DNA of 44,726 bases from Bacillota bacterium (lineage in GTDB: Bacteria > Bacillota > Sulfobacillia > JAJYWN01). The translations under genes were made by a program, and so were the position numbers. Each line of letters opens with the position of its first letter. Positions within the stretch are counted from its first letter, which is position 1. Below are positions 1-44,726 of the stretch, piece by piece. Location of the stretch: assembly GCA_021791495.1 (NCBI GenBank), contig JAJYWN010000057.1:1-44726 (forward strand). The letters are read 5' to 3'. The notes under the pieces were generated by a model. It saw only the letters and a list, made by a program, of their open reading frames with translations. It did not search any database and was not told the DNA's origin.

Positions 1-1
1 C

Positions 2-181
2 CAAGGCGCCAAGTTGGCCGCCGCCATTGCCACCCTGGTGGACTCAAAGGACGAGGTCGAGATCAAGCGCCTGGTGGACGAGGTGATGGACCCGGCCGGC
101 ACCTTCTACCGCTTTGGCATGGCCGCGGGCCTGTTCCGCGGCGCGGTCCTCCCGGAGCGGAAGGAGGCGAAGCAGGCATGA
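2..181 (+). CDS. [NiFe]-hydrogenase small subunit, C-terminal end (partial, 5' truncated by window edge)
   Basis: The frame is open from the first complete codon at position 2 to a TGA at 179-181, giving about 59 residues. The visible end contains a run DPAGTFYRFGM, which resembles the C-terminal region of the small electron-transfer subunits of group 3 [NiFe] hydrogenases (MvhG-like, 20-kDa family). Its stop overlaps the ATG of the following large-subunit gene (ATGA arrangement), so the two are translationally coupled. The Fe-S cysteines and everything upstream lie outside the window. The assignment therefore rests on the short C-terminal match plus the neighbour, and the exact hydrogenase group cannot be fixed. 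Confidence 0.7.
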   Translation, partial: QGAKLAAAIATLVDSKDEVEIKRLVDEVMDPAGTFYRFGMAAGLFRGAVLPERKEAKQA

Positions 182-1635
182 AACGTGTGACCATTGACCC
201 CATCACCAGGCTGGAGGGTCACGGGAAGATCGAAATCTTCCTGAATGATCAGGGAAACGTGGCCGACGCCTATTTCCAAGTCCCCGAACTGCGTGGTTTC
301 GAGAAGTTCACCGAGGGGCGGCCGGTGGAGGAGATGCCCCGCATCACCCCGCGCATCTGCGGCGTGTGCCCAGGAGCGCACCACATGGCTTCCACCAAGG
401 CCAACGACGCCGTCTACTCCGTGGTCCCGCCACCGGCCGGCCGGAAGCTTCGCGAACTGTTCTACGAGGCCCACTTCATCCATTCGCATATCGCCCACTT
501 CTACGCCCTGGCCGCCCCCGACTTCGTGGTGGGGCCGGACGCCGATCCGGCAGCCCGGAACATCCTGGGCGTGGTGGCGAAGGTCGGGGTGGAGATCGGC
601 GGGCAGGTGATCAGGGCCCGGGCCTTTGCCCAGGAAATTCAGGCCCTTATCGGCGGAAAAGCCACCCATCCGGTGATGGGGCTGGCGGGCGGGGTGTCGC
701 GCCCTATCACCAAGGACGAGGCCGCGACCGTACTGGAAAAGGCCAAGTTCCTGGTGGAGTTCGGCAAGTTCAGCCTGAAACTCTTTGCCGACGTGGTCTT
801 GGCGAACCAGGCCTACGTGGACCTGATCCTGAGTGATGCGTACGCGTTGAAGACCTACTACATGGGCCTTGTGGACCAGAACGACAAGGTCAACTTCTAT
901 GATGGCCTGATCAAGGTCATCGACCCCAACGGCAAGGAGTTCGCCCGCTTCCCAGCGGCAGACTACATCAAACACATCGCCGAGCACGTGGAACCCTGGA
1001 CGTACCTGAAGTTCCCGTACCTGAGGGCGGTGGGCTGGAAGGGCCTGGTGGATGGGAAAGACAGCGGCGTCTATCGCGTGGCGCCCATGGCCAGACTGAA
1101 CGTGGCTTCCGGCATGGCCACCCCCCTGGCCCAGGAGGAATACGAGAAGCTCTTCGCCACCTTGGGCGGCAAACCGGTTCACGCCACCCTGGCCAACCAC
1201 TGGGCGCGCCTGGTGGAGCTGATGTACTCCTGCGAGCACCTGCTGCAATTAGCCCAGGATCCCGAGATCACCGATCCGCGCGTGAGGACCATCCCCACGG
1301 CCGTGCCAAATGAAGGTGTAGGTGTGGTGGAAGCCCCGCGGGGCACCTTGTTCCACCACTATGTCACTGATGAGCGGGGCATGGTGAAACGGGCCAACCT
1401 CATCGTGGCCACGGGCAACAACCACGCCGCCATCTGCCTGTCGGTGAAGAAGGCCGCGATCGGGCTCATCAAGGGCGGCGAGGTGAACCAGGGGCTTCTG
1501 AACATGGTGGAGATGGCTTTTCGCGCCTATGACCCTTGCTTCGGCTGCGCGACGCACGCTCTACCGGGGCAGATGCCACTAGAGGTCAACATCCGCGATA
1601 GCGCTGGGCGGATGGTGGCGGAGCTCAGGCGCTAG
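178..1635 (+). CDS. [NiFe]-hydrogenase large subunit (group 3, MvhA/HoxH-like)
   Basis: This 485-residue protein is the catalytic subunit that cleaves or makes H2 at the NiFe(CN)2CO site. The N-terminal L1 motif RICGVCPGAHH supplies two nickel-binding cysteines (C61, C64), and the C-terminal L2 motif DPCFGCATH supplies the other two (C454, C457). A 25-residue tail follows His460, as expected of a precursor that is cut after this His once nickel is inserted. The opening TIDPITRLEGHG is typical of the family. The coupled upstream small subunit and the overall character suggest the cytosolic F420-non-reducing (MvhADG, group 3c) type, which usually partners heterodisulfide-reductase-like proteins. 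That partner is not visible here, so the group is an inference. Nothing in the window shows whether it shares a transcript with hydBGDA, because a promoter lies between them. Confidence 0.93.
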   Translation: MKRVTIDPITRLEGHGKIEIFLNDQGNVADAYFQVPELRGFEKFTEGRPVEEMPRITPRICGVCPGAHHMASTKANDAVYSVVPPPAGRKLRELFYEAHFIHSHIAHFYALAAPDFVVGPDADPAARNILGVVAKVGVEIGGQVIRARAFAQEIQALIGGKATHPVMGLAGGVSRPITKDEAATVLEKAKFLVEFGKFSLKLFADVVLANQAYVDLILSDAYALKTYYMGLVDQNDKVNFYDGLIKVIDPNGKEFARFPAADYIKHIAEHVEPWTYLKFPYLRAVGWKGLVDGKDSGVYRVAPMARLNVASGMATPLAQEEYEKLFATLGGKPVHATLANHWARLVELMYSCEHLLQLAQDPEITDPRVRTIPTAVPNEGVGVVEAPRGTLFHHYVTDERGMVKRANLIVATGNNHAAICLSVKKAAIGLIKGGEVNQGLLNMVEMAFRAYDPCFGCATHALPGQMPLEVNIRDSAGRMVAELRR

Positions 1636-1726
1636 GTCTCGCTCCTGGCCCCACGAGAATAGCCAAGCTAGCATGTGCTGGAGACGGCGTCGGATGGGAT
1701 GAGGCTTCGCCAAGAAGGTTGACATC

Positions 1727-1756
1727 TTGCTGATTGCCAAATAAGGCTGCTATAAT
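1727..1756 (+). promoter_or_regulatory. Extended -10 promoter for the hydBGDA-hyp gene run
   Basis: A consensus TATAAT at 1751-1756 is preceded by TG one base upstream (1748-1749), forming an extended -10 element. A weak -35 (TTGCTG, 1727-1732) lies 18 bp upstream. Transcription would start near 1763, leaving a leader of about 180 nt before hydB that carries two Rex-like palindromes. A better -35 hexamer (TTGACA, 1719-1724) is present but is 26 bp from the -10, too far for a normal sigma-A promoter. Confidence 0.6.
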
Positions 1757-1770
1757 AGCGCTGAGGGCGA

Positions 1771-1788
1771 TTGTGTACACTTGCACAA
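1771..1788. promoter_or_regulatory. Rex-like operator, proximal copy
   Basis: TTGTGTACACTTGCACAA has the TTGTG-8 bp-CACAA layout of Rex operators. It matches 12 of the 14 fixed positions of the family consensus TTGTGAA-N4-TTCACAA. It begins about 8 bp after the predicted start of transcription, where a bound repressor would block RNA polymerase. Rex senses the NADH/NAD+ ratio, which fits control of an NAD(P)-linked hydrogenase. No rex gene is in the window. Confidence 0.5.
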
Positions 1789-1820
1789 TGTTCAGACAAT
1801 GATGGAGTTACGGCGTCGCC

Positions 1821-1838
1821 TTGTGATTATGTGCACAG
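1821..1838. promoter_or_regulatory. Rex-like operator, distal copy
   Basis: TTGTGATTATGTGCACAG repeats the same architecture and matches 11 of 14 consensus positions. It lies exactly 50 bp (about five helical turns) downstream of the first copy, so both would face the same side of the DNA and could support cooperative binding or looping. Confidence 0.4.
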
Positions 1839-1945
1839 AGAGCTTATTTCGGAACCCGAAACTGACGATCGGAGTAGTAATGTGTCATTCCGTGTCTAAT
1901 TTGCTCGGTTTGTTAAAGCGAAAGATTATGTAGGAGGTGACGGCT

Positions 1946-2995
1946 TTGAGCAAAAGGGAGCTCAGGTTGGGCAACGTTCGAGTCCTGCCGAAGGACCTCT
2001 TTCCCGATTTCGTGAAAGGGCTGGCCCTCTTCGGAAAGGTCTACGCGCCCGTGGTCCGGCCTGACGGGGCCCACGTGTTCTCTCCGGTGGAACGCGTGGC
2101 CGACATCGACATGGCCCATCCGCGGACCATGTTATCGCCGAAGAAGTATCTGTTTCCGCCGGAAACGGAGATGTACCAGTTCAGCCCGGAAAAGGGGTAC
2201 TTCGATCCGCCGGTGGACACAGCGAAAACAGTCCTGCTCGGTGTTCACCCCTGTGACATCAACGGCATGCTCATCCTAGATGAAGTCTTCCGGCGGTATT
2301 ATGTGGAACCGCGGTATTTCGCGCGCCGCCAGAGCCTGGCGGTCATCGGCTCCAGCTGCGAGCCGGACGATAAGTGCTTTTGCAAGTCCATGCATTCGGA
2401 GTACGTGGATAAGGGGTTTGACCTCTTCCTCACCGATATCGGAGACGCTCACTTCGTACGGATGGGCACCAGTATCGGGGACGACATCGTGGCCGCTAAT
2501 CCGGCGGTGTTCCGCCCCGTGGAAGACGAAGATGTCCGGGCCTACAAGCATGCCGAGAACTGCCGGGCCCAGGCCTACAAAGCTCAGGTGGAGTTGGACA
2601 GCCTGCCTCAGATCCTGGAGCTGGAATACGACAGCCGGGTCTGGAAGGAAGCGGGGGACAAGTGCCTCTCCTGTGGCACGTGCTCCTCAGTCTGTCCCAC
2701 CTGCTACTGTTACGACCTGTTCGACCGCTTGAACCTGGACGTCGCGAGCGGCGCCCGCGTCCGCCGTTGGGATTCGTGCCTCTTCCGGGAGCACGCTCTG
2801 GTGGCCGGAGGGCACAATTTCCGCGACGGCCGGGACAGTCGCATGAAGAACCGCTACTTCCATAAGCAGGTCGGCTTCGTCAGTGAATTCGGCCGCCCCA
2901 GCTGCGTGGGGTGCGGCCGGTGCATCGAAGCTTGCCCGGCCAACATCAGCATCATTGAAATGATCAAGAGTCTTCGGGAAGAGGTGAAGGTCTAA
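1946..2995 (+). CDS. hydB: Group 3b [NiFe]-hydrogenase / sulfhydrogenase beta subunit (iron-sulfur protein)
   Basis: This protein of about 349 residues relays electrons between the flavin subunit and the hydrogenase module. Two ferredoxin-type [4Fe-4S] motifs lie in the C-terminal third: CLSCGTCSSVCPTC and CVGCGRCIEACP. Further cysteines upstream (SSCEPDDKCFC) are usual for the HydB/ShyB family. The start is placed at TTG 1946, because the Shine-Dalgarno AGGAGGTG occupies 1932-1939 and would overlap an alternative GTG at 1937. The stop shares a base with the next ATG (TAATG at 2993-2997), so hydB and hydG are coupled. The order hydB-hydG-hydD-hydA matches the archaeal and bacterial NADP(H)-linked sulfhydrogenase operon. 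Confidence 0.92.
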   Translation: MSKRELRLGNVRVLPKDLFPDFVKGLALFGKVYAPVVRPDGAHVFSPVERVADIDMAHPRTMLSPKKYLFPPETEMYQFSPEKGYFDPPVDTAKTVLLGVHPCDINGMLILDEVFRRYYVEPRYFARRQSLAVIGSSCEPDDKCFCKSMHSEYVDKGFDLFLTDIGDAHFVRMGTSIGDDIVAANPAVFRPVEDEDVRAYKHAENCRAQAYKAQVELDSLPQILELEYDSRVWKEAGDKCLSCGTCSSVCPTCYCYDLFDRLNLDVASGARVRRWDSCLFREHALVAGGHNFRDGRDSRMKNRYFHKQVGFVSEFGRPSCVGCGRCIEACPANISIIEMIKSLREEVKV

Positions 2996-3864
2996 TGCTG
3001 GCAGAGAAGGACATCATCTACAGAGCCGATCCTCACCGACCTTCGCCGGCGCGCCTGGTCGGTGTGCAGCCGCTGGCCCCCGAGCACGCTCTGTTCCAGT
3101 TCCGTTTCGAAGATCCGAAAGAAAACGAAAGGTGGACTCACCGGCCGGGCCAGTTCGTCATGGTTTCGGTGGTCGGTACCGGCGAGGCCCCCATCTCCAT
3201 CTGCTCGTCGCCCAGTCGCCGCGGGGTCATCGAACTGTGTGTCCGCAACACCGGCCGGGTGACCTCCGCCCTGCACCGACTAAAGGAGGGCGCCATCGTC
3301 GGTTTGCGGGGCCCCTACGGCAACGGGTACCCGGTGGAGAAAATGAAAGGGCAGGACATCCTCATTGTCGCCGGCGGCCTTGGCATGGCCCCGCTGCGCT
3401 CCCTGGTCTGGTATGTCCTTGATAATCGTAGTGATTTTGGCCACGTGTCACTCCTCTACGGGACCCGCACCCCGGAAGACGTGCTCTTCAAAGGGGAAAT
3501 AGCCGGCCTGGTGGGCCGCGGCGACCTGGAGACTCACCTGACCGTCGATAAGCTGGTGGAGGACGGCCAACCCTGGCCCCACGACGTGGGCGTGGTCACA
3601 GGTCTGTTCAAATATGTCAAGGACAGGGTGGACCCGACCCGCGCCTACGCCGCGGTGACCGGGCCGCCCATCATGTACCGGTTCGTCCTGCGCGAACTCC
3701 TCGCCCTGGGTTTCGGAAAGGACCGCATCCTCATGTCCTTGGAACGCCGGATGAAGTGCGGCATCGGCAAGTGCAGCCACTGCGCGGTCGGTTACAAGTA
3801 CACCTGCATCCATGGCCCCATTTTCACGTACTGGGACGCCATGAACCTGCCGGAAATGATCTAG
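2995..3864 (+). CDS. hydG: Group 3b hydrogenase gamma subunit (FAD/NAD(P)-binding, [2Fe-2S])
   Basis: The 289-residue diaphorase subunit exchanges electrons with NAD(P)H. The N-terminal half is a ferredoxin-reductase-like FAD domain with the flavin-binding segment PISICSSPSR. The middle holds a nucleotide-binding stretch, GGLGMAPLRSL. The C-terminal cluster RRMKCGIGKCSHCAVG...C fits the [2Fe-2S] motif of the HydG/PyrK/dihydroorotate-dehydrogenase-electron-transfer family. It overlaps the hydB stop by one base and is followed by an AGGAGGTG ribosome site for hydD. Confidence 0.92.
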   Translation: MLAEKDIIYRADPHRPSPARLVGVQPLAPEHALFQFRFEDPKENERWTHRPGQFVMVSVVGTGEAPISICSSPSRRGVIELCVRNTGRVTSALHRLKEGAIVGLRGPYGNGYPVEKMKGQDILIVAGGLGMAPLRSLVWYVLDNRSDFGHVSLLYGTRTPEDVLFKGEIAGLVGRGDLETHLTVDKLVEDGQPWPHDVGVVTGLFKYVKDRVDPTRAYAAVTGPPIMYRFVLRELLALGFGKDRILMSLERRMKCGIGKCSHCAVGYKYTCIHGPIFTYWDAMNLPEMI

Positions 3865-3876
3865 GAGGTGAAGAAC

Positions 3877-4629
3877 ATGGCTAAACCCAGAGTCGGTATC
3901 TTCGGCTTGACCTCCTGCGCCGGCGACCAGCTGGTGGTGGTTAACCTGGAAGATGAGTTGCTCGACATCGTCGGGGCCATCGACCTGCGGTCCTTCATCA
4001 TGGCCGCCTCGCACCCCGTGGAGGATGAATTCGATGTGGCCTTGGTGGAGGGGTCGGTGGTCACCGGGGAGGACGAGGAGCGCGTGAAGGACATCCGCGC
4101 CAAGTCCAAACTCCTCGGCGCCATCGGTACCTGCGCCGTCTGGGGCGGCATTCCCGGCGCCCTGAACCACGTGGGGCGGAACACTCTGTACCAGGCGGTC
4201 TATGGAACAGAGGAGGACCTCTTCAAGGCCCGGGAGGCGCGGCCGCTCCGTGACGTCGTGAAAGTCGACTTCTCCCTCTCCGGCTGCCCGGTGGAGAAGC
4301 ACCAATTGGTTCAGGCCCTTCTGTCGCTCCTCCACGGGGACCTGCCGTCCTTCCCGACCGTACCCGTCTGCCAGGACTGCCGCTTTAAGGAGAATGTGTG
4401 CCTCCTGAAGACCAAAGGCCAGCTCTGCCTAGGTCCCGTCACGGCCGGCGGGTGCCTGGCCCGGTGCCCGTCCCACAACATCGGCTGTGAAGGGTGTCAC
4501 GGTCCGCTGGACGAGGTCAACTTCGCGGCGGAAGCGGCGCTCCTGGAGGAGAAGGGTCTTCCGCGCGAGCGCATCGCCCGGGTGGTCCGGAACTTCGCCC
4601 ACCAGGCCGATCTGGCCAGGATCATGTAG
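3877..4629 (+). CDS. hydD: Group 3b [NiFe]-hydrogenase small (delta) subunit
   Basis: The 250-residue small subunit carries Fe-S clusters from the NiFe site towards HydB/HydG. The proximal-cluster cysteines are visible in LTSCAGDQ, GTCAVWGGIPG and SGCPVEKHQ. A cysteine-rich C-terminal half (CQDC, CLL, CLG, CLARCP, CEGCHG) accommodates additional clusters. The start is ATG 3877, 6 nt after the AGGAGGTG site at 3863-3870; an in-frame GTG at 3868 overlaps that site and is rejected. No twin-arginine signal is present, consistent with a cytoplasmic enzyme. Confidence 0.92.
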   Translation: MAKPRVGIFGLTSCAGDQLVVVNLEDELLDIVGAIDLRSFIMAASHPVEDEFDVALVEGSVVTGEDEERVKDIRAKSKLLGAIGTCAVWGGIPGALNHVGRNTLYQAVYGTEEDLFKAREARPLRDVVKVDFSLSGCPVEKHQLVQALLSLLHGDLPSFPTVPVCQDCRFKENVCLLKTKGQLCLGPVTAGGCLARCPSHNIGCEGCHGPLDEVNFAAEAALLEEKGLPRERIARVVRNFAHQADLARIM

Positions 4630-4644
4630 GGGGGTGGGAAGCAA

Positions 4645-5940
4645 ATGACCAGAACTATCAAAGTCGATCATCTCTCCCGGGTGGAAGGGCACGGGCGGAT
4701 CGTGGTGGAGATCGAAGGCAACACCCTGAAACGGGCCGACTTCAATATCTTCGAGGGGCCCCGCTTCTTCGAGGCCCTCTGCGTGGGTCGGCCGTACCAG
4801 GATGTCTCCATGATGGTGTCGCGCATCTGCGCCATTTGTTCAGTGGGGCACAAGCTCACCTCCGTTCTGGCGCTGGAAAACGCCCTGGGCGTGAAGGTCT
4901 CCCCGCAGACCGAGCTTCTGCGCGACCTCCTCTTCCAGGGGATGTCCATCGAAAGCCACGTCCTGCACACCTACTTCCTGGCCCTCCCCGATTTTCTGGG
5001 CGCCGGCAGCGCGATCGAACTGGCGCCCCGATTTCCGACGGAGGTCAAGCTGGCCCTGAACATGAAGAAACTGGGCAACACCATCCAGGAGCTGGTCGGG
5101 GGGCGGGCCATCCACCCCATCAACTGCGTCGTGGGCGGGTTCGGCCGCATCCCCACGCGCGAGGAGCTTCTGGGCGTCCGCGCCACCCTGGAGGAACTGC
5201 TTCCGGGCGCCGTCAAGACGGTGGAGCTTTTCGGCGGCCTGGCCTACCCGGCCCAGACCCAGGAACCATCCACCACCTACGTGGCCTTGGAGCCGGAAGG
5301 GCCGGAGTTCTCCTTCTTCGGCCGACGCATCGCCACATCGAAAGGCAAGGTCGTCCCGGTGGAGAGCTATAAGGAAATCGCCGACGAGCGAGTGGTGCCA
5401 CACTCCTCGGCCAAACACAGCCTGCCGGGCGGCGAGCCCTATTTCACGGGCGCGCTGGCCCGCATCAACCTCTTTGGCGACCGCCTGACGCCCAGGGCCA
5501 AAAGCGCCATGGACGCCGCCGGCGTGCGTTTCCCCTCGACCAACACCCTGCATAACAACCTGTGCCAGGCCATTGAGAACCTCTACAGCTTCGAGCGGGC
5601 CCTGGAGGTCATCGACCTGCTGCTGCGGGACGGTGTCCATGCGGAAGAGCCGGTGGAAGTCAAGGTCAGAGCCGGGCGCGGCGTGGCGGCCACCGAGGTG
5701 CCCCGCGGCACTCTGTATCACGAATACGTCCTGGATGACGCGGGTGTGGTGACCTACGCCAACGTCATCACCCCCACCGCCCAGAACCAGGCCAACGTGG
5801 AGAAGGACTTCCGGAGCTACATTGAGCGGAGCCCCGGCGCCCCAGACGACTCCATTGCCTCGAACTTGGAGATGATCGCCCGGGCCTACGACCCGTGCAT
5901 TTCTTGCGCGGCCCACCTGGTCGAGGTCAAGCGCACGTAG
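4645..5940 (+). CDS. hydA: Group 3b [NiFe]-hydrogenase large (alpha) subunit
   Basis: This is the catalytic subunit, 431 residues. Nickel ligands are visible as RICAIC (C62, C65) near the N-terminus and DPCISCAAH (C418, C421) at the C-terminus. Only seven residues (LVEVKRT) follow the terminal His, forming a short peptide for removal by the maturation endopeptidase encoded immediately downstream. The start has a GGGGGGTGGG ribosome-binding site. It is the second hydrogenase large subunit in the window and differs from the first in its L1 sequence and in having a much shorter tail. Confidence 0.93.
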   Translation: MTRTIKVDHLSRVEGHGRIVVEIEGNTLKRADFNIFEGPRFFEALCVGRPYQDVSMMVSRICAICSVGHKLTSVLALENALGVKVSPQTELLRDLLFQGMSIESHVLHTYFLALPDFLGAGSAIELAPRFPTEVKLALNMKKLGNTIQELVGGRAIHPINCVVGGFGRIPTREELLGVRATLEELLPGAVKTVELFGGLAYPAQTQEPSTTYVALEPEGPEFSFFGRRIATSKGKVVPVESYKEIADERVVPHSSAKHSLPGGEPYFTGALARINLFGDRLTPRAKSAMDAAGVRFPSTNTLHNNLCQAIENLYSFERALEVIDLLLRDGVHAEEPVEVKVRAGRGVAATEVPRGTLYHEYVLDDAGVVTYANVITPTAQNQANVEKDFRSYIERSPGAPDDSIASNLEMIARAYDPCISCAAHLVEVKRT

Positions 5941-5975
5941 AGGGGCATGGCGGTCGGCGAGGAGGTGGCGGCGTT

Positions 5976-6560
5976 ATGGACCGCAAAGGCAGTCTTGTAT
6001 CGGAACTGGCCGTTTTCTTGTCGGGTGAAACCGCCGCCGTGGTGGGAGTGGGTAATACCGACCGCGGGGACGATGGCTTTGGCCCCGCGGTCGTGTCCTT
6101 GCTGCGTCAGAAGGGCGCCGGCGCCGGACGGCGGGAGGGACAGTCCCTATTACTGATCGATGCCGGGGTCCGTCCGGAAAACTGTCTTGACTCCATTGGA
6201 GAGTCAGGGGTGCGGCGAGTCCTGTTTGTGGATGCCGCCGGCGGTGACGATGACGAAGAAGGCGATGGGGGGTGCCTGGATCTCCTTGACCCCTCCCAAC
6301 TGATCGGCACCTCCGTCTCTACGCACCAGCTACCCCTGGCGCTGGTGGCCGAACTGCTGCGGACCGAGACCGGCGCTCAGGCGAGAGTCTTGGTCTATCG
6401 CGTTTGCGGGAGTGGGCGGCTGGAACGCTTCGCCGGTCTTTCCGCCGGCGCGCGGCGGGCCGTCTCCGACGCCGCCGCGGCCATCCGCGCCGCCACGGCC
6501 GACGCCCTTGCCCCCGCCGCTCTCTTGGAAGTGGGGAGAGGGAGCATCCGCCATGCATGA
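5976..6560 (+). CDS. Hydrogenase maturation endopeptidase (HycI/HybD/HoxW family)
   Basis: This protein of about 194 residues is predicted to trim the C-terminal peptide of the large subunit after nickel insertion. The N-terminus has the family signature VVGVGNTDRGDDGFGPAV, with a nickel-sensing acidic residue. A second acidic position follows in LFVDAAGG and a His in STHQLPL. The start at ATG 5976 follows GGAGGTGG (5961-5968); a longer frame reaching back into hydA has no ribosome site. The C-terminus is extended and alanine-rich, beyond the usual roughly 150-160 residues. Its stop overlaps the start of hypA. Whether it processes one or both large subunits here is unknown. Confidence 0.85.
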   Translation: MDRKGSLVSELAVFLSGETAAVVGVGNTDRGDDGFGPAVVSLLRQKGAGAGRREGQSLLLIDAGVRPENCLDSIGESGVRRVLFVDAAGGDDDEEGDGGCLDLLDPSQLIGTSVSTHQLPLALVAELLRTETGAQARVLVYRVCGSGRLERFAGLSAGARRAVSDAAAAIRAATADALAPAALLEVGRGSIRHA

Positions 6561-6909
6561 ACTCTCCTTGGTCTACGAGATCCTGCGGACCGTGGATGCC
6601 GCCGCCAGGGAGAACCAGCTTTCCCGCGTGACGCGGGTGGGCGTCGTGGTGGGAAAGATGAGTTCGGTCCTTCCCGACTCTCTCACGTTCTCCTTCGACG
6701 CGGTCAAAAACGAGGTGCCGACCTGGACACCCGGGGTTTTCACTGAGGCCCGCCTGGAAGTGGAAACGAGAGACGTGGAAGCGCACTGCCGTCTGTGCGG
6801 GCACCTATTCGTGTTGGGCCCGGACCTCGCCTGCCCGAAATGCGGAGCCGCCACGCTCGACCTTGCGGGCGGCACGGAACTCTACATCGACTCCTTCGAC
6901 GGAGAATGA
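6553..6909 (+). CDS. hypA: Hydrogenase nickel-insertion protein HypA
   Basis: The 118-residue protein begins MHELSLVYEIL, with the conserved nickel-binding His2. The C-terminal half carries the structural zinc site as two CxxC pairs (CRLCGH and CPKCGA). HypA works with HypB to deliver nickel to the hydrogenase large subunit. The gene overlaps the preceding protease gene by 8 nt. Confidence 0.93.
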   Translation: MHELSLVYEILRTVDAAARENQLSRVTRVGVVVGKMSSVLPDSLTFSFDAVKNEVPTWTPGVFTEARLEVETRDVEAHCRLCGHLFVLGPDLACPKCGAATLDLAGGTELYIDSFDGE

Positions 6910-6919
6910 GGGTGCGACC

Positions 6920-7654
6920 ATGACCGAAATCAAGCTGGTCTCCAAAGTCCTGAAGGCCAACGACCAGATCGCCGCGGAGAACCGGCAGCTGCTGTCAGGC
7001 GCCAGCGTTCTGGTGATAAACCTGATGAGCTCGCCCGGCTCAGGAAAGACCACCATCTTAGAGCGCACCATCGAGCGGGCAGGGTCGTCCAAGGCCGCGG
7101 CGACGCCGGCGGGCGTAGGCGCCGGCCCGGCGCTGCGCTTCGCCGTGGTGGAAGGGGACCTCTTCACCACCCGCGATGCCGAACGCATCGACCGCCTGGG
7201 GGCACCTGTGGTTCAGGTGAACACGGAGGGCGGCTGCCACCTTGACGCCCAGATGGTCCGCGCCGCCCTGGAGGACCTGGCCTGGCGCGACGCCGACATC
7301 CTGGCCGTGGAGAACGTCGGGAACCTGGTCTGTCCGGCCGCCTGGGACCTGGGCGAGGACCTGCGCGTCCTGGTGGTCTCCATCGCCGAGGGCCACGACA
7401 AGCCGGCCAAATACCCGCGGATGTTCCGTGAGGCCCACGCCATCCTTCTGAACAAGATCGACCTGCTGCCGATGACCGACTTCTCGGTCAGGGAATTCGA
7501 GAAGGACGTGCGCGCCCTGAACGCCGAGGCGCCCATCTTCTATCTCTCGGCCCGCACCGGCGCCGGCCTGGCGGACTGGGTATCCTGGTTGAGAAGCAAG
7601 CTGGCGGAGAAACGCCACCGTCGTCCCGACGGCGCTCCCGTTCAGGAGGATTAG
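6920..7654 (+). CDS. hypB: Hydrogenase/urease nickel-incorporation GTPase HypB
   Basis: The 244-residue GTPase powers nickel delivery. The P-loop SSPGSGKTT is at about residues 37-45, and the metal-binding switch segment NTEGGCHLDA carries the Cys-His pair used at the dimer interface. There is no N-terminal poly-histidine stretch, so nickel storage by HypB itself is unlikely. An Ala/Gly-rich insertion (about residues 54-71) between helix 1 and the next strand resembles insertions seen in other proteins of this window. It starts 10 nt after hypA. Confidence 0.93.
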   Translation: MTEIKLVSKVLKANDQIAAENRQLLSGASVLVINLMSSPGSGKTTILERTIERAGSSKAAATPAGVGAGPALRFAVVEGDLFTTRDAERIDRLGAPVVQVNTEGGCHLDAQMVRAALEDLAWRDADILAVENVGNLVCPAAWDLGEDLRVLVVSIAEGHDKPAKYPRMFREAHAILLNKIDLLPMTDFSVREFEKDVRALNAEAPIFYLSARTGAGLADWVSWLRSKLAEKRHRRPDGAPVQED

Positions 7655-7660
7655 AGTCCC

Positions 7661-10102
7661 ATGTGCACGGCCGTGTGCGCCGGTTCCGTTGGGCCTCGGG
7701 TTGAGGCGTCTGGCCGGCACACCCAGCGCTGGGTCCTGCGGATCAAAGGCGTCGTTCAAGGAGTGGGCTTCCGCCCTCACGTTTATCTGATGGCGACGGG
7801 CCACGGGTTGGCCGGATGGGTCCTAAACTCTGCCCAAGGTGTGACGGTGGAAGCGGAAGGCCCGCGGGAGGAGTTGGAGGGGTTCTTGAACGACCTTCTG
7901 ACCCGCCTGCCCCGGCTGGCCCGGATTGACTGGTGGGACCGGAAAGTGCTGCCGCCGGCGGGCTACGGGGCCTTCGAAATCCGCGAGAGCATGGGCGACG
8001 CGGACAAGGAAGCCTTGGTCTCGCCCGACGTGGCCATGTGTCCCGACTGCCGGCGGGAGATCCTTGACCCGAACGACAGGCGCTACGGCTACCCCTTCAC
8101 GAACTGCACCAACTGCGGGCCGCGGTTCACCATTATTGAGGACGTCCCCTACGACCGGCCCAAGACCACCATGAAGGCTTTTTCTATGTGTCCTCAGTGC
8201 CAGGCCGAATACCGCAACCCCCGCGACCGTCGTTTTCACGCTCAGCCCAACGCCTGCCCCGACTGCGGACCCCGGGTGGAGTTGGTAGACCGGGCCGGTA
8301 CGCCGGTGCCCGGCGACGGGCTGTGGACGGCCCGCCGCCTCTTGGCGGAAGGCCACATCCTGGCCATCAAAGGGATGGGTGGTTTTCATCTGGCCTGCGA
8401 TGCCCGGAACGAGACGGCCGTGGCCGAACTGCGCCGCCGCAAGCGCCGTCCGGCCAAACCCTTTGCCGTGATGGCCCGCGACACCGCGGTCATCCGCACC
8501 TTCGCCCAGCTGTCGGGACGGGAAGAGGAGCTTCTTTTCAGCCCCGTCGCGCCCATCGTGATCCTGGACCGGCCAGCCGGAGGGATGGGCGGGGCAACGG
8601 TTTCGCTGGCGCCCTCCGTGGCCCCCCACCTGACAACGGTGGGTGTGATGATCCCGTACACTCCCTTGCACGCCCTTCTTCTGGCCGAGCCGCCGGCGCC
8701 GGACGTGCTGGTCATGACCAGCGGCAACGTCTCCGACCTGCCCCTGGTCAAGGATAACGCGGTCGCTCTCAAGGAGCTGGCCCCCATCGCCGACTACTTC
8801 CTCCTTCACAACCGCGACATCCGCCACCGTTGCGATGACTCGCTAGGGAGGGTCGTCGGGGACGAGTTCCAGCTCTACCGCCGCTCGCGTGGCTACGTGC
8901 CCCAGCCCTTGACGGTGCCTGTGCCCCAGTCCCCAGCGCTGCCCGTGCCCCCGGCCTCCGCCACCCCGCCGCTGCCCGACCAGGCGGCGGATCAGCCGGC
9001 CGACCCACCGGTCATCTTGGGCGCCGGAGCGGAGATCAAGAACACCTTCTGCCTCCTCCGCGGCGACCAGGCGTTCCTATCGCCGCACATCGGGGAAGTG
9101 GCTTTCCGCGAAGGCCTGGAGCACTACGCCGACGCGCTGGAATCCATGGAAAGCATGGTCTACCGGCGGGCGGAGGCCGTGGCCTTCGACCTTCACCCGG
9201 GCTACGAAGTCTCCAAGGCGGCGCGCCGTCTGCGTCCGGGGCCGGCGGTGGGGATCCAGCACCACCACGCCCACCTGGCGGCGGTGATGGCCGACAACGG
9301 TTTGACCGGCGAGATCATCGGAATCATCGCCGATGGCACCGGCTACGGGCCCGATGGCGCTATCTGGGGCGGGGAGATCCTGGCGGGTGGCTACGAGGAC
9401 TACCGCCGCCTGCTTCACCTGGCCCCCGTGCGACTGCCCGGCGGCGACCGCGCCGTGGAGGACCCCGTCCGCATGGCCCTCGCCCATTTGGTGGCGGCCC
9501 TCGGCCCCACGGCGGGACTGGCGGCGGCCGAGGAGCTTTTCCCGAAGCGGGTGTCGGACTTGCGGCTGGTGGCCAGGATGATCGCCAGCGGTTTCAACGC
9601 CCCCTGGACCACCAGTTGCGGGCGGCTTTTCGACGCCGTATCCGCCATGCTGGGGGTGACGGAAGAGGTCACCTACGAGGGTCAGGCGGCCGTGGAACTG
9701 TCGGAACTAGCGGAGATGGCGGTGGCGACCCCGCATGCGGAACCCTTCCCGGTGGCCGTAGGAAAGGAAGACCTGGCCGTCGCGCCGATGGTCCGCGAGA
9801 TCGTCGCCGCCTTGAGGAGCGATCGCTCCCTTGAGCACCGCGCCCTGCTGGCCGCCCGTTTTCAGGAGTCCGTGGTCCAGGCCTTTGTCCTCGGCGCCGG
9901 AGAAGCGCGCCGGCGGACCGGAATCAACCGGGTCGGCCTTTCGGGCGGGGTGTTCCAGAACCGCTACGTACTCAGGAGGACTGTGGAAGAACTGCGAAAA
10001 AGCGGCTTCGAAATACATTGCCACCACCGGGTGCCCACGAACGACGGTGGCCTCTCCTTGGGCCAGGTCCTCGTGGCCCGGTGGCGTATGAAGGGGAGAT
10101 GA
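7661..10102 (+). CDS. hypF: Carbamoyltransferase HypF (hydrogenase CN-ligand synthesis)
   Basis: HypF converts carbamoyl phosphate and ATP to carbamoyl-AMP and transfers the carbamoyl group to HypE, the first step in making the cyanide ligands. The 813-residue protein shows the expected order. An acylphosphatase domain (GVVQGVGFRPHV near residues 30-41) is followed by a zinc region with four CxxC pairs (C127/130, C149/152, C177/180, C199/202), a YrdC-like domain, and a Kae1-like domain with HHHAH near residues 534-538. A proline-rich insertion (about residues 412-455) separates the YrdC and Kae1 parts and is not typical. The start is ATG 7661, 6 nt after hypB. Confidence 0.94.
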   Translation: MCTAVCAGSVGPRVEASGRHTQRWVLRIKGVVQGVGFRPHVYLMATGHGLAGWVLNSAQGVTVEAEGPREELEGFLNDLLTRLPRLARIDWWDRKVLPPAGYGAFEIRESMGDADKEALVSPDVAMCPDCRREILDPNDRRYGYPFTNCTNCGPRFTIIEDVPYDRPKTTMKAFSMCPQCQAEYRNPRDRRFHAQPNACPDCGPRVELVDRAGTPVPGDGLWTARRLLAEGHILAIKGMGGFHLACDARNETAVAELRRRKRRPAKPFAVMARDTAVIRTFAQLSGREEELLFSPVAPIVILDRPAGGMGGATVSLAPSVAPHLTTVGVMIPYTPLHALLLAEPPAPDVLVMTSGNVSDLPLVKDNAVALKELAPIADYFLLHNRDIRHRCDDSLGRVVGDEFQLYRRSRGYVPQPLTVPVPQSPALPVPPASATPPLPDQAADQPADPPVILGAGAEIKNTFCLLRGDQAFLSPHIGEVAFREGLEHYADALESMESMVYRRAEAVAFDLHPGYEVSKAARRLRPGPAVGIQHHHAHLAAVMADNGLTGEIIGIIADGTGYGPDGAIWGGEILAGGYEDYRRLLHLAPVRLPGGDRAVEDPVRMALAHLVAALGPTAGLAAAEELFPKRVSDLRLVARMIASGFNAPWTTSCGRLFDAVSAMLGVTEEVTYEGQAAVELSELAEMAVATPHAEPFPVAVGKEDLAVAPMVREIVAALRSDRSLEHRALLAARFQESVVQAFVLGAGEARRRTGINRVGLSGGVFQNRYVLRRTVEELRKSGFEIHCHHRVPTNDGGLSLGQVLVARWRMKGR

Positions 10103-10104
10103 CC

Positions 10105-10329
10105 ATGTGCCTTGCTGTTCCCGGCCTGGTGCTGGAAATCAGGAGCGGGCAGGCCAGGGTGGACATTCGCGGAAACCGGCTCTGGGCGCAGTCCGCCTTG
10201 GTGCCCGACCTCCGGGTGGGGGACTATGTCCTGGTCCACGCGGGGTTCGTCCTTAACCGGCTGGATCCCGAAGAGGCGCGCCAGACGCTGGAGCTGGTGG
10301 AGGAAGTCTATGGCGTCCATCGTTCGTAA
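10105..10329 (+). CDS. hypC: Hydrogenase assembly chaperone HypC
   Basis: The 74-residue protein starts MCLAVPG. Cys2, exposed after Met removal, is the residue that carries the Fe(CN)2CO unit with HypD. The start is taken at ATG 10105 rather than ATG 10099 (MTMCLAV) because the free N-terminal Cys is essential in this family. The end overlaps hypD by 20 nt. Confidence 0.93.
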   Translation: MCLAVPGLVLEIRSGQARVDIRGNRLWAQSALVPDLRVGDYVLVHAGFVLNRLDPEEARQTLELVEEVYGVHRS

Positions 10330-11443
10330 CTTTGAAGCTGACTTTGACGGTGCCTTTCGTCGCGCCGACCTGGCCCACGCCATCCTGAGCCGGCTTAAGA
10401 AACGGCTGGCCCCCCTGGGGCGGCCGTTGCGACTCATGGAGGTATGCGGCACCCATACCGTGGCCATTTCCCGGTCGGGCCTGCGCTCTCTCCTGGCGCC
10501 CGAGGTGGAACTGGTCAGCGGGCCGGGTTGCCCGGTGTGCGTTACGGCGCAGGGCGAGATTGATGCCATGCTGGATCTGGCGGGGCGACCGGGGGTGACG
10601 GTAGCCACCTTCGGGGACATGATGCGTGTTCCCGGGAGCAGGGGCAGCCTGAACGATGCCCGTGCCGCCGGGGCGCGCGTGGCGGTGGTCTACTCAGCCA
10701 TGGACGCCGTCCGGATGGCGGCGGAAACCCCTGGTGAGCACGTGGTTTTCCTTGGTGTGGGGTTCGAGACCACCGCCCCGGGGACGGCCCTGGCCTTGGA
10801 GGAGGCGGCCCGGAGCGGTATCCGCAACTTCTACGTATACGCCGCGCACAAGCTGGTGCCGCCGGCGCTGGAGGCCCTCCTGGCGGACAAGAACCTGCGC
10901 TTGCATGGATTTGTGCTGCCAGGCCACGTCAGCGTGGTGTTGGGACGGCGCGCCTACGACCTCGTGGCGGCGCGCGGTGTGGCGGCCGTCATCGGCGGGT
11001 TCGAGCCGGTGGACATCCTCTTGGCCGTGGACCGGGTGGCGGCCATGGTCATGGAGGGGCGGGCCGGTGTGGAAAACGCCTACTCGCGGGCCGTGTCCGA
11101 AGAAGGCAACGTCGCGGCGAGAGAGGCCATCAGCCGGTGTTTTGCGCCGGCGGATGCCGATTGGCGCGGCCTGGGCCGCATCCCCGCGTCCGGGCTGGCC
11201 CTGCGCGGGCACCTGTCGTCCCACGATGCCGCCGGGCGGTTCGGCATCCTTCCGGCACATGTGCCGGACCCGCCGGGATGTTCCTGCGGAGCCGTCCTGC
11301 GCGGGAAAATGAGACCGACGGACTGTGCCCTTTTTGGCGGTCGTTGCTGTCCGGAATCGCCCGTCGGCCCGTGTATGGTTTCCACGGAAGGGGCGTGCAG
11401 CGCCTACTACCGGTTCGAGCGCGGAGGTGAGGTCCGTGAATAG
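10310..11443 (+). CDS. hypD: Hydrogenase Fe(CN)2CO assembly protein HypD
   Basis: The 377-residue [4Fe-4S] scaffold assembles the Fe(CN)2CO moiety with HypC. Family motifs are clear: MEVCGTHT near the N-terminus, GPGCPVCVT, GFETTAP, and a C-terminal cysteine-rich cluster-binding segment (CSCGAVLRG...CALFG..CCPESPVGPCMVS.EGAC). The start lies inside the end of hypC, so the pair is translationally coupled, matching their function as a complex. Its TAG stop lies inside the start of hypE. Confidence 0.94.
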   Translation: MASIVRNFEADFDGAFRRADLAHAILSRLKKRLAPLGRPLRLMEVCGTHTVAISRSGLRSLLAPEVELVSGPGCPVCVTAQGEIDAMLDLAGRPGVTVATFGDMMRVPGSRGSLNDARAAGARVAVVYSAMDAVRMAAETPGEHVVFLGVGFETTAPGTALALEEAARSGIRNFYVYAAHKLVPPALEALLADKNLRLHGFVLPGHVSVVLGRRAYDLVAARGVAAVIGGFEPVDILLAVDRVAAMVMEGRAGVENAYSRAVSEEGNVAAREAISRCFAPADADWRGLGRIPASGLALRGHLSSHDAAGRFGILPAHVPDPPGCSCGAVLRGKMRPTDCALFGGRCCPESPVGPCMVSTEGACSAYYRFERGGEVRE

Positions 11444-12476
11444 CGCGACGGAACGGGTTCTCCTGGCGCACGGTGATGGTGGTCTTCTCACGGCCAAGCT
11501 GGTAGACGAAGTCTTCCTGAAAAACCTGGGCGGGCAAGCGGCCGGGGGCCTCCTGGACGCGGCCATCCTGGATGGGCGGGGTCGCGGCGGGTCCCGGGGA
11601 GGGCGGCGGCGATTGGCGCTGACCACGGATTCTTTTGTGGTGAAACCTGTTTTCTTCCCAGGTGGGGACATTGGCTCCCTGGCGGTCCATGGAACGGTCA
11701 ACGACCTGGCCTCGGTGGGGGCGTGCCCTTTGGCCCTGTCGGCGGCTTTCATCCTTGAAGAAGGGCTCGAAGTGGCGGTCCTCCAGCGCGTGGTCGCTTC
11801 CATGGGAAAGGCTGCCGCCCGGGTCGGTGTGCCCATCGTCACTGGAGATACCAAGGTTGTGGAAAAGGGTGCGGCCGATGGGCTTTTCATCAACACCACC
11901 GGTCTGGGCGAGATCTTGCCGGCGGCGGACCTTTCCTTCGGCAGGCTGCGGCCCGGGGACCGCGTGCTGGTCTCCGGCTCCGTGGGCGACCACGGTGTGG
12001 CCGTGCTCTCTCAGCGCAAAGGGCTGGCATTTGAGACCCCGGTGATCTCCGATTCCGCACCCCTTTTCGACTTGGTCCGTCCGTTGCTGGAGCGGGCGCC
12101 AGGAGTGAAATTCCTCCGTGATCCCACGCGGGGGGGCCTGGCTACGACCCTAAAGGAGATCGCGGCTTCGGCCGGGGAAGTCGACATCGTGATCGAGGAG
12201 GACCGTATCCCCGTCCGGCCGGCGGTGGCGGGCGCCTGCGAGATTCTGGGGCTCGATCCCCTTTATCTGGCTAACGAGGGGAAGATCATCGTCGTGGTCG
12301 AGGAGAGCGGCGCCGCGGAAGCTCTGCGGATCCTGCGCGGGCACCCCCTGGGGGCGGACGCGGCGGAAGTGGGCCGGGTGGAGGCGGGTCGGGGGGATCT
12401 CTGGCTGGTCACTTCTCTGGGCGGGACCAAGCGCCTGGATCGCCTGACCGGCGAGCAATTGCCCCGTATCTGCTAG
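11436..12476 (+). CDS. hypE: Hydrogenase maturation protein HypE
   Basis: The 346-residue protein dehydrates the carbamoyl group placed on its C-terminal cysteine to a thiocyanate, the cyanide donor. The protein ends in PRIC, so the acceptor Cys is the last residue. The AIR-synthase-like fold shows in DSFVVKPVFFPGGDIGSLAVHGT and PTRGGLATTLKE. The GTG start at 11436 follows GGAGGTGA (11422-11429) and overlaps the hypD stop by 8 nt. It is the last gene of the run and is followed by a strong hairpin. Confidence 0.94.
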   Translation: MNSATERVLLAHGDGGLLTAKLVDEVFLKNLGGQAAGGLLDAAILDGRGRGGSRGGRRRLALTTDSFVVKPVFFPGGDIGSLAVHGTVNDLASVGACPLALSAAFILEEGLEVAVLQRVVASMGKAAARVGVPIVTGDTKVVEKGAADGLFINTTGLGEILPAADLSFGRLRPGDRVLVSGSVGDHGVAVLSQRKGLAFETPVISDSAPLFDLVRPLLERAPGVKFLRDPTRGGLATTLKEIAASAGEVDIVIEEDRIPVRPAVAGACEILGLDPLYLANEGKIIVVVEESGAAEALRILRGHPLGADAAEVGRVEAGRGDLWLVTSLGGTKRLDRLTGEQLPRIC

Positions 12477-12502
12477 CTGGACATTGATCGTCTGTGGGAC
12501 GG

Positions 12503-12551
12503 GCCAAACGAAGGGGAGAAGCCCCGAAAGAAGGCTTCTCCCCTGTTTGGC
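12503..12551. terminator. Hairpin terminator between hypE and abrB (convergent genes)
   Basis: A perfect 12-bp stem (AGGGGAGAAGCC at 12512-12523 with its complement at 12533-12544) is extended by a 7-bp outer stem (GCCAAAC / GTTTGGC) after a two-base bulge. It lies between the converging ends of hypE and abrB and could stop transcription from both sides. The T-rich tract is weak on either strand. Confidence 0.7.
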
Positions 12552-12568
12552 TCCTTATGGGGTCGGTC

Positions 12569-12817
12569 CTAGACGGCCTTGCTCTGCATCGCCTCGATGC
12601 AGTTCCGGCAGACCCTCTTTCCCCGGAAGATCTCGACGTTCTGAGCGTTCCCACAGAACACGCAGGCAGGTTCATACTTCTTCAGGATGATCTGGTCCCT
12701 ATCCACATAAATCTCCAGGGCATCCTTCTCCGCGATATCCAGGGTCCGGCGGAGTTCGATGGGAATAACCACACGTCCAAGCTCGTCCACCTTGCGCACA
12801 ATACCAGTCGACTTCAT
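12569..12817 (-). CDS. abrB: AbrB-family transition-state regulator
   Basis: This 82-residue DNA-binding protein opens MKSTGIVRKVDELGRVVIPIELRRTL, the swapped-hairpin AbrB/SpoVT domain. The C-terminal part has two CxxC pairs (CVFCG and CRNC), common in clostridial AbrB proteins and suggestive of a zinc knuckle. In Bacillus, AbrB represses post-exponential genes. The position divergent from metG is the conserved location. Met is chosen at 12817; an adjacent Met at 12820 is equally possible. The ribosome site AGGAGGGAGG is slightly far upstream. Confidence 0.9.
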   Translation of the reverse strand: MKSTGIVRKVDELGRVVIPIELRRTLDIAEKDALEIYVDRDQIILKKYEPACVFCGNAQNVEIFRGKRVCRNCIEAMQSKAV

Positions 12818-12853
12818 CATTTGTACTGGTGCCTCCCTCCTACAAAATTCGAC

Positions 12854-12895
12854 ATGCTCTATGTAGAGCATACCAAGCCTACCAGTTTCAGTCAA
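12854..12895 (-). promoter_or_regulatory. abrB promoter with an overlapping 18-bp perfect palindrome
   Basis: Read on the minus strand, TTGACT (12890-12895) and TATGCT (12867-12872) are separated by 17 bp, a good sigma-A promoter. A perfect inverted repeat (ATGCTCTA-2 bp-TAGAGCAT, 12854-12871) covers most of the -10 and the start site. This is the position of a repressor site, possibly for AbrB itself. Confidence 0.6.
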
Positions 12896-13022
12896 TCCCC
12901 AGCGTGACACCTTTTTTCCATTAATGGAAGTAACATTTGGTGAACAATGTGTGAAAAGACGCTGCAGAACGTTGGCCATAGTAATCTTATGCAGGCGGAA
13001 GCTGGCGACCGATTGGTCACAC

Positions 13023-13052
13023 TTGACAGGAGACTTGGCCTCCGGTTAGTAT
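13023..13052 (+). promoter_or_regulatory. Promoter for the metG T-box leader
   Basis: TTGACA at 13023-13028 and TAGTAT at 13047-13052 are 18 bp apart. The predicted start (about 13059) lies just upstream of the T-box Stem I, as expected. Confidence 0.55.
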
Positions 13053-13087
13053 GGTCGCAAAGGAAGCCAGGTTTCTGGCTATAGGCA

Positions 13088-13403
13088 TTGACGGGGATGA
13101 GTAGGCTGGTCAGGTAACGGCCTCCAGAGAGCCGGGACAGGTGAAAGCCGGCGCCGGAGAAGCCAGTCGAACATGGCCCCCGAGCCTTTCCGCTGAAAGC
13201 GCCGCCGGGCGGGTGAAGGCCCGCAAGAGCCCAAAAGGGGATGGTGGCAGTAGGCGGAGACGGACGGGCACCGTTATCAGCCCGGGGCATGCGGCCGAAT
13301 ACTTCCAGCCAAGTGCCTGCCAAGGCGGTCGTCGGGCCGCGAATTGGGGTGGTACCGCGGGCGTACAGCTCGTCCCCTTGCGTGGGGGCGGGCTTTTCGT
13401 TTT
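13088..13403 (+). ncRNA. T-box riboswitch (methionine-tRNA sensing) upstream of metG
   Basis: The leader begins GACGGGGATGAGTAG, the usual Stem I base. It carries the distal Stem I motifs AGAGAGCCGG and GGTGAAAGCCGGC. The specifier is probably ATG at 13173-13175 (in GAACATGGCC). The T-box sequence GGGGTGGTACCGCG is at 13346-13359; its TGGT bulge would pair with an ACCA tRNA end, which suits tRNA-Met. A terminator follows: stem 13368-13377 with 13384-13393, then a T-rich tract (13394-13403). Uncharged tRNA-Met should stabilise the antiterminator and turn metG on. Confidence 0.9.
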
Positions 13404-13446
13404 GCCCCGTGAGTCTCCCGCCTGGCTCTTTTGGGAGGTCATTGAC

Positions 13447-15516
13447 GTGGCGAGGACCAAGGAGAACGTCGGACGGAAGAAGTTCTACATTTCCACACCC
13501 ATCTACTACCCCAGCGACAATCTGCACATCGGCCACGCCTACACGACGGTGGCGGCCGACGCCATTTCCAGGTACCACCGTCTCCGTGGCGAGGATGTCT
13601 ACTTCCTGACGGGCACGGACGAACATGGGCAGAAGATCCAGCGGCGGGCCGAGGCCCGCGGACTGACGCCCAAGCAGTTCGTGGACGAGATCGTGGCGAA
13701 CATCAAGGACCTCTGGAGCAAACTGGAGGTCTCCTACGATGGGTTCATCCGTACCACGGACCCCGTCCACGAACGGGTTCTGCAGCAGATGTTCCAGAAG
13801 ATCTACGAGAAGGGCGACATCTATAAGTCCGAATACGAGGGCTGGTACTGCACGCCGTGCGAGACCTTCTGGCTGGAGCGCCAGCTGAAGGACGGCAAGT
13901 GCCCGAACCCGGAATGCGGGCGCGAGGTGGAACTGCTGCGCGAGGAAAGCTACTTCTTCAAGCTTTCCAAGTACGCCGATCGCCTCCTGAAGCACATCGA
14001 AGACCACCCGGAGTTCATCCAGCCGCCGTCCCGGCGGAACGAGATGATCGCCTTCATAAAGAGCGGTCTGGAAGACCTGTGCGTCTCGCGGACCACCTTC
14101 AACTGGGGTGTCCCGGTACCCTTCGATCCCAAGCACGTGATCTACGTGTGGTTCGACGCACTCTCGAACTACATCACGGCCATGGGCTATCTGAGCGATC
14201 CGGCGAAGTTCGAACGCTACTGGCCCGCCGATGTGCACCTGGTGGGCAAGGAGATCGTGCGTTTCCACACCATTATCTGGCCCATTATGCTCATGGCCCT
14301 GGACTTGCCCCTTCCCAAACAGGTCTTCGGCCACGGCTGGCTGGTGCTGGAGGGTGGCGAGAAGATCTCCAAGTCCAAGGGTAACGTGGTGGACCCCGTG
14401 GCGCTCATCGACAAATACGGCGTGGACGCCGTCCGCTACTATCTGCTGCGCGAGGTGCCCTTCGGCGCCGACGGGTACTACACTGAAGAGGCGCTCGTCA
14501 ACCGGACCAACGTGGACCTGGCCAACGACCTGGGCAACCTCCTTTCGCGAACCACGGCCATGATCCAGCAAAGCTTCGCCGGCGTGGTACCAGAGCCGGG
14601 CGACAGCGAACCGGTGGACCGGGAGTTCCCGGAGCTTTGCGAGCGCGCGGCCCGCGATTCGGCCGAGGCCATGGAGAAACTGCTCATTTCGGACGCGCTG
14701 TCGGCCATTTGGAAGGTGGTCGACCGGTGCAACAAGTACATCGAAGAGACCAGCCCTTGGGCCTTGGCGAAGAACCCGGCCACCCGCTCGCGGGCCGGCA
14801 CGGTCCTCTATAACCTGGCGGAGAGCCTGCGGACGCTGGGGATCCTGCTCACCCCCTATCTAACGCACACGCCGGGCCGCATCTGGGAGCAGTTGGGCCT
14901 GGACGGCGATCCGGCGGCGGCGGGCTGGACGGCCCTGCCCTGGGGCGGGCTGAAGCCGGGTACCAGGATCCGCCGGGGCAGCCCGCTCTTCCCCCGGATC
15001 GACGTGACCACGGGAGCCATCACGGCGGGGGCGGCCCGGGCGGTACAGGAGGCGACGAATAAGGTGACACCGGAAACGACCAGGCAGGCGGCGCCCGCAT
15101 CGGCCAAGGCGTCGTCGGCGGAACCCACCGCCAAGGCGGCCGTCGGCGCGGTCGGCGCAGCCGGCAGCCACAACGGCGACGGAACCCCCGCCACCATCAA
15201 CATCGACGAGTTCCGGCGGGTGGACCTGCGGGTGGCCAAGGTGCTGGAGGCCGAGAAGGTGACTGGCGCCGATAAGCTGCTGCGCCTCAGAGTCGAAGTG
15301 GGCGGAAAGGAACGGCAAGTGGTGGCGGGCGTGGCCAAGCACTACGCTCCCGAAACCCTGGTAGGCCGGTCTATCGTCATCGTGGCGAACCTTGAACCGG
15401 CTACCATTCGGGGCCTGCGGTCCGAGGGTATGATTCTCGCCGCCTCGGACGACCAGGGGCGGCTGGCCATCGTGTCCCCGGCGGAGCCGGTGGACAGCGG
15501 TGCGAAGGTGAAGTAA
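13447..15516 (+). CDS. metG: Methionyl-tRNA synthetase
   Basis: The 689-residue enzyme charges tRNA-Met. The class I signatures are HIGH (residues 27-30) and KISKSKGN (about 306-313). A zinc-binding insertion with CTPC...CPNPEC lies near residues 135-157. The C-terminus (from about 585) is an EMAP/Trbp111-like tRNA-binding domain (DLRVAKVLEAEKV...IVANLEPATIRGLRSEGMILAA). It is joined by an Ala/Thr-rich linker of about 60 residues that is longer than usual. The GTG start at 13447 follows GGGAGG (13433-13438); a longer open frame runs through the T-box and is not coding. Confidence 0.95.
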   Translation: MARTKENVGRKKFYISTPIYYPSDNLHIGHAYTTVAADAISRYHRLRGEDVYFLTGTDEHGQKIQRRAEARGLTPKQFVDEIVANIKDLWSKLEVSYDGFIRTTDPVHERVLQQMFQKIYEKGDIYKSEYEGWYCTPCETFWLERQLKDGKCPNPECGREVELLREESYFFKLSKYADRLLKHIEDHPEFIQPPSRRNEMIAFIKSGLEDLCVSRTTFNWGVPVPFDPKHVIYVWFDALSNYITAMGYLSDPAKFERYWPADVHLVGKEIVRFHTIIWPIMLMALDLPLPKQVFGHGWLVLEGGEKISKSKGNVVDPVALIDKYGVDAVRYYLLREVPFGADGYYTEEALVNRTNVDLANDLGNLLSRTTAMIQQSFAGVVPEPGDSEPVDREFPELCERAARDSAEAMEKLLISDALSAIWKVVDRCNKYIEETSPWALAKNPATRSRAGTVLYNLAESLRTLGILLTPYLTHTPGRIWEQLGLDGDPAAAGWTALPWGGLKPGTRIRRGSPLFPRIDVTTGAITAGAARAVQEATNKVTPETTRQAAPASAKASSAEPTAKAAVGAVGAAGSHNGDGTPATINIDEFRRVDLRVAKVLEAEKVTGADKLLRLRVEVGGKERQVVAGVAKHYAPETLVGRSIVIVANLEPATIRGLRSEGMILAASDDQGRLAIVSPAEPVDSGAKVK

Positions 15517-16304
15517 TGCTGGTCGACACCCATGCGCATTTGAACTCCGACCGGTACCGCGGCGACCTGGACCAAGTGATGGCCCGGGCCGCCGCGGCCG
15601 GTATTGGCCGGATGGTGGTGGTCGGGTACGATCTAGAGACCTCCCGCAAAGCCTGGGAGCTGGCCCGCCGCCACCAGGGGATCGCCGCGGCCGTCGGCAT
15701 CCACCCCCACGACGCGGCCAAGGCCGACCTGGACGCATTGCAGGAGGTGTCCCGGCTGGCATCTCTTCCGGAAACTGTGGCCGTGGGCGAGACCGGCCTG
15801 GATTTCTACCGCGACTTGTCGCCCCGCACTGAGCAAGAGCGATCTTTCCGTGTCCATCTTTCTCTGGCCGCGCGCCTCCGCAAGCCGGTGATCATCCACG
15901 ACCGGGACGCCCACGCCGACGTCCTGCGGGTGGTGCGGGCCGAAGGCGGCCTGGGCCCGGCCGGCGGGGTCATGCACTGCTTTTCGGGAGACTGGGCCTT
16001 GGCCGAAGAATGCTTGGCCCTTGGGTTTCACATTTCCATCGCCGGCCCGGTGACTTTTGATTCCGCCCGCGGCCTTCAGGAAGTGGCGCGCCGGGTTCCC
16101 CTGAACCGGCTCATGGTGGAAACGGATTGCCCGTACCTGACTCCCCAGCCTCACCGCGGGAAACGCAATGAGCCGGCCTACGTCCGGCATGTGGCGGAGA
16201 AGATCGCCGAGCTGAGGGGGATGTCTTTCCCCGAACTAGCGGCGGCCACCACCGCCAACGCCGAGGCTCTCTTCGGCCTGAAGGGCCCCACGCTCAAGAC
16301 CTAG
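15516..16304 (+). CDS. tatD: TatD-family metal-dependent hydrolase/DNase
   Basis: The 262-residue TIM-barrel hydrolase shows the family metal ligands in order: DTHAHL, GETGLDFYRD, IIHDRDAH, HCFSGD and ETDCPYLTPQPHRGKRNEP. In Bacillus the equivalent YabD follows metS, and the start here overlaps the metG stop (TAATG), so the two are coupled. The likely function is 3'-to-5' exonuclease or D-aminoacyl-type hydrolysis; substrates cannot be told from sequence. Confidence 0.92.
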   Translation: MLVDTHAHLNSDRYRGDLDQVMARAAAAGIGRMVVVGYDLETSRKAWELARRHQGIAAAVGIHPHDAAKADLDALQEVSRLASLPETVAVGETGLDFYRDLSPRTEQERSFRVHLSLAARLRKPVIIHDRDAHADVLRVVRAEGGLGPAGGVMHCFSGDWALAEECLALGFHISIAGPVTFDSARGLQEVARRVPLNRLMVETDCPYLTPQPHRGKRNEPAYVRHVAEKIAELRGMSFPELAAATTANAEALFGLKGPTLKT

Positions 16305-16343
16305 AAGCTATTCTCCCTTGCTGGAAAAGAGAGGAGAATCGCC

Positions 16344-17336
16344 TTGCGCATCGTTGTCATTGGTGGGTCCAAGTTCGCCGGCCTCCATCTCACGCGTGAG
16401 CTGGTTTCCCGGGGCCATGAGGTCAGTGTGGTGAACCGGGGCCAGACGGCGAAAGAGCTGCCCGCCGGCGTGGGGCGCATCATCGCCGACCGTAAAGATC
16501 CCGCGGCGCTGGCGGCGCGTGTGGCCGAAGCGGGTCCCTGGGACGCCGTTTACGACTGCATCGCCTACCGGCCGGCCGAGAGTGCACCGCTGATCCAGGC
16601 TATCTGGGCCGACCTACCGGACGCGCGCCGGACTCTCAAGCACTTCGTGCACATCTCGACCGGTTCGGTGTACGCGAAAACGGATTACTTGCCCTTGAAG
16701 GAGCATTTTCCGCGCTCCGCCGACGAGCCAGGCACCTATGGCTCGGACAAGAAGCTCATCGAGGACCTGCTCTTCGCGGCGCACGAAAAGGAAGGTCTTC
16801 CCGTCACCATGTTGCGCCCCGGCTACATCTACGGCCCCGATAACCCCATCTACCGTGAAAGTTACTTCTTCGATCGGGTGCGCCGCGGCCGCCCGGTTCT
16901 GATTCCCGGAAACGGCCTCATCATCACCCAGTTCGTCTACGTGGACGACTTGGCGCAGGCCCTTTCCCTGGTGCTCGGGAACCGGGAAGCCGTGGGCGAA
17001 GCTTTCAATATTGCCGGCGAGTATGGGTGTAACCTGGATCATTACGCCCAGCTCATCGGCGAGGCGGTGGGCCGTCCGGCCGACATCCGGCATTACGACC
17101 CGCAGGCCGCCGGGCTTTCGCCCGACGAGATGAGGAAGGCATTTCCCTATAAGTGGCGTGAGCATACGCTGCGCGACACGACGAAGATCCGCCAGATCCT
17201 CGGTTACCGCGAGAAGCATACCCTGAAAGAGGGGTTGGCCGAGGCCTATCGCTGGTACGTGGAACACTGGCCGGTCAAGGGCGAGCCGGATTTCACGCTG
17301 GACGACCGCATCCTGGCGTCGGGAGCGGTCAGGTAG
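16344..17336 (+). CDS. NAD-dependent epimerase/dehydratase (extended SDR family)
   Basis: The 330-residue protein starts at TTG 16344 after a GAGGAG ribosome site. The N-terminal nucleotide-binding strand is MRIVVIGGSKFAGLHLTREL, a glycine-rich motif of the GGxxFxG type found in SDRs related to isoflavone-reductase/CSP41-like epimerases. Catalytic candidates are ISTGSVY and YGSDK (Tyr-x3-Lys), followed by LRPGYIYGP. It likely acts on a nucleotide sugar, but the substrate is not evident. It is not part of the conserved tatD-yabE pair in Bacillus, so it is an insertion in this lineage. Confidence 0.8.
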   Translation: MRIVVIGGSKFAGLHLTRELVSRGHEVSVVNRGQTAKELPAGVGRIIADRKDPAALAARVAEAGPWDAVYDCIAYRPAESAPLIQAIWADLPDARRTLKHFVHISTGSVYAKTDYLPLKEHFPRSADEPGTYGSDKKLIEDLLFAAHEKEGLPVTMLRPGYIYGPDNPIYRESYFFDRVRRGRPVLIPGNGLIITQFVYVDDLAQALSLVLGNREAVGEAFNIAGEYGCNLDHYAQLIGEAVGRPADIRHYDPQAAGLSPDEMRKAFPYKWREHTLRDTTKIRQILGYREKHTLKEGLAEAYRWYVEHWPVKGEPDFTLDDRILASGAVR

Positions 17337-17464
17337 AGCAGGAAAAGCAGGAAAACTGGGCCTGCAAGTAGAAACAAGATGGCACATAGCAGGAACTTTT
17401 GCCGCATCCCCGCTTCCGCGACCATCTTGAGAGACTCCTTTATCTATAGAGGGAGAGGATACCT

Positions 17465-18772
17465 TTGACCCTTCCCCCCTGGACAAACCGCCTCCAATCT
17501 TGGTGGCAGGCCACAGGACGGCCGAGGGCACAGAGCCTCACTAACAAGGTGACGGCGGAGGGCCGCCGCCTTACTAGCGGCGGCCGCCACTTCCTGGTGG
17601 GCGGCCGGCGTTTCATGGATGGTGCCGTGGGTTTTCTGGGCGCAGCCCGGCTTTTCATAGATACCGTTCCGCGTCTGCCGGCAGAAGGTCGCCGTCTCGG
17701 CCGGAGACTGAAAGAGGAGACCCCGAGACTGGCCGCTTCCCTGGCCGCTTCCGCCTGGCAAGGGCTGCGGCGCCGCTCCGCCGACCCGCGCACCCGAAAA
17801 GCCGCGTTGCGCCTGGCGCCCACTTTGGCTTTGCTGGCCGTCGTGGCCTTCATTCTGAGCAGCATCAAGCTGGTGACCATCCAGGCGGACGGCCATGCCC
17901 TGACGGTAAGAACCACGGGCCGTTCCGTGCAGTCCGTACTCCGGCAGGCGAGAATCGCTCTGGGTCAAGGTGACGAAACCGACCCGCCGACCGCCACGCG
18001 CCTGGCATCCGGCACCACCATCGTGGTGCGCCGCGCCGTTCCGTTGACGGTGACGGTCGACGGCAAGACCTTGAAGGTCACCTCGGCCCGCCCCACCGTC
18101 AAGACGATGCTTGAACAGCAGAAAATCAGCGTGGGCCCCCTGGATAAGGTGGTGCCGGCCGATGACGGTCCGCTGAAAAAGGATATGGCTGTGAAGGTAT
18201 TACGGGTCACCGAGAAGATGGTGACCGAGACCTGGGCCATCCCATACGAACGCGTGGAGCGGGAGGACAGCGGGCTGGCGATGGGCCTCTCGCAGGTCGT
18301 CCGGTCTGGGAAATCGGGCAGCCAGGACGTGACGATCAAATACACCTACGAGGACGGGGTCCAGACCGGCAGCAAGATTCTGGACCAGAAGGTCACGGCC
18401 GAGCCCGTGGCCGAACTGGTGGCCGTCGGTACCAGCGGGATTCTGAACCGCGGCGGCACCCAGATCCGCTTCCTGAAAGCCATGAACATGACCGCCACGG
18501 CCTATTACCCAGGCCCCATCTCGACCGGGCCGTACTCGGACGGGTACACCGCCATCGGCCTGAAAGCTACCTACGGCGTGGTAGCGGTGGACCCGACGGT
18601 CATTCCGCTGCGCAGTCGCCTATACATTGATGGTTACGGCTACGCCATCGCCGGCGATACCGGCTCGGCCATCAAGGGTTACAAGATCGACCTCTGCTAC
18701 GACACTTACGACGAGGCCATTCGCTTCGGACGGCGGCCGGTCACGGTGTACATCCTGCAGTATCCGAACTAG
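17465..18772 (+). CDS. yabE: YabE-like cell-wall protein (DUF348 x2, G5, 3D domains)
   Basis: The 435-residue protein is anchored by one membrane segment at about residues 117-137. Outside it has two DUF348 repeats (about 138-177 and 193-232), a G5 domain (about 244-325) and a C-terminal 3D domain (about 340-432; TATAYYPG, GTAIG-like segment, DTGSAIKG and IDLCYDTYDEA), the resuscitation-factor-like peptidoglycan lytic fold. The cytoplasmic N-terminus is unusually long (about 115 residues), Arg/Gly-rich and amphipathic, and is absent from typical YabE. The TTG start has GGAGAGG just upstream. Upstream of rsmA is its standard position. Confidence 0.85.
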   Translation: MTLPPWTNRLQSWWQATGRPRAQSLTNKVTAEGRRLTSGGRHFLVGGRRFMDGAVGFLGAARLFIDTVPRLPAEGRRLGRRLKEETPRLAASLAASAWQGLRRRSADPRTRKAALRLAPTLALLAVVAFILSSIKLVTIQADGHALTVRTTGRSVQSVLRQARIALGQGDETDPPTATRLASGTTIVVRRAVPLTVTVDGKTLKVTSARPTVKTMLEQQKISVGPLDKVVPADDGPLKKDMAVKVLRVTEKMVTETWAIPYERVEREDSGLAMGLSQVVRSGKSGSQDVTIKYTYEDGVQTGSKILDQKVTAEPVAELVAVGTSGILNRGGTQIRFLKAMNMTATAYYPGPISTGPYSDGYTAIGLKATYGVVAVDPTVIPLRSRLYIDGYGYAIAGDTGSAIKGYKIDLCYDTYDEAIRFGRRPVTVYILQYPN

Positions 18773-18884
18773 TAGAGCGACTCCTCAGCTTCGAGCCGTT
18801 CAGTAGGCCCCCTGTCGTGACCCCGCCATCCGGGACGCGGAAACTTGACTCCGAGGTCCCTTTCGGGTTGAATGGTAGTTGAGC

Positions 18885-19862
18885 ATGGCCGAAAGAGAGC
18901 AGGAACAACCTCTCCACCTATCGCCCGCCGAGGTCCGACAGGCCTTGGCTGCCAACGGGCTTGCGCCGCTGTCGCGTCTGGGGCAGAACTTCCTGATAGA
19001 CGGGAATGTGGCCGGGAAAATCATTGCCGCCCTGGAACCGGGGCCGGACGATTTGGTGCTGGAGATCGGACCGGGACCCGGTTTTCTGTCGGCTGCGCTG
19101 GCCGCGCGAGCCGGGCGTTTCCTGGCGGTGGAGATCGACCCCGGGATGGCCCAGGTCGCGGCCCAGCGGCTCTCTCCGTTTCCGTGGGCCCGCGTCGTGA
19201 AGGCGGACGCCCTGAAGGTGGATTTGCTCGAACTGGTGGCCTCCGGCCTGGAGCTGCCTTCTGGAGCGGCGTCTTCCTCCGGGTCCGGCCCGCGCCTCAA
19301 GGTCTTCTCGAACCTCCCCTATTACATCACCACCCCTCTCCTCATGAAGGTCCTGGAGGAGTTCCGCCGGCTCCCGGCCGGCTCCCCCGCTGCGGACCGC
19401 GGTGTCTTCATGGTGCAGAAAGAAGTGGCCGACCGGATCCTGGCAGAGCCGGGCGGCAAGGACTACGGCGTCCTCACGCTGGCAGTCCAGTACTACAGCC
19501 AGGCCAGCCCGGTCTGCACCGTTTCCCGGCACAGTTTCTGGCCCGCGCCGGATGTGGATTCGGTGGTGATCCGCCTGGACTTCCGCGACGTCCCGGCGGC
19601 CCCCTTGGCCCCACAGGACCTGTTCCCCGTGGTGCGGGGCGCCTTCGGGCAACGTCGGAAGAAAGTCGCCAACTCCTTGGCCGCGTCTCCCGCCCTGATG
19701 ATGTCGCGTGAAGATGCCTACAAGGCCCTGGCGGCGGCAGGTGTGGACCCGGACCGCCGGGGAGAGACTCTCTCCCTGGATGAGTTCGTCCGTTTGGCAT
19801 CAGAATGGAAGCGTATCAGTGAAGAGCGGGCAAGCGAGGCCGGCCGCGGAGGGGCGTCATGA
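18885..19862 (+). CDS. rsmA: 16S rRNA (adenine-N6,N6)-dimethyltransferase
   Basis: This enzyme (KsgA) dimethylates two adjacent adenosines near the 3' end of 16S rRNA. The 325-residue protein has SRLGQNFLID, the SAM-binding motif LEIGPGPGFLS, the acidic VEID and the catalytic NLPYYIT. A Ser/Gly-rich insertion (around ELPSGAASSSGSGP) interrupts the segment before NLPYYIT. The start is ATG 18885; TTG 18879 is a possible alternative, and no strong ribosome site is present. A possible promoter (TTGACT 18845-18850, TTGAAT 18868-18873, 17 bp apart) would start the RNA almost at the start codon. Confidence 0.93.
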   Translation: MAEREQEQPLHLSPAEVRQALAANGLAPLSRLGQNFLIDGNVAGKIIAALEPGPDDLVLEIGPGPGFLSAALAARAGRFLAVEIDPGMAQVAAQRLSPFPWARVVKADALKVDLLELVASGLELPSGAASSSGSGPRLKVFSNLPYYITTPLLMKVLEEFRRLPAGSPAADRGVFMVQKEVADRILAEPGGKDYGVLTLAVQYYSQASPVCTVSRHSFWPAPDVDSVVIRLDFRDVPAAPLAPQDLFPVVRGAFGQRRKKVANSLAASPALMMSREDAYKALAAAGVDPDRRGETLSLDEFVRLASEWKRISEERASEAGRGGAS

Positions 19863-20329
19863 ACTTCACCAGCCCGACCAAGGGCACCATGACCTTCGAA
19901 CAGATGTACCAGGACATCATGAGCTACGTCAGAGACGCGCCCAATGAAAGCTACCGGCTGATCGTCGGCAGCGACTCCCACACGCGCGACGATATGTGCT
20001 ACGTCACGGCCGTCATCATTCACCGCCTGGGCAAAGGCGCGCGGTACTACTACCGGCGTAACCGCCGCCGTCTGATCACCAGCCTCCGCCAGAAGATCTA
20101 CTACGAAACCTCACTGTCGCTGGGCATCGGCAGCAAGCTGGCCGAACGGCTGTCCGATAACGGGCACATCGACCTGGACGTGGAGATCCACATTGATGTG
20201 GGGCAAAAGGGAGATACGAAGGACCTGATCCGAGAAATCGTGGGAATGGTCACGGGCAGCGGGTTTGATGCCAAGATCAAACCGGATTCCTACGGCGCCT
20301 CCAAAGTCGCAGATAAACACACCAAATGA
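19859..20329 (+). CDS. YkuK-like ribonuclease-H-like protein (DUF458)
   Basis: The 156-residue protein overlaps the rsmA stop (ATGA). It shows the family's conserved ends, RLIVGSDSHT near the N-terminus and KPDSYGASKVADKHTK at the C-terminus. The family is predicted to adopt an RNase-H-like fold, and its function in Bacillus is uncharacterised. Coupling to rsmA would fit an RNA-related role, but that is only an inference. Confidence 0.82.
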   Translation: MNFTSPTKGTMTFEQMYQDIMSYVRDAPNESYRLIVGSDSHTRDDMCYVTAVIIHRLGKGARYYYRRNRRRLITSLRQKIYYETSLSLGIGSKLAERLSDNGHIDLDVEIHIDVGQKGDTKDLIREIVGMVTGSGFDAKIKPDSYGASKVADKHTK

Positions 20330-20390
20330 GCTTGTGGCAAGTTCCGGCCTGTCCCAGGACACTGAGCTCCTTAGCGGACTTGCTGTAATG

Positions 20391-20412
20391 TGACGAAAGT
20401 CCACTTTTGTCA
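20391..20412. promoter_or_regulatory. 22-bp near-perfect palindrome upstream of the cytochrome promoter
   Basis: TGACGAAAGT (20391-20400) and ACTTTTGTCA (20403-20412) are complementary in 9 of 10 positions around a two-base centre. It ends 10 bp before the -35 hexamer, so it would suit an activator site. No matching regulator family is recognised. Confidence 0.45.
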
Positions 20413-20422
20413 TAGTTTCTAG

Positions 20423-20451
20423 TTGTCAACCCTGCCATCTCCGCTTAGAAT
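20423..20451 (+). promoter_or_regulatory. Promoter for the cytochrome b/c genes
   Basis: TTGTCA (20423-20428) and TAGAAT (20446-20451) are exactly 17 bp apart, giving a start near 20458 and a leader of about 175 nt. The rest of the 300-base gap before the cytochrome b gene shows no coding frame. Confidence 0.6.
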
Positions 20452-20632
20452 TAGCAGTGGTGAGAGGTTTTTTCGTCGCGCTCGTGACAGTTCTCACAAT
20501 CGCTGGCCAACTGGACGCAGAAACGGCAAATCTGTCACCAGGGTAGCTGGCCGCAGCGCAGAGAGCCGGCGCCCGTTTTGGTCCGGGCTGCCGCGAAGAG
20601 CCCAAAAACCCTCAACCGGAGGAGGGATCCAT

Positions 20633-21295
20633 ATGCAGAAAGCCACCGCCGCCGACGTCGCCGTACCGCCCAAACCCCGCTTCAACCTCAAGGCCATGAT
20701 CAGTGACGTCTTGAACCACGAGGTTCCGGCCCATGTGACCTGGATCTACTGTTTCGGGGGCATCACCGCTTTCCTGTTCATGATCCAGGTGGTGACCGGC
20801 TTCTTCTTGTGGCTCTACTACAAGCCCATGCCGGCCCAGGCTTATCAGAGCGTGCAGGACTTCGTGTTCAAATTCCCCTTCGGATGGCTTTTCCGCAGCA
20901 TCCACCGGTGGTCGGCCAACGGCATGGTGTTCATGGTCATCGTCCACATGCTGCGGGTCTTCCTGACCGGCTCCTATAAGACGCCTCGCCAGTTGAACTG
21001 GGTCATCGGCATGGTCTTGCTGCTCCTGACTTTCGGATTCGCCGTCACCGGCTTCCTGCTCCCTTGGGACCAGCAAGCCTACTGGGTGACCAACGAGTTC
21101 ATCCAGGTGGTCCAGTCGTTGCCCCTGGCCGGATCCTTGCTGGCCGGTTTGCTGAAGGGGGGACCCCAGGTGGGGGCGGCCACTCTGACGCGGTTTTTCA
21201 CCTTCCACGTGTATGTCCTGCCGGCCATCATCGTGGTCTTCCTGGGCGCCCACTTCGTCATCATCCGGAAACAGGGTATTTCCGGTCCGCTTTGA
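20633..21295 (+). CDS. Cytochrome b6-type subunit of a quinol-oxidising bc complex
   Basis: The 220-residue protein has four hydrophobic helices and the four haem-ligating histidines, H91/H105 and H192/H207. The 13- and 14-residue gaps are those of b6-type cytochromes. Cys40 in WIYCFGGIT corresponds to the cysteine that binds the extra haem (c-i/c-n) in b6f and Bacillus QcrB complexes. The segment GPQVGAATLTRFFTFHVYVLP is the conserved region around helix D. The start is ATG 20633 after GGAGGAGGG. It sits in the membrane and probably accepts electrons from menaquinol. No Rieske gene precedes it, which is unusual. Confidence 0.9.
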   Translation: MQKATAADVAVPPKPRFNLKAMISDVLNHEVPAHVTWIYCFGGITAFLFMIQVVTGFFLWLYYKPMPAQAYQSVQDFVFKFPFGWLFRSIHRWSANGMVFMVIVHMLRVFLTGSYKTPRQLNWVIGMVLLLLTFGFAVTGFLLPWDQQAYWVTNEFIQVVQSLPLAGSLLAGLLKGGPQVGAATLTRFFTFHVYVLPAIIVVFLGAHFVIIRKQGISGPL

Positions 21296-21356
21296 TGCTG
21301 GAGTCCCGGGTGGCGCTACTTCGCGGTTCACGGTGCAACGCAGGAGGTAGATACAG

Positions 21357-22235
21357 ATGACTATTCAAAACCCGGCTCCCGGACAGGATGGGCCGACGAC
21401 AGAGGGGACCCCCAGTCCCGCCGAGGGAAAGAAAGAGCATCTCCGCAAGTTCTGGCCGGATCACGTCACCGAGCAGGTCATCGTCATGGGCCTGGTGCTC
21501 TGCGCCCTGCTGGTGATCGCGGTCTTCCGCCCGGCCTCCGGTCTCTCCGGTGTGGCCAGTTTCTTCACGGGCCCGACTAAGCTGAATACCCAGTGGTACT
21601 TGTTCTTCCTGTATGCTTTCCGGAAGGTCCTTTCCAGCCAGATGATGTTGGCCCTGTTCATCCTCTTGGGGGCCATCCTGATCGCCCTGCCGTTCTTCGA
21701 CCGGCGGGCCGAACGGCACCCGAGGAAACGGCCGTTCGCCCTGATCTTCGCCGTCGCCGTGTTTCTGGCTTTTGCCTACATGGCCGCGGCCGGGCTCACC
21801 AGGGGATTCGCCGCCGGGACGGTGGCCATCGAGGGCATGAAGAACGTGCACTGTTCCATGTGCCACACGTACCTGAACGGCAAGCCCACCGGCTTCCAGC
21901 CGTCCAAGGAAGCGTGCCTGAAGTGCCATGACGAGATGAACGGGAAAGAAGGGGCTCCCACCGTCCCCCACGCTTCGTCAACGGTGATGAACTTCGACTG
22001 CTGGAGCTGCCACAAGCCACACACGCAGGATAAGCCGGTGTCGTGCTCATCGTGCCATAAGGACGCTGGGACGGTCGGGCTCCACAAACAGGCGGCCCAC
22101 CAGAACTGTACCAGCTGTCATAAGCTCCACAAATGGACTCCCCCCGCCGACCGCGCGACCTGCCTCACTTGTCACACCAATAAGCAGAACCACATGGGGA
22201 ACATTGTCTGCACGACTTGCCATAGCTTCAAATAG
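21357..22235 (+). CDS. Subunit-IV-like membrane protein fused to a heptahaem c-type cytochrome domain
   Basis: This 292-residue protein starts 61 nt after cytochrome b. The N-terminal half has three membrane helices (about residues 40-58, 95-116 and 127-147) and the segment NTQWYLFFLYAFRK, which matches the subunit IV quinol-site region. The usual PEWY/PDWY acidic residue is replaced by Gln79. The C-terminal half, placed outside the membrane, has seven CxxCH haem-c sites (CSMCH, CLKCH, CWSCH, CSSCH, CTSCH, CLTCH, CTTCH). It likely passes electrons from the b-type subunit to an external acceptor. Multihaem bc variants are known in anaerobic Firmicutes, but the acceptor here is unknown. Confidence 0.85.
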   Translation: MTIQNPAPGQDGPTTEGTPSPAEGKKEHLRKFWPDHVTEQVIVMGLVLCALLVIAVFRPASGLSGVASFFTGPTKLNTQWYLFFLYAFRKVLSSQMMLALFILLGAILIALPFFDRRAERHPRKRPFALIFAVAVFLAFAYMAAAGLTRGFAAGTVAIEGMKNVHCSMCHTYLNGKPTGFQPSKEACLKCHDEMNGKEGAPTVPHASSTVMNFDCWSCHKPHTQDKPVSCSSCHKDAGTVGLHKQAAHQNCTSCHKLHKWTPPADRATCLTCHTNKQNHMGNIVCTTCHSFK

Positions 22236-22301
22236 CCCAGCTCGGCAAGCCCTAAAGTCGCGAACCTCGAAACCGCGCCAGCGAAGCTGATCGACCTCCT
22301 A

Positions 22302-22333
22302 GAAGGACCCGCCGAACATCCGGTGGGTCCTTC
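22302..22333 (+). terminator. Hairpin downstream of the cytochrome genes
   Basis: GAAGGACCCGCCG (22302-22314) pairs with CGGTGGGTCCTTC (22321-22333), a 13-bp stem with one G-T pair and a six-base loop. There is no clear T-tract after it, so its strength as an intrinsic terminator is uncertain. Confidence 0.55.
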
Positions 22334-22449
22334 GATTATGCACCTGGCCCCACCCCTATCCCAGCCTCACCCCCCTCCACCCTGCGGAATAGGATGTTAC
22401 GTAAACTTGGGCCGCCCCATTCCGGTGGCCCGTGGAAGGGTGGAGCAGC

Positions 22450-23451
22450 GTGGAAAAGACTCTCTCGGCGATGGCCGCCGTTCGCGGCAAAGTAATGCGC
22501 ATGCCGAATGTGGTCGGGTTGGGGATCGGTTACAAGCAAATCGGCGGCGAAACCACCTCCCACCTGGCCGTCACGGTTCTAGTATCGAAGAAGGTCCCCG
22601 TCGACGGGTTGGCCTTGGGGGAGAAAGTCCCTGGAAAGGTGGGAGCGGTCCCCACCGACGTCATCGAGGTGGGTGACATCCGTCTCCTCCAGCGGACAGT
22701 GAACCTGAGGCCCGCCGTGCCGGGAATCTCCATCGGCCACTACCTTATCACCGCCGGCACCTTTGGTTTGTTGGTGCGGGACGCGCACTCAGAGGAGCCC
22801 CTGATCCTCTCGAATAACCATGTCCTGGCGAACATCAGTGATGGTAACGATGGCCGCTGCAGCATTGGGGACCCCGTGTGGCAGCCGGGGAGATACGACG
22901 GGGGCACGTCCAGCGATCAAATCGGCACTCTCCTCCGCTTCGCGCCCATCTACCGCGACTCCATGGCGCCCACCTGTCCGGTGGCCAAGTCCGCTGAGCG
23001 CCTGGGCAACCGCCTGGTGCACATGGTAAACACCAATTACCACGTCTACTTCCGCCGGAAGGCGGACCGTGCCAACCTGGTGGACGCCGCCGCCGCCAGA
23101 CCCCTGTCACCCGATCTGGTGGGTGACGAAATCCTGGAGTTGGGGCGTCCTGCGGGCATCGCTGAGGCCGAGATCGGCCAGGAAGTGGTAAAAAGCGGGC
23201 GAACCTCGGGCATCAGCCGCGGCAAGGTCCAGTCGCTGCACGTGACCATCCGCGTCGGCCTGGGCGATGTGGGGTACGCGGACTTTGGCGACCAAATCCT
23301 GACCACCGCCATCGCCCAGCCCGGAGATAGCGGTTCCGCCGTCCTCACCAACGATCTGAAAGTCGTCGGACTCTTGTCGGCTGGGTCGGAGCAGGCCACC
23401 ATCGCCGGGCGCATCCAGCGGGTGTTCGAGATTCTGTCCGTAAAGCTCTAG
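22450..23451 (+). CDS. Trypsin-fold serine peptidase-like protein
   Basis: This protein of about 333 residues has a plausible chymotrypsin-type triad: His124 in LSNNHVLA, Asp156 in SSDQIG and Ser294 in PGDSGSAVL. The N-terminal part (VVGLGIGYKQIGGE...LAVTVLVSKKV) forms a conserved leading domain seen in a group of trypsin-like proteins that includes plant NAL1 relatives; I recall this link but cannot verify it. No signal peptide is visible, so it is predicted to be cytoplasmic. GTG 22450 follows GGGTGGAG; GTG 22432 is an alternative. It stands alone between two hairpins. Confidence 0.7.
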   Translation: MEKTLSAMAAVRGKVMRMPNVVGLGIGYKQIGGETTSHLAVTVLVSKKVPVDGLALGEKVPGKVGAVPTDVIEVGDIRLLQRTVNLRPAVPGISIGHYLITAGTFGLLVRDAHSEEPLILSNNHVLANISDGNDGRCSIGDPVWQPGRYDGGTSSDQIGTLLRFAPIYRDSMAPTCPVAKSAERLGNRLVHMVNTNYHVYFRRKADRANLVDAAAARPLSPDLVGDEILELGRPAGIAEAEIGQEVVKSGRTSGISRGKVQSLHVTIRVGLGDVGYADFGDQILTTAIAQPGDSGSAVLTNDLKVVGLLSAGSEQATIAGRIQRVFEILSVKL

Positions 23452-23504
23452 GCTTGCCACAGACAGTAGCCGGCGCGGTAGCCGAATGCCGGCCGGAGGC
23501 ACGG

Positions 23505-23542
23505 GCCCGTCGCCCAAGGGGGGCGGCGGGCTTCCCCTTTTT
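23505..23542 (+). terminator. Intrinsic terminator after the peptidase gene
   Basis: GCCCGTCGCCC (23505-23515) pairs with GGGCGGCGGGC (23521-23531), 11 bp with one G-T pair and a five-base loop. A T-rich tract (TTCCCCTTTTT, 23532-23542) follows. Confidence 0.75.
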
Positions 23543-23608
23543 CGACAGTCATACGCTGGCCTGTTGCGGAGAAAATAAAACGGCGTTACAAGCCGGGAGA
23601 TGTTTGCT

Positions 23609-24415
23609 TTGACGGATGGTTTCCACGGCCCGCTCCTGATCATCGGGGGCGCCGAAGACAAGGAAGGCGACTGCCTGATCCTGAGGCGGCTAATCGAACT
23701 ATCGGGCGGGACCGACGCCAAGGTGGCGGTTATCACCGCCGCCACCGACGAACCGGCCGCCACCGGCCGCGAATACGTCGAGGTCTTTCGGGACCTGGGT
23801 GCGCGGGAGGTCACTGTGGTGGACGTCCCCGACCGCGCCGCCGCCGATCACCCTTGCTTAACCGCGGATCTGCTGAACGCCACGGTGGTGTTCTTTACAG
23901 GCGGCGACCAACTACGCATTACCAGCTGCGCCGGCGGGACACTCTTCGACCGTACCATCTGGGACATGCACTGCCGCGGAGTCCTGATCGCCGGAACCAG
24001 CGCCGGAGCGTCGGTCATGAGCGATACCATGATCGTGGCCGGCGACTCGGACGACGCTCCCAAGAAATGCACGACGAAAATGGCCCCAGGCCTGGGGCTT
24101 CTGAAGGAAGTGGTCATCGACCAGCACTTCGCGCAGCGCGGGCGGGTCGGGCGCCTTTTGTCGGCCTTGGCCCAAAACCCAAGGGTGATCGGGGTGGGTT
24201 TGGACGAGGACACCGCCATTCTGGTCGGGAGCGACCTCCGGTTCACCGTCATCGGTTCGCAGACCGTGACCGTCCTTGACGGCAGTGCCATCCAGCACAC
24301 CAACGCTTCAGAGTCCAGCCCCGACGATCCCCTGGCTCTTTCCCAGGTGGTCATGCACATTCTGCCGTCCGATTACGGATACGACCTCCGGGGCCGCCAG
24401 GTGCTGGTTCCCTAG
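23609..24415 (+). CDS. cphB: Cyanophycinase
   Basis: This 268-residue peptidase (S51 family) degrades cyanophycin (multi-L-arginyl-poly-L-aspartate) to Asp-Arg dipeptides. Family features include LLIIGGAEDKEG near the N-terminus, FFTGGDQLRIT, the catalytic serine in GTSAGASVMSD, and IDQHFAQRGRVGRL. The TTG start at 23609 has GGGAG 9 nt upstream. ATG 23600 would add three residues but overlaps the ribosome-site region. It precedes cphA by about 90 nt, the usual synthesis-degradation pairing. Confidence 0.92.
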   Translation: MTDGFHGPLLIIGGAEDKEGDCLILRRLIELSGGTDAKVAVITAATDEPAATGREYVEVFRDLGAREVTVVDVPDRAAADHPCLTADLLNATVVFFTGGDQLRITSCAGGTLFDRTIWDMHCRGVLIAGTSAGASVMSDTMIVAGDSDDAPKKCTTKMAPGLGLLKEVVIDQHFAQRGRVGRLLSALAQNPRVIGVGLDEDTAILVGSDLRFTVIGSQTVTVLDGSAIQHTNASESSPDDPLALSQVVMHILPSDYGYDLRGRQVLVP

Positions 24416-24502
24416 AGCAGCGCCCAAAACCGCCGTCCGCCGTCCCGTTTCGATGTCATTCTCAACTGTGTTTCCCATTCGCGCGGATGATGGGGGTCCG
24501 AC

Positions 24503-27145
24503 ATGGAGCTGAAGAGTATCAAAGCCTTTGATGGCCGGAATGTCCACAGCCACTATCCGGTGGTGGAAATGATCGTGGACTTGGGGCCTTACGCCAAGAG
24601 GATGACCAACGAGTTCCCCGGCTTCGACCGGGAACTCGTGGCCTGCCTGCCCGGCCTGGCCGCCCATACCTGCAGCCGGGGGACACCGGGCGGGTTCTTG
24701 GAGCGCGTCCGGGAAGGGACTCTCCTCGGGCACGTCATCGAACACGTGGCCTTGGAGCTGCAGGAAATGGCCGGCATCGCCATGGTTTACGGGAAAACCC
24801 GCCGGGCGGAGAAGCCGGGGGTCTACCGCATCGTTTTCGAATACCGGGCCAGGGCGGCGGCTCTGGCGGCCGGCGAAGAGGCCTTCCAATTGGTGAAAGG
24901 TCTGGTGGACAGGACGCGCACCGACGGAGCGGCGGTGGCGGCAGAGCTGGCTCGCCTGGCAGCCGTCACGGAACTGGGCCCCAGCACGGCGTCCATCGTA
25001 CAGGCCGCCCAGAAGCGCCGCATACCGGTGTTCCGGCTGGGCGACGACAGCTTGGTGCAGCTGGGATACGGTAAGCACCGGCGCTTCGTGCGCGCCACCG
25101 TGACCGATCGCACCCCTTGTCTCGGCACCGACCTGGCCGGCGATAAGACCACGGCCAAGAGGATACTAAACGATAGCGGTCTGCCCGTTCCCTTGGGGGG
25201 CGCCGCAGCCACCGAGGAAGGGGCCGTGGAGCTGGCACTGACCTTGGGTTTCCCGGTGGTGGTCAAGCCGCGCAACGGAAACCAGGGTAAAGGCGTTTCG
25301 CTGGATTTGCGCAGTGAGGCCGACGTGCGTCGCGCCTTCGCCGCCGCCACCAGACACGATAAGGAAGTGGTGGTGGAACAGTTCGTGCGGGGGCGGCAAT
25401 ACCGTTTCCTTGTGGTGAACGGAAAAGTGGAGGCGGTGGCCGAACGTCGGCCGGCCTCGGTAGTGGGAGATGGGTTGTCCACCATCACTAAGCTGGTGGA
25501 AGAAGTGAACCGCGACCCGGACCGGGGCGAAGAACACGAAAAGCGCCTCACCAAGATCAAGATCGACCCTGAGGCGCTGCTGGCATTGTCCAAACAGGGG
25601 TATACCCCCGAGGCCGTTCCGGCGGCGGGGACTGTGGTTTTGCTGCGTGAGAACGCTAACCTCTCCACGGGGGGGACGGCGCGGGACGTGACGGACGAGG
25701 CCCACCCCTATAACCGCGAAATGGTGGTACGCGCCGTCGAACTGCTGAACCTGGATGTGGCGGGCGTCGATGTGGTGGCGCCAGACATCGGCCGGCCCAT
25801 GGACGAAGAGGGTGGCGCCATCATCGAGGTGAACGCTGCTCCTGGGCTGCGGATGCATCTCTATCCTTCCGAAGGCAAAGGGCGGCCTGTAGCCGACGCG
25901 GTGGTGGATTACCTCTTCCCAGACCAAACGGACGCGCGCGTGCCCATCTGTGCCATCACGGGCACCAACGGCAAGACCACCGTTACGCGGCTGATCGGGT
26001 TCGGCTTCAGCCAGCAGGGAAAATGTGTGGGAATGACCACCACCGAAGGCGTGTTCGTGGGGGGACGCCAGGTGGCCAAGGGTGACACGACCGGACCGCG
26101 CAGCGCCCGGATCGTGCTGTCCGACCCCAAGGTGGAGGTGGCCGTGCTGGAAACGGCGCGCGGCGGAATCCTCCGGGGCGGGCTGGCCTTCGACTGGTGC
26201 GATGTGGCGGTGGTGACCAATGTGGCTTGGGACCACGTGGGTCTGGACGGCGTGGACGATTTGGAAGACCTGGTGCACATCAAGTCCCTGTTGGTCGAGG
26301 CCGTGCCGGAGCACGGATGGGCTGTGCTGAACGCCGATGACCCGCTGGTCCTCGGTATGGCGGATCGCTGCTACGGCTCGGTCTTCCTTTTCTCAGCCAA
26401 GGGGGACAACCTGACCCTGCGACGCCACGTTCTGGGCGGCGGGCGCGCCATCTTCCTGAAGCGAGGTGTGCTGACCCTGGCCACACCGGAAGGCGAGACT
26501 CCGCTTCTGCATTACCGGCGCATACCCTGCACCTGGAACGGCAAGGCGCGCCATAACATCGAAAACGCCATGGCGGCCGCGGGGGCCCTGCACTGCCTGG
26601 GACACTCCGTCGAAGCCATCGTGAATTGCCTGAAGGAGTTCGGCTCTGTCCCGGCGGCCAACCAGGGCCGGGCCGAACTGCGCACCGTGGCGGGGCGGAA
26701 GATCCTGATCGACTACGGGCACAACACTCCCGCGTTGAAAGTATTGCTACCCTTCATCAAGGCTTTGGGTGCGCGCCGTACCATCGGTGTCATCACCGCT
26801 CCGGGGGACCGCCCGTCCGACGATCTCTACCGCTTCGGCTTGACGGCAGCCCACGGGTTCAGCCGCCTGGTGATCCGCGAGGATGAAGATAAGCGCGGCC
26901 GGCAGCCCGGCGAGACCGCCGGCCTGCTCTGGCGGGGGGCGCGCGATGCGGGTATGCCGCCGGAGTCCGTCTCTATGGTCCTCGGCGAGAAGGACGCCAT
27001 CCGCACCGCCATGGAGATGTGCGGACCGGAGGACCTGATCGTGGTGATCTATGAGAAGTATGAGAAGTTGGACCGGGTCCTGCGGGAGCTGGATGTGGAG
27101 ATGAGGACAGCGGCAAGGGCGGTGGGGGCGGACGCGGTCCGGTGA
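24503..27145 (+). CDS. cphA: Cyanophycin synthetase
   Basis: The 880-residue enzyme polymerises aspartate and arginine into cyanophycin, using ATP twice per unit. An N-terminal substrate/primer-binding domain is followed by an ATP-grasp domain (about residues 215-480, with VVVKPRNGNQGKGV and IIEVNAAPGLRMH). A Mur-ligase-like domain then follows, with the P-loop GTNGKTT at about 488-494 and ETARGGILRGGL. Length and domain order match bacterial CphA1. Together with cphB it provides a nitrogen and carbon store. Cyanophycin genes in sporeforming anaerobes are documented but not universal. Confidence 0.95.
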   Translation: MELKSIKAFDGRNVHSHYPVVEMIVDLGPYAKRMTNEFPGFDRELVACLPGLAAHTCSRGTPGGFLERVREGTLLGHVIEHVALELQEMAGIAMVYGKTRRAEKPGVYRIVFEYRARAAALAAGEEAFQLVKGLVDRTRTDGAAVAAELARLAAVTELGPSTASIVQAAQKRRIPVFRLGDDSLVQLGYGKHRRFVRATVTDRTPCLGTDLAGDKTTAKRILNDSGLPVPLGGAAATEEGAVELALTLGFPVVVKPRNGNQGKGVSLDLRSEADVRRAFAAATRHDKEVVVEQFVRGRQYRFLVVNGKVEAVAERRPASVVGDGLSTITKLVEEVNRDPDRGEEHEKRLTKIKIDPEALLALSKQGYTPEAVPAAGTVVLLRENANLSTGGTARDVTDEAHPYNREMVVRAVELLNLDVAGVDVVAPDIGRPMDEEGGAIIEVNAAPGLRMHLYPSEGKGRPVADAVVDYLFPDQTDARVPICAITGTNGKTTVTRLIGFGFSQQGKCVGMTTTEGVFVGGRQVAKGDTTGPRSARIVLSDPKVEVAVLETARGGILRGGLAFDWCDVAVVTNVAWDHVGLDGVDDLEDLVHIKSLLVEAVPEHGWAVLNADDPLVLGMADRCYGSVFLFSAKGDNLTLRRHVLGGGRAIFLKRGVLTLATPEGETPLLHYRRIPCTWNGKARHNIENAMAAAGALHCLGHSVEAIVNCLKEFGSVPAANQGRAELRTVAGRKILIDYGHNTPALKVLLPFIKALGARRTIGVITAPGDRPSDDLYRFGLTAAHGFSRLVIREDEDKRGRQPGETAGLLWRGARDAGMPPESVSMVLGEKDAIRTAMEMCGPEDLIVVIYEKYEKLDRVLRELDVEMRTAARAVGADAVR

Positions 27146-27274
27146 GCGGCACGCGAGCGACGCGCGAGTGGCGAGTGACGGGTAAGCGGTGCGTGAGTGG
27201 GGCGTGGGCGTGCGGAGAAAGGAATGGGAGGTAGAGCGGGCGGCGGCCAAGAAAAAGGGCACGGAGGTGGCAGC

Positions 27275-28459
27275 ATGCCCGGTCCCTTCATAGAAGCCCC
27301 AAACGGCCCGAACGGACAAAACGGATATGGTGCGCCGAGTGCCCTCCGGCTTCAAGTGCCGGCGAAGGTGAATCTCCTTCTGTGCGTGGGTCCTCGGCGC
27401 GACGATGGCTATCACGAAGTGGCCAGCCTGATGCAGGCTATTTCCCTCTTCGACGAGGTCCGCCTGAGCGAAGGACCTGGGCCGCGGCCTTCCCTGCCTT
27501 CCCCGACCGCTGGTCCATTACCGCCGGCGTGGACTGACCCCGCCTCCGGTTCCACCCTGACTGTTGCCACGGGGGGGGCCGGAACGACCGTCGGAACCGG
27601 GGCCGTCGCATCGGTCGGTTCGGTACCGGCGGGGCCGGAGAACCTTGTCTGGCGGGCAACAGTGGCTCTGGCCGAGCGCACCGGGAGGCTCAGGGGAGGG
27701 AAACTGGCCCGGCCGGTCGACATCGAGATCATAAAGAGCATTCCCGCCGGCGGGGGCCTGGGAGGCGGTAGCGCCGATGCCGCGGCGACCTTGGTGGGGC
27801 TAAACCTACTTTGGCGCCTCGGGTTACCGGCGGAGGCCTTGATTGAACTGGGTGGCGAGTTGGGAAGCGACGTCCCCTTCTTCATTTACGGGGGCACGGC
27901 GCTGGCGGCGGGACGGGGAGAGCGAGTCTTACCCTTGCCTGCCGTGGCCGGCTGGTTGGTCCTGGCGAACAGCGGTATCGTCGTTTCGACGCCGCAGGTG
28001 TACAGAACTCTGGACGAGGACCGGGCAACCAAGATGGCCGGAATCGAGAAGGCCGGCGGTGGCTCCTGGTCGCTGGCGGCACGCGACGCCACCGCATGGT
28101 TGAGTTTGAGGGCCGCCGAACCGGCGCGCCTCCTGGGTGAACTGCCTCTATTGGGGAAGAACGACCTGGAAGCCCCGGCCCGCCGACTGGAACCCGCGTT
28201 GGGAAATACCGGGGCGGCCATGCGCGACGCCGGGCTTACGCCGCACTTGTCGGGCAGCGGCGGCACTTTTTGGGCTCCGGCGGCCTCGGAGGGCGAAGCT
28301 CGGGCGGCGGCCACGGCCTTGGCTGCGTGCGGGTTGTGGTCTCGCGCGGTGGAAGCCGTTCCCTTCGGTGTTCGCCCGGCGGACCCGGCGGGTCCGGCGC
28401 GACAGCGGCCCCCAGGGGCCGAGGTGCAGGATTCGCGGGGGGCGGGCCGAAGTAACTAG
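27275..28459 (+). CDS. ispE: 4-diphosphocytidyl-2-C-methyl-D-erythritol kinase
   Basis: IspE phosphorylates CDP-ME in the MEP isoprenoid pathway. The 394-residue protein has PAKVNLLLCVGPRRDDGYHEV at the N-terminus and the GHMP ATP loop PAGGGLGGGSADAAA at about residues 156-170. The family is normally about 280-310 residues. The extra length is a Gly/Ala/Pro-rich insertion at about residues 68-120 and a C-terminal tail of about 30 residues. The start is ATG 27275 after GGAGGTGG (27263-27270); the upstream 130 bases are GC-rich and repetitive and are not clearly coding. Confidence 0.9.
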   Translation: MPGPFIEAPNGPNGQNGYGAPSALRLQVPAKVNLLLCVGPRRDDGYHEVASLMQAISLFDEVRLSEGPGPRPSLPSPTAGPLPPAWTDPASGSTLTVATGGAGTTVGTGAVASVGSVPAGPENLVWRATVALAERTGRLRGGKLARPVDIEIIKSIPAGGGLGGGSADAAATLVGLNLLWRLGLPAEALIELGGELGSDVPFFIYGGTALAAGRGERVLPLPAVAGWLVLANSGIVVSTPQVYRTLDEDRATKMAGIEKAGGGSWSLAARDATAWLSLRAAEPARLLGELPLLGKNDLEAPARRLEPALGNTGAAMRDAGLTPHLSGSGGTFWAPAASEGEARAAATALAACGLWSRAVEAVPFGVRPADPAGPARQRPPGAEVQDSRGAGRSN

Positions 28460-28486
28460 CGTTTTTTCAGGAAGGGGGCGTTCGCC

Positions 28487-29263
28487 GTGGCGGCCGGCGG
28501 TAAGGAAATCAACGCGGTGATTCTGGCGGGACGGCGGAACACAGGCAAGCTGAAAGATGTGGCCACCGACGAATGGGAAGCCCTGATCGACTTCGGCGGT
28601 CGGCCCATGGCCCAGTACATCGTCGACGCCTGCTCGGGTTCCAGCAGCGTCGACCATATCGCCGTGGTGGGACCAGTGGAGGCCATGCGCGGCCGCATCA
28701 CCGGCCGGAATCTGACCTTCGTGGAGGCCGGGGACTCGGCCATCGATAATCTCAGGCGGGGGTTGAAGGCGCTGGGCGCCGAGGGCTACCTGCTCATCTG
28801 CGCGTCGGACATCCCATTGGTGACCCCGGCCATCATCGACCGGCTGGTGGCCGACTGCCTGGCCAAGCCGGCGCAGCTCTACTACCCCGTCATTTCCCGA
28901 GAAGACAATGATAAGAAGTTCCCCGGCATGCACCGCACGTACGGGACCGTGCGCGAGGGGACGTTCACCGGTGGCAACATCTTTCTCCTTGACGCTTCCA
29001 TCGTGGAAGCGAAACTCCCTGTGGCGGAGGACTTCTTCGCCGCCCGCAAGGACGTGCTGAAGATGGCCAGCCTCCTGGGTTGGTCCTTCCTCATCCGGCT
29101 GGTGCTGAAGCGCCTGGGGATCGCCGACATCGAGCGCCGGGTGGGGCAGCTATTCGGCGTCACCGGAAAGGCCGTCATCTGCCACGACCCGGAAGTGGCC
29201 GTGGATGTGGACAAGCCCAGCGATCTGGAACTGGTCCATTCTCTTCTGGGAGACCGTTCGTGA
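28487..29263 (+). CDS. MobA-like NTP-transferase domain protein
   Basis: The 258-residue protein has a nucleotidyltransferase N-terminus (INAVILAGRRNTG...ALIDFGGRPM) with the LLICASDIPLVTP acidic motif. It resembles the MobA/GlmU/IspD sugar- or cofactor-nucleotidyltransferase fold. The Arg-rich loop typical of GlmU is altered, so substrate prediction is unsafe. The GTG start at 28487 follows GGAAGGGGG. It is coupled to purR through an overlapping GTGA and lies between ispE and purR, a position where similar genes occur in other clostridia (from memory). Confidence 0.75.
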   Translation: MAAGGKEINAVILAGRRNTGKLKDVATDEWEALIDFGGRPMAQYIVDACSGSSSVDHIAVVGPVEAMRGRITGRNLTFVEAGDSAIDNLRRGLKALGAEGYLLICASDIPLVTPAIIDRLVADCLAKPAQLYYPVISREDNDKKFPGMHRTYGTVREGTFTGGNIFLLDASIVEAKLPVAEDFFAARKDVLKMASLLGWSFLIRLVLKRLGIADIERRVGQLFGVTGKAVICHDPEVAVDVDKPSDLELVHSLLGDRS

Positions 29264-30186
29264 GACCCGAAGCCGGCGGCCATGGCGGGGCCACGAATGG
29301 CTCCGGCACCAGTGCCTCCGGTAGCCCGGACCAGAGTGGCGGTGGCGGCGGTCGCTGGCGCCGAGGGCGCCGGCTGGCGGCGCTGACGCGCCTCTTGACT
29401 TCCCGACCGGGCGAGCTGATCAGCCTGTCCCAGTTCAGCGGCGTTCTGGACGCGGCCAAATCCACCATCAGCGAGGACCTGACCACTATCAAGGAGGGGC
29501 TCGAGGAGCGGGGCCTGGGACGCGTGGAGACAGTGGCCGGCGCGGCCGGCGGCGTAGTCTTTCATCCCACGGTCAGCGCCGCTTCGGGAGACGAGATCGT
29601 TGAAGAACTCTGTGCCCGCCTGCAATCGCCCGATCGCATTCTACCGGGCGGGTTCCTCTACATGACCGACCTGGTCTTCTCGCCCTATTGGGCGGGACGG
29701 CTGGGAGAAATCATCGCCGGGTTATATGCCCCGGCTGAGCCACAATTCGTGGTCACCGTGGAGACCAAGGGCATCCCGCTGGCTCTCTTCTCGGCCCAGG
29801 CCATGAACCTGCCTCTGGTCGTCGCCCGGCGCGACGCCCGTGCCACCGAAGGGCCGGCCGTCAGCATCACCTTCGTCTCCGGCACCACCGGCCGCATCCA
29901 GGCCATGTCCTTACCGCGCCGGTCGCTGCCGGCCGGGGCGCGTGTCCTGGTGGTCGACGACTTCATGAAGGCCGGGGGCACCGCTCGCGGAGTGGTCGAA
30001 CTGATGCGGGAGTTCGAGGCCCAGGTGGTGGGGCTGGCCGTCCTCATGGAAACGGCTCAACCCGAAAAGAAGATGGTGGAGGACTACATTTCCTTCACCG
30101 TCCTGCACGAAGTGGATGAAGCTGCCCGGCGTGCCGTGGTGACGCCCGGGAGTTGGAAGAAAGCCGTCCCGACTAGGAGCAGGTAG
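29260..30186 (+). CDS. purR: Purine operon repressor PurR (PRTase-fold)
   Basis: The 308-residue regulator has an N-terminal winged helix (RRGRRLAALTRLLTSRPGELISLSQFSGVL...AKSTISEDLTTIKE) and a phosphoribosyltransferase-like C-terminal domain with the PRPP loop VLVVDDFMKAGGTA at about residues 229-242. In Bacillus, PRPP binding releases PurR from purine genes. Its N-terminus is preceded by about 30 Gly/Ser-rich residues. The GTG start overlaps the preceding stop codon. Confidence 0.92.
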   Translation: MRPEAGGHGGATNGSGTSASGSPDQSGGGGGRWRRGRRLAALTRLLTSRPGELISLSQFSGVLDAAKSTISEDLTTIKEGLEERGLGRVETVAGAAGGVVFHPTVSAASGDEIVEELCARLQSPDRILPGGFLYMTDLVFSPYWAGRLGEIIAGLYAPAEPQFVVTVETKGIPLALFSAQAMNLPLVVARRDARATEGPAVSITFVSGTTGRIQAMSLPRRSLPAGARVLVVDDFMKAGGTARGVVELMREFEAQVVGLAVLMETAQPEKKMVEDYISFTVLHEVDEAARRAVVTPGSWKKAVPTRSR

Positions 30187-30320
30187 TACTAAGTCAGCTA
30201 CCGACCCATCCCGCCACGTGTCGACAGGTTTTCCTCTTCCCCAATTCCCAGTGGGAGGATTTGCTATTGCCTGCCGGAAGGCAGTCATCACCCAAATTCT
30301 TCCATGAGGGGGAGTCCAGT

Positions 30321-31217
30321 TTGAACATTACCGATGTCCGGATGAAGAAGGTCGGTGGCTCTGGCAAGGTTAAGGCAGTGGGGAGCATTACGGTGGGGGC
30401 GGACTTCGTAGTGCACGAGGTCAAGGTGATCCTCGGTGTGAACGGTCTCTTCGTCGCGCTTCCCTCAAAGAAAATGGCCGACGGGACCTTCAAGGACTTA
30501 GTCCATCCCATCACGGCTGAGGCGCGCGAAGCGATGCAGAAGGCAGTGCTGGAGAAGTACACCCTGGCCATGGAGGCGGGTCCCGACAGCCCGGTTACCT
30601 CATCGGCGGAAGAGGTGACAGCCACGGCCGCGCCGGCGGCCGGAACGACAGTCGGGTCAGCGGTCGCGGCTACAACGCCGGGGGCGACGAGCGTGGCCGC
30701 CGGCACGGCGACCGATGGACCCGTATCCGTCGGGCCAGCCTCCCCGCTCCCGGCCACAGCGACGTCGGCCGAGATGGCCGGTCATCCGGCGGCCCTAGCC
30801 ACCGAAGTCACCGTGCAGGCGGTGACCGGCGCGATGCAGCCCGTACCGGCCACCGCGGCCGAACCGGTGGTAGCTACTCTGGCCGCCGCCGCGGAGAACG
30901 ACGCGGGTGATGGGAACGGGGCGAGCGGAGAAGCCACTGGCGTCCATGAGGCGGCCAGATCAGCCGCTTGGTCCGGCCAGGATAGCGGGATGAAATCAAA
31001 CACCCCGATCTCGGTGTCGGCCAGCCAGAGTCAGGAAGAAGGCCTCGGGGGCCGGGACGCTGAGACGGACCACGCAGGCGGTTCCGCCTACCACAGTTAT
31101 GTACGCTACGACGGCACCTCCACCCACGATACGCGCTCCCACCACCGCCCGACCCGCAAGAATCCGCCGATAGCGGGCGCCGGCTCTGGTGAAACCGGCG
31201 GCCTCACCTCTGCGTAG
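30321..31217 (+). CDS. spoVG: SpoVG-domain protein with a long low-complexity C-terminal tail
   Basis: Residues 1 to about 88 are a clear SpoVG domain (LNITDVRMKKVGGSGKVKAV..., FVVHEVKVILGVNGLFVALPSKKM, FKDLVHPIT). SpoVG is an RNA/DNA-binding regulator of sporulation and cell division, normally about 90-100 residues. Here a further 210 or so residues rich in Ala, Thr, Val, Pro and Gly follow without a recognisable fold, ending in a His/Arg/Ser-rich segment. The TTG start at 30321 has GGGGGAG upstream. The tail is in frame through to a single stop at 31215-31217, so this is not an obvious frameshift artefact, but sequencing should be checked. Confidence 0.85.
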   Translation: MNITDVRMKKVGGSGKVKAVGSITVGADFVVHEVKVILGVNGLFVALPSKKMADGTFKDLVHPITAEAREAMQKAVLEKYTLAMEAGPDSPVTSSAEEVTATAAPAAGTTVGSAVAATTPGATSVAAGTATDGPVSVGPASPLPATATSAEMAGHPAALATEVTVQAVTGAMQPVPATAAEPVVATLAAAAENDAGDGNGASGEATGVHEAARSAAWSGQDSGMKSNTPISVSASQSQEEGLGGRDAETDHAGGSAYHSYVRYDGTSTHDTRSHHRPTRKNPPIAGAGSGETGGLTSA

Positions 31218-31293
31218 AAAGAAGAGGCCAACGGGACAAAAAGTGCCGTGACAGGACGAGGAGCGTGGGGAAGGAACCTGGAGAAGAAGAGAA

Positions 31294-31322
31294 GAGGCCC
31301 GCACCCATACGGTGCGGGCCTC
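31294..31322 (-). terminator. Terminator of the four-gene membrane cassette (also between convergent genes)
   Basis: A perfect 12-bp stem (GAGGCCCGCACC 31294-31305 with its complement 31311-31322) has a five-base loop. In the minus direction it is followed by a pyrimidine tract (TTCTCTTCTTCTC), which fits an intrinsic terminator for the cassette. It may also stop transcripts from spoVG. Confidence 0.75.
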
Positions 31323-31360
31323 CCGATGAACTTCTTACCGCCCCAATCCAAACGGAGCAG

Positions 31361-31993
31361 TTACTTCACGGCGCCAAGCCAGTTGCCGAGGAGGAACTGC
31401 AAGCGGCCGATGAACAGAGAGATACGGGCCATGACGGTCCCACCGAACGCGGCGCCGAGGCCGATCATGATGGCCCAGCGTCCGATCCAAGCGGGATAGC
31501 CGAAGACCTTGTTCTTCTCCCGGTTCACGGTGAACACAAAGTAGCAGAGGGTGCCCATCAACATCACCCAAAAGATGATGTTATTGATAGTTTGCCCGGG
31601 TGAGCCATCAACCGCAAAACGCTGGAAGCTGTTGTTGATCTGCGTGATGAAGGGGGCCGGGCTGAAGGCCAGGACGTAGCCCGAGCCATACCCCACCCAC
31701 CAAGACATCGGGAACCGCGCCAGCCACGAGAGTTTGGGGAAGAACTGGAAGTAGATCAGTAACCCGAAAAGGATCGGGAGGATCTCCCAGAACTTGCCAT
31801 CTTTGATAATGTCCTTGGTGATGGCCGGCTTGAGGTACTGGTCCCAGTCACCCGTCATGCCGAAACCGGTAGCTACGCCGACGAACAGGTGCTCGGCAAA
31901 CCGGAAGAAGGGATTCTCCTTATAGAGATAGCTGAGGATGAAGAATGTCAGGATGGCGCCGAGCCACACTCCGTAATCACTCGAGATATGCAC
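31361..31993 (-). CDS. Polytopic membrane protein of the cassette (gene D)
   Basis: This 210-residue protein has about six hydrophobic segments: near 10-25, 36-46, 60-80, 87-102, 128-146 and 160-185. A conserved-looking segment SYLYKENPFFRFAEHLFVGVATGFGMTGDWDQYL follows the first helix. I recall similar NPFxxFAEHLFVGV proteins annotated as hypothetical in several phyla, but this is unverified. The GTG start at 31993 follows GGGAGGTG; a longer frame to 32020 has no ribosome site. No catalytic motif is evident. It is the fourth and last gene of the cassette. Confidence 0.8.
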   Translation of the reverse strand: MHISSDYGVWLGAILTFFILSYLYKENPFFRFAEHLFVGVATGFGMTGDWDQYLKPAITKDIIKDGKFWEILPILFGLLIYFQFFPKLSWLARFPMSWWVGYGSGYVLAFSPAPFITQINNSFQRFAVDGSPGQTINNIIFWVMLMGTLCYFVFTVNREKNKVFGYPAWIGRWAIMIGLGAAFGGTVMARISLFIGRLQFLLGNWLGAVK

Positions 31994-32049
31994 GTTTTCA
32001 CCTCCCTGGGCAAGACCCAAAAGCGTGAAGACCTATGTGACACACGGGC

Positions 32050-32868
32050 CTATCCCTTCCGGCTCATCAGGTAACCGATGTTACCCAGGATGACCAGGAT
32101 GAGAATCATGAAGTGGCCGAGGGACTGAGCGTCCATGCCCTTCACAGCCGGACCCGGTATCTTGTTCAGCAGCTCGTACTCAGCGGCGCCGCGCATCCCG
32201 TTCAAGATGCCCTTATACTGGCCGGCCCGGACGTAAGGCATGGCGCCCGGAGCGGAAACGGCCGTAACACCAACGGAAATGGGGATCTTCTTCGCCTCAT
32301 ATATGTACTTGAGGTAATCGCTGGTCCCCGGGCTACCGGTGGACAGGTCGAAGGCGAAGGCCACGTACTTCGGGTCGAGGGCCTTCACCTGCTGCATCAG
32401 GGGAATGCTGTCGATGGCCTTGCCGTGGAAATCGGTCTTGGCGGCGTTGGCGATATTGTCCGTCAAGTTCCTGAGAACGATGACGGACTCGGGCTTCCAC
32501 CCCAGGTTCACCCAGTCGGTGCCTTCAGTCTTGTTGTACTTCTTGCCGGCATCCTCCAGGATGGTCTGCATCAGCTGGGCGCCGTCTTGCCACATGCAGT
32601 AGACAACGACCTTCAGATTCTTCTTGAAAGCCTGGGTCACCAGACCAACGGCCATCGGGCTAAGTTCAGGCGCGCTGGAGGGACCGTAGTCGCCGCCGAT
32701 CCACAAGACGTCACCGGACTTCAGAGCTCCGATGGCGTCATAGACCGTCTGGGTCTCTTCGCTAGTCTTAATCGGGAGGCCCATGGGCTTGAGGATCGGG
32801 ATCATGATGACAATCGCCATCAGAAGGTAGATCCACCGGCGGTCAATATTCTGAAGCTTTTCCCACAT
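32050..32868 (-). CDS. Double-anchored membrane protein with a soluble domain (gene C)
   Basis: The 272-residue protein has a membrane helix at each end (about 12-30 and 250-268). Between them lies a 200-residue soluble domain beginning QTVYDAIGALKSGDVLWIGGDYGPSSAPELSPMAVGL and ending near AEYELLNK. The alternating strand/helix pattern (VLWIGGDY, KVVVYCMW, ESVIVLRN, YVAFAFDL, PISVGVTA) suggests a Rossmann-like or crotonase-like alpha/beta fold, but no known catalytic motif is visible. Short conserved-looking points are GGDYGPS, PMAVGL, TAVSAPG and GAAEYE. Function unknown. Confidence 0.8.
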   Translation of the reverse strand: MWEKLQNIDRRWIYLLMAIVIMIPILKPMGLPIKTSEETQTVYDAIGALKSGDVLWIGGDYGPSSAPELSPMAVGLVTQAFKKNLKVVVYCMWQDGAQLMQTILEDAGKKYNKTEGTDWVNLGWKPESVIVLRNLTDNIANAAKTDFHGKAIDSIPLMQQVKALDPKYVAFAFDLSTGSPGTSDYLKYIYEAKKIPISVGVTAVSAPGAMPYVRAGQYKGILNGMRGAAEYELLNKIPGPAVKGMDAQSLGHFMILILVILGNIGYLMSRKG

Positions 32869-32914
32869 TCTCGATTTACACCTCCTTACACCAGGAGTGC
32901 TAATTCAGAGAGGA

Positions 32915-33547
32915 TCATTGCACGGAACCGCCCATGCCACCCAGGTGGGCACGCTCGATGCCCAAGAGGATGCGCAGGGCTGTGACAAAACCGCCGAGGT
33001 AGGCCCCGATGGCGATACCGCGCATGGACGCGGTATTCGGGATACGCATGATCCAGTTCGAGGCATCGCCAAACTTGGCCCAGATGGTTTCTCCGAGAGG
33101 AGCCTTACCGAGCATGACCAAGGCGGCGGCGATAAGCAGGACGGTGGCCTCACGCGTGCGGATCCGGAAGGCCCGGTAGGCCGCGGACGCGATGTAGAAG
33201 CACAACATGGAGAACATGGTGGCGTCCATGTTCCGGTATAAGTTGTTGTAGATCCACCGGAAGTTCTTCCCTTGATACCCTTCGATGACCCCGAGGACGA
33301 AGTACGCCCACATGGCTACCAGAAGGACGATGGAGAAGGCATACCCACTGCGGCGGCGCTGGACGTTCAGGCCGTGGATACGGGTCAGGTTGATGGCGCC
33401 GACCATCATGGCCATGACACCGACGAGAGTATCGAACTGGTCGGTATAGGTGAGGAGTTTGATGTGATCGCCCCACACCGTCCACTTGCCGACCATGGCG
33501 AGCAGGCCGCCAATGAGGGTAATGATAAGCGGAAGTTCCTTACGCAC
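32915..33547 (-). CDS. Polytopic membrane protein (gene B)
   Basis: This 210-residue protein has six predicted helices (about 5-22, 39-57, 67-88, 108-125, 130-147 and 171-192). The loop between helices 3 and 4 is IEGYQGKNFRWIYNNLYRNMDATMF. The last loop and helix, NTASMRGIAIGAYLGGFVTALRILLGIER, look conserved in style. No transporter or enzyme family is recognised. It has the same length as gene D and lies between the two anchored genes. Confidence 0.8.
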   Translation of the reverse strand: MRKELPLIITLIGGLLAMVGKWTVWGDHIKLLTYTDQFDTLVGVMAMMVGAINLTRIHGLNVQRRRSGYAFSIVLLVAMWAYFVLGVIEGYQGKNFRWIYNNLYRNMDATMFSMLCFYIASAAYRAFRIRTREATVLLIAAALVMLGKAPLGETIWAKFGDASNWIMRIPNTASMRGIAIGAYLGGFVTALRILLGIERAHLGGMGGSVQ

Positions 33548-33584
33548 TCTTACACCTCCTTATCCAGCCAGAATGGAGTATGGA

Positions 33585-34376
33585 CTACTTCTTCAAGAAC
33601 TCAGCCAGCCAGTTCTTGTCCTTCGGGCCGATGACGTTGGCGATCACCGTGCCGACGAGGACCGCGGCGATGATCAGGATCTTGTACCAGTCTTCGGCCA
33701 CCAGCGAACCGACCAGGACGGGGTTCTTGGAAATGTAGGCCGAAGCAGCGTAGATCTCCTCGCCGATAAGGGTGTAGTCACAGGCTACTACGAAGAAGGG
33801 GAGCTGAGCGGTGGAGGTCGTCCCGGAGATCTGGACGGCGCCCACTTGAGATCCGACTTCAGCCAGCGTCAGGGCCTCGGCGTAGAAGTAGCCGACCATG
33901 ATGTTGGCCGCGGGTTTCTCACGGGCGAAGATGCCGACGACGGCGGTGGTGTAACCGAACTGGGATGGGGAGAGGTACCGCACGTCGTCCGGGTTGAAAG
34001 CGTCGGGGCGACCGGCTTCAAGGTAGGATTGCTTGATGATCTCAGTATTGACGGTCATGACCAGATAGCTGCGGCAGGTGTTGATGAGTCGGCAGTCGTA
34101 CTTGGCGCACATGTTCGCCACGTGGCCCAGCACGCCCCAGAAGGCGAAGGTTTCAGCATCGGAGACACCGCCCAGACCATGGGTGGTATGGACCGGACGG
34201 CCCATTTCCGTGGCACGGCCGACGGCTTCGTCCAAGGCTTCGAGACCGGCGATCTTGTTGATGGCCGGAATCTTCATGCCCGCCCTGGCACGGGTGATGA
34301 GAACCCACACCGCGATGCAGAGAAGAATCATCGCAAGGGCGTCGACGGTGTAACCCTTGACAAAGAACGCGTTCAC
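33585..34376 (-). CDS. Double-anchored membrane protein, possibly DUF6754 family (gene A)
   Basis: The 263-residue protein is the first gene of the cassette (GTG start after AAGGAGGTG). It has an N-terminal helix (about 9-27), a central soluble domain and a C-terminal helix (about 231-250). Distinctive segments are HTTHGLGGVSDAETFAFWG, AGRPDAFNPDDVRYLSPSQFGY, EKPAANIMVGYFYAEALTLAE and GTTSTAQLPFFVVACDYTLIGEEIYAASAYIS. From memory this resembles the uncharacterised DUF6754 family. The soluble part may be an alpha/beta fold. Its overall layout mirrors gene C. Confidence 0.8.
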   Translation of the reverse strand: MNAFFVKGYTVDALAMILLCIAVWVLITRARAGMKIPAINKIAGLEALDEAVGRATEMGRPVHTTHGLGGVSDAETFAFWGVLGHVANMCAKYDCRLINTCRSYLVMTVNTEIIKQSYLEAGRPDAFNPDDVRYLSPSQFGYTTAVVGIFAREKPAANIMVGYFYAEALTLAEVGSQVGAVQISGTTSTAQLPFFVVACDYTLIGEEIYAASAYISKNPVLVGSLVAEDWYKILIIAAVLVGTVIANVIGPKDKNWLAEFLKK

Positions 34377-34707
34377 TATTCTTTCACCTCCTTACTTTTG
34401 GATTTACTACGGGACACGAATCGCACGGCAGTAATTCGTCGAATCGGAAGGAATTCCTTCATCTGGCTCTGGCCAGATGATAAGACGTGGCCCTACTTTT
34501 TTGACTTTTTCGGCATCACGCCTCCTCTCGCTTTGTCTCGCCTCCTTTCCGGAAAAGGCCTGAAACCCAACCCCTTTCCCCCTTCTGCCAGGTTCTCTCG
34601 ACCGGACAGGAAACCCCCCCTGGTTGTTGAATACACTCGCCGGACGGTAGACAAGTCTAATCCCAACCATACCCACTAAAAGATATCGCTGGAAGGGGTA
34701 ATTAAGA
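34377..34707 (-). promoter_or_regulatory. Divergent region between the membrane cassette and glmU, with a structured leader
   Basis: No gene of normal size lies here. On the minus strand, ahead of gene A, there is a 14-bp perfect palindrome (GAAGGAATTCCTTC, 34447-34460). It is joined to a 9-bp perfect hairpin (TCATCTGGC 34459-34467 with GCCAGATGA 34472-34480). A tiny frame of seven codons (MPKKSKK, 34516-34493) has a strong GAGGAGG site 4 nt upstream and may be a leader peptide. A short palindrome TAGACAAGTCTA (34648-34659) lies closer to glmU. No convincing -35/-10 pair was found for either direction. Confidence 0.45.
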
Positions 34708-36096
34708 ATGGCCGGAACGGTGGCCGTAGTACTTGCCGCGGGACTCGGGAAGCGCATGCGGTCGACTCACCCCAAAGTCACCCACCAGGTCGGCGGAGAG
34801 CCCGTCATCCGGTTGGTCCTGCGAGCCCTGGAGCCGCTAGACTTAGAAAGAATCGTCGTCGTGGTCGGGCACGGGGCCGACGAAGTGAAGGACTTGGTTT
34901 CGAAGTCCGCGGTAGCCGGCCGGGTCCAGTTCGCCGTCCAGGAGGAGCAGCTCGGCACCGGACACGCCGCGCTCACCGGCGTACAGGCCCTCGATGATTT
35001 CCGGGGGAACATCCTCTTGATGAACGGCGACATGCCGCTGGTCACCTCCGGGCTCCTGGACCGCTTCCTCTTTTTGCACGAAAGCCGCGGCGCCGCCGCC
35101 ACCATCCTGACCACCCGTATGCGCGACCCCTCGGGATACGGGCGTGTCCTCCGGAACGAGGACGGTAAGGTCAAGGCCGTGCGCGAGGAGCGTGACGCCA
35201 CCGACGAAGAGCGCCGCATCAACGAGATCAACGCCGGCGTCTTCGCCTTCCGGCAGCCACCTCTGGCGGAAGCCTTGATGGAACTCCGTTCCGATAACGA
35301 CCAGGGCGAGTACTACCTGCCGGACGTCATCCCGGCGCTTCTCGGGAAGGGGCACCAAGTCGAGGCCGTCATGGCCGAGGACAGCGAGATCACCCAGGGA
35401 ATCAATTCCCGCTCCCAACTGGCGCAATGCGACGCCACTCTGCGCTTCAAGATGGCCCGCGCCCTGATGGCCGCCGGGGTCACCGTGCTGGACCCCCAGA
35501 GTACCCATATCGGACCGGAAGTCCAGTGCGGCCAAGATACGGTCATTCTTCCCTTCACCGTGCTGCGCGGCCGGGTCGTCATCGGACGGGACTGCGTCAT
35601 TGGCCCGAGTTCCTACATCGTTGACTCGGAGATCGGAGATGGGTCGAAGGTCTTTTACTCGGTCATCGAGGAGAGCAAGGTCGGCGGGGGCGTCACGGTC
35701 GGTCCGTTCTCCCACCTCCGCCCGGACAGCGACGTGAAGGACGGGGCCAGGGTGGGCAACTACGCCGAGATCAAGAACTCCACCATCGGCCGCGGCACCA
35801 AGGTGTCACACCATAGCTACATCGGGGACGCTGCTTTGGGGGATGACGTTAACGTGGGCGCCGGTGTGGTCTTCGTGAACTACGACGGTGTGGCCAAGCA
35901 CCACACCGCGATTGGGGACGGGGCGTTTCTGGGCTGCAATGTGAACCTGGTGGCGCCGGTGACGGTTGAGCCGGGGGCATATGTGGCAGCGGGATCGACC
36001 ATCACCCACACCGTGCCGGCGAAGGCCTTGGGCGTAGCCCGGGCGCGCCAGAGCAATATCGAGGGTTGGGTCGACCGGAAGCACCGCAAGTCGTAG
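34708..36096 (+). CDS. glmU: Bifunctional N-acetylglucosamine-1-phosphate uridyltransferase/glucosamine-1-phosphate acetyltransferase
   Basis: The 462-residue enzyme makes UDP-GlcNAc for peptidoglycan. The N-terminal pyrophosphorylase domain has VVLAAGLGKRMRSTHPK. The C-terminal half is a left-handed beta helix of hexapeptide repeats (for example IGPEVQCGQDTVILPFTVLRG, ending GDGAFLGCNVNLVAPVTVEPGAYVAAGSTIT), which carries the acetyltransferase. Length and order match the family. GGAAGGGG precedes the ATG. It is followed 13 nt later by prs, as in Bacillus (gcaD-prs). Confidence 0.96.
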   Translation: MAGTVAVVLAAGLGKRMRSTHPKVTHQVGGEPVIRLVLRALEPLDLERIVVVVGHGADEVKDLVSKSAVAGRVQFAVQEEQLGTGHAALTGVQALDDFRGNILLMNGDMPLVTSGLLDRFLFLHESRGAAATILTTRMRDPSGYGRVLRNEDGKVKAVREERDATDEERRINEINAGVFAFRQPPLAEALMELRSDNDQGEYYLPDVIPALLGKGHQVEAVMAEDSEITQGINSRSQLAQCDATLRFKMARALMAAGVTVLDPQSTHIGPEVQCGQDTVILPFTVLRGRVVIGRDCVIGPSSYIVDSEIGDGSKVFYSVIEESKVGGGVTVGPFSHLRPDSDVKDGARVGNYAEIKNSTIGRGTKVSHHSYIGDAALGDDVNVGAGVVFVNYDGVAKHHTAIGDGAFLGCNVNLVAPVTVEPGAYVAAGSTITHTVPAKALGVARARQSNIEGWVDRKHRKS

Positions 36097-36109
36097 GGGG
36101 GACAGTCCA

Positions 36110-37069
36110 GTGGTACTAAGTGAATACGGCAAAGATGGCAGCTTGAAAGTTTTCAGCGGCAACGCTAACCGGGCTCTGGCGGACGAGATCTGCTCTCACC
36201 TGCAGATTCCGGTGGGAAAGATGGAAGTGGGGCATTTCTCCGATGGCGAGTGCAAGGTCATCGTTCAGGAAAACGTCCGCGGCGACGACTGTTTCGTCAT
36301 CCAACCCACCTGCGGCCCGGTGAACGACAATCTTATGGAACTCCTTGTCATCATCGACGCTCTCCAGCGGGCCTCCGCGCGGCGCATCACCGCGGTCATC
36401 CCCTACTTCGGGTACGCCCGTCAGGACCGCAAGACCCGCGGCCGCGAACCCATCACCGCCAAGCTGGTGGCCAACCTCATCACCACGGCCAACGCCTCGC
36501 GGGTCCTGACCATGGACCTCCACGCCGGCCAGATCCAGGGGTTTTTCGACATCCCCTTGGACCACCTGACCGCCATGCCCATTCTGGCCGAGTATTTTAA
36601 GGCTAAGAACCTTCCTAACCCAGTGGTGGTCTCGCCCGACCTGGGCGGCGTCACGCGTGCCCGCGCCCTGGCCGACCGACTGGGGGCCGAAATCGCCATT
36701 ATCGAGAAACGGCGTCCCGAACCCAACAAGGCCCAGATCATGAACATCATTGGCAAGGTGAAAGGCAAGACCGCCATCATGGTCGATGACATCATCGATA
36801 CCGGCGGGACCATCGCCCTTGGGGCGCAGGCGTTGAAGAAGAAGGGCGCGAACGAGGTCTACGCCTGCTGCACCCACGGCATCTTCTCCGGCGGAGCCCC
36901 GACCAAGCTGGGGAACGCGCCCGTCGAAGAAGTGGTGGTCATGAACACCATCCCGCTGACGCCGGCGAACTCGCACGATAAGTTCAAAGTGCTTTCCTGC
37001 GCCAAGATCTTCGCCGAGGCCATCGGCCGGGTGCACCAAAACCATTCGGTTTCGACCCTTTTCAGCTAG
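36110..37069 (+). CDS. prs: Ribose-phosphate pyrophosphokinase
   Basis: The 319-residue enzyme makes PRPP from ribose 5-phosphate and ATP. Signatures include FSDGECKVIVQENVRG, YARQDRK, DLHAGQIQGFFD and the PRPP loop IMVDDIIDTGGT. The GTG start at 36110 follows GGGGGGAC. PRPP is also the effector of PurR encoded upstream. Confidence 0.96.
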   Translation: MVLSEYGKDGSLKVFSGNANRALADEICSHLQIPVGKMEVGHFSDGECKVIVQENVRGDDCFVIQPTCGPVNDNLMELLVIIDALQRASARRITAVIPYFGYARQDRKTRGREPITAKLVANLITTANASRVLTMDLHAGQIQGFFDIPLDHLTAMPILAEYFKAKNLPNPVVVSPDLGGVTRARALADRLGAEIAIIEKRRPEPNKAQIMNIIGKVKGKTAIMVDDIIDTGGTIALGAQALKKKGANEVYACCTHGIFSGGAPTKLGNAPVEEVVVMNTIPLTPANSHDKFKVLSCAKIFAEAIGRVHQNHSVSTLFS

Positions 37070-37204
37070 ATTCCTAACCCAAGCCTGCCTCCGGACAGTT
37101 GGCGACCGAGAAGGTGCGTGTGTGGTGCGTATCGTGGGGTGGGGGGTATCCGCCGCCATGGGGTCTTGGGAGTCAATTCGGGATACTCTTCCAAGTCCAA
37201 CAGA

Positions 37205-37472
37205 GTATCTTGGTTTTACCCCCGGCGATTGAGCCGGCTTTCACGAGGAGGCGGCAAATCTCCGGGGGTGTGGATCACGAGACCTTGCTTTCCTTTCTGC
37301 TGCTAGAACGCGTGAGTTCACATTCGCGTTTTCGGATAGCGCGACAGCCCGGAGGAAAATAGGTTCGTGACGGGGCACGGGTGGGTTCCGACAGTCGGCG
37401 GCAAAGGCCCAAGAAGGCTCTCTAATACCCCCCCAGGGTATGGTTCCACGAAGGGGGGTAAAACCAAGATAC
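37205..37472. repeat. 268-bp unit bounded by perfect 19-bp inverted repeats in the prs-rplY gap
   Basis: GTATCTTGGTTTTACCCCC (37205-37223) is repeated as its exact complement at 37454-37472. The 640-base gap (37070-37707) otherwise holds several smaller palindromes: GGGTAT/ATACCC across 37438-37476, a CCGCGG pair near 37519-37545, and GATACTCT/AGAGTATC near 37185-37210. It holds no convincing gene. The arrangement could be a MITE-like relic or a structured RNA. Confidence 0.7.
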
Positions 37473-37619
37473 CCTGTCAATTCGAGAAAGGTGTCTGGGA
37501 TTTACTCCACCTGTGGTCCCCGCGGCGCCTCGGCACGAACCGCGGGTGGAATGGCGGGTTATCGAGGACTTCCTCGCCAAGTGCACTTCGGTGGACTCTC
37601 GCGATAGATGGCGTACAGT

Positions 37620-37648
37620 TTGACAGGCCTGGAAAAAGACCATAAGAT
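37620..37648 (+). promoter_or_regulatory. Promoter for rplY
   Basis: TTGACA (37620-37625) and TAAGAT (37643-37648) are 17 bp apart, with the predicted start about 55 nt before the rplY ATG. Confidence 0.7.
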
Positions 37649-37707
37649 AAGGAATGGCCTTATTTGGCCTGGAGCACAGCTTTAAGCGTTGAAAGGAGTC
37701 CCACTAG

Positions 37708-38382
37708 ATGCAGATCATCGGCCTTGAAGTAGAACCGCGCCAAACCGGCAAAGGCCTGGTCCATAGTCTCCGCCGTTCCGGCTACGTCCCGGCAGTGGTT
37801 TACGGCGGCGGTCGGGCGGCCACGGCAGTGAAAGTGAAGACCCGTGATTTCCAGAAAGTGATGGCCACCGGGTCGGGTCGCAATAACCTGCTCCGCCTGG
37901 AAAGCGCCGGAGCGGCCAACCCGCCCACGGCCGTTATCAAGGAGCTGCAAGTCGACCCGGTCAGCGGCAACTACTTGCACGTTGACTTCCAGGAGATTGA
38001 CCTCACCGAGAAGCTCCATACCACCGTCCCCGTGACGCTGGTGGGCGAGCACGCCGTGGAATCCCGCGGCGGGGTCGTCCAGCACCAGCTCTGGGAAATC
38101 GAGATCGAGTGCCTGCCCACCCAGATCCCGGACCACATCCGGGCGGACATCGGCAAGTTGGATATCGGCGACAGCATCACCGCCGGTCAACTGCCGCTGC
38201 CCGAAGGGGTCACCCTCGTCTCCGAGGCGGACGAGGTCATCGTGTCCATCGTGGCGCCCAAGCGTACGGTGGAAGAGGAGCCGGCCGCGGGCGAAGCCGC
38301 CGGGACCGCCGGCGCCGCCGCTACTCCGGCCGAGCCCGAAGTAGTGAAGAAGGGCAAGAAGGAAGAAGAAGAAAAGGACTAA
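37708..38382 (+). CDS. rplY: Ribosomal protein bL25 (Ctc/general stress family)
   Basis: The 224-residue protein binds 5S rRNA. The N-terminal L25 domain (HSLRRSGYVPAVVYGGG) and the C-terminal TL5-type domain (VPVTLVGEHAVESRGGVVQHQLWEIEIECLPTQIPDHI) are in the normal order. It ends in an acidic/lysine-rich tail of about 35 residues. In Bacillus this position is ctc. GAAAGGAG precedes the ATG. Confidence 0.95.
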   Translation: MQIIGLEVEPRQTGKGLVHSLRRSGYVPAVVYGGGRAATAVKVKTRDFQKVMATGSGRNNLLRLESAGAANPPTAVIKELQVDPVSGNYLHVDFQEIDLTEKLHTTVPVTLVGEHAVESRGGVVQHQLWEIEIECLPTQIPDHIRADIGKLDIGDSITAGQLPLPEGVTLVSEADEVIVSIVAPKRTVEEEPAAGEAAGTAGAAATPAEPEVVKKGKKEEEEKD

Positions 38383-38400
38383 GAGAAGGACTAGTTTGGC

Positions 38401-38994
38401 TTGAAACTCATCGTCGGCCTCGGCAATCCGGGGTCGGAGTACGCCGGGACCAAGCACAATGTGGGCTTCATGGTCCTGGACGAGCTGGGGCGCCGCCACC
38501 GCATTACGTTGAAGAAACGGGGCGAGACCAGCGCCGGGCCCGGGTACATCAAAACCGAGAAAGTAGTTTTACTCAAGCCGCTGACGTACATGAACCTCAG
38601 CGGCTTGGCCGTCTCGCGGGTACTGCGCGGGAACGGCCTGACCGCGGCCGACCTTGTCGTGGTCCAGGACGACATGGACCTGCCCTTCGGCCGGTTGCGC
38701 CTGCGCTTCGGCGGCCGGTCCGGCGGACACCACGGCATCGATTCCATCATCGCCGAGATCGGCGACTCCGAATTCCTCCGCATCAAGATCGGCATCGGGC
38801 GCCCGCCGGAGGGCGACGCCGTGCGGCACGTGCTGACCGGGTTCAGCCTGGAGGAAACCCAGCTCCTGGACAGGGCCATCCTAAGGGCGGCGGATGCCGT
38901 CGAGATGGTGACGGGTGAGGGGGTCGAGCGGGCGATGAACCTGTTCAACCGCCGGGACGATGAAGCCGAGGCCGCGGAGAAAGACCGGCAGTGA
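38401..38994 (+). CDS. pth: Peptidyl-tRNA hydrolase
   Basis: The 197-residue enzyme frees tRNA from stalled peptidyl-tRNA. It has the classic N-terminus MKLIVGLGNPGSEYAGTKHNVGF with catalytic His19, then LKPLTYMNLSG and VVQDDMDLPFG. The TTG start at 38401 follows rplY by 18 nt. In Bacillus the gene is called spoVC. Its stop overlaps the next gene's GTG. Confidence 0.95.
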   Translation: MKLIVGLGNPGSEYAGTKHNVGFMVLDELGRRHRITLKKRGETSAGPGYIKTEKVVLLKPLTYMNLSGLAVSRVLRGNGLTAADLVVVQDDMDLPFGRLRLRFGGRSGGHHGIDSIIAEIGDSEFLRIKIGIGRPPEGDAVRHVLTGFSLEETQLLDRAILRAADAVEMVTGEGVERAMNLFNRRDDEAEAAEKDRQ

Positions 38995-39494
38995 GCGGTA
39001 ACCCTGTCTTCGGGTGGGCGGCCGCCGTTGTCCTAGCGGGCCTCACCGCCTGGGCCGGAAACCGCTGGGCGGTTCCTCCCTTTGGGTGGTGGGGCGTGGC
39101 CTTTGTATCTCCGGCGGTGGAAGAGGCAGCTAAGACCTTTTGGGCCATGGCCCTGGCGGGTGGGCCCCTGGTGATTTTGGTACACGCCGGGTTCGGCCTG
39201 GTCGAAGGGGTCAAGGACATGGTGGCGGACCCCGCCCGCACGGCGCACCGCGGGGTGCCGGCCGTGCCCTGGACTCCGGTCTTCGCCGCGGCGGCCTCGC
39301 ATTTGGCGTTTGGGGCGGTGACCGCTGTGGTCGCTTCGCTGGTCGCCGTTGGCACGGGTGCGGGTGCGAAGGCGGGTTCGTGGTGGCCCTGGGCGGCGGG
39401 GGCGCTGGGAGCGTTCGCCTTGCATGCGGCGTGGAACTATTCCCTACTGAGGGCCATGGTGCGGGCCAAAACCCCAAGGAAAGGCGGCCGGTGA
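38991..39494 (+). CDS. Small PrsW/CPBP-like membrane protein
   Basis: The 167-residue hydrophobic protein has about five membrane segments. Motifs resemble the PrsW/CPBP intramembrane-protease superfamily: SPAVEEAAKTF (EExxK), HAGFGLVEGV, ASHLAFGAV and LHAAWNYSLL. It overlaps pth (GTGA) and precedes mfd by 3 nt, occupying the position of Bacillus yabK (a small protein of unknown function). Whether it is an active protease or a binding partner is unknown. Confidence 0.6.
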   Translation: MSGNPVFGWAAAVVLAGLTAWAGNRWAVPPFGWWGVAFVSPAVEEAAKTFWAMALAGGPLVILVHAGFGLVEGVKDMVADPARTAHRGVPAVPWTPVFAAAASHLAFGAVTAVVASLVAVGTGAGAKAGSWWPWAAGALGAFALHAAWNYSLLRAMVRAKTPRKGGR

Positions 39495-39497
39495 GAG

Positions 39498-42400
39498 GTG
39501 GATAGACTGCTGAACCTTGCCTCTGTCTGGCCGGCCTTCGGCACGCTATCCGAGGGGCTGGAGTCGGGCAAGACCCGGCCCCTGGTCCACGGCCTGGCGG
39601 GCTCACAGAAGACCTTCTTGGCGGCGGCGCTGGTGGCCCGGCGGCGCGCGCCGCTGCTCTACGTCACGGCCACCCTCCAGCAGGCCGAGCGGGTGCGCGA
39701 CGACCTTCTGACCCTGCTTCCCGACGAGAGCGTGGAAGTGCTGCCCCCGCTCGAAGTCCTGCCCTTCGAGGTCATTGCCGAGAGTTCGGACATCTTCGGC
39801 CGCCGCCTGTCGATCCTCGATGGTCTGGCCCGCGGGCGGCTGCGGGTGGTGGTGGCCCCCTTGGGGGCCCTGTTGCGCCTGCTCATGCCGGTGGACCTGT
39901 TCCGCGCGGCCGAAATCGAGGTGGTCAAGGGACAGGAGCTGGCCCTCGACCGTCTGGTGGCGGCGTTGGCCGCCCAAGGGTACGGCCGCGTGGATCAGGT
40001 GGAAGCGCGGGGGGACTTCGCCGTGCGCGGCGGTCTGGTGGACGTCTTCCCCTTGACCTTGGCCTATCCCGTGCGGGTGGAATTCTTCGGCGACGAGGTC
40101 GACAGCATCCGCCCCTTCGCCGTCGACACGCAGCGCTCGGTGGGCGACCTGGAGCGGGTGGCCTTCCCGCCTGCGCGCGAAATTGTTTTCCCGGCCGACG
40201 CTGTGGCCGGCGCTTCGGCCAAAATCCGTAAGGACTTGGCGGCGGCGCTGAAGCGCTTGGAGAAGGCGGGGGAGAAGGAGGCGGCGGACCGGCTGGCGTC
40301 GCGGGTGGAGGCGCACCTGGAGCGGCTGGCCCAGGATCCCTTCGCTCCGGAGATGGACCAGTACGCCCCCTATGTCTTCCCGGAAATGGCGGGGCTGGTG
40401 GAGTATCTGGGGGACGATGCGCTTATTTTCGTGGACGACCCGGCGCGGCTGCGGCAGGCCGCCACCGACTTCGGCAAGCAGACCGGCGAGACAGTGGCTT
40501 CGCTGATCGGGTCCGGCCGGCTATTGGCGGGGCAGGCCCGTCTCTACACCGACTTTGAGGGCCTGATGGGTTCCTTGGGGGCGCGCCGCACCATCTTCCT
40601 GTCGCTCCTGCTACGCAAGCCGCCTTTCGTCGACCCGGACTTGGTGGTGGCCGCCGAGACCCGGCCCGTAGCCTCCTTCCAGGGGCAGCGCGAGCCTTTC
40701 CTGGAAGAGGCGCACCGCTGGTATCTGCGAGGGGCGTCGGTGGCGGTGTTATCCGCCACGGCCGACCGCCTGGAGCGGGTGGCCCACGGGCTGCGCGAAT
40801 ATGAAGTGCCTTTTGTGATGGCCGGCGCCACGCCCCTTGACCTCGCTCCTTCGCCCTCTCCGGCCGCATTCTGGCTGGCCGCCGGCGATCTGGAGACCGG
40901 CTTTGAACTCCCTGGCGCCGCCAACCTGATCGTCATCACCGACTCGGAGATCTTCGGACGGACCAAACGCCGTACCAAGCCCCGCCCCCCCGGCGAGGGC
41001 ATCCGCCTAGCCAGCTACCAGGACCTCAAGGTCGGCGACTACGTGGTCCACGTCAACCACGGTATCGGGAAATACCTTGGCGTCCGCACGGTCCAGATCG
41101 AGGGCGTCAGCCGCGATTATCTCTTCATTAAGTATGCCGGCGAGGACAGCCTCTACGTCCCCACCGACCAACTGGGGCTGGTCCAGAAGTACGTGGGGGC
41201 CGAGGCTGAGGAGCCACGCCTCTTTAAGCTGGGCGGTTCCGAATGGGCGCGAGTGAAGAATAAGGTCCGGGGCGCGGTGCGCGAGATGGCCCAGGAACTG
41301 TTGCGCCTCTACGCCGTACGCCAGACCACGGAGGCCCACGCCTTCGCCGCCGACGCGCCCTGGCAGGCGGAGTTTGAGGATTCCTTCCCCTATGAGGAGA
41401 CGCCCGACCAACTGAAGGCCACGGACGAGATCAAGTCGGACATGGAACAGCCGCGCCCCATGGACCGCCTCCTGTGCGGGGACGTCGGCTACGGTAAGAC
41501 CGAGGTGGCGGTGCGCGCCACCTTCAAGGCCGTGGTGGAAGGGAAGCAAGTGGCGGTGCTGGTCCCCACCACCATCCTGGCCCAGCAGCACTTCAATACC
41601 TTCACCGAGCGCTTCAAGGGCTACCCTTTCAACATCGCCCTCCTCTCCCGTTTCCGCAGCGAGGCGGAGCAGGAGAAGACGCTGCGCGCGCTACGCACCG
41701 GCGGGGTGGACGTGGTGGTGGGCACCCACCGGCTGCTCCAGGAGGACGTGCGTTTCAAGGACCTTGGACTTTGGATCATCGACGAGGAACACCGCTTCGG
41801 CGTGGCCCATAAGGAGCGCCTGAAAAGACTGCGCGAGAACGTCCATGTCCTCTCGCTCTCTGCGACCCCCATCCCGCGGACCATGCACATGGCCCTGGCC
41901 GGCATCCGTGATATGAGTGTCATCGAGACGCCGCCGGAGGACCGTTTCCCGGTGCAGACCTTCGTGGTGGAGTACGACGAGGCCCTAATCGCCGACGCCA
42001 TCCGGCGGGAGTTGGACCGGGGCGGGCAGGTCTATTACGTGCAGAACCGGGTCCACTCCATCGATCGGGCGGCGGCGCGTGTGTCGGAACTGGTGCCCGA
42101 GGCGCGGGTGGGCATCGGCCACGGGCAGATGCGTGAGGAGCGGCTGGAGCGCGTGATGCTGGACTTCCTTCAGAACGAGACCGACGTCCTGGTATGCACC
42201 ACCATCATCGAGTCGGGCATCGACATCCCGAACGTGAACACCTTGATCGTCGAGGAATCCGATAAGATGGGGCTGGCCCAGCTTTACCAGCTGCGCGGCC
42301 GCGTCGGGCGTTCGAACCGCCTGGCCTACGCCTATTTCACCTTCCGGAAGGAGAGGGTGCTGTCGGAGACGGCCGAGCGGCGGCTGGGCGCCATCAAGGA

Positions 42401-43049
42401 ATTCACCGAACTTGGCTCGGGCTTCAAGATCGCCCTGCGCGACCTGGAGATCCGCGGCGCCGGCAACCTCCTCGGCCCTGAGCAGCACGGACATATCCTG
42501 GCCGTGGGCTTCGACCTCTACTGCCAGATGCTTGAGGACGCGGTGAAGGAACTCAAGGGCGAAGTGGCGCCGCCCATCGTCGAGCCGGTCATCGAACTCC
42601 CGGTGAACGCCTACATCGATGACGCCTACATCGGTGACCCGCGGCAGAAGATAGAAATGTACAAGAAAATCGTGGCTATCGAGGACGCCGCCGACTCCCG
42701 CGACGTCCAGGCCGAACTGGAAGACCGCTTCGGGGAACTGCCAGAGGCCGTGTCGAACCTTCTGGCCATCGCCCGCCTAAAGGCGCAGAGCCGCGCGCTG
42801 GGCGTGACCGCCGTCAGCCAGCGCAAGGGCGAGGTAGCGGTGCGCTTCGGCCCCATGCGCAAGGTTTCGCCGGCCGATGTCCACCGTTTGACAAAGCTCT
42901 CACCCGACCGTTTATCCATTCAGCCCTCACGGGCGCTGGTCCTTTCCTTGAAAACGCATGGTCTCGCCGCAGCGGGAATACTGAAGACGCTGGAAGCCGC
43001 GCTGGGAACTCTTCTCTCCGAGGCCGGCGACACCCGCCGACCCGCTTAG
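39498..43049 (+). CDS. mfd: Transcription-repair coupling factor
   Basis: The 1183-residue ATPase removes RNA polymerase stalled at lesions and recruits UvrA. An N-terminal UvrB-homology region is followed by an RNA-polymerase-interacting domain (KVGDYVVHVNHGIGKYLGV) and a RecG-like translocase. Walker A is GDVGYGKTEVAVRA at about residues 660-673, and the DEEH box (IIDEEHRFGV) is near residue 760. It ends with the C-terminal autoregulatory domain. The GTG start lies 3 nt after the preceding gene. Confidence 0.96.
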   Translation: MDRLLNLASVWPAFGTLSEGLESGKTRPLVHGLAGSQKTFLAAALVARRRAPLLYVTATLQQAERVRDDLLTLLPDESVEVLPPLEVLPFEVIAESSDIFGRRLSILDGLARGRLRVVVAPLGALLRLLMPVDLFRAAEIEVVKGQELALDRLVAALAAQGYGRVDQVEARGDFAVRGGLVDVFPLTLAYPVRVEFFGDEVDSIRPFAVDTQRSVGDLERVAFPPAREIVFPADAVAGASAKIRKDLAAALKRLEKAGEKEAADRLASRVEAHLERLAQDPFAPEMDQYAPYVFPEMAGLVEYLGDDALIFVDDPARLRQAATDFGKQTGETVASLIGSGRLLAGQARLYTDFEGLMGSLGARRTIFLSLLLRKPPFVDPDLVVAAETRPVASFQGQREPFLEEAHRWYLRGASVAVLSATADRLERVAHGLREYEVPFVMAGATPLDLAPSPSPAAFWLAAGDLETGFELPGAANLIVITDSEIFGRTKRRTKPRPPGEGIRLASYQDLKVGDYVVHVNHGIGKYLGVRTVQIEGVSRDYLFIKYAGEDSLYVPTDQLGLVQKYVGAEAEEPRLFKLGGSEWARVKNKVRGAVREMAQELLRLYAVRQTTEAHAFAADAPWQAEFEDSFPYEETPDQLKATDEIKSDMEQPRPMDRLLCGDVGYGKTEVAVRATFKAVVEGKQVAVLVPTTILAQQHFNTFTERFKGYPFNIALLSRFRSEAEQEKTLRALRTGGVDVVVGTHRLLQEDVRFKDLGLWIIDEEHRFGVAHKERLKRLRENVHVLSLSATPIPRTMHMALAGIRDMSVIETPPEDRFPVQTFVVEYDEALIADAIRRELDRGGQVYYVQNRVHSIDRAAARVSELVPEARVGIGHGQMREERLERVMLDFLQNETDVLVCTTIIESGIDIPNVNTLIVEESDKMGLAQLYQLRGRVGRSNRLAYAYFTFRKERVLSETAERRLGAIKEFTELGSGFKIALRDLEIRGAGNLLGPEQHGHILAVGFDLYCQMLEDAVKELKGEVAPPIVEPVIELPVNAYIDDAYIGDPRQKIEMYKKIVAIEDAADSRDVQAELEDRFGELPEAVSNLLAIARLKAQSRALGVTAVSQRKGEVAVRFGPMRKVSPADVHRLTKLSPDRLSIQPSRALVLSLKTHGLAAAGILKTLEAALGTLLSEAGDTRRPA

Positions 43050-43091
43050 GCGTTTAGCTGGACTTTTGCCCGCCGCCGCCCTTGGCAGAAA

Positions 43092-43121
43092 TGAATAAAA
43101 GTGTCAAAGGGCTATATACTA
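43092..43121 (+). promoter_or_regulatory. Sigma-G-like (forespore) promoter for spoVT
   Basis: TGAATA (43092-43097) and TATACTA (43115-43121) are 17 bp apart. This is close to the Bacillus sigma-G form (GAATA / CATACTA) apart from one base. spoVT is transcribed by sigma-G in Bacillus. The TATACT part could also serve sigma-A. Confidence 0.5.
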
Positions 43122-43180
43122 CTGTTGAGCTAGGCAAGGGTTCCTCTAGCGTTCCAAGGCAGGTAGGGAGGGGTCTGGGA

Positions 43181-43744
43181 GTGAAAGCGACTGGTATCGT
43201 CAGGCGCATTGACGACCTCGGGCGGGTCGTGATTCCGAAGGAGATTCGGAGAACGCTCAGGATCCGCGAGGGCGACCCCCTGGAGATCTTCGTGGACCGC
43301 GAAGGCGAAGTTATCCTAAAGAAATATTCACCCATCGGTGAACTGGGCGATTTCGCCAAGGAGTACGCCGATTCGCTCTACGAAGCGGTGGGACACATCG
43401 CCCTCATTGCCGACCGGGATAACATCATTGCGGTGTCGGGAGCGCCGAAGAAGGAGTTCCTGAACAAGCCCATCAGCCCCGCAGTGGAGAAAGTCATGGA
43501 AGACCGCAAGGCCGTCCTCATCACCAAGCCGGGCGAGCACCGGTACTGCAAGGAATGCCTGCTGGAGGACGAGGAGGAAGGCTGCAAGTACACGGCGGAG
43601 GTCATCGCCCCCATCGTGGCGGCCGGCGACCCCATCGGCGCGGTCATCATTACGACGCGGGAGCCCGAGGCCATGCTGGGTGAACTCGAGCTGAAGCTGG
43701 CCGAAACGGCGGCGGGGTTCCTGGCCAAGCAGATGGAGCAGTAG
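43181..43744 (+). CDS. spoVT: Stage V sporulation protein T (AbrB-family regulator)
   Basis: The 187-residue regulator has an N-terminal AbrB-type DNA-binding domain (VKATGIVRRIDDLGRVVIPKEIRRTL) and a GAF-like C-terminal domain with CKEC...GC. In Bacillus it adjusts sigma-G-dependent gene expression in the forespore. The GTG start at 43181 follows GGGAGGGG; a longer frame upstream includes the promoter and is not used. The location after mfd is conserved. Confidence 0.93.
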   Translation: MKATGIVRRIDDLGRVVIPKEIRRTLRIREGDPLEIFVDREGEVILKKYSPIGELGDFAKEYADSLYEAVGHIALIADRDNIIAVSGAPKKEFLNKPISPAVEKVMEDRKAVLITKPGEHRYCKECLLEDEEEGCKYTAEVIAPIVAAGDPIGAVIITTREPEAMLGELELKLAETAAGFLAKQMEQ

Positions 43745-43790
43745 GCCTGCGGGAAGTCCAAGAGGGACAGCCTTGAGATTGAACTCGGTG

Positions 43791-43821
43791 AAGCCCTTTC
43801 CGGAGTGTCCGGAAAGGGCTT
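43791..43821 (+). terminator. Hairpin downstream of spoVT
   Basis: AAGCCCTTTCCGGA (43791-43804) and its exact complement (43808-43821) form a 14-bp stem with a three-base loop. No pure T-tract follows. Confidence 0.65.
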
Positions 43822-44485
43822 CGGCTTGCCCGGCACCTACTTGCCCGGAAATGCGTATTTGGCACCCCGGTGCCCGTTTGCGCAGCCCCGACACCCGTTG
43901 ACTGGCATTGAGGGGCCCGATTGTGCGCTGCGGCGCTTAACTGTGGATTCCAGACGCCTTCTCACTCCGGCGGGTGTGTCCCGAATACACATTTCTATCT
44001 CAAGGGGGGGTCGGGGAGGCCGTCGCAGCACTCCCGCGGGCATGGCGGGCAGCGGCCAGACGTCGAACGGCTATTTCGGAGATAGAATTATCGCAGGCAG
44101 CCGCAGTATGCCCAGGTCGGACTCCCCGCAGCCAGGAGATCATACCGCCGCCGCGATACGTTTCCGGGCCTCGCTCCATCTTTTCGGGCGGGTCGAAAAC
44201 CAAAAGGAGTACTCGGGACACAGTGGTGTTGGCGGAAAAGCGTCCCGAATCGACAATGTAGTCTCGCCTTTCACTATCTCGGGGAAGGAAAGCTGGAAAC
44301 CCGATGTTGATGGTTCGCGGGGGTGTGGGGGGGGTGGGGGGAGAGCGGGCGGTTCGCGGAGGTTGGCGGAGGTGCACGCGAGACGGGCGCGGGGGTGCAC
44401 GGGGATTACCGAGGGTTCTCAACCCCCGGCCTTCACCACTTTCGCGAACGGCTTCCAAGAGTCAGGCGTTCAGCCGGAAGGGCGA
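43822..44485. other. Long non-coding stretch before spoVB with a G-rich run
   Basis: No convincing gene lies in these 660 bases on either strand. Visible structure includes GTCCCGAAT twice (43978-43986 and 44242-44250) and TTCTATCTC (43993-44001) with its complement (44079-44087). There is also a very G-rich run (44319-44349: tracts of 5, 8, 6 and 3 Gs) able in principle to form a G-quadruplex. Confidence 0.5.
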
Positions 44486-44494
44486 TGGTATAAT
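44486..44494 (+). promoter_or_regulatory. Extended -10 promoter for spoVB
   Basis: TATAAT (44489-44494) is preceded by TGG (44486-44488), an extended -10. No clear -35 is present. The leader to the ATG is about 75 nt. Confidence 0.5.
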
Positions 44495-44573
44495 ATAGAG
44501 GTATTTTCGGGCCGCCCCGCGCATCGGCTGCTTCCAGGTGGGCTTCGAGGCTGCGGTGGCCTTGGGGGTCGGG

Positions 44574-44726
44574 ATGAAGAGAGAGTCCTTCCTGAAAGGT
44601 GCCATGGTGCTGGCCGTGGCCGGCGTTCTGACCCGCATCCTTGGCGCGGTCTACCGCATTCCTCTAGTCGGACTGGTCGGCGCCGAAGGCGTCGGCCTAT
44701 CCAACCTGGTCTATCCCTTATACACC
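44574..44726 (+). CDS. spoVB: Stage V sporulation protein B / MATE-like lipid flippase (partial, 3' truncated)
   Basis: The first 51 residues read MKRESFLKGAMVLAVAGVLTRILGAVYRIPLVGLVGAEGVGLSNLVYPLY, the N-terminal helix region of the SpoVB/polysaccharide-flippase family (MurJ-like MOP superfamily), which acts in spore cortex formation. The start is ATG 44574; GTG 44556 is an alternative. The location after spoVT matches Bacillus yabM/spoVB-like genes. Confidence 0.85.
   Translation, partial: MKRESFLKGAMVLAVAGVLTRILGAVYRIPLVGLVGAEGVGLSNLVYPLYT

Follow-up and report, generated by a model that had tools for sequence, protein, structure and literature searches.

A four-gene membrane cassette beside spoVG and glmU and its partner genes as a probable undescribed multi-part machine, possibly for uptake of small nitrogen compounds

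Why four genes for membrane proteins should stand between spoVG and glmU in a Bacillota bacterium, and what they might do, is the question raised by the contig analyzed here (JAJYWN010000057.1 of assembly GCA_021791495.1; the window is its whole 44,726-nucleotide stretch). The four open reading frames, all on the minus strand, encode a DUF6754 protein (gene A, 33585-34376, 263 residues), proteins B (32915-33547, 210 residues) and C (32050-32868, 272 residues) and a polytopic membrane protein D (31361-31993, 210 residues). They are separated by gaps of 37, 46 and 56 nt, with an (A)GGAGGTG ribosome site ahead of every start, as an earlier note on this DNA had described. That note had also proposed a single terminator, which was confirmed as a strong minus-strand intrinsic terminator 3' of D (31324-31292; 14-pair stem with 10 G-C pairs, T-rich tail), the remaining terminator-like sites in the scan being at chance level (3 observed, 3.2 expected). 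The structured leader that it proposed was weakly borne out: the glmU-A intergenic region (34377-34707, minus strand), which presumably holds promoter and leader, folded better than shuffled sequences (z -2.9), but its main hairpin is formed by sequence missing from the two nearest relatives and an Rfam scan of the window, leader included, gave no match.

The cassette is oriented opposite to spoVG on one flank and to glmU-prs-ctc on the other, and it does split spoVG from glmU in this host. This strand switch, together with the absence of A from most Bacillota (it was present in 32 of 398 genomes), would suit a mobile defence or accessory cassette inserted between the two genes, and mobility had been suggested in the earlier note. 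However, the same spoVG/glmU position is shared by the host's two closest relatives, pointing to vertical inheritance; the placement is a location fixed in the clade and not a recent insertion. Searches of viral contig, phage and plasmid collections yielded no relative of A, PADLOC assigned the seven proteins A, B, C, D, M, E and F (the last three described below) to 0 families, and the paralogues of the cassette are old subfamilies common to several species. An inserted mobile or defence element is thus a highly improbable explanation of the locus.

The grouping of the four genes is not a chance arrangement, since the same order recurs in many phyla. Of 80 loci, which came from many phyla, 73 were complete, in the order A-B-C-D and on one strand; five were cut by a contig end and two (L060 and L063) had A alone. 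The A-bearing Bacillota genomes span 12 families and 31 of the 32 also encode C, while other hosts include WOR-3/Stahlbacteria, Zixibacteria, Poribacteria, anammox Planctomycetes, Cloacimonadota, Gemmatimonadota, Latescibacterota and Eisenbacteria, among others. The host genome itself contains seven complete A-B-C-D copies, and copy number per genome reaches seven or more, one Bacillota genome having seven arranged head to tail; at such numbers the system must matter to its hosts. Distance matrices of the subunits were correlated at 0.81-0.88 over 110 cassettes, and among the seven host paralogues the correlations A-C, A-D and C-D had p values of 0.001-0.003. Judged by gene order and these distances, ABCD is inherited as a block, with several diverged copies in many genomes. 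DUF6754 was absent from 14 well-known control genomes, and this may be the reason that the system has gone unstudied; the literature library searched had no publications naming DUF6754 or PF20539 or treating PF13941, the family of one of the partners.

The cassette had been thought self-contained, but ABCD proved to be half of a seven-gene system. A second module consists of a small protein F, a GlmL-like ASKHA protein M, and E, in which a putative barrel-sandwich part is joined to a central domain, also conserved, and to a KOW-like end. In the host it is encoded away from the window cassette, whereas in other species it lies directly beside ABCD; M and/or E adjoin ABCD in 19 of 87 loci from many phyla, and in three Clostridia (G129, G234 and G159) all seven genes form a single operon, F-A-B-C-D-M-E. 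E was present in 31 of the 398 Bacillota genomes, 30 of them among the 32 that carry A (Fisher approximately 1e-41, uncorrected for relatedness, with A in 12 families). It was also encoded in 22 of 24 non-Bacillota genomes, nearly all of which had been chosen because F-M-E was not adjacent to ABCD. By gene content, then, ABCD is almost never without the F-M-E module, and F, A, B, C, D, M and E almost certainly make up one conserved seven-component system, so far unnamed though spread over many phyla.

Protein A is a full-length member of PF20539 (320.5 bits against a cut-off of 27; profile positions 7-249 of 257; E 8e-96), as are all seven host copies, so that the DUF6754 likeness proposed in the earlier note was correct; the label carries no function and is silent on B, C, D and the F-M-E partners. 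This label aside, none of A to D falls in a characterised family; together with the fixed order across phyla, this speaks against both outcomes that the earlier note had named as refuting its proposal, and the four proteins stand as a real unit. B, C and D and their family alignments had no accepted match in Pfam or NCBIfam, and the scattered weak Pfam candidates (CrgA, Acyl_transf_3, TMD0_ABC, DUF998) were set aside as sub-threshold and inconsistent between members. The membrane nature claimed for all four products is supported by the predicted features of each. In A, membrane helices 10-31 and 219-248 flank an alpha/beta domain (approximately 42-217) predicted to be cytoplasmic. Across 71 sequences its GRxTEMG motif (53-59) is invariant except at the nearly invariant A55 and M58, as are Q139, G162, the pair AE (166-167), E173, Q182, Q191, F195, the pair CD (199-200), G205, E207 and Y214. 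Protein B has six hydrophobic segments, with both termini predicted inside from the positive-inside charge rule, and conserved residues R125, R176, E198 and R199. Protein C consists of an N-terminal membrane helix, a Rossmann-like alpha/beta domain predicted to be extracytoplasmic, and a C-terminal membrane helix in which the conserved H252 and N263 sit; its invariant residues are P71, D118, D146, G224, E232 and N263, with a GAAEYE motif at 227-232. In D, N27, Q118, Y151, F152, F154, G171, G180 and G184 are invariant and E34 is kept in 98% of sequences. Mean column identity was 55% for A, 43% for B, 40% for D and 39% for C, the least conserved subunit.

Structure models of A and C compared with the PDB (Foldseek, VIA-align) matched generic Rossmann-like folds only. 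The best match of the A domain was 1s7g, of the sirtuin / DHS-like NAD-binding fold (Z 11.8, 144 residues, 3.5 Å), with phosphoglycerate kinase at 10.6 and many folds at 9; sirtuin, phosphoglycerate kinase, transhydrogenase dIII, RCK and SDR matches to the A and C folds were too close together to choose among them, and no sirtuin-type GAG or NID motif was seen by eye in A. Profiles of A, C, M and E searched against PDB sequences gave nothing convincing, and profile comparison gave no sign of common ancestry between A and C or between B and D (1% and 9% probability).

M, approximately 600-640 residues long with a C-terminal extension, matched PF13941 of the MutL superfamily (ASKHA) with E values of 5e-122 and 7e-125. 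Its DxGSTTTK, GxDIGGATTD and SGG-type motifs were essentially invariant in 11 sequences from several phyla, and identity across phyla was 54-68%. With its ATP motifs intact, M is by prediction an ATP-binding protein. The N-terminal part of E showed a weak likeness to the barrel-sandwich domain of RnfC (PF13375, RnfC_N), above cut-off in one of five proteins scanned (L032, 30.3 against 25.6 bits) and sub-threshold or missing in the other four; E adds the central and KOW-like parts, and no Fe-S or flavin domain was recognised in it.

What such an assembly might do is suggested by its predicted architecture and its neighbours. An alpha/beta domain predicted on each face of the membrane and the variability of C would both be consistent with transport. 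So would the neighbouring genes: amidohydrolase-superfamily and M20 genes made up 12 of 131 neighbours of multi-copy cassettes, compared with 4 among 200 control genes (p approximately 0.004, a modest test in which some loci, such as L183 and L186, are orthologous), and amidase, nitrilase, creatininase and AstE genes also lie adjacent to cassettes. Beside one orthologous cassette in two organisms a downstream amidohydrolase was kept, with 64% identity and gaps of 77 and 21 nt. Against transport, no subunit of ABCD resembled a permease or solute-binding protein by sequence in Pfam, NCBIfam or the PDB, none had an accepted match to ABC, ECF, TRAP or TTT transporter families, the folds of A and C are generic, and we know of no transporter powered by an ASKHA protein. 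The window cassette itself, flanked by spoVG and glmU, has no catabolic gene beside it, and neighbours outside Bacillota are mostly housekeeping genes. Uptake of small nitrogen compounds is a possible function, and transport of a solute by the seven-component system remains tentative, somewhat short of an even chance. The reading we prefer, at a probability of about 0.4, is that ABCD is the unit of a seven-protein transporter that uses ATP to move amide- or amino-acid-like solutes, its ABCD units being interchangeable and F-M-E shared.

From sequence and structure models, B and D are predicted to form the membrane core of the system, with C displaying its alpha/beta domain outside the cell and A its own inside. 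In a transporter built in this way, a small solute would be captured by C and pass through B and D, the probable candidates being amides, cyclic amides and acylated derivatives of amino acids, while M, the putative ATP-binding component partnered by the adaptor E and the small F, would dock with E on the cytoplasmic face via A and hydrolyze ATP for energy or gating. Distinct ABCD units would serve distinct solutes and have M-E-F units in common. The closest likeness, by analogy only, is to group II ECF transporters, which also combine several variable membrane units with a shared ATP-binding module; unlike these, the seven-gene system has no ABC ATPase and no homology to S or T components, and M belongs to the actin/Hsp70 superfamily. 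If M did drive transport, a new mode of energising membrane transporters would have been found; that the system represents a new ATP-driven class, in which the place of an ABC or P-type ATPase is taken by a GlmL-like ASKHA protein that powers interchangeable four-subunit units with an alpha/beta domain on either membrane face, we consider doubtful.

The same topology could instead belong to a sensor or envelope scaffold, in which C would bind outside the cell and A relay to M-E, since an ectodomain is predicted on one side and a cytosolic domain on the other. In most non-Bacillota loci the N terminus of A has a segment resembling a signal peptide and an extension of roughly 100 residues (81 of 98 copies extended), FN3-like in L049 (23.3 bits, just below the Pfam cut-off; one of four tested proteins near it), which could add to binding outside, but Bacillota A proteins lack an ectodomain entirely. 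Two-component genes do occur among the neighbours, yet response regulators and histidine kinases exceeded the control counts only slightly (4 and 6, compared with 3 and 3), and a sensor would not need so tightly conserved an ATP-binding partner as M. We therefore regard this explanation as quite unlikely.

A further alternative arises from M itself, which among characterised proteins is closest to GlmL and the ornithine Or-4 protein. GlmL is thought to serve the B12-dependent glutamate mutase as a reactivase or chaperone, and by extension ABCD could be a membrane-bound enzyme for which M and E act as ATP-dependent reactivase or assembly chaperone. The active site would lie in the A pocket (E167, Q182, Q191, C199-D200, E207), and perhaps also in C; the invariant residues of A are placed after its beta strands, at their C-terminal ends, an arrangement shared by many Rossmann-like binding sites, and C-N hydrolases are found among the neighbours. 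However, M shares the superfamily and its motifs while falling far under every curated GlmL cut-off (NF040745: 222, 236 and 217 bits against 475; TIGR01319: 150, 176 and 145 against 204), it has the C-terminal extension, and it is tied to a membrane complex instead of a B12 mutase. Among the loci read, F-M-E had no recognisable mutase-like or cofactor-binding neighbour. The conserved domain of C is predicted on the opposite side of the membrane, and a dedicated reactivase would not usually be outnumbered by its client, as the M-E units are by the many ABCD copies. An enzyme served by M and E is, on balance, unlikely; if it were correct, the poorly understood GlmL family would be opened beyond B12 enzymes. 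Both this idea and transport could be tested with the one-operon version from Clostridia. The host also encodes, separately from M, a genuine homologue of the ornithine Or-4 protein (L141, 613 bits against a cut-off of 600).

Genes A (33585-34376), B (32915-33547), C (32050-32868) and D (31361-31993), all on the minus strand, form a compact unit in which 37, 46 and 56 nt separate successive genes, every start is preceded by a GGAGGTG-type site and a single strong terminator lies 3' of D, in agreement with the earlier note. Its likening of A to DUF6754 was confirmed by a Pfam match (PF20539, E 8e-96), and profile and database searches with B, C and D returned no accepted family. The leader upstream of A, previously described as structured, did fold better than shuffled sequence (z -2.9), but it had no match in Rfam and its main hairpin was missing from the two closest relatives, and we therefore place little weight on it.

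The unit is oriented opposite to its neighbours, with spoVG past D and the start of glmU-prs-ctc, on the other strand, upstream of A. In the two nearest relatives ABCD occupies the same place and orientation by glmU-prs-ctc with spoVG on the other flank, either directly beside ABCD (locus L030) or with one further gene intervening (L029). The reported break between spoVG and glmU is thus real but, being shared, is an old feature of the clade. The proposed mobility of the cassette was supported neither by this common position nor by searches of viral contigs, phages and plasmids, in which no relative of A was found. A defence or mobile cassette is judged very unlikely, PADLOC also being silent on A to D and on the three associated proteins F, M and E considered below. 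The spoVG reading frame in the window (30261-31217, plus strand) continues into an Ala-, Thr-, Val- and Pro-rich tail of about 200 residues; that of the relative in L030 encodes only 118 residues.

Species genomes were scanned once with an alignment of A, giving at least 538 relatives, from which 80 loci were retained. A-B-C-D were ordered on one strand in 73 of these loci, five were cut by a contig end and two had A without B-C-D, so that the fixed order predicted across phyla was indeed found; the latter two (L060 and L063, both WOR-3-like) contain a DUF6754 gene with no B, C or D downstream. By record title the loci belong to Bacillota, WOR-3/Stahlbacteria, TA06, Zixibacteria, Coatesbacteria, Poribacteria, Planctomycetota including the anammox Brocadia and Scalindua, Cloacimonadota, Gemmatimonadota, Acidobacteria-like Terriglobia, Eisenbacteria, Latescibacterota, Riflebacteria, Edwardsbacteria, Muiribacteriota and Aegiribacteria. 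DUF6754 was present in 32 of 398 sampled Bacillota genomes, spanning 12 families; 14 well-known control genomes all lacked it. Two or three tandem cassettes were observed at several of the 80 loci, and the Bacillota genome G311 contains seven complete head-to-tail cassettes (L119 and L120; contig C1, about 2.074-2.097 Mb), six of which were placed in a tree and formed one lineage-specific cluster. This array lies near mreB, murA and spoIID-like genes.

Searches of the 4.2-Mb host assembly with cassette DNA, DUF6754 and protein C identified the same seven places, each with all four genes complete in the order A-B-C-D. Protein identity to the window copy was 40-57% for A and 29-48% for B-D. The window copy clustered with other Bacillota (L029, L030, L031) in a tree of 110 cassettes, and the remaining host copies fell mostly beside differing foreign relatives; the seven are not recent duplicates of each other, so that several old subfamilies are present in the host. 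Over all 110 cassettes the distances between subunits were correlated at r 0.81-0.88. Within the host set of seven, the A-C, A-D and C-D pairs were likewise correlated (p 0.001-0.003) and B-C was not significant, which indicates that for the most part the four genes have moved as a block.

Three further genes recurred in the ABCD flanks: F, encoding about 90-170 residues; M, of about 600-640 residues and assigned to PF13941 (MutL/GlmL); and E, of about 375 residues, which weakly matches a barrel-sandwich (RnfC_N-like) domain and is KOW-like over a C-terminal stretch. M and/or E adjoined ABCD in 19 of 87 loci, and a single operon F-A-B-C-D-M-E was found in three Clostridia-like genomes (G129, G234, G159). 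C was present in 31 of the 32 Bacillota genomes with A and in no other of the 398; E was present in 31, of which 30 also had A (exact test about 1e-41, a statistic which ignores kinship). The exceptions were G019 (78% complete), G095 (A weak and partial) and G009 (E only). E was also encoded in 22 of 24 genomes of other phyla picked because F-M-E did not adjoin ABCD, apart from L077 with M nearby, and in the host several M and E genes lie on contigs other than that of the window. Shared operons and the co-occurrence of unlinked modules thus make ABCD and F-M-E best seen as one co-inherited system, comprising several diverged ABCD units and often fewer M-E units.

In 11 sequences M retained the ASKHA-superfamily motifs for ATP binding, marking it as a predicted ATP-binding protein with intact motifs. 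It is not GlmL proper, being longer and scoring well under all curated GlmL cut-offs.

AlphaFold models of A and C (pLDDT 92.6 and 96.2) each placed one alpha/beta domain between two membrane helices. Family-wide, A has a net charge of +3.6 directly after the first helix, where the domain starts, so that this domain is probably cytoplasmic, and the charges of C around its N-terminus (+1.5) and at its C-terminus (+2.1) would therefore place its domain outside. B has the charge alternation of a six-span N-in/C-in protein. At most non-Bacillota loci A has a signal-like N-terminus and an extension of about 100 residues ahead of the first helix, FN3-like by a weak match, which is consistent with the cytoplasmic orientation. 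Against the PDB the modelled domains resembled only generic Rossmann-like folds (A: best for sirtuins, Z 11.8; phosphoglycerate kinase, 10.6; many others near 9; C: best about 9, dozens tied). The invariant residues of A follow the C-terminal ends of strands, the side on which such folds usually bind their ligands, and may belong to a binding site. In L086, from a Ca. Syntrophosphaera isolate, A proteins (7661-10750 and 13234-16197) have N-terminal extensions exceeding 700 residues. Tandem C genes in L081 (10950-12973) give a cassette A-B-C-C-D and may reflect specificity diversification of the outward-facing subunit.

Genes adjoining ABCD were compared with other regions of the same multi-copy Bacillota genomes, using our own gene calls. 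Amidohydrolase-superfamily and M20-peptidase genes accounted for 12 genes among 131 neighbours and for 4 among 200 controls (p about 0.004), a modest test in which loci are partly interdependent. Single loci adjoined amidase, nitrilase, creatininase, aspartoacylase-like and linear-amide hydrolase genes. In one subfamily a same-strand amidohydrolase follows D both in the host (L012, gap 77 nt) and in another organism (L044, gap 21 nt), the two enzymes being 64% identical, and in L014 the cassette lies between Amidohydro_3 and M20 genes, one strand throughout. The window copy has no such neighbour. F-M-E units at L139 and L145 (beside M) adjoin DUF4438-like and M20 genes, only the M20 of L145 being profile-checked, and L139 also has an asparaginase-II-like gene, in keeping with the amide theme.

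We propose that C would capture a small nitrogen-containing solute outside and, as the most variable subunit, set specificity; B and D would form its path; and A and E would link to M on the inside, whose ATP cycle would drive or gate passage. Topology and partner contacts are predictions, and we give the transport step a probability of about 0.4. The kinship of M to GlmL favours the main rival reading, in which the complex is a membrane enzyme that M-E reactivates; a sensor or scaffold ranks third. A literature search, lying mostly outside subscription journals, found no paper on DUF6754, PF20539 or PF13941. The sole prior labels are DUF6754 for A and distant GlmL kinship for M, the remaining components being familyless.

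Two other host loci contain related proteins. L141 (6320-7861, contig C28) encodes Or-4, a genuine GlmL relative of ornithine degradation (613 bits against a cut-off of 600), which is separate from the system's own M proteins. L140 (7425-10669; contig C7, 57.4-60.7 kb) contains a divergent M-E-like pair amid genes recognized by eye as MacB/FtsX-type ABC transporters, which suggests that relatives of M-E may also work with other membrane complexes.
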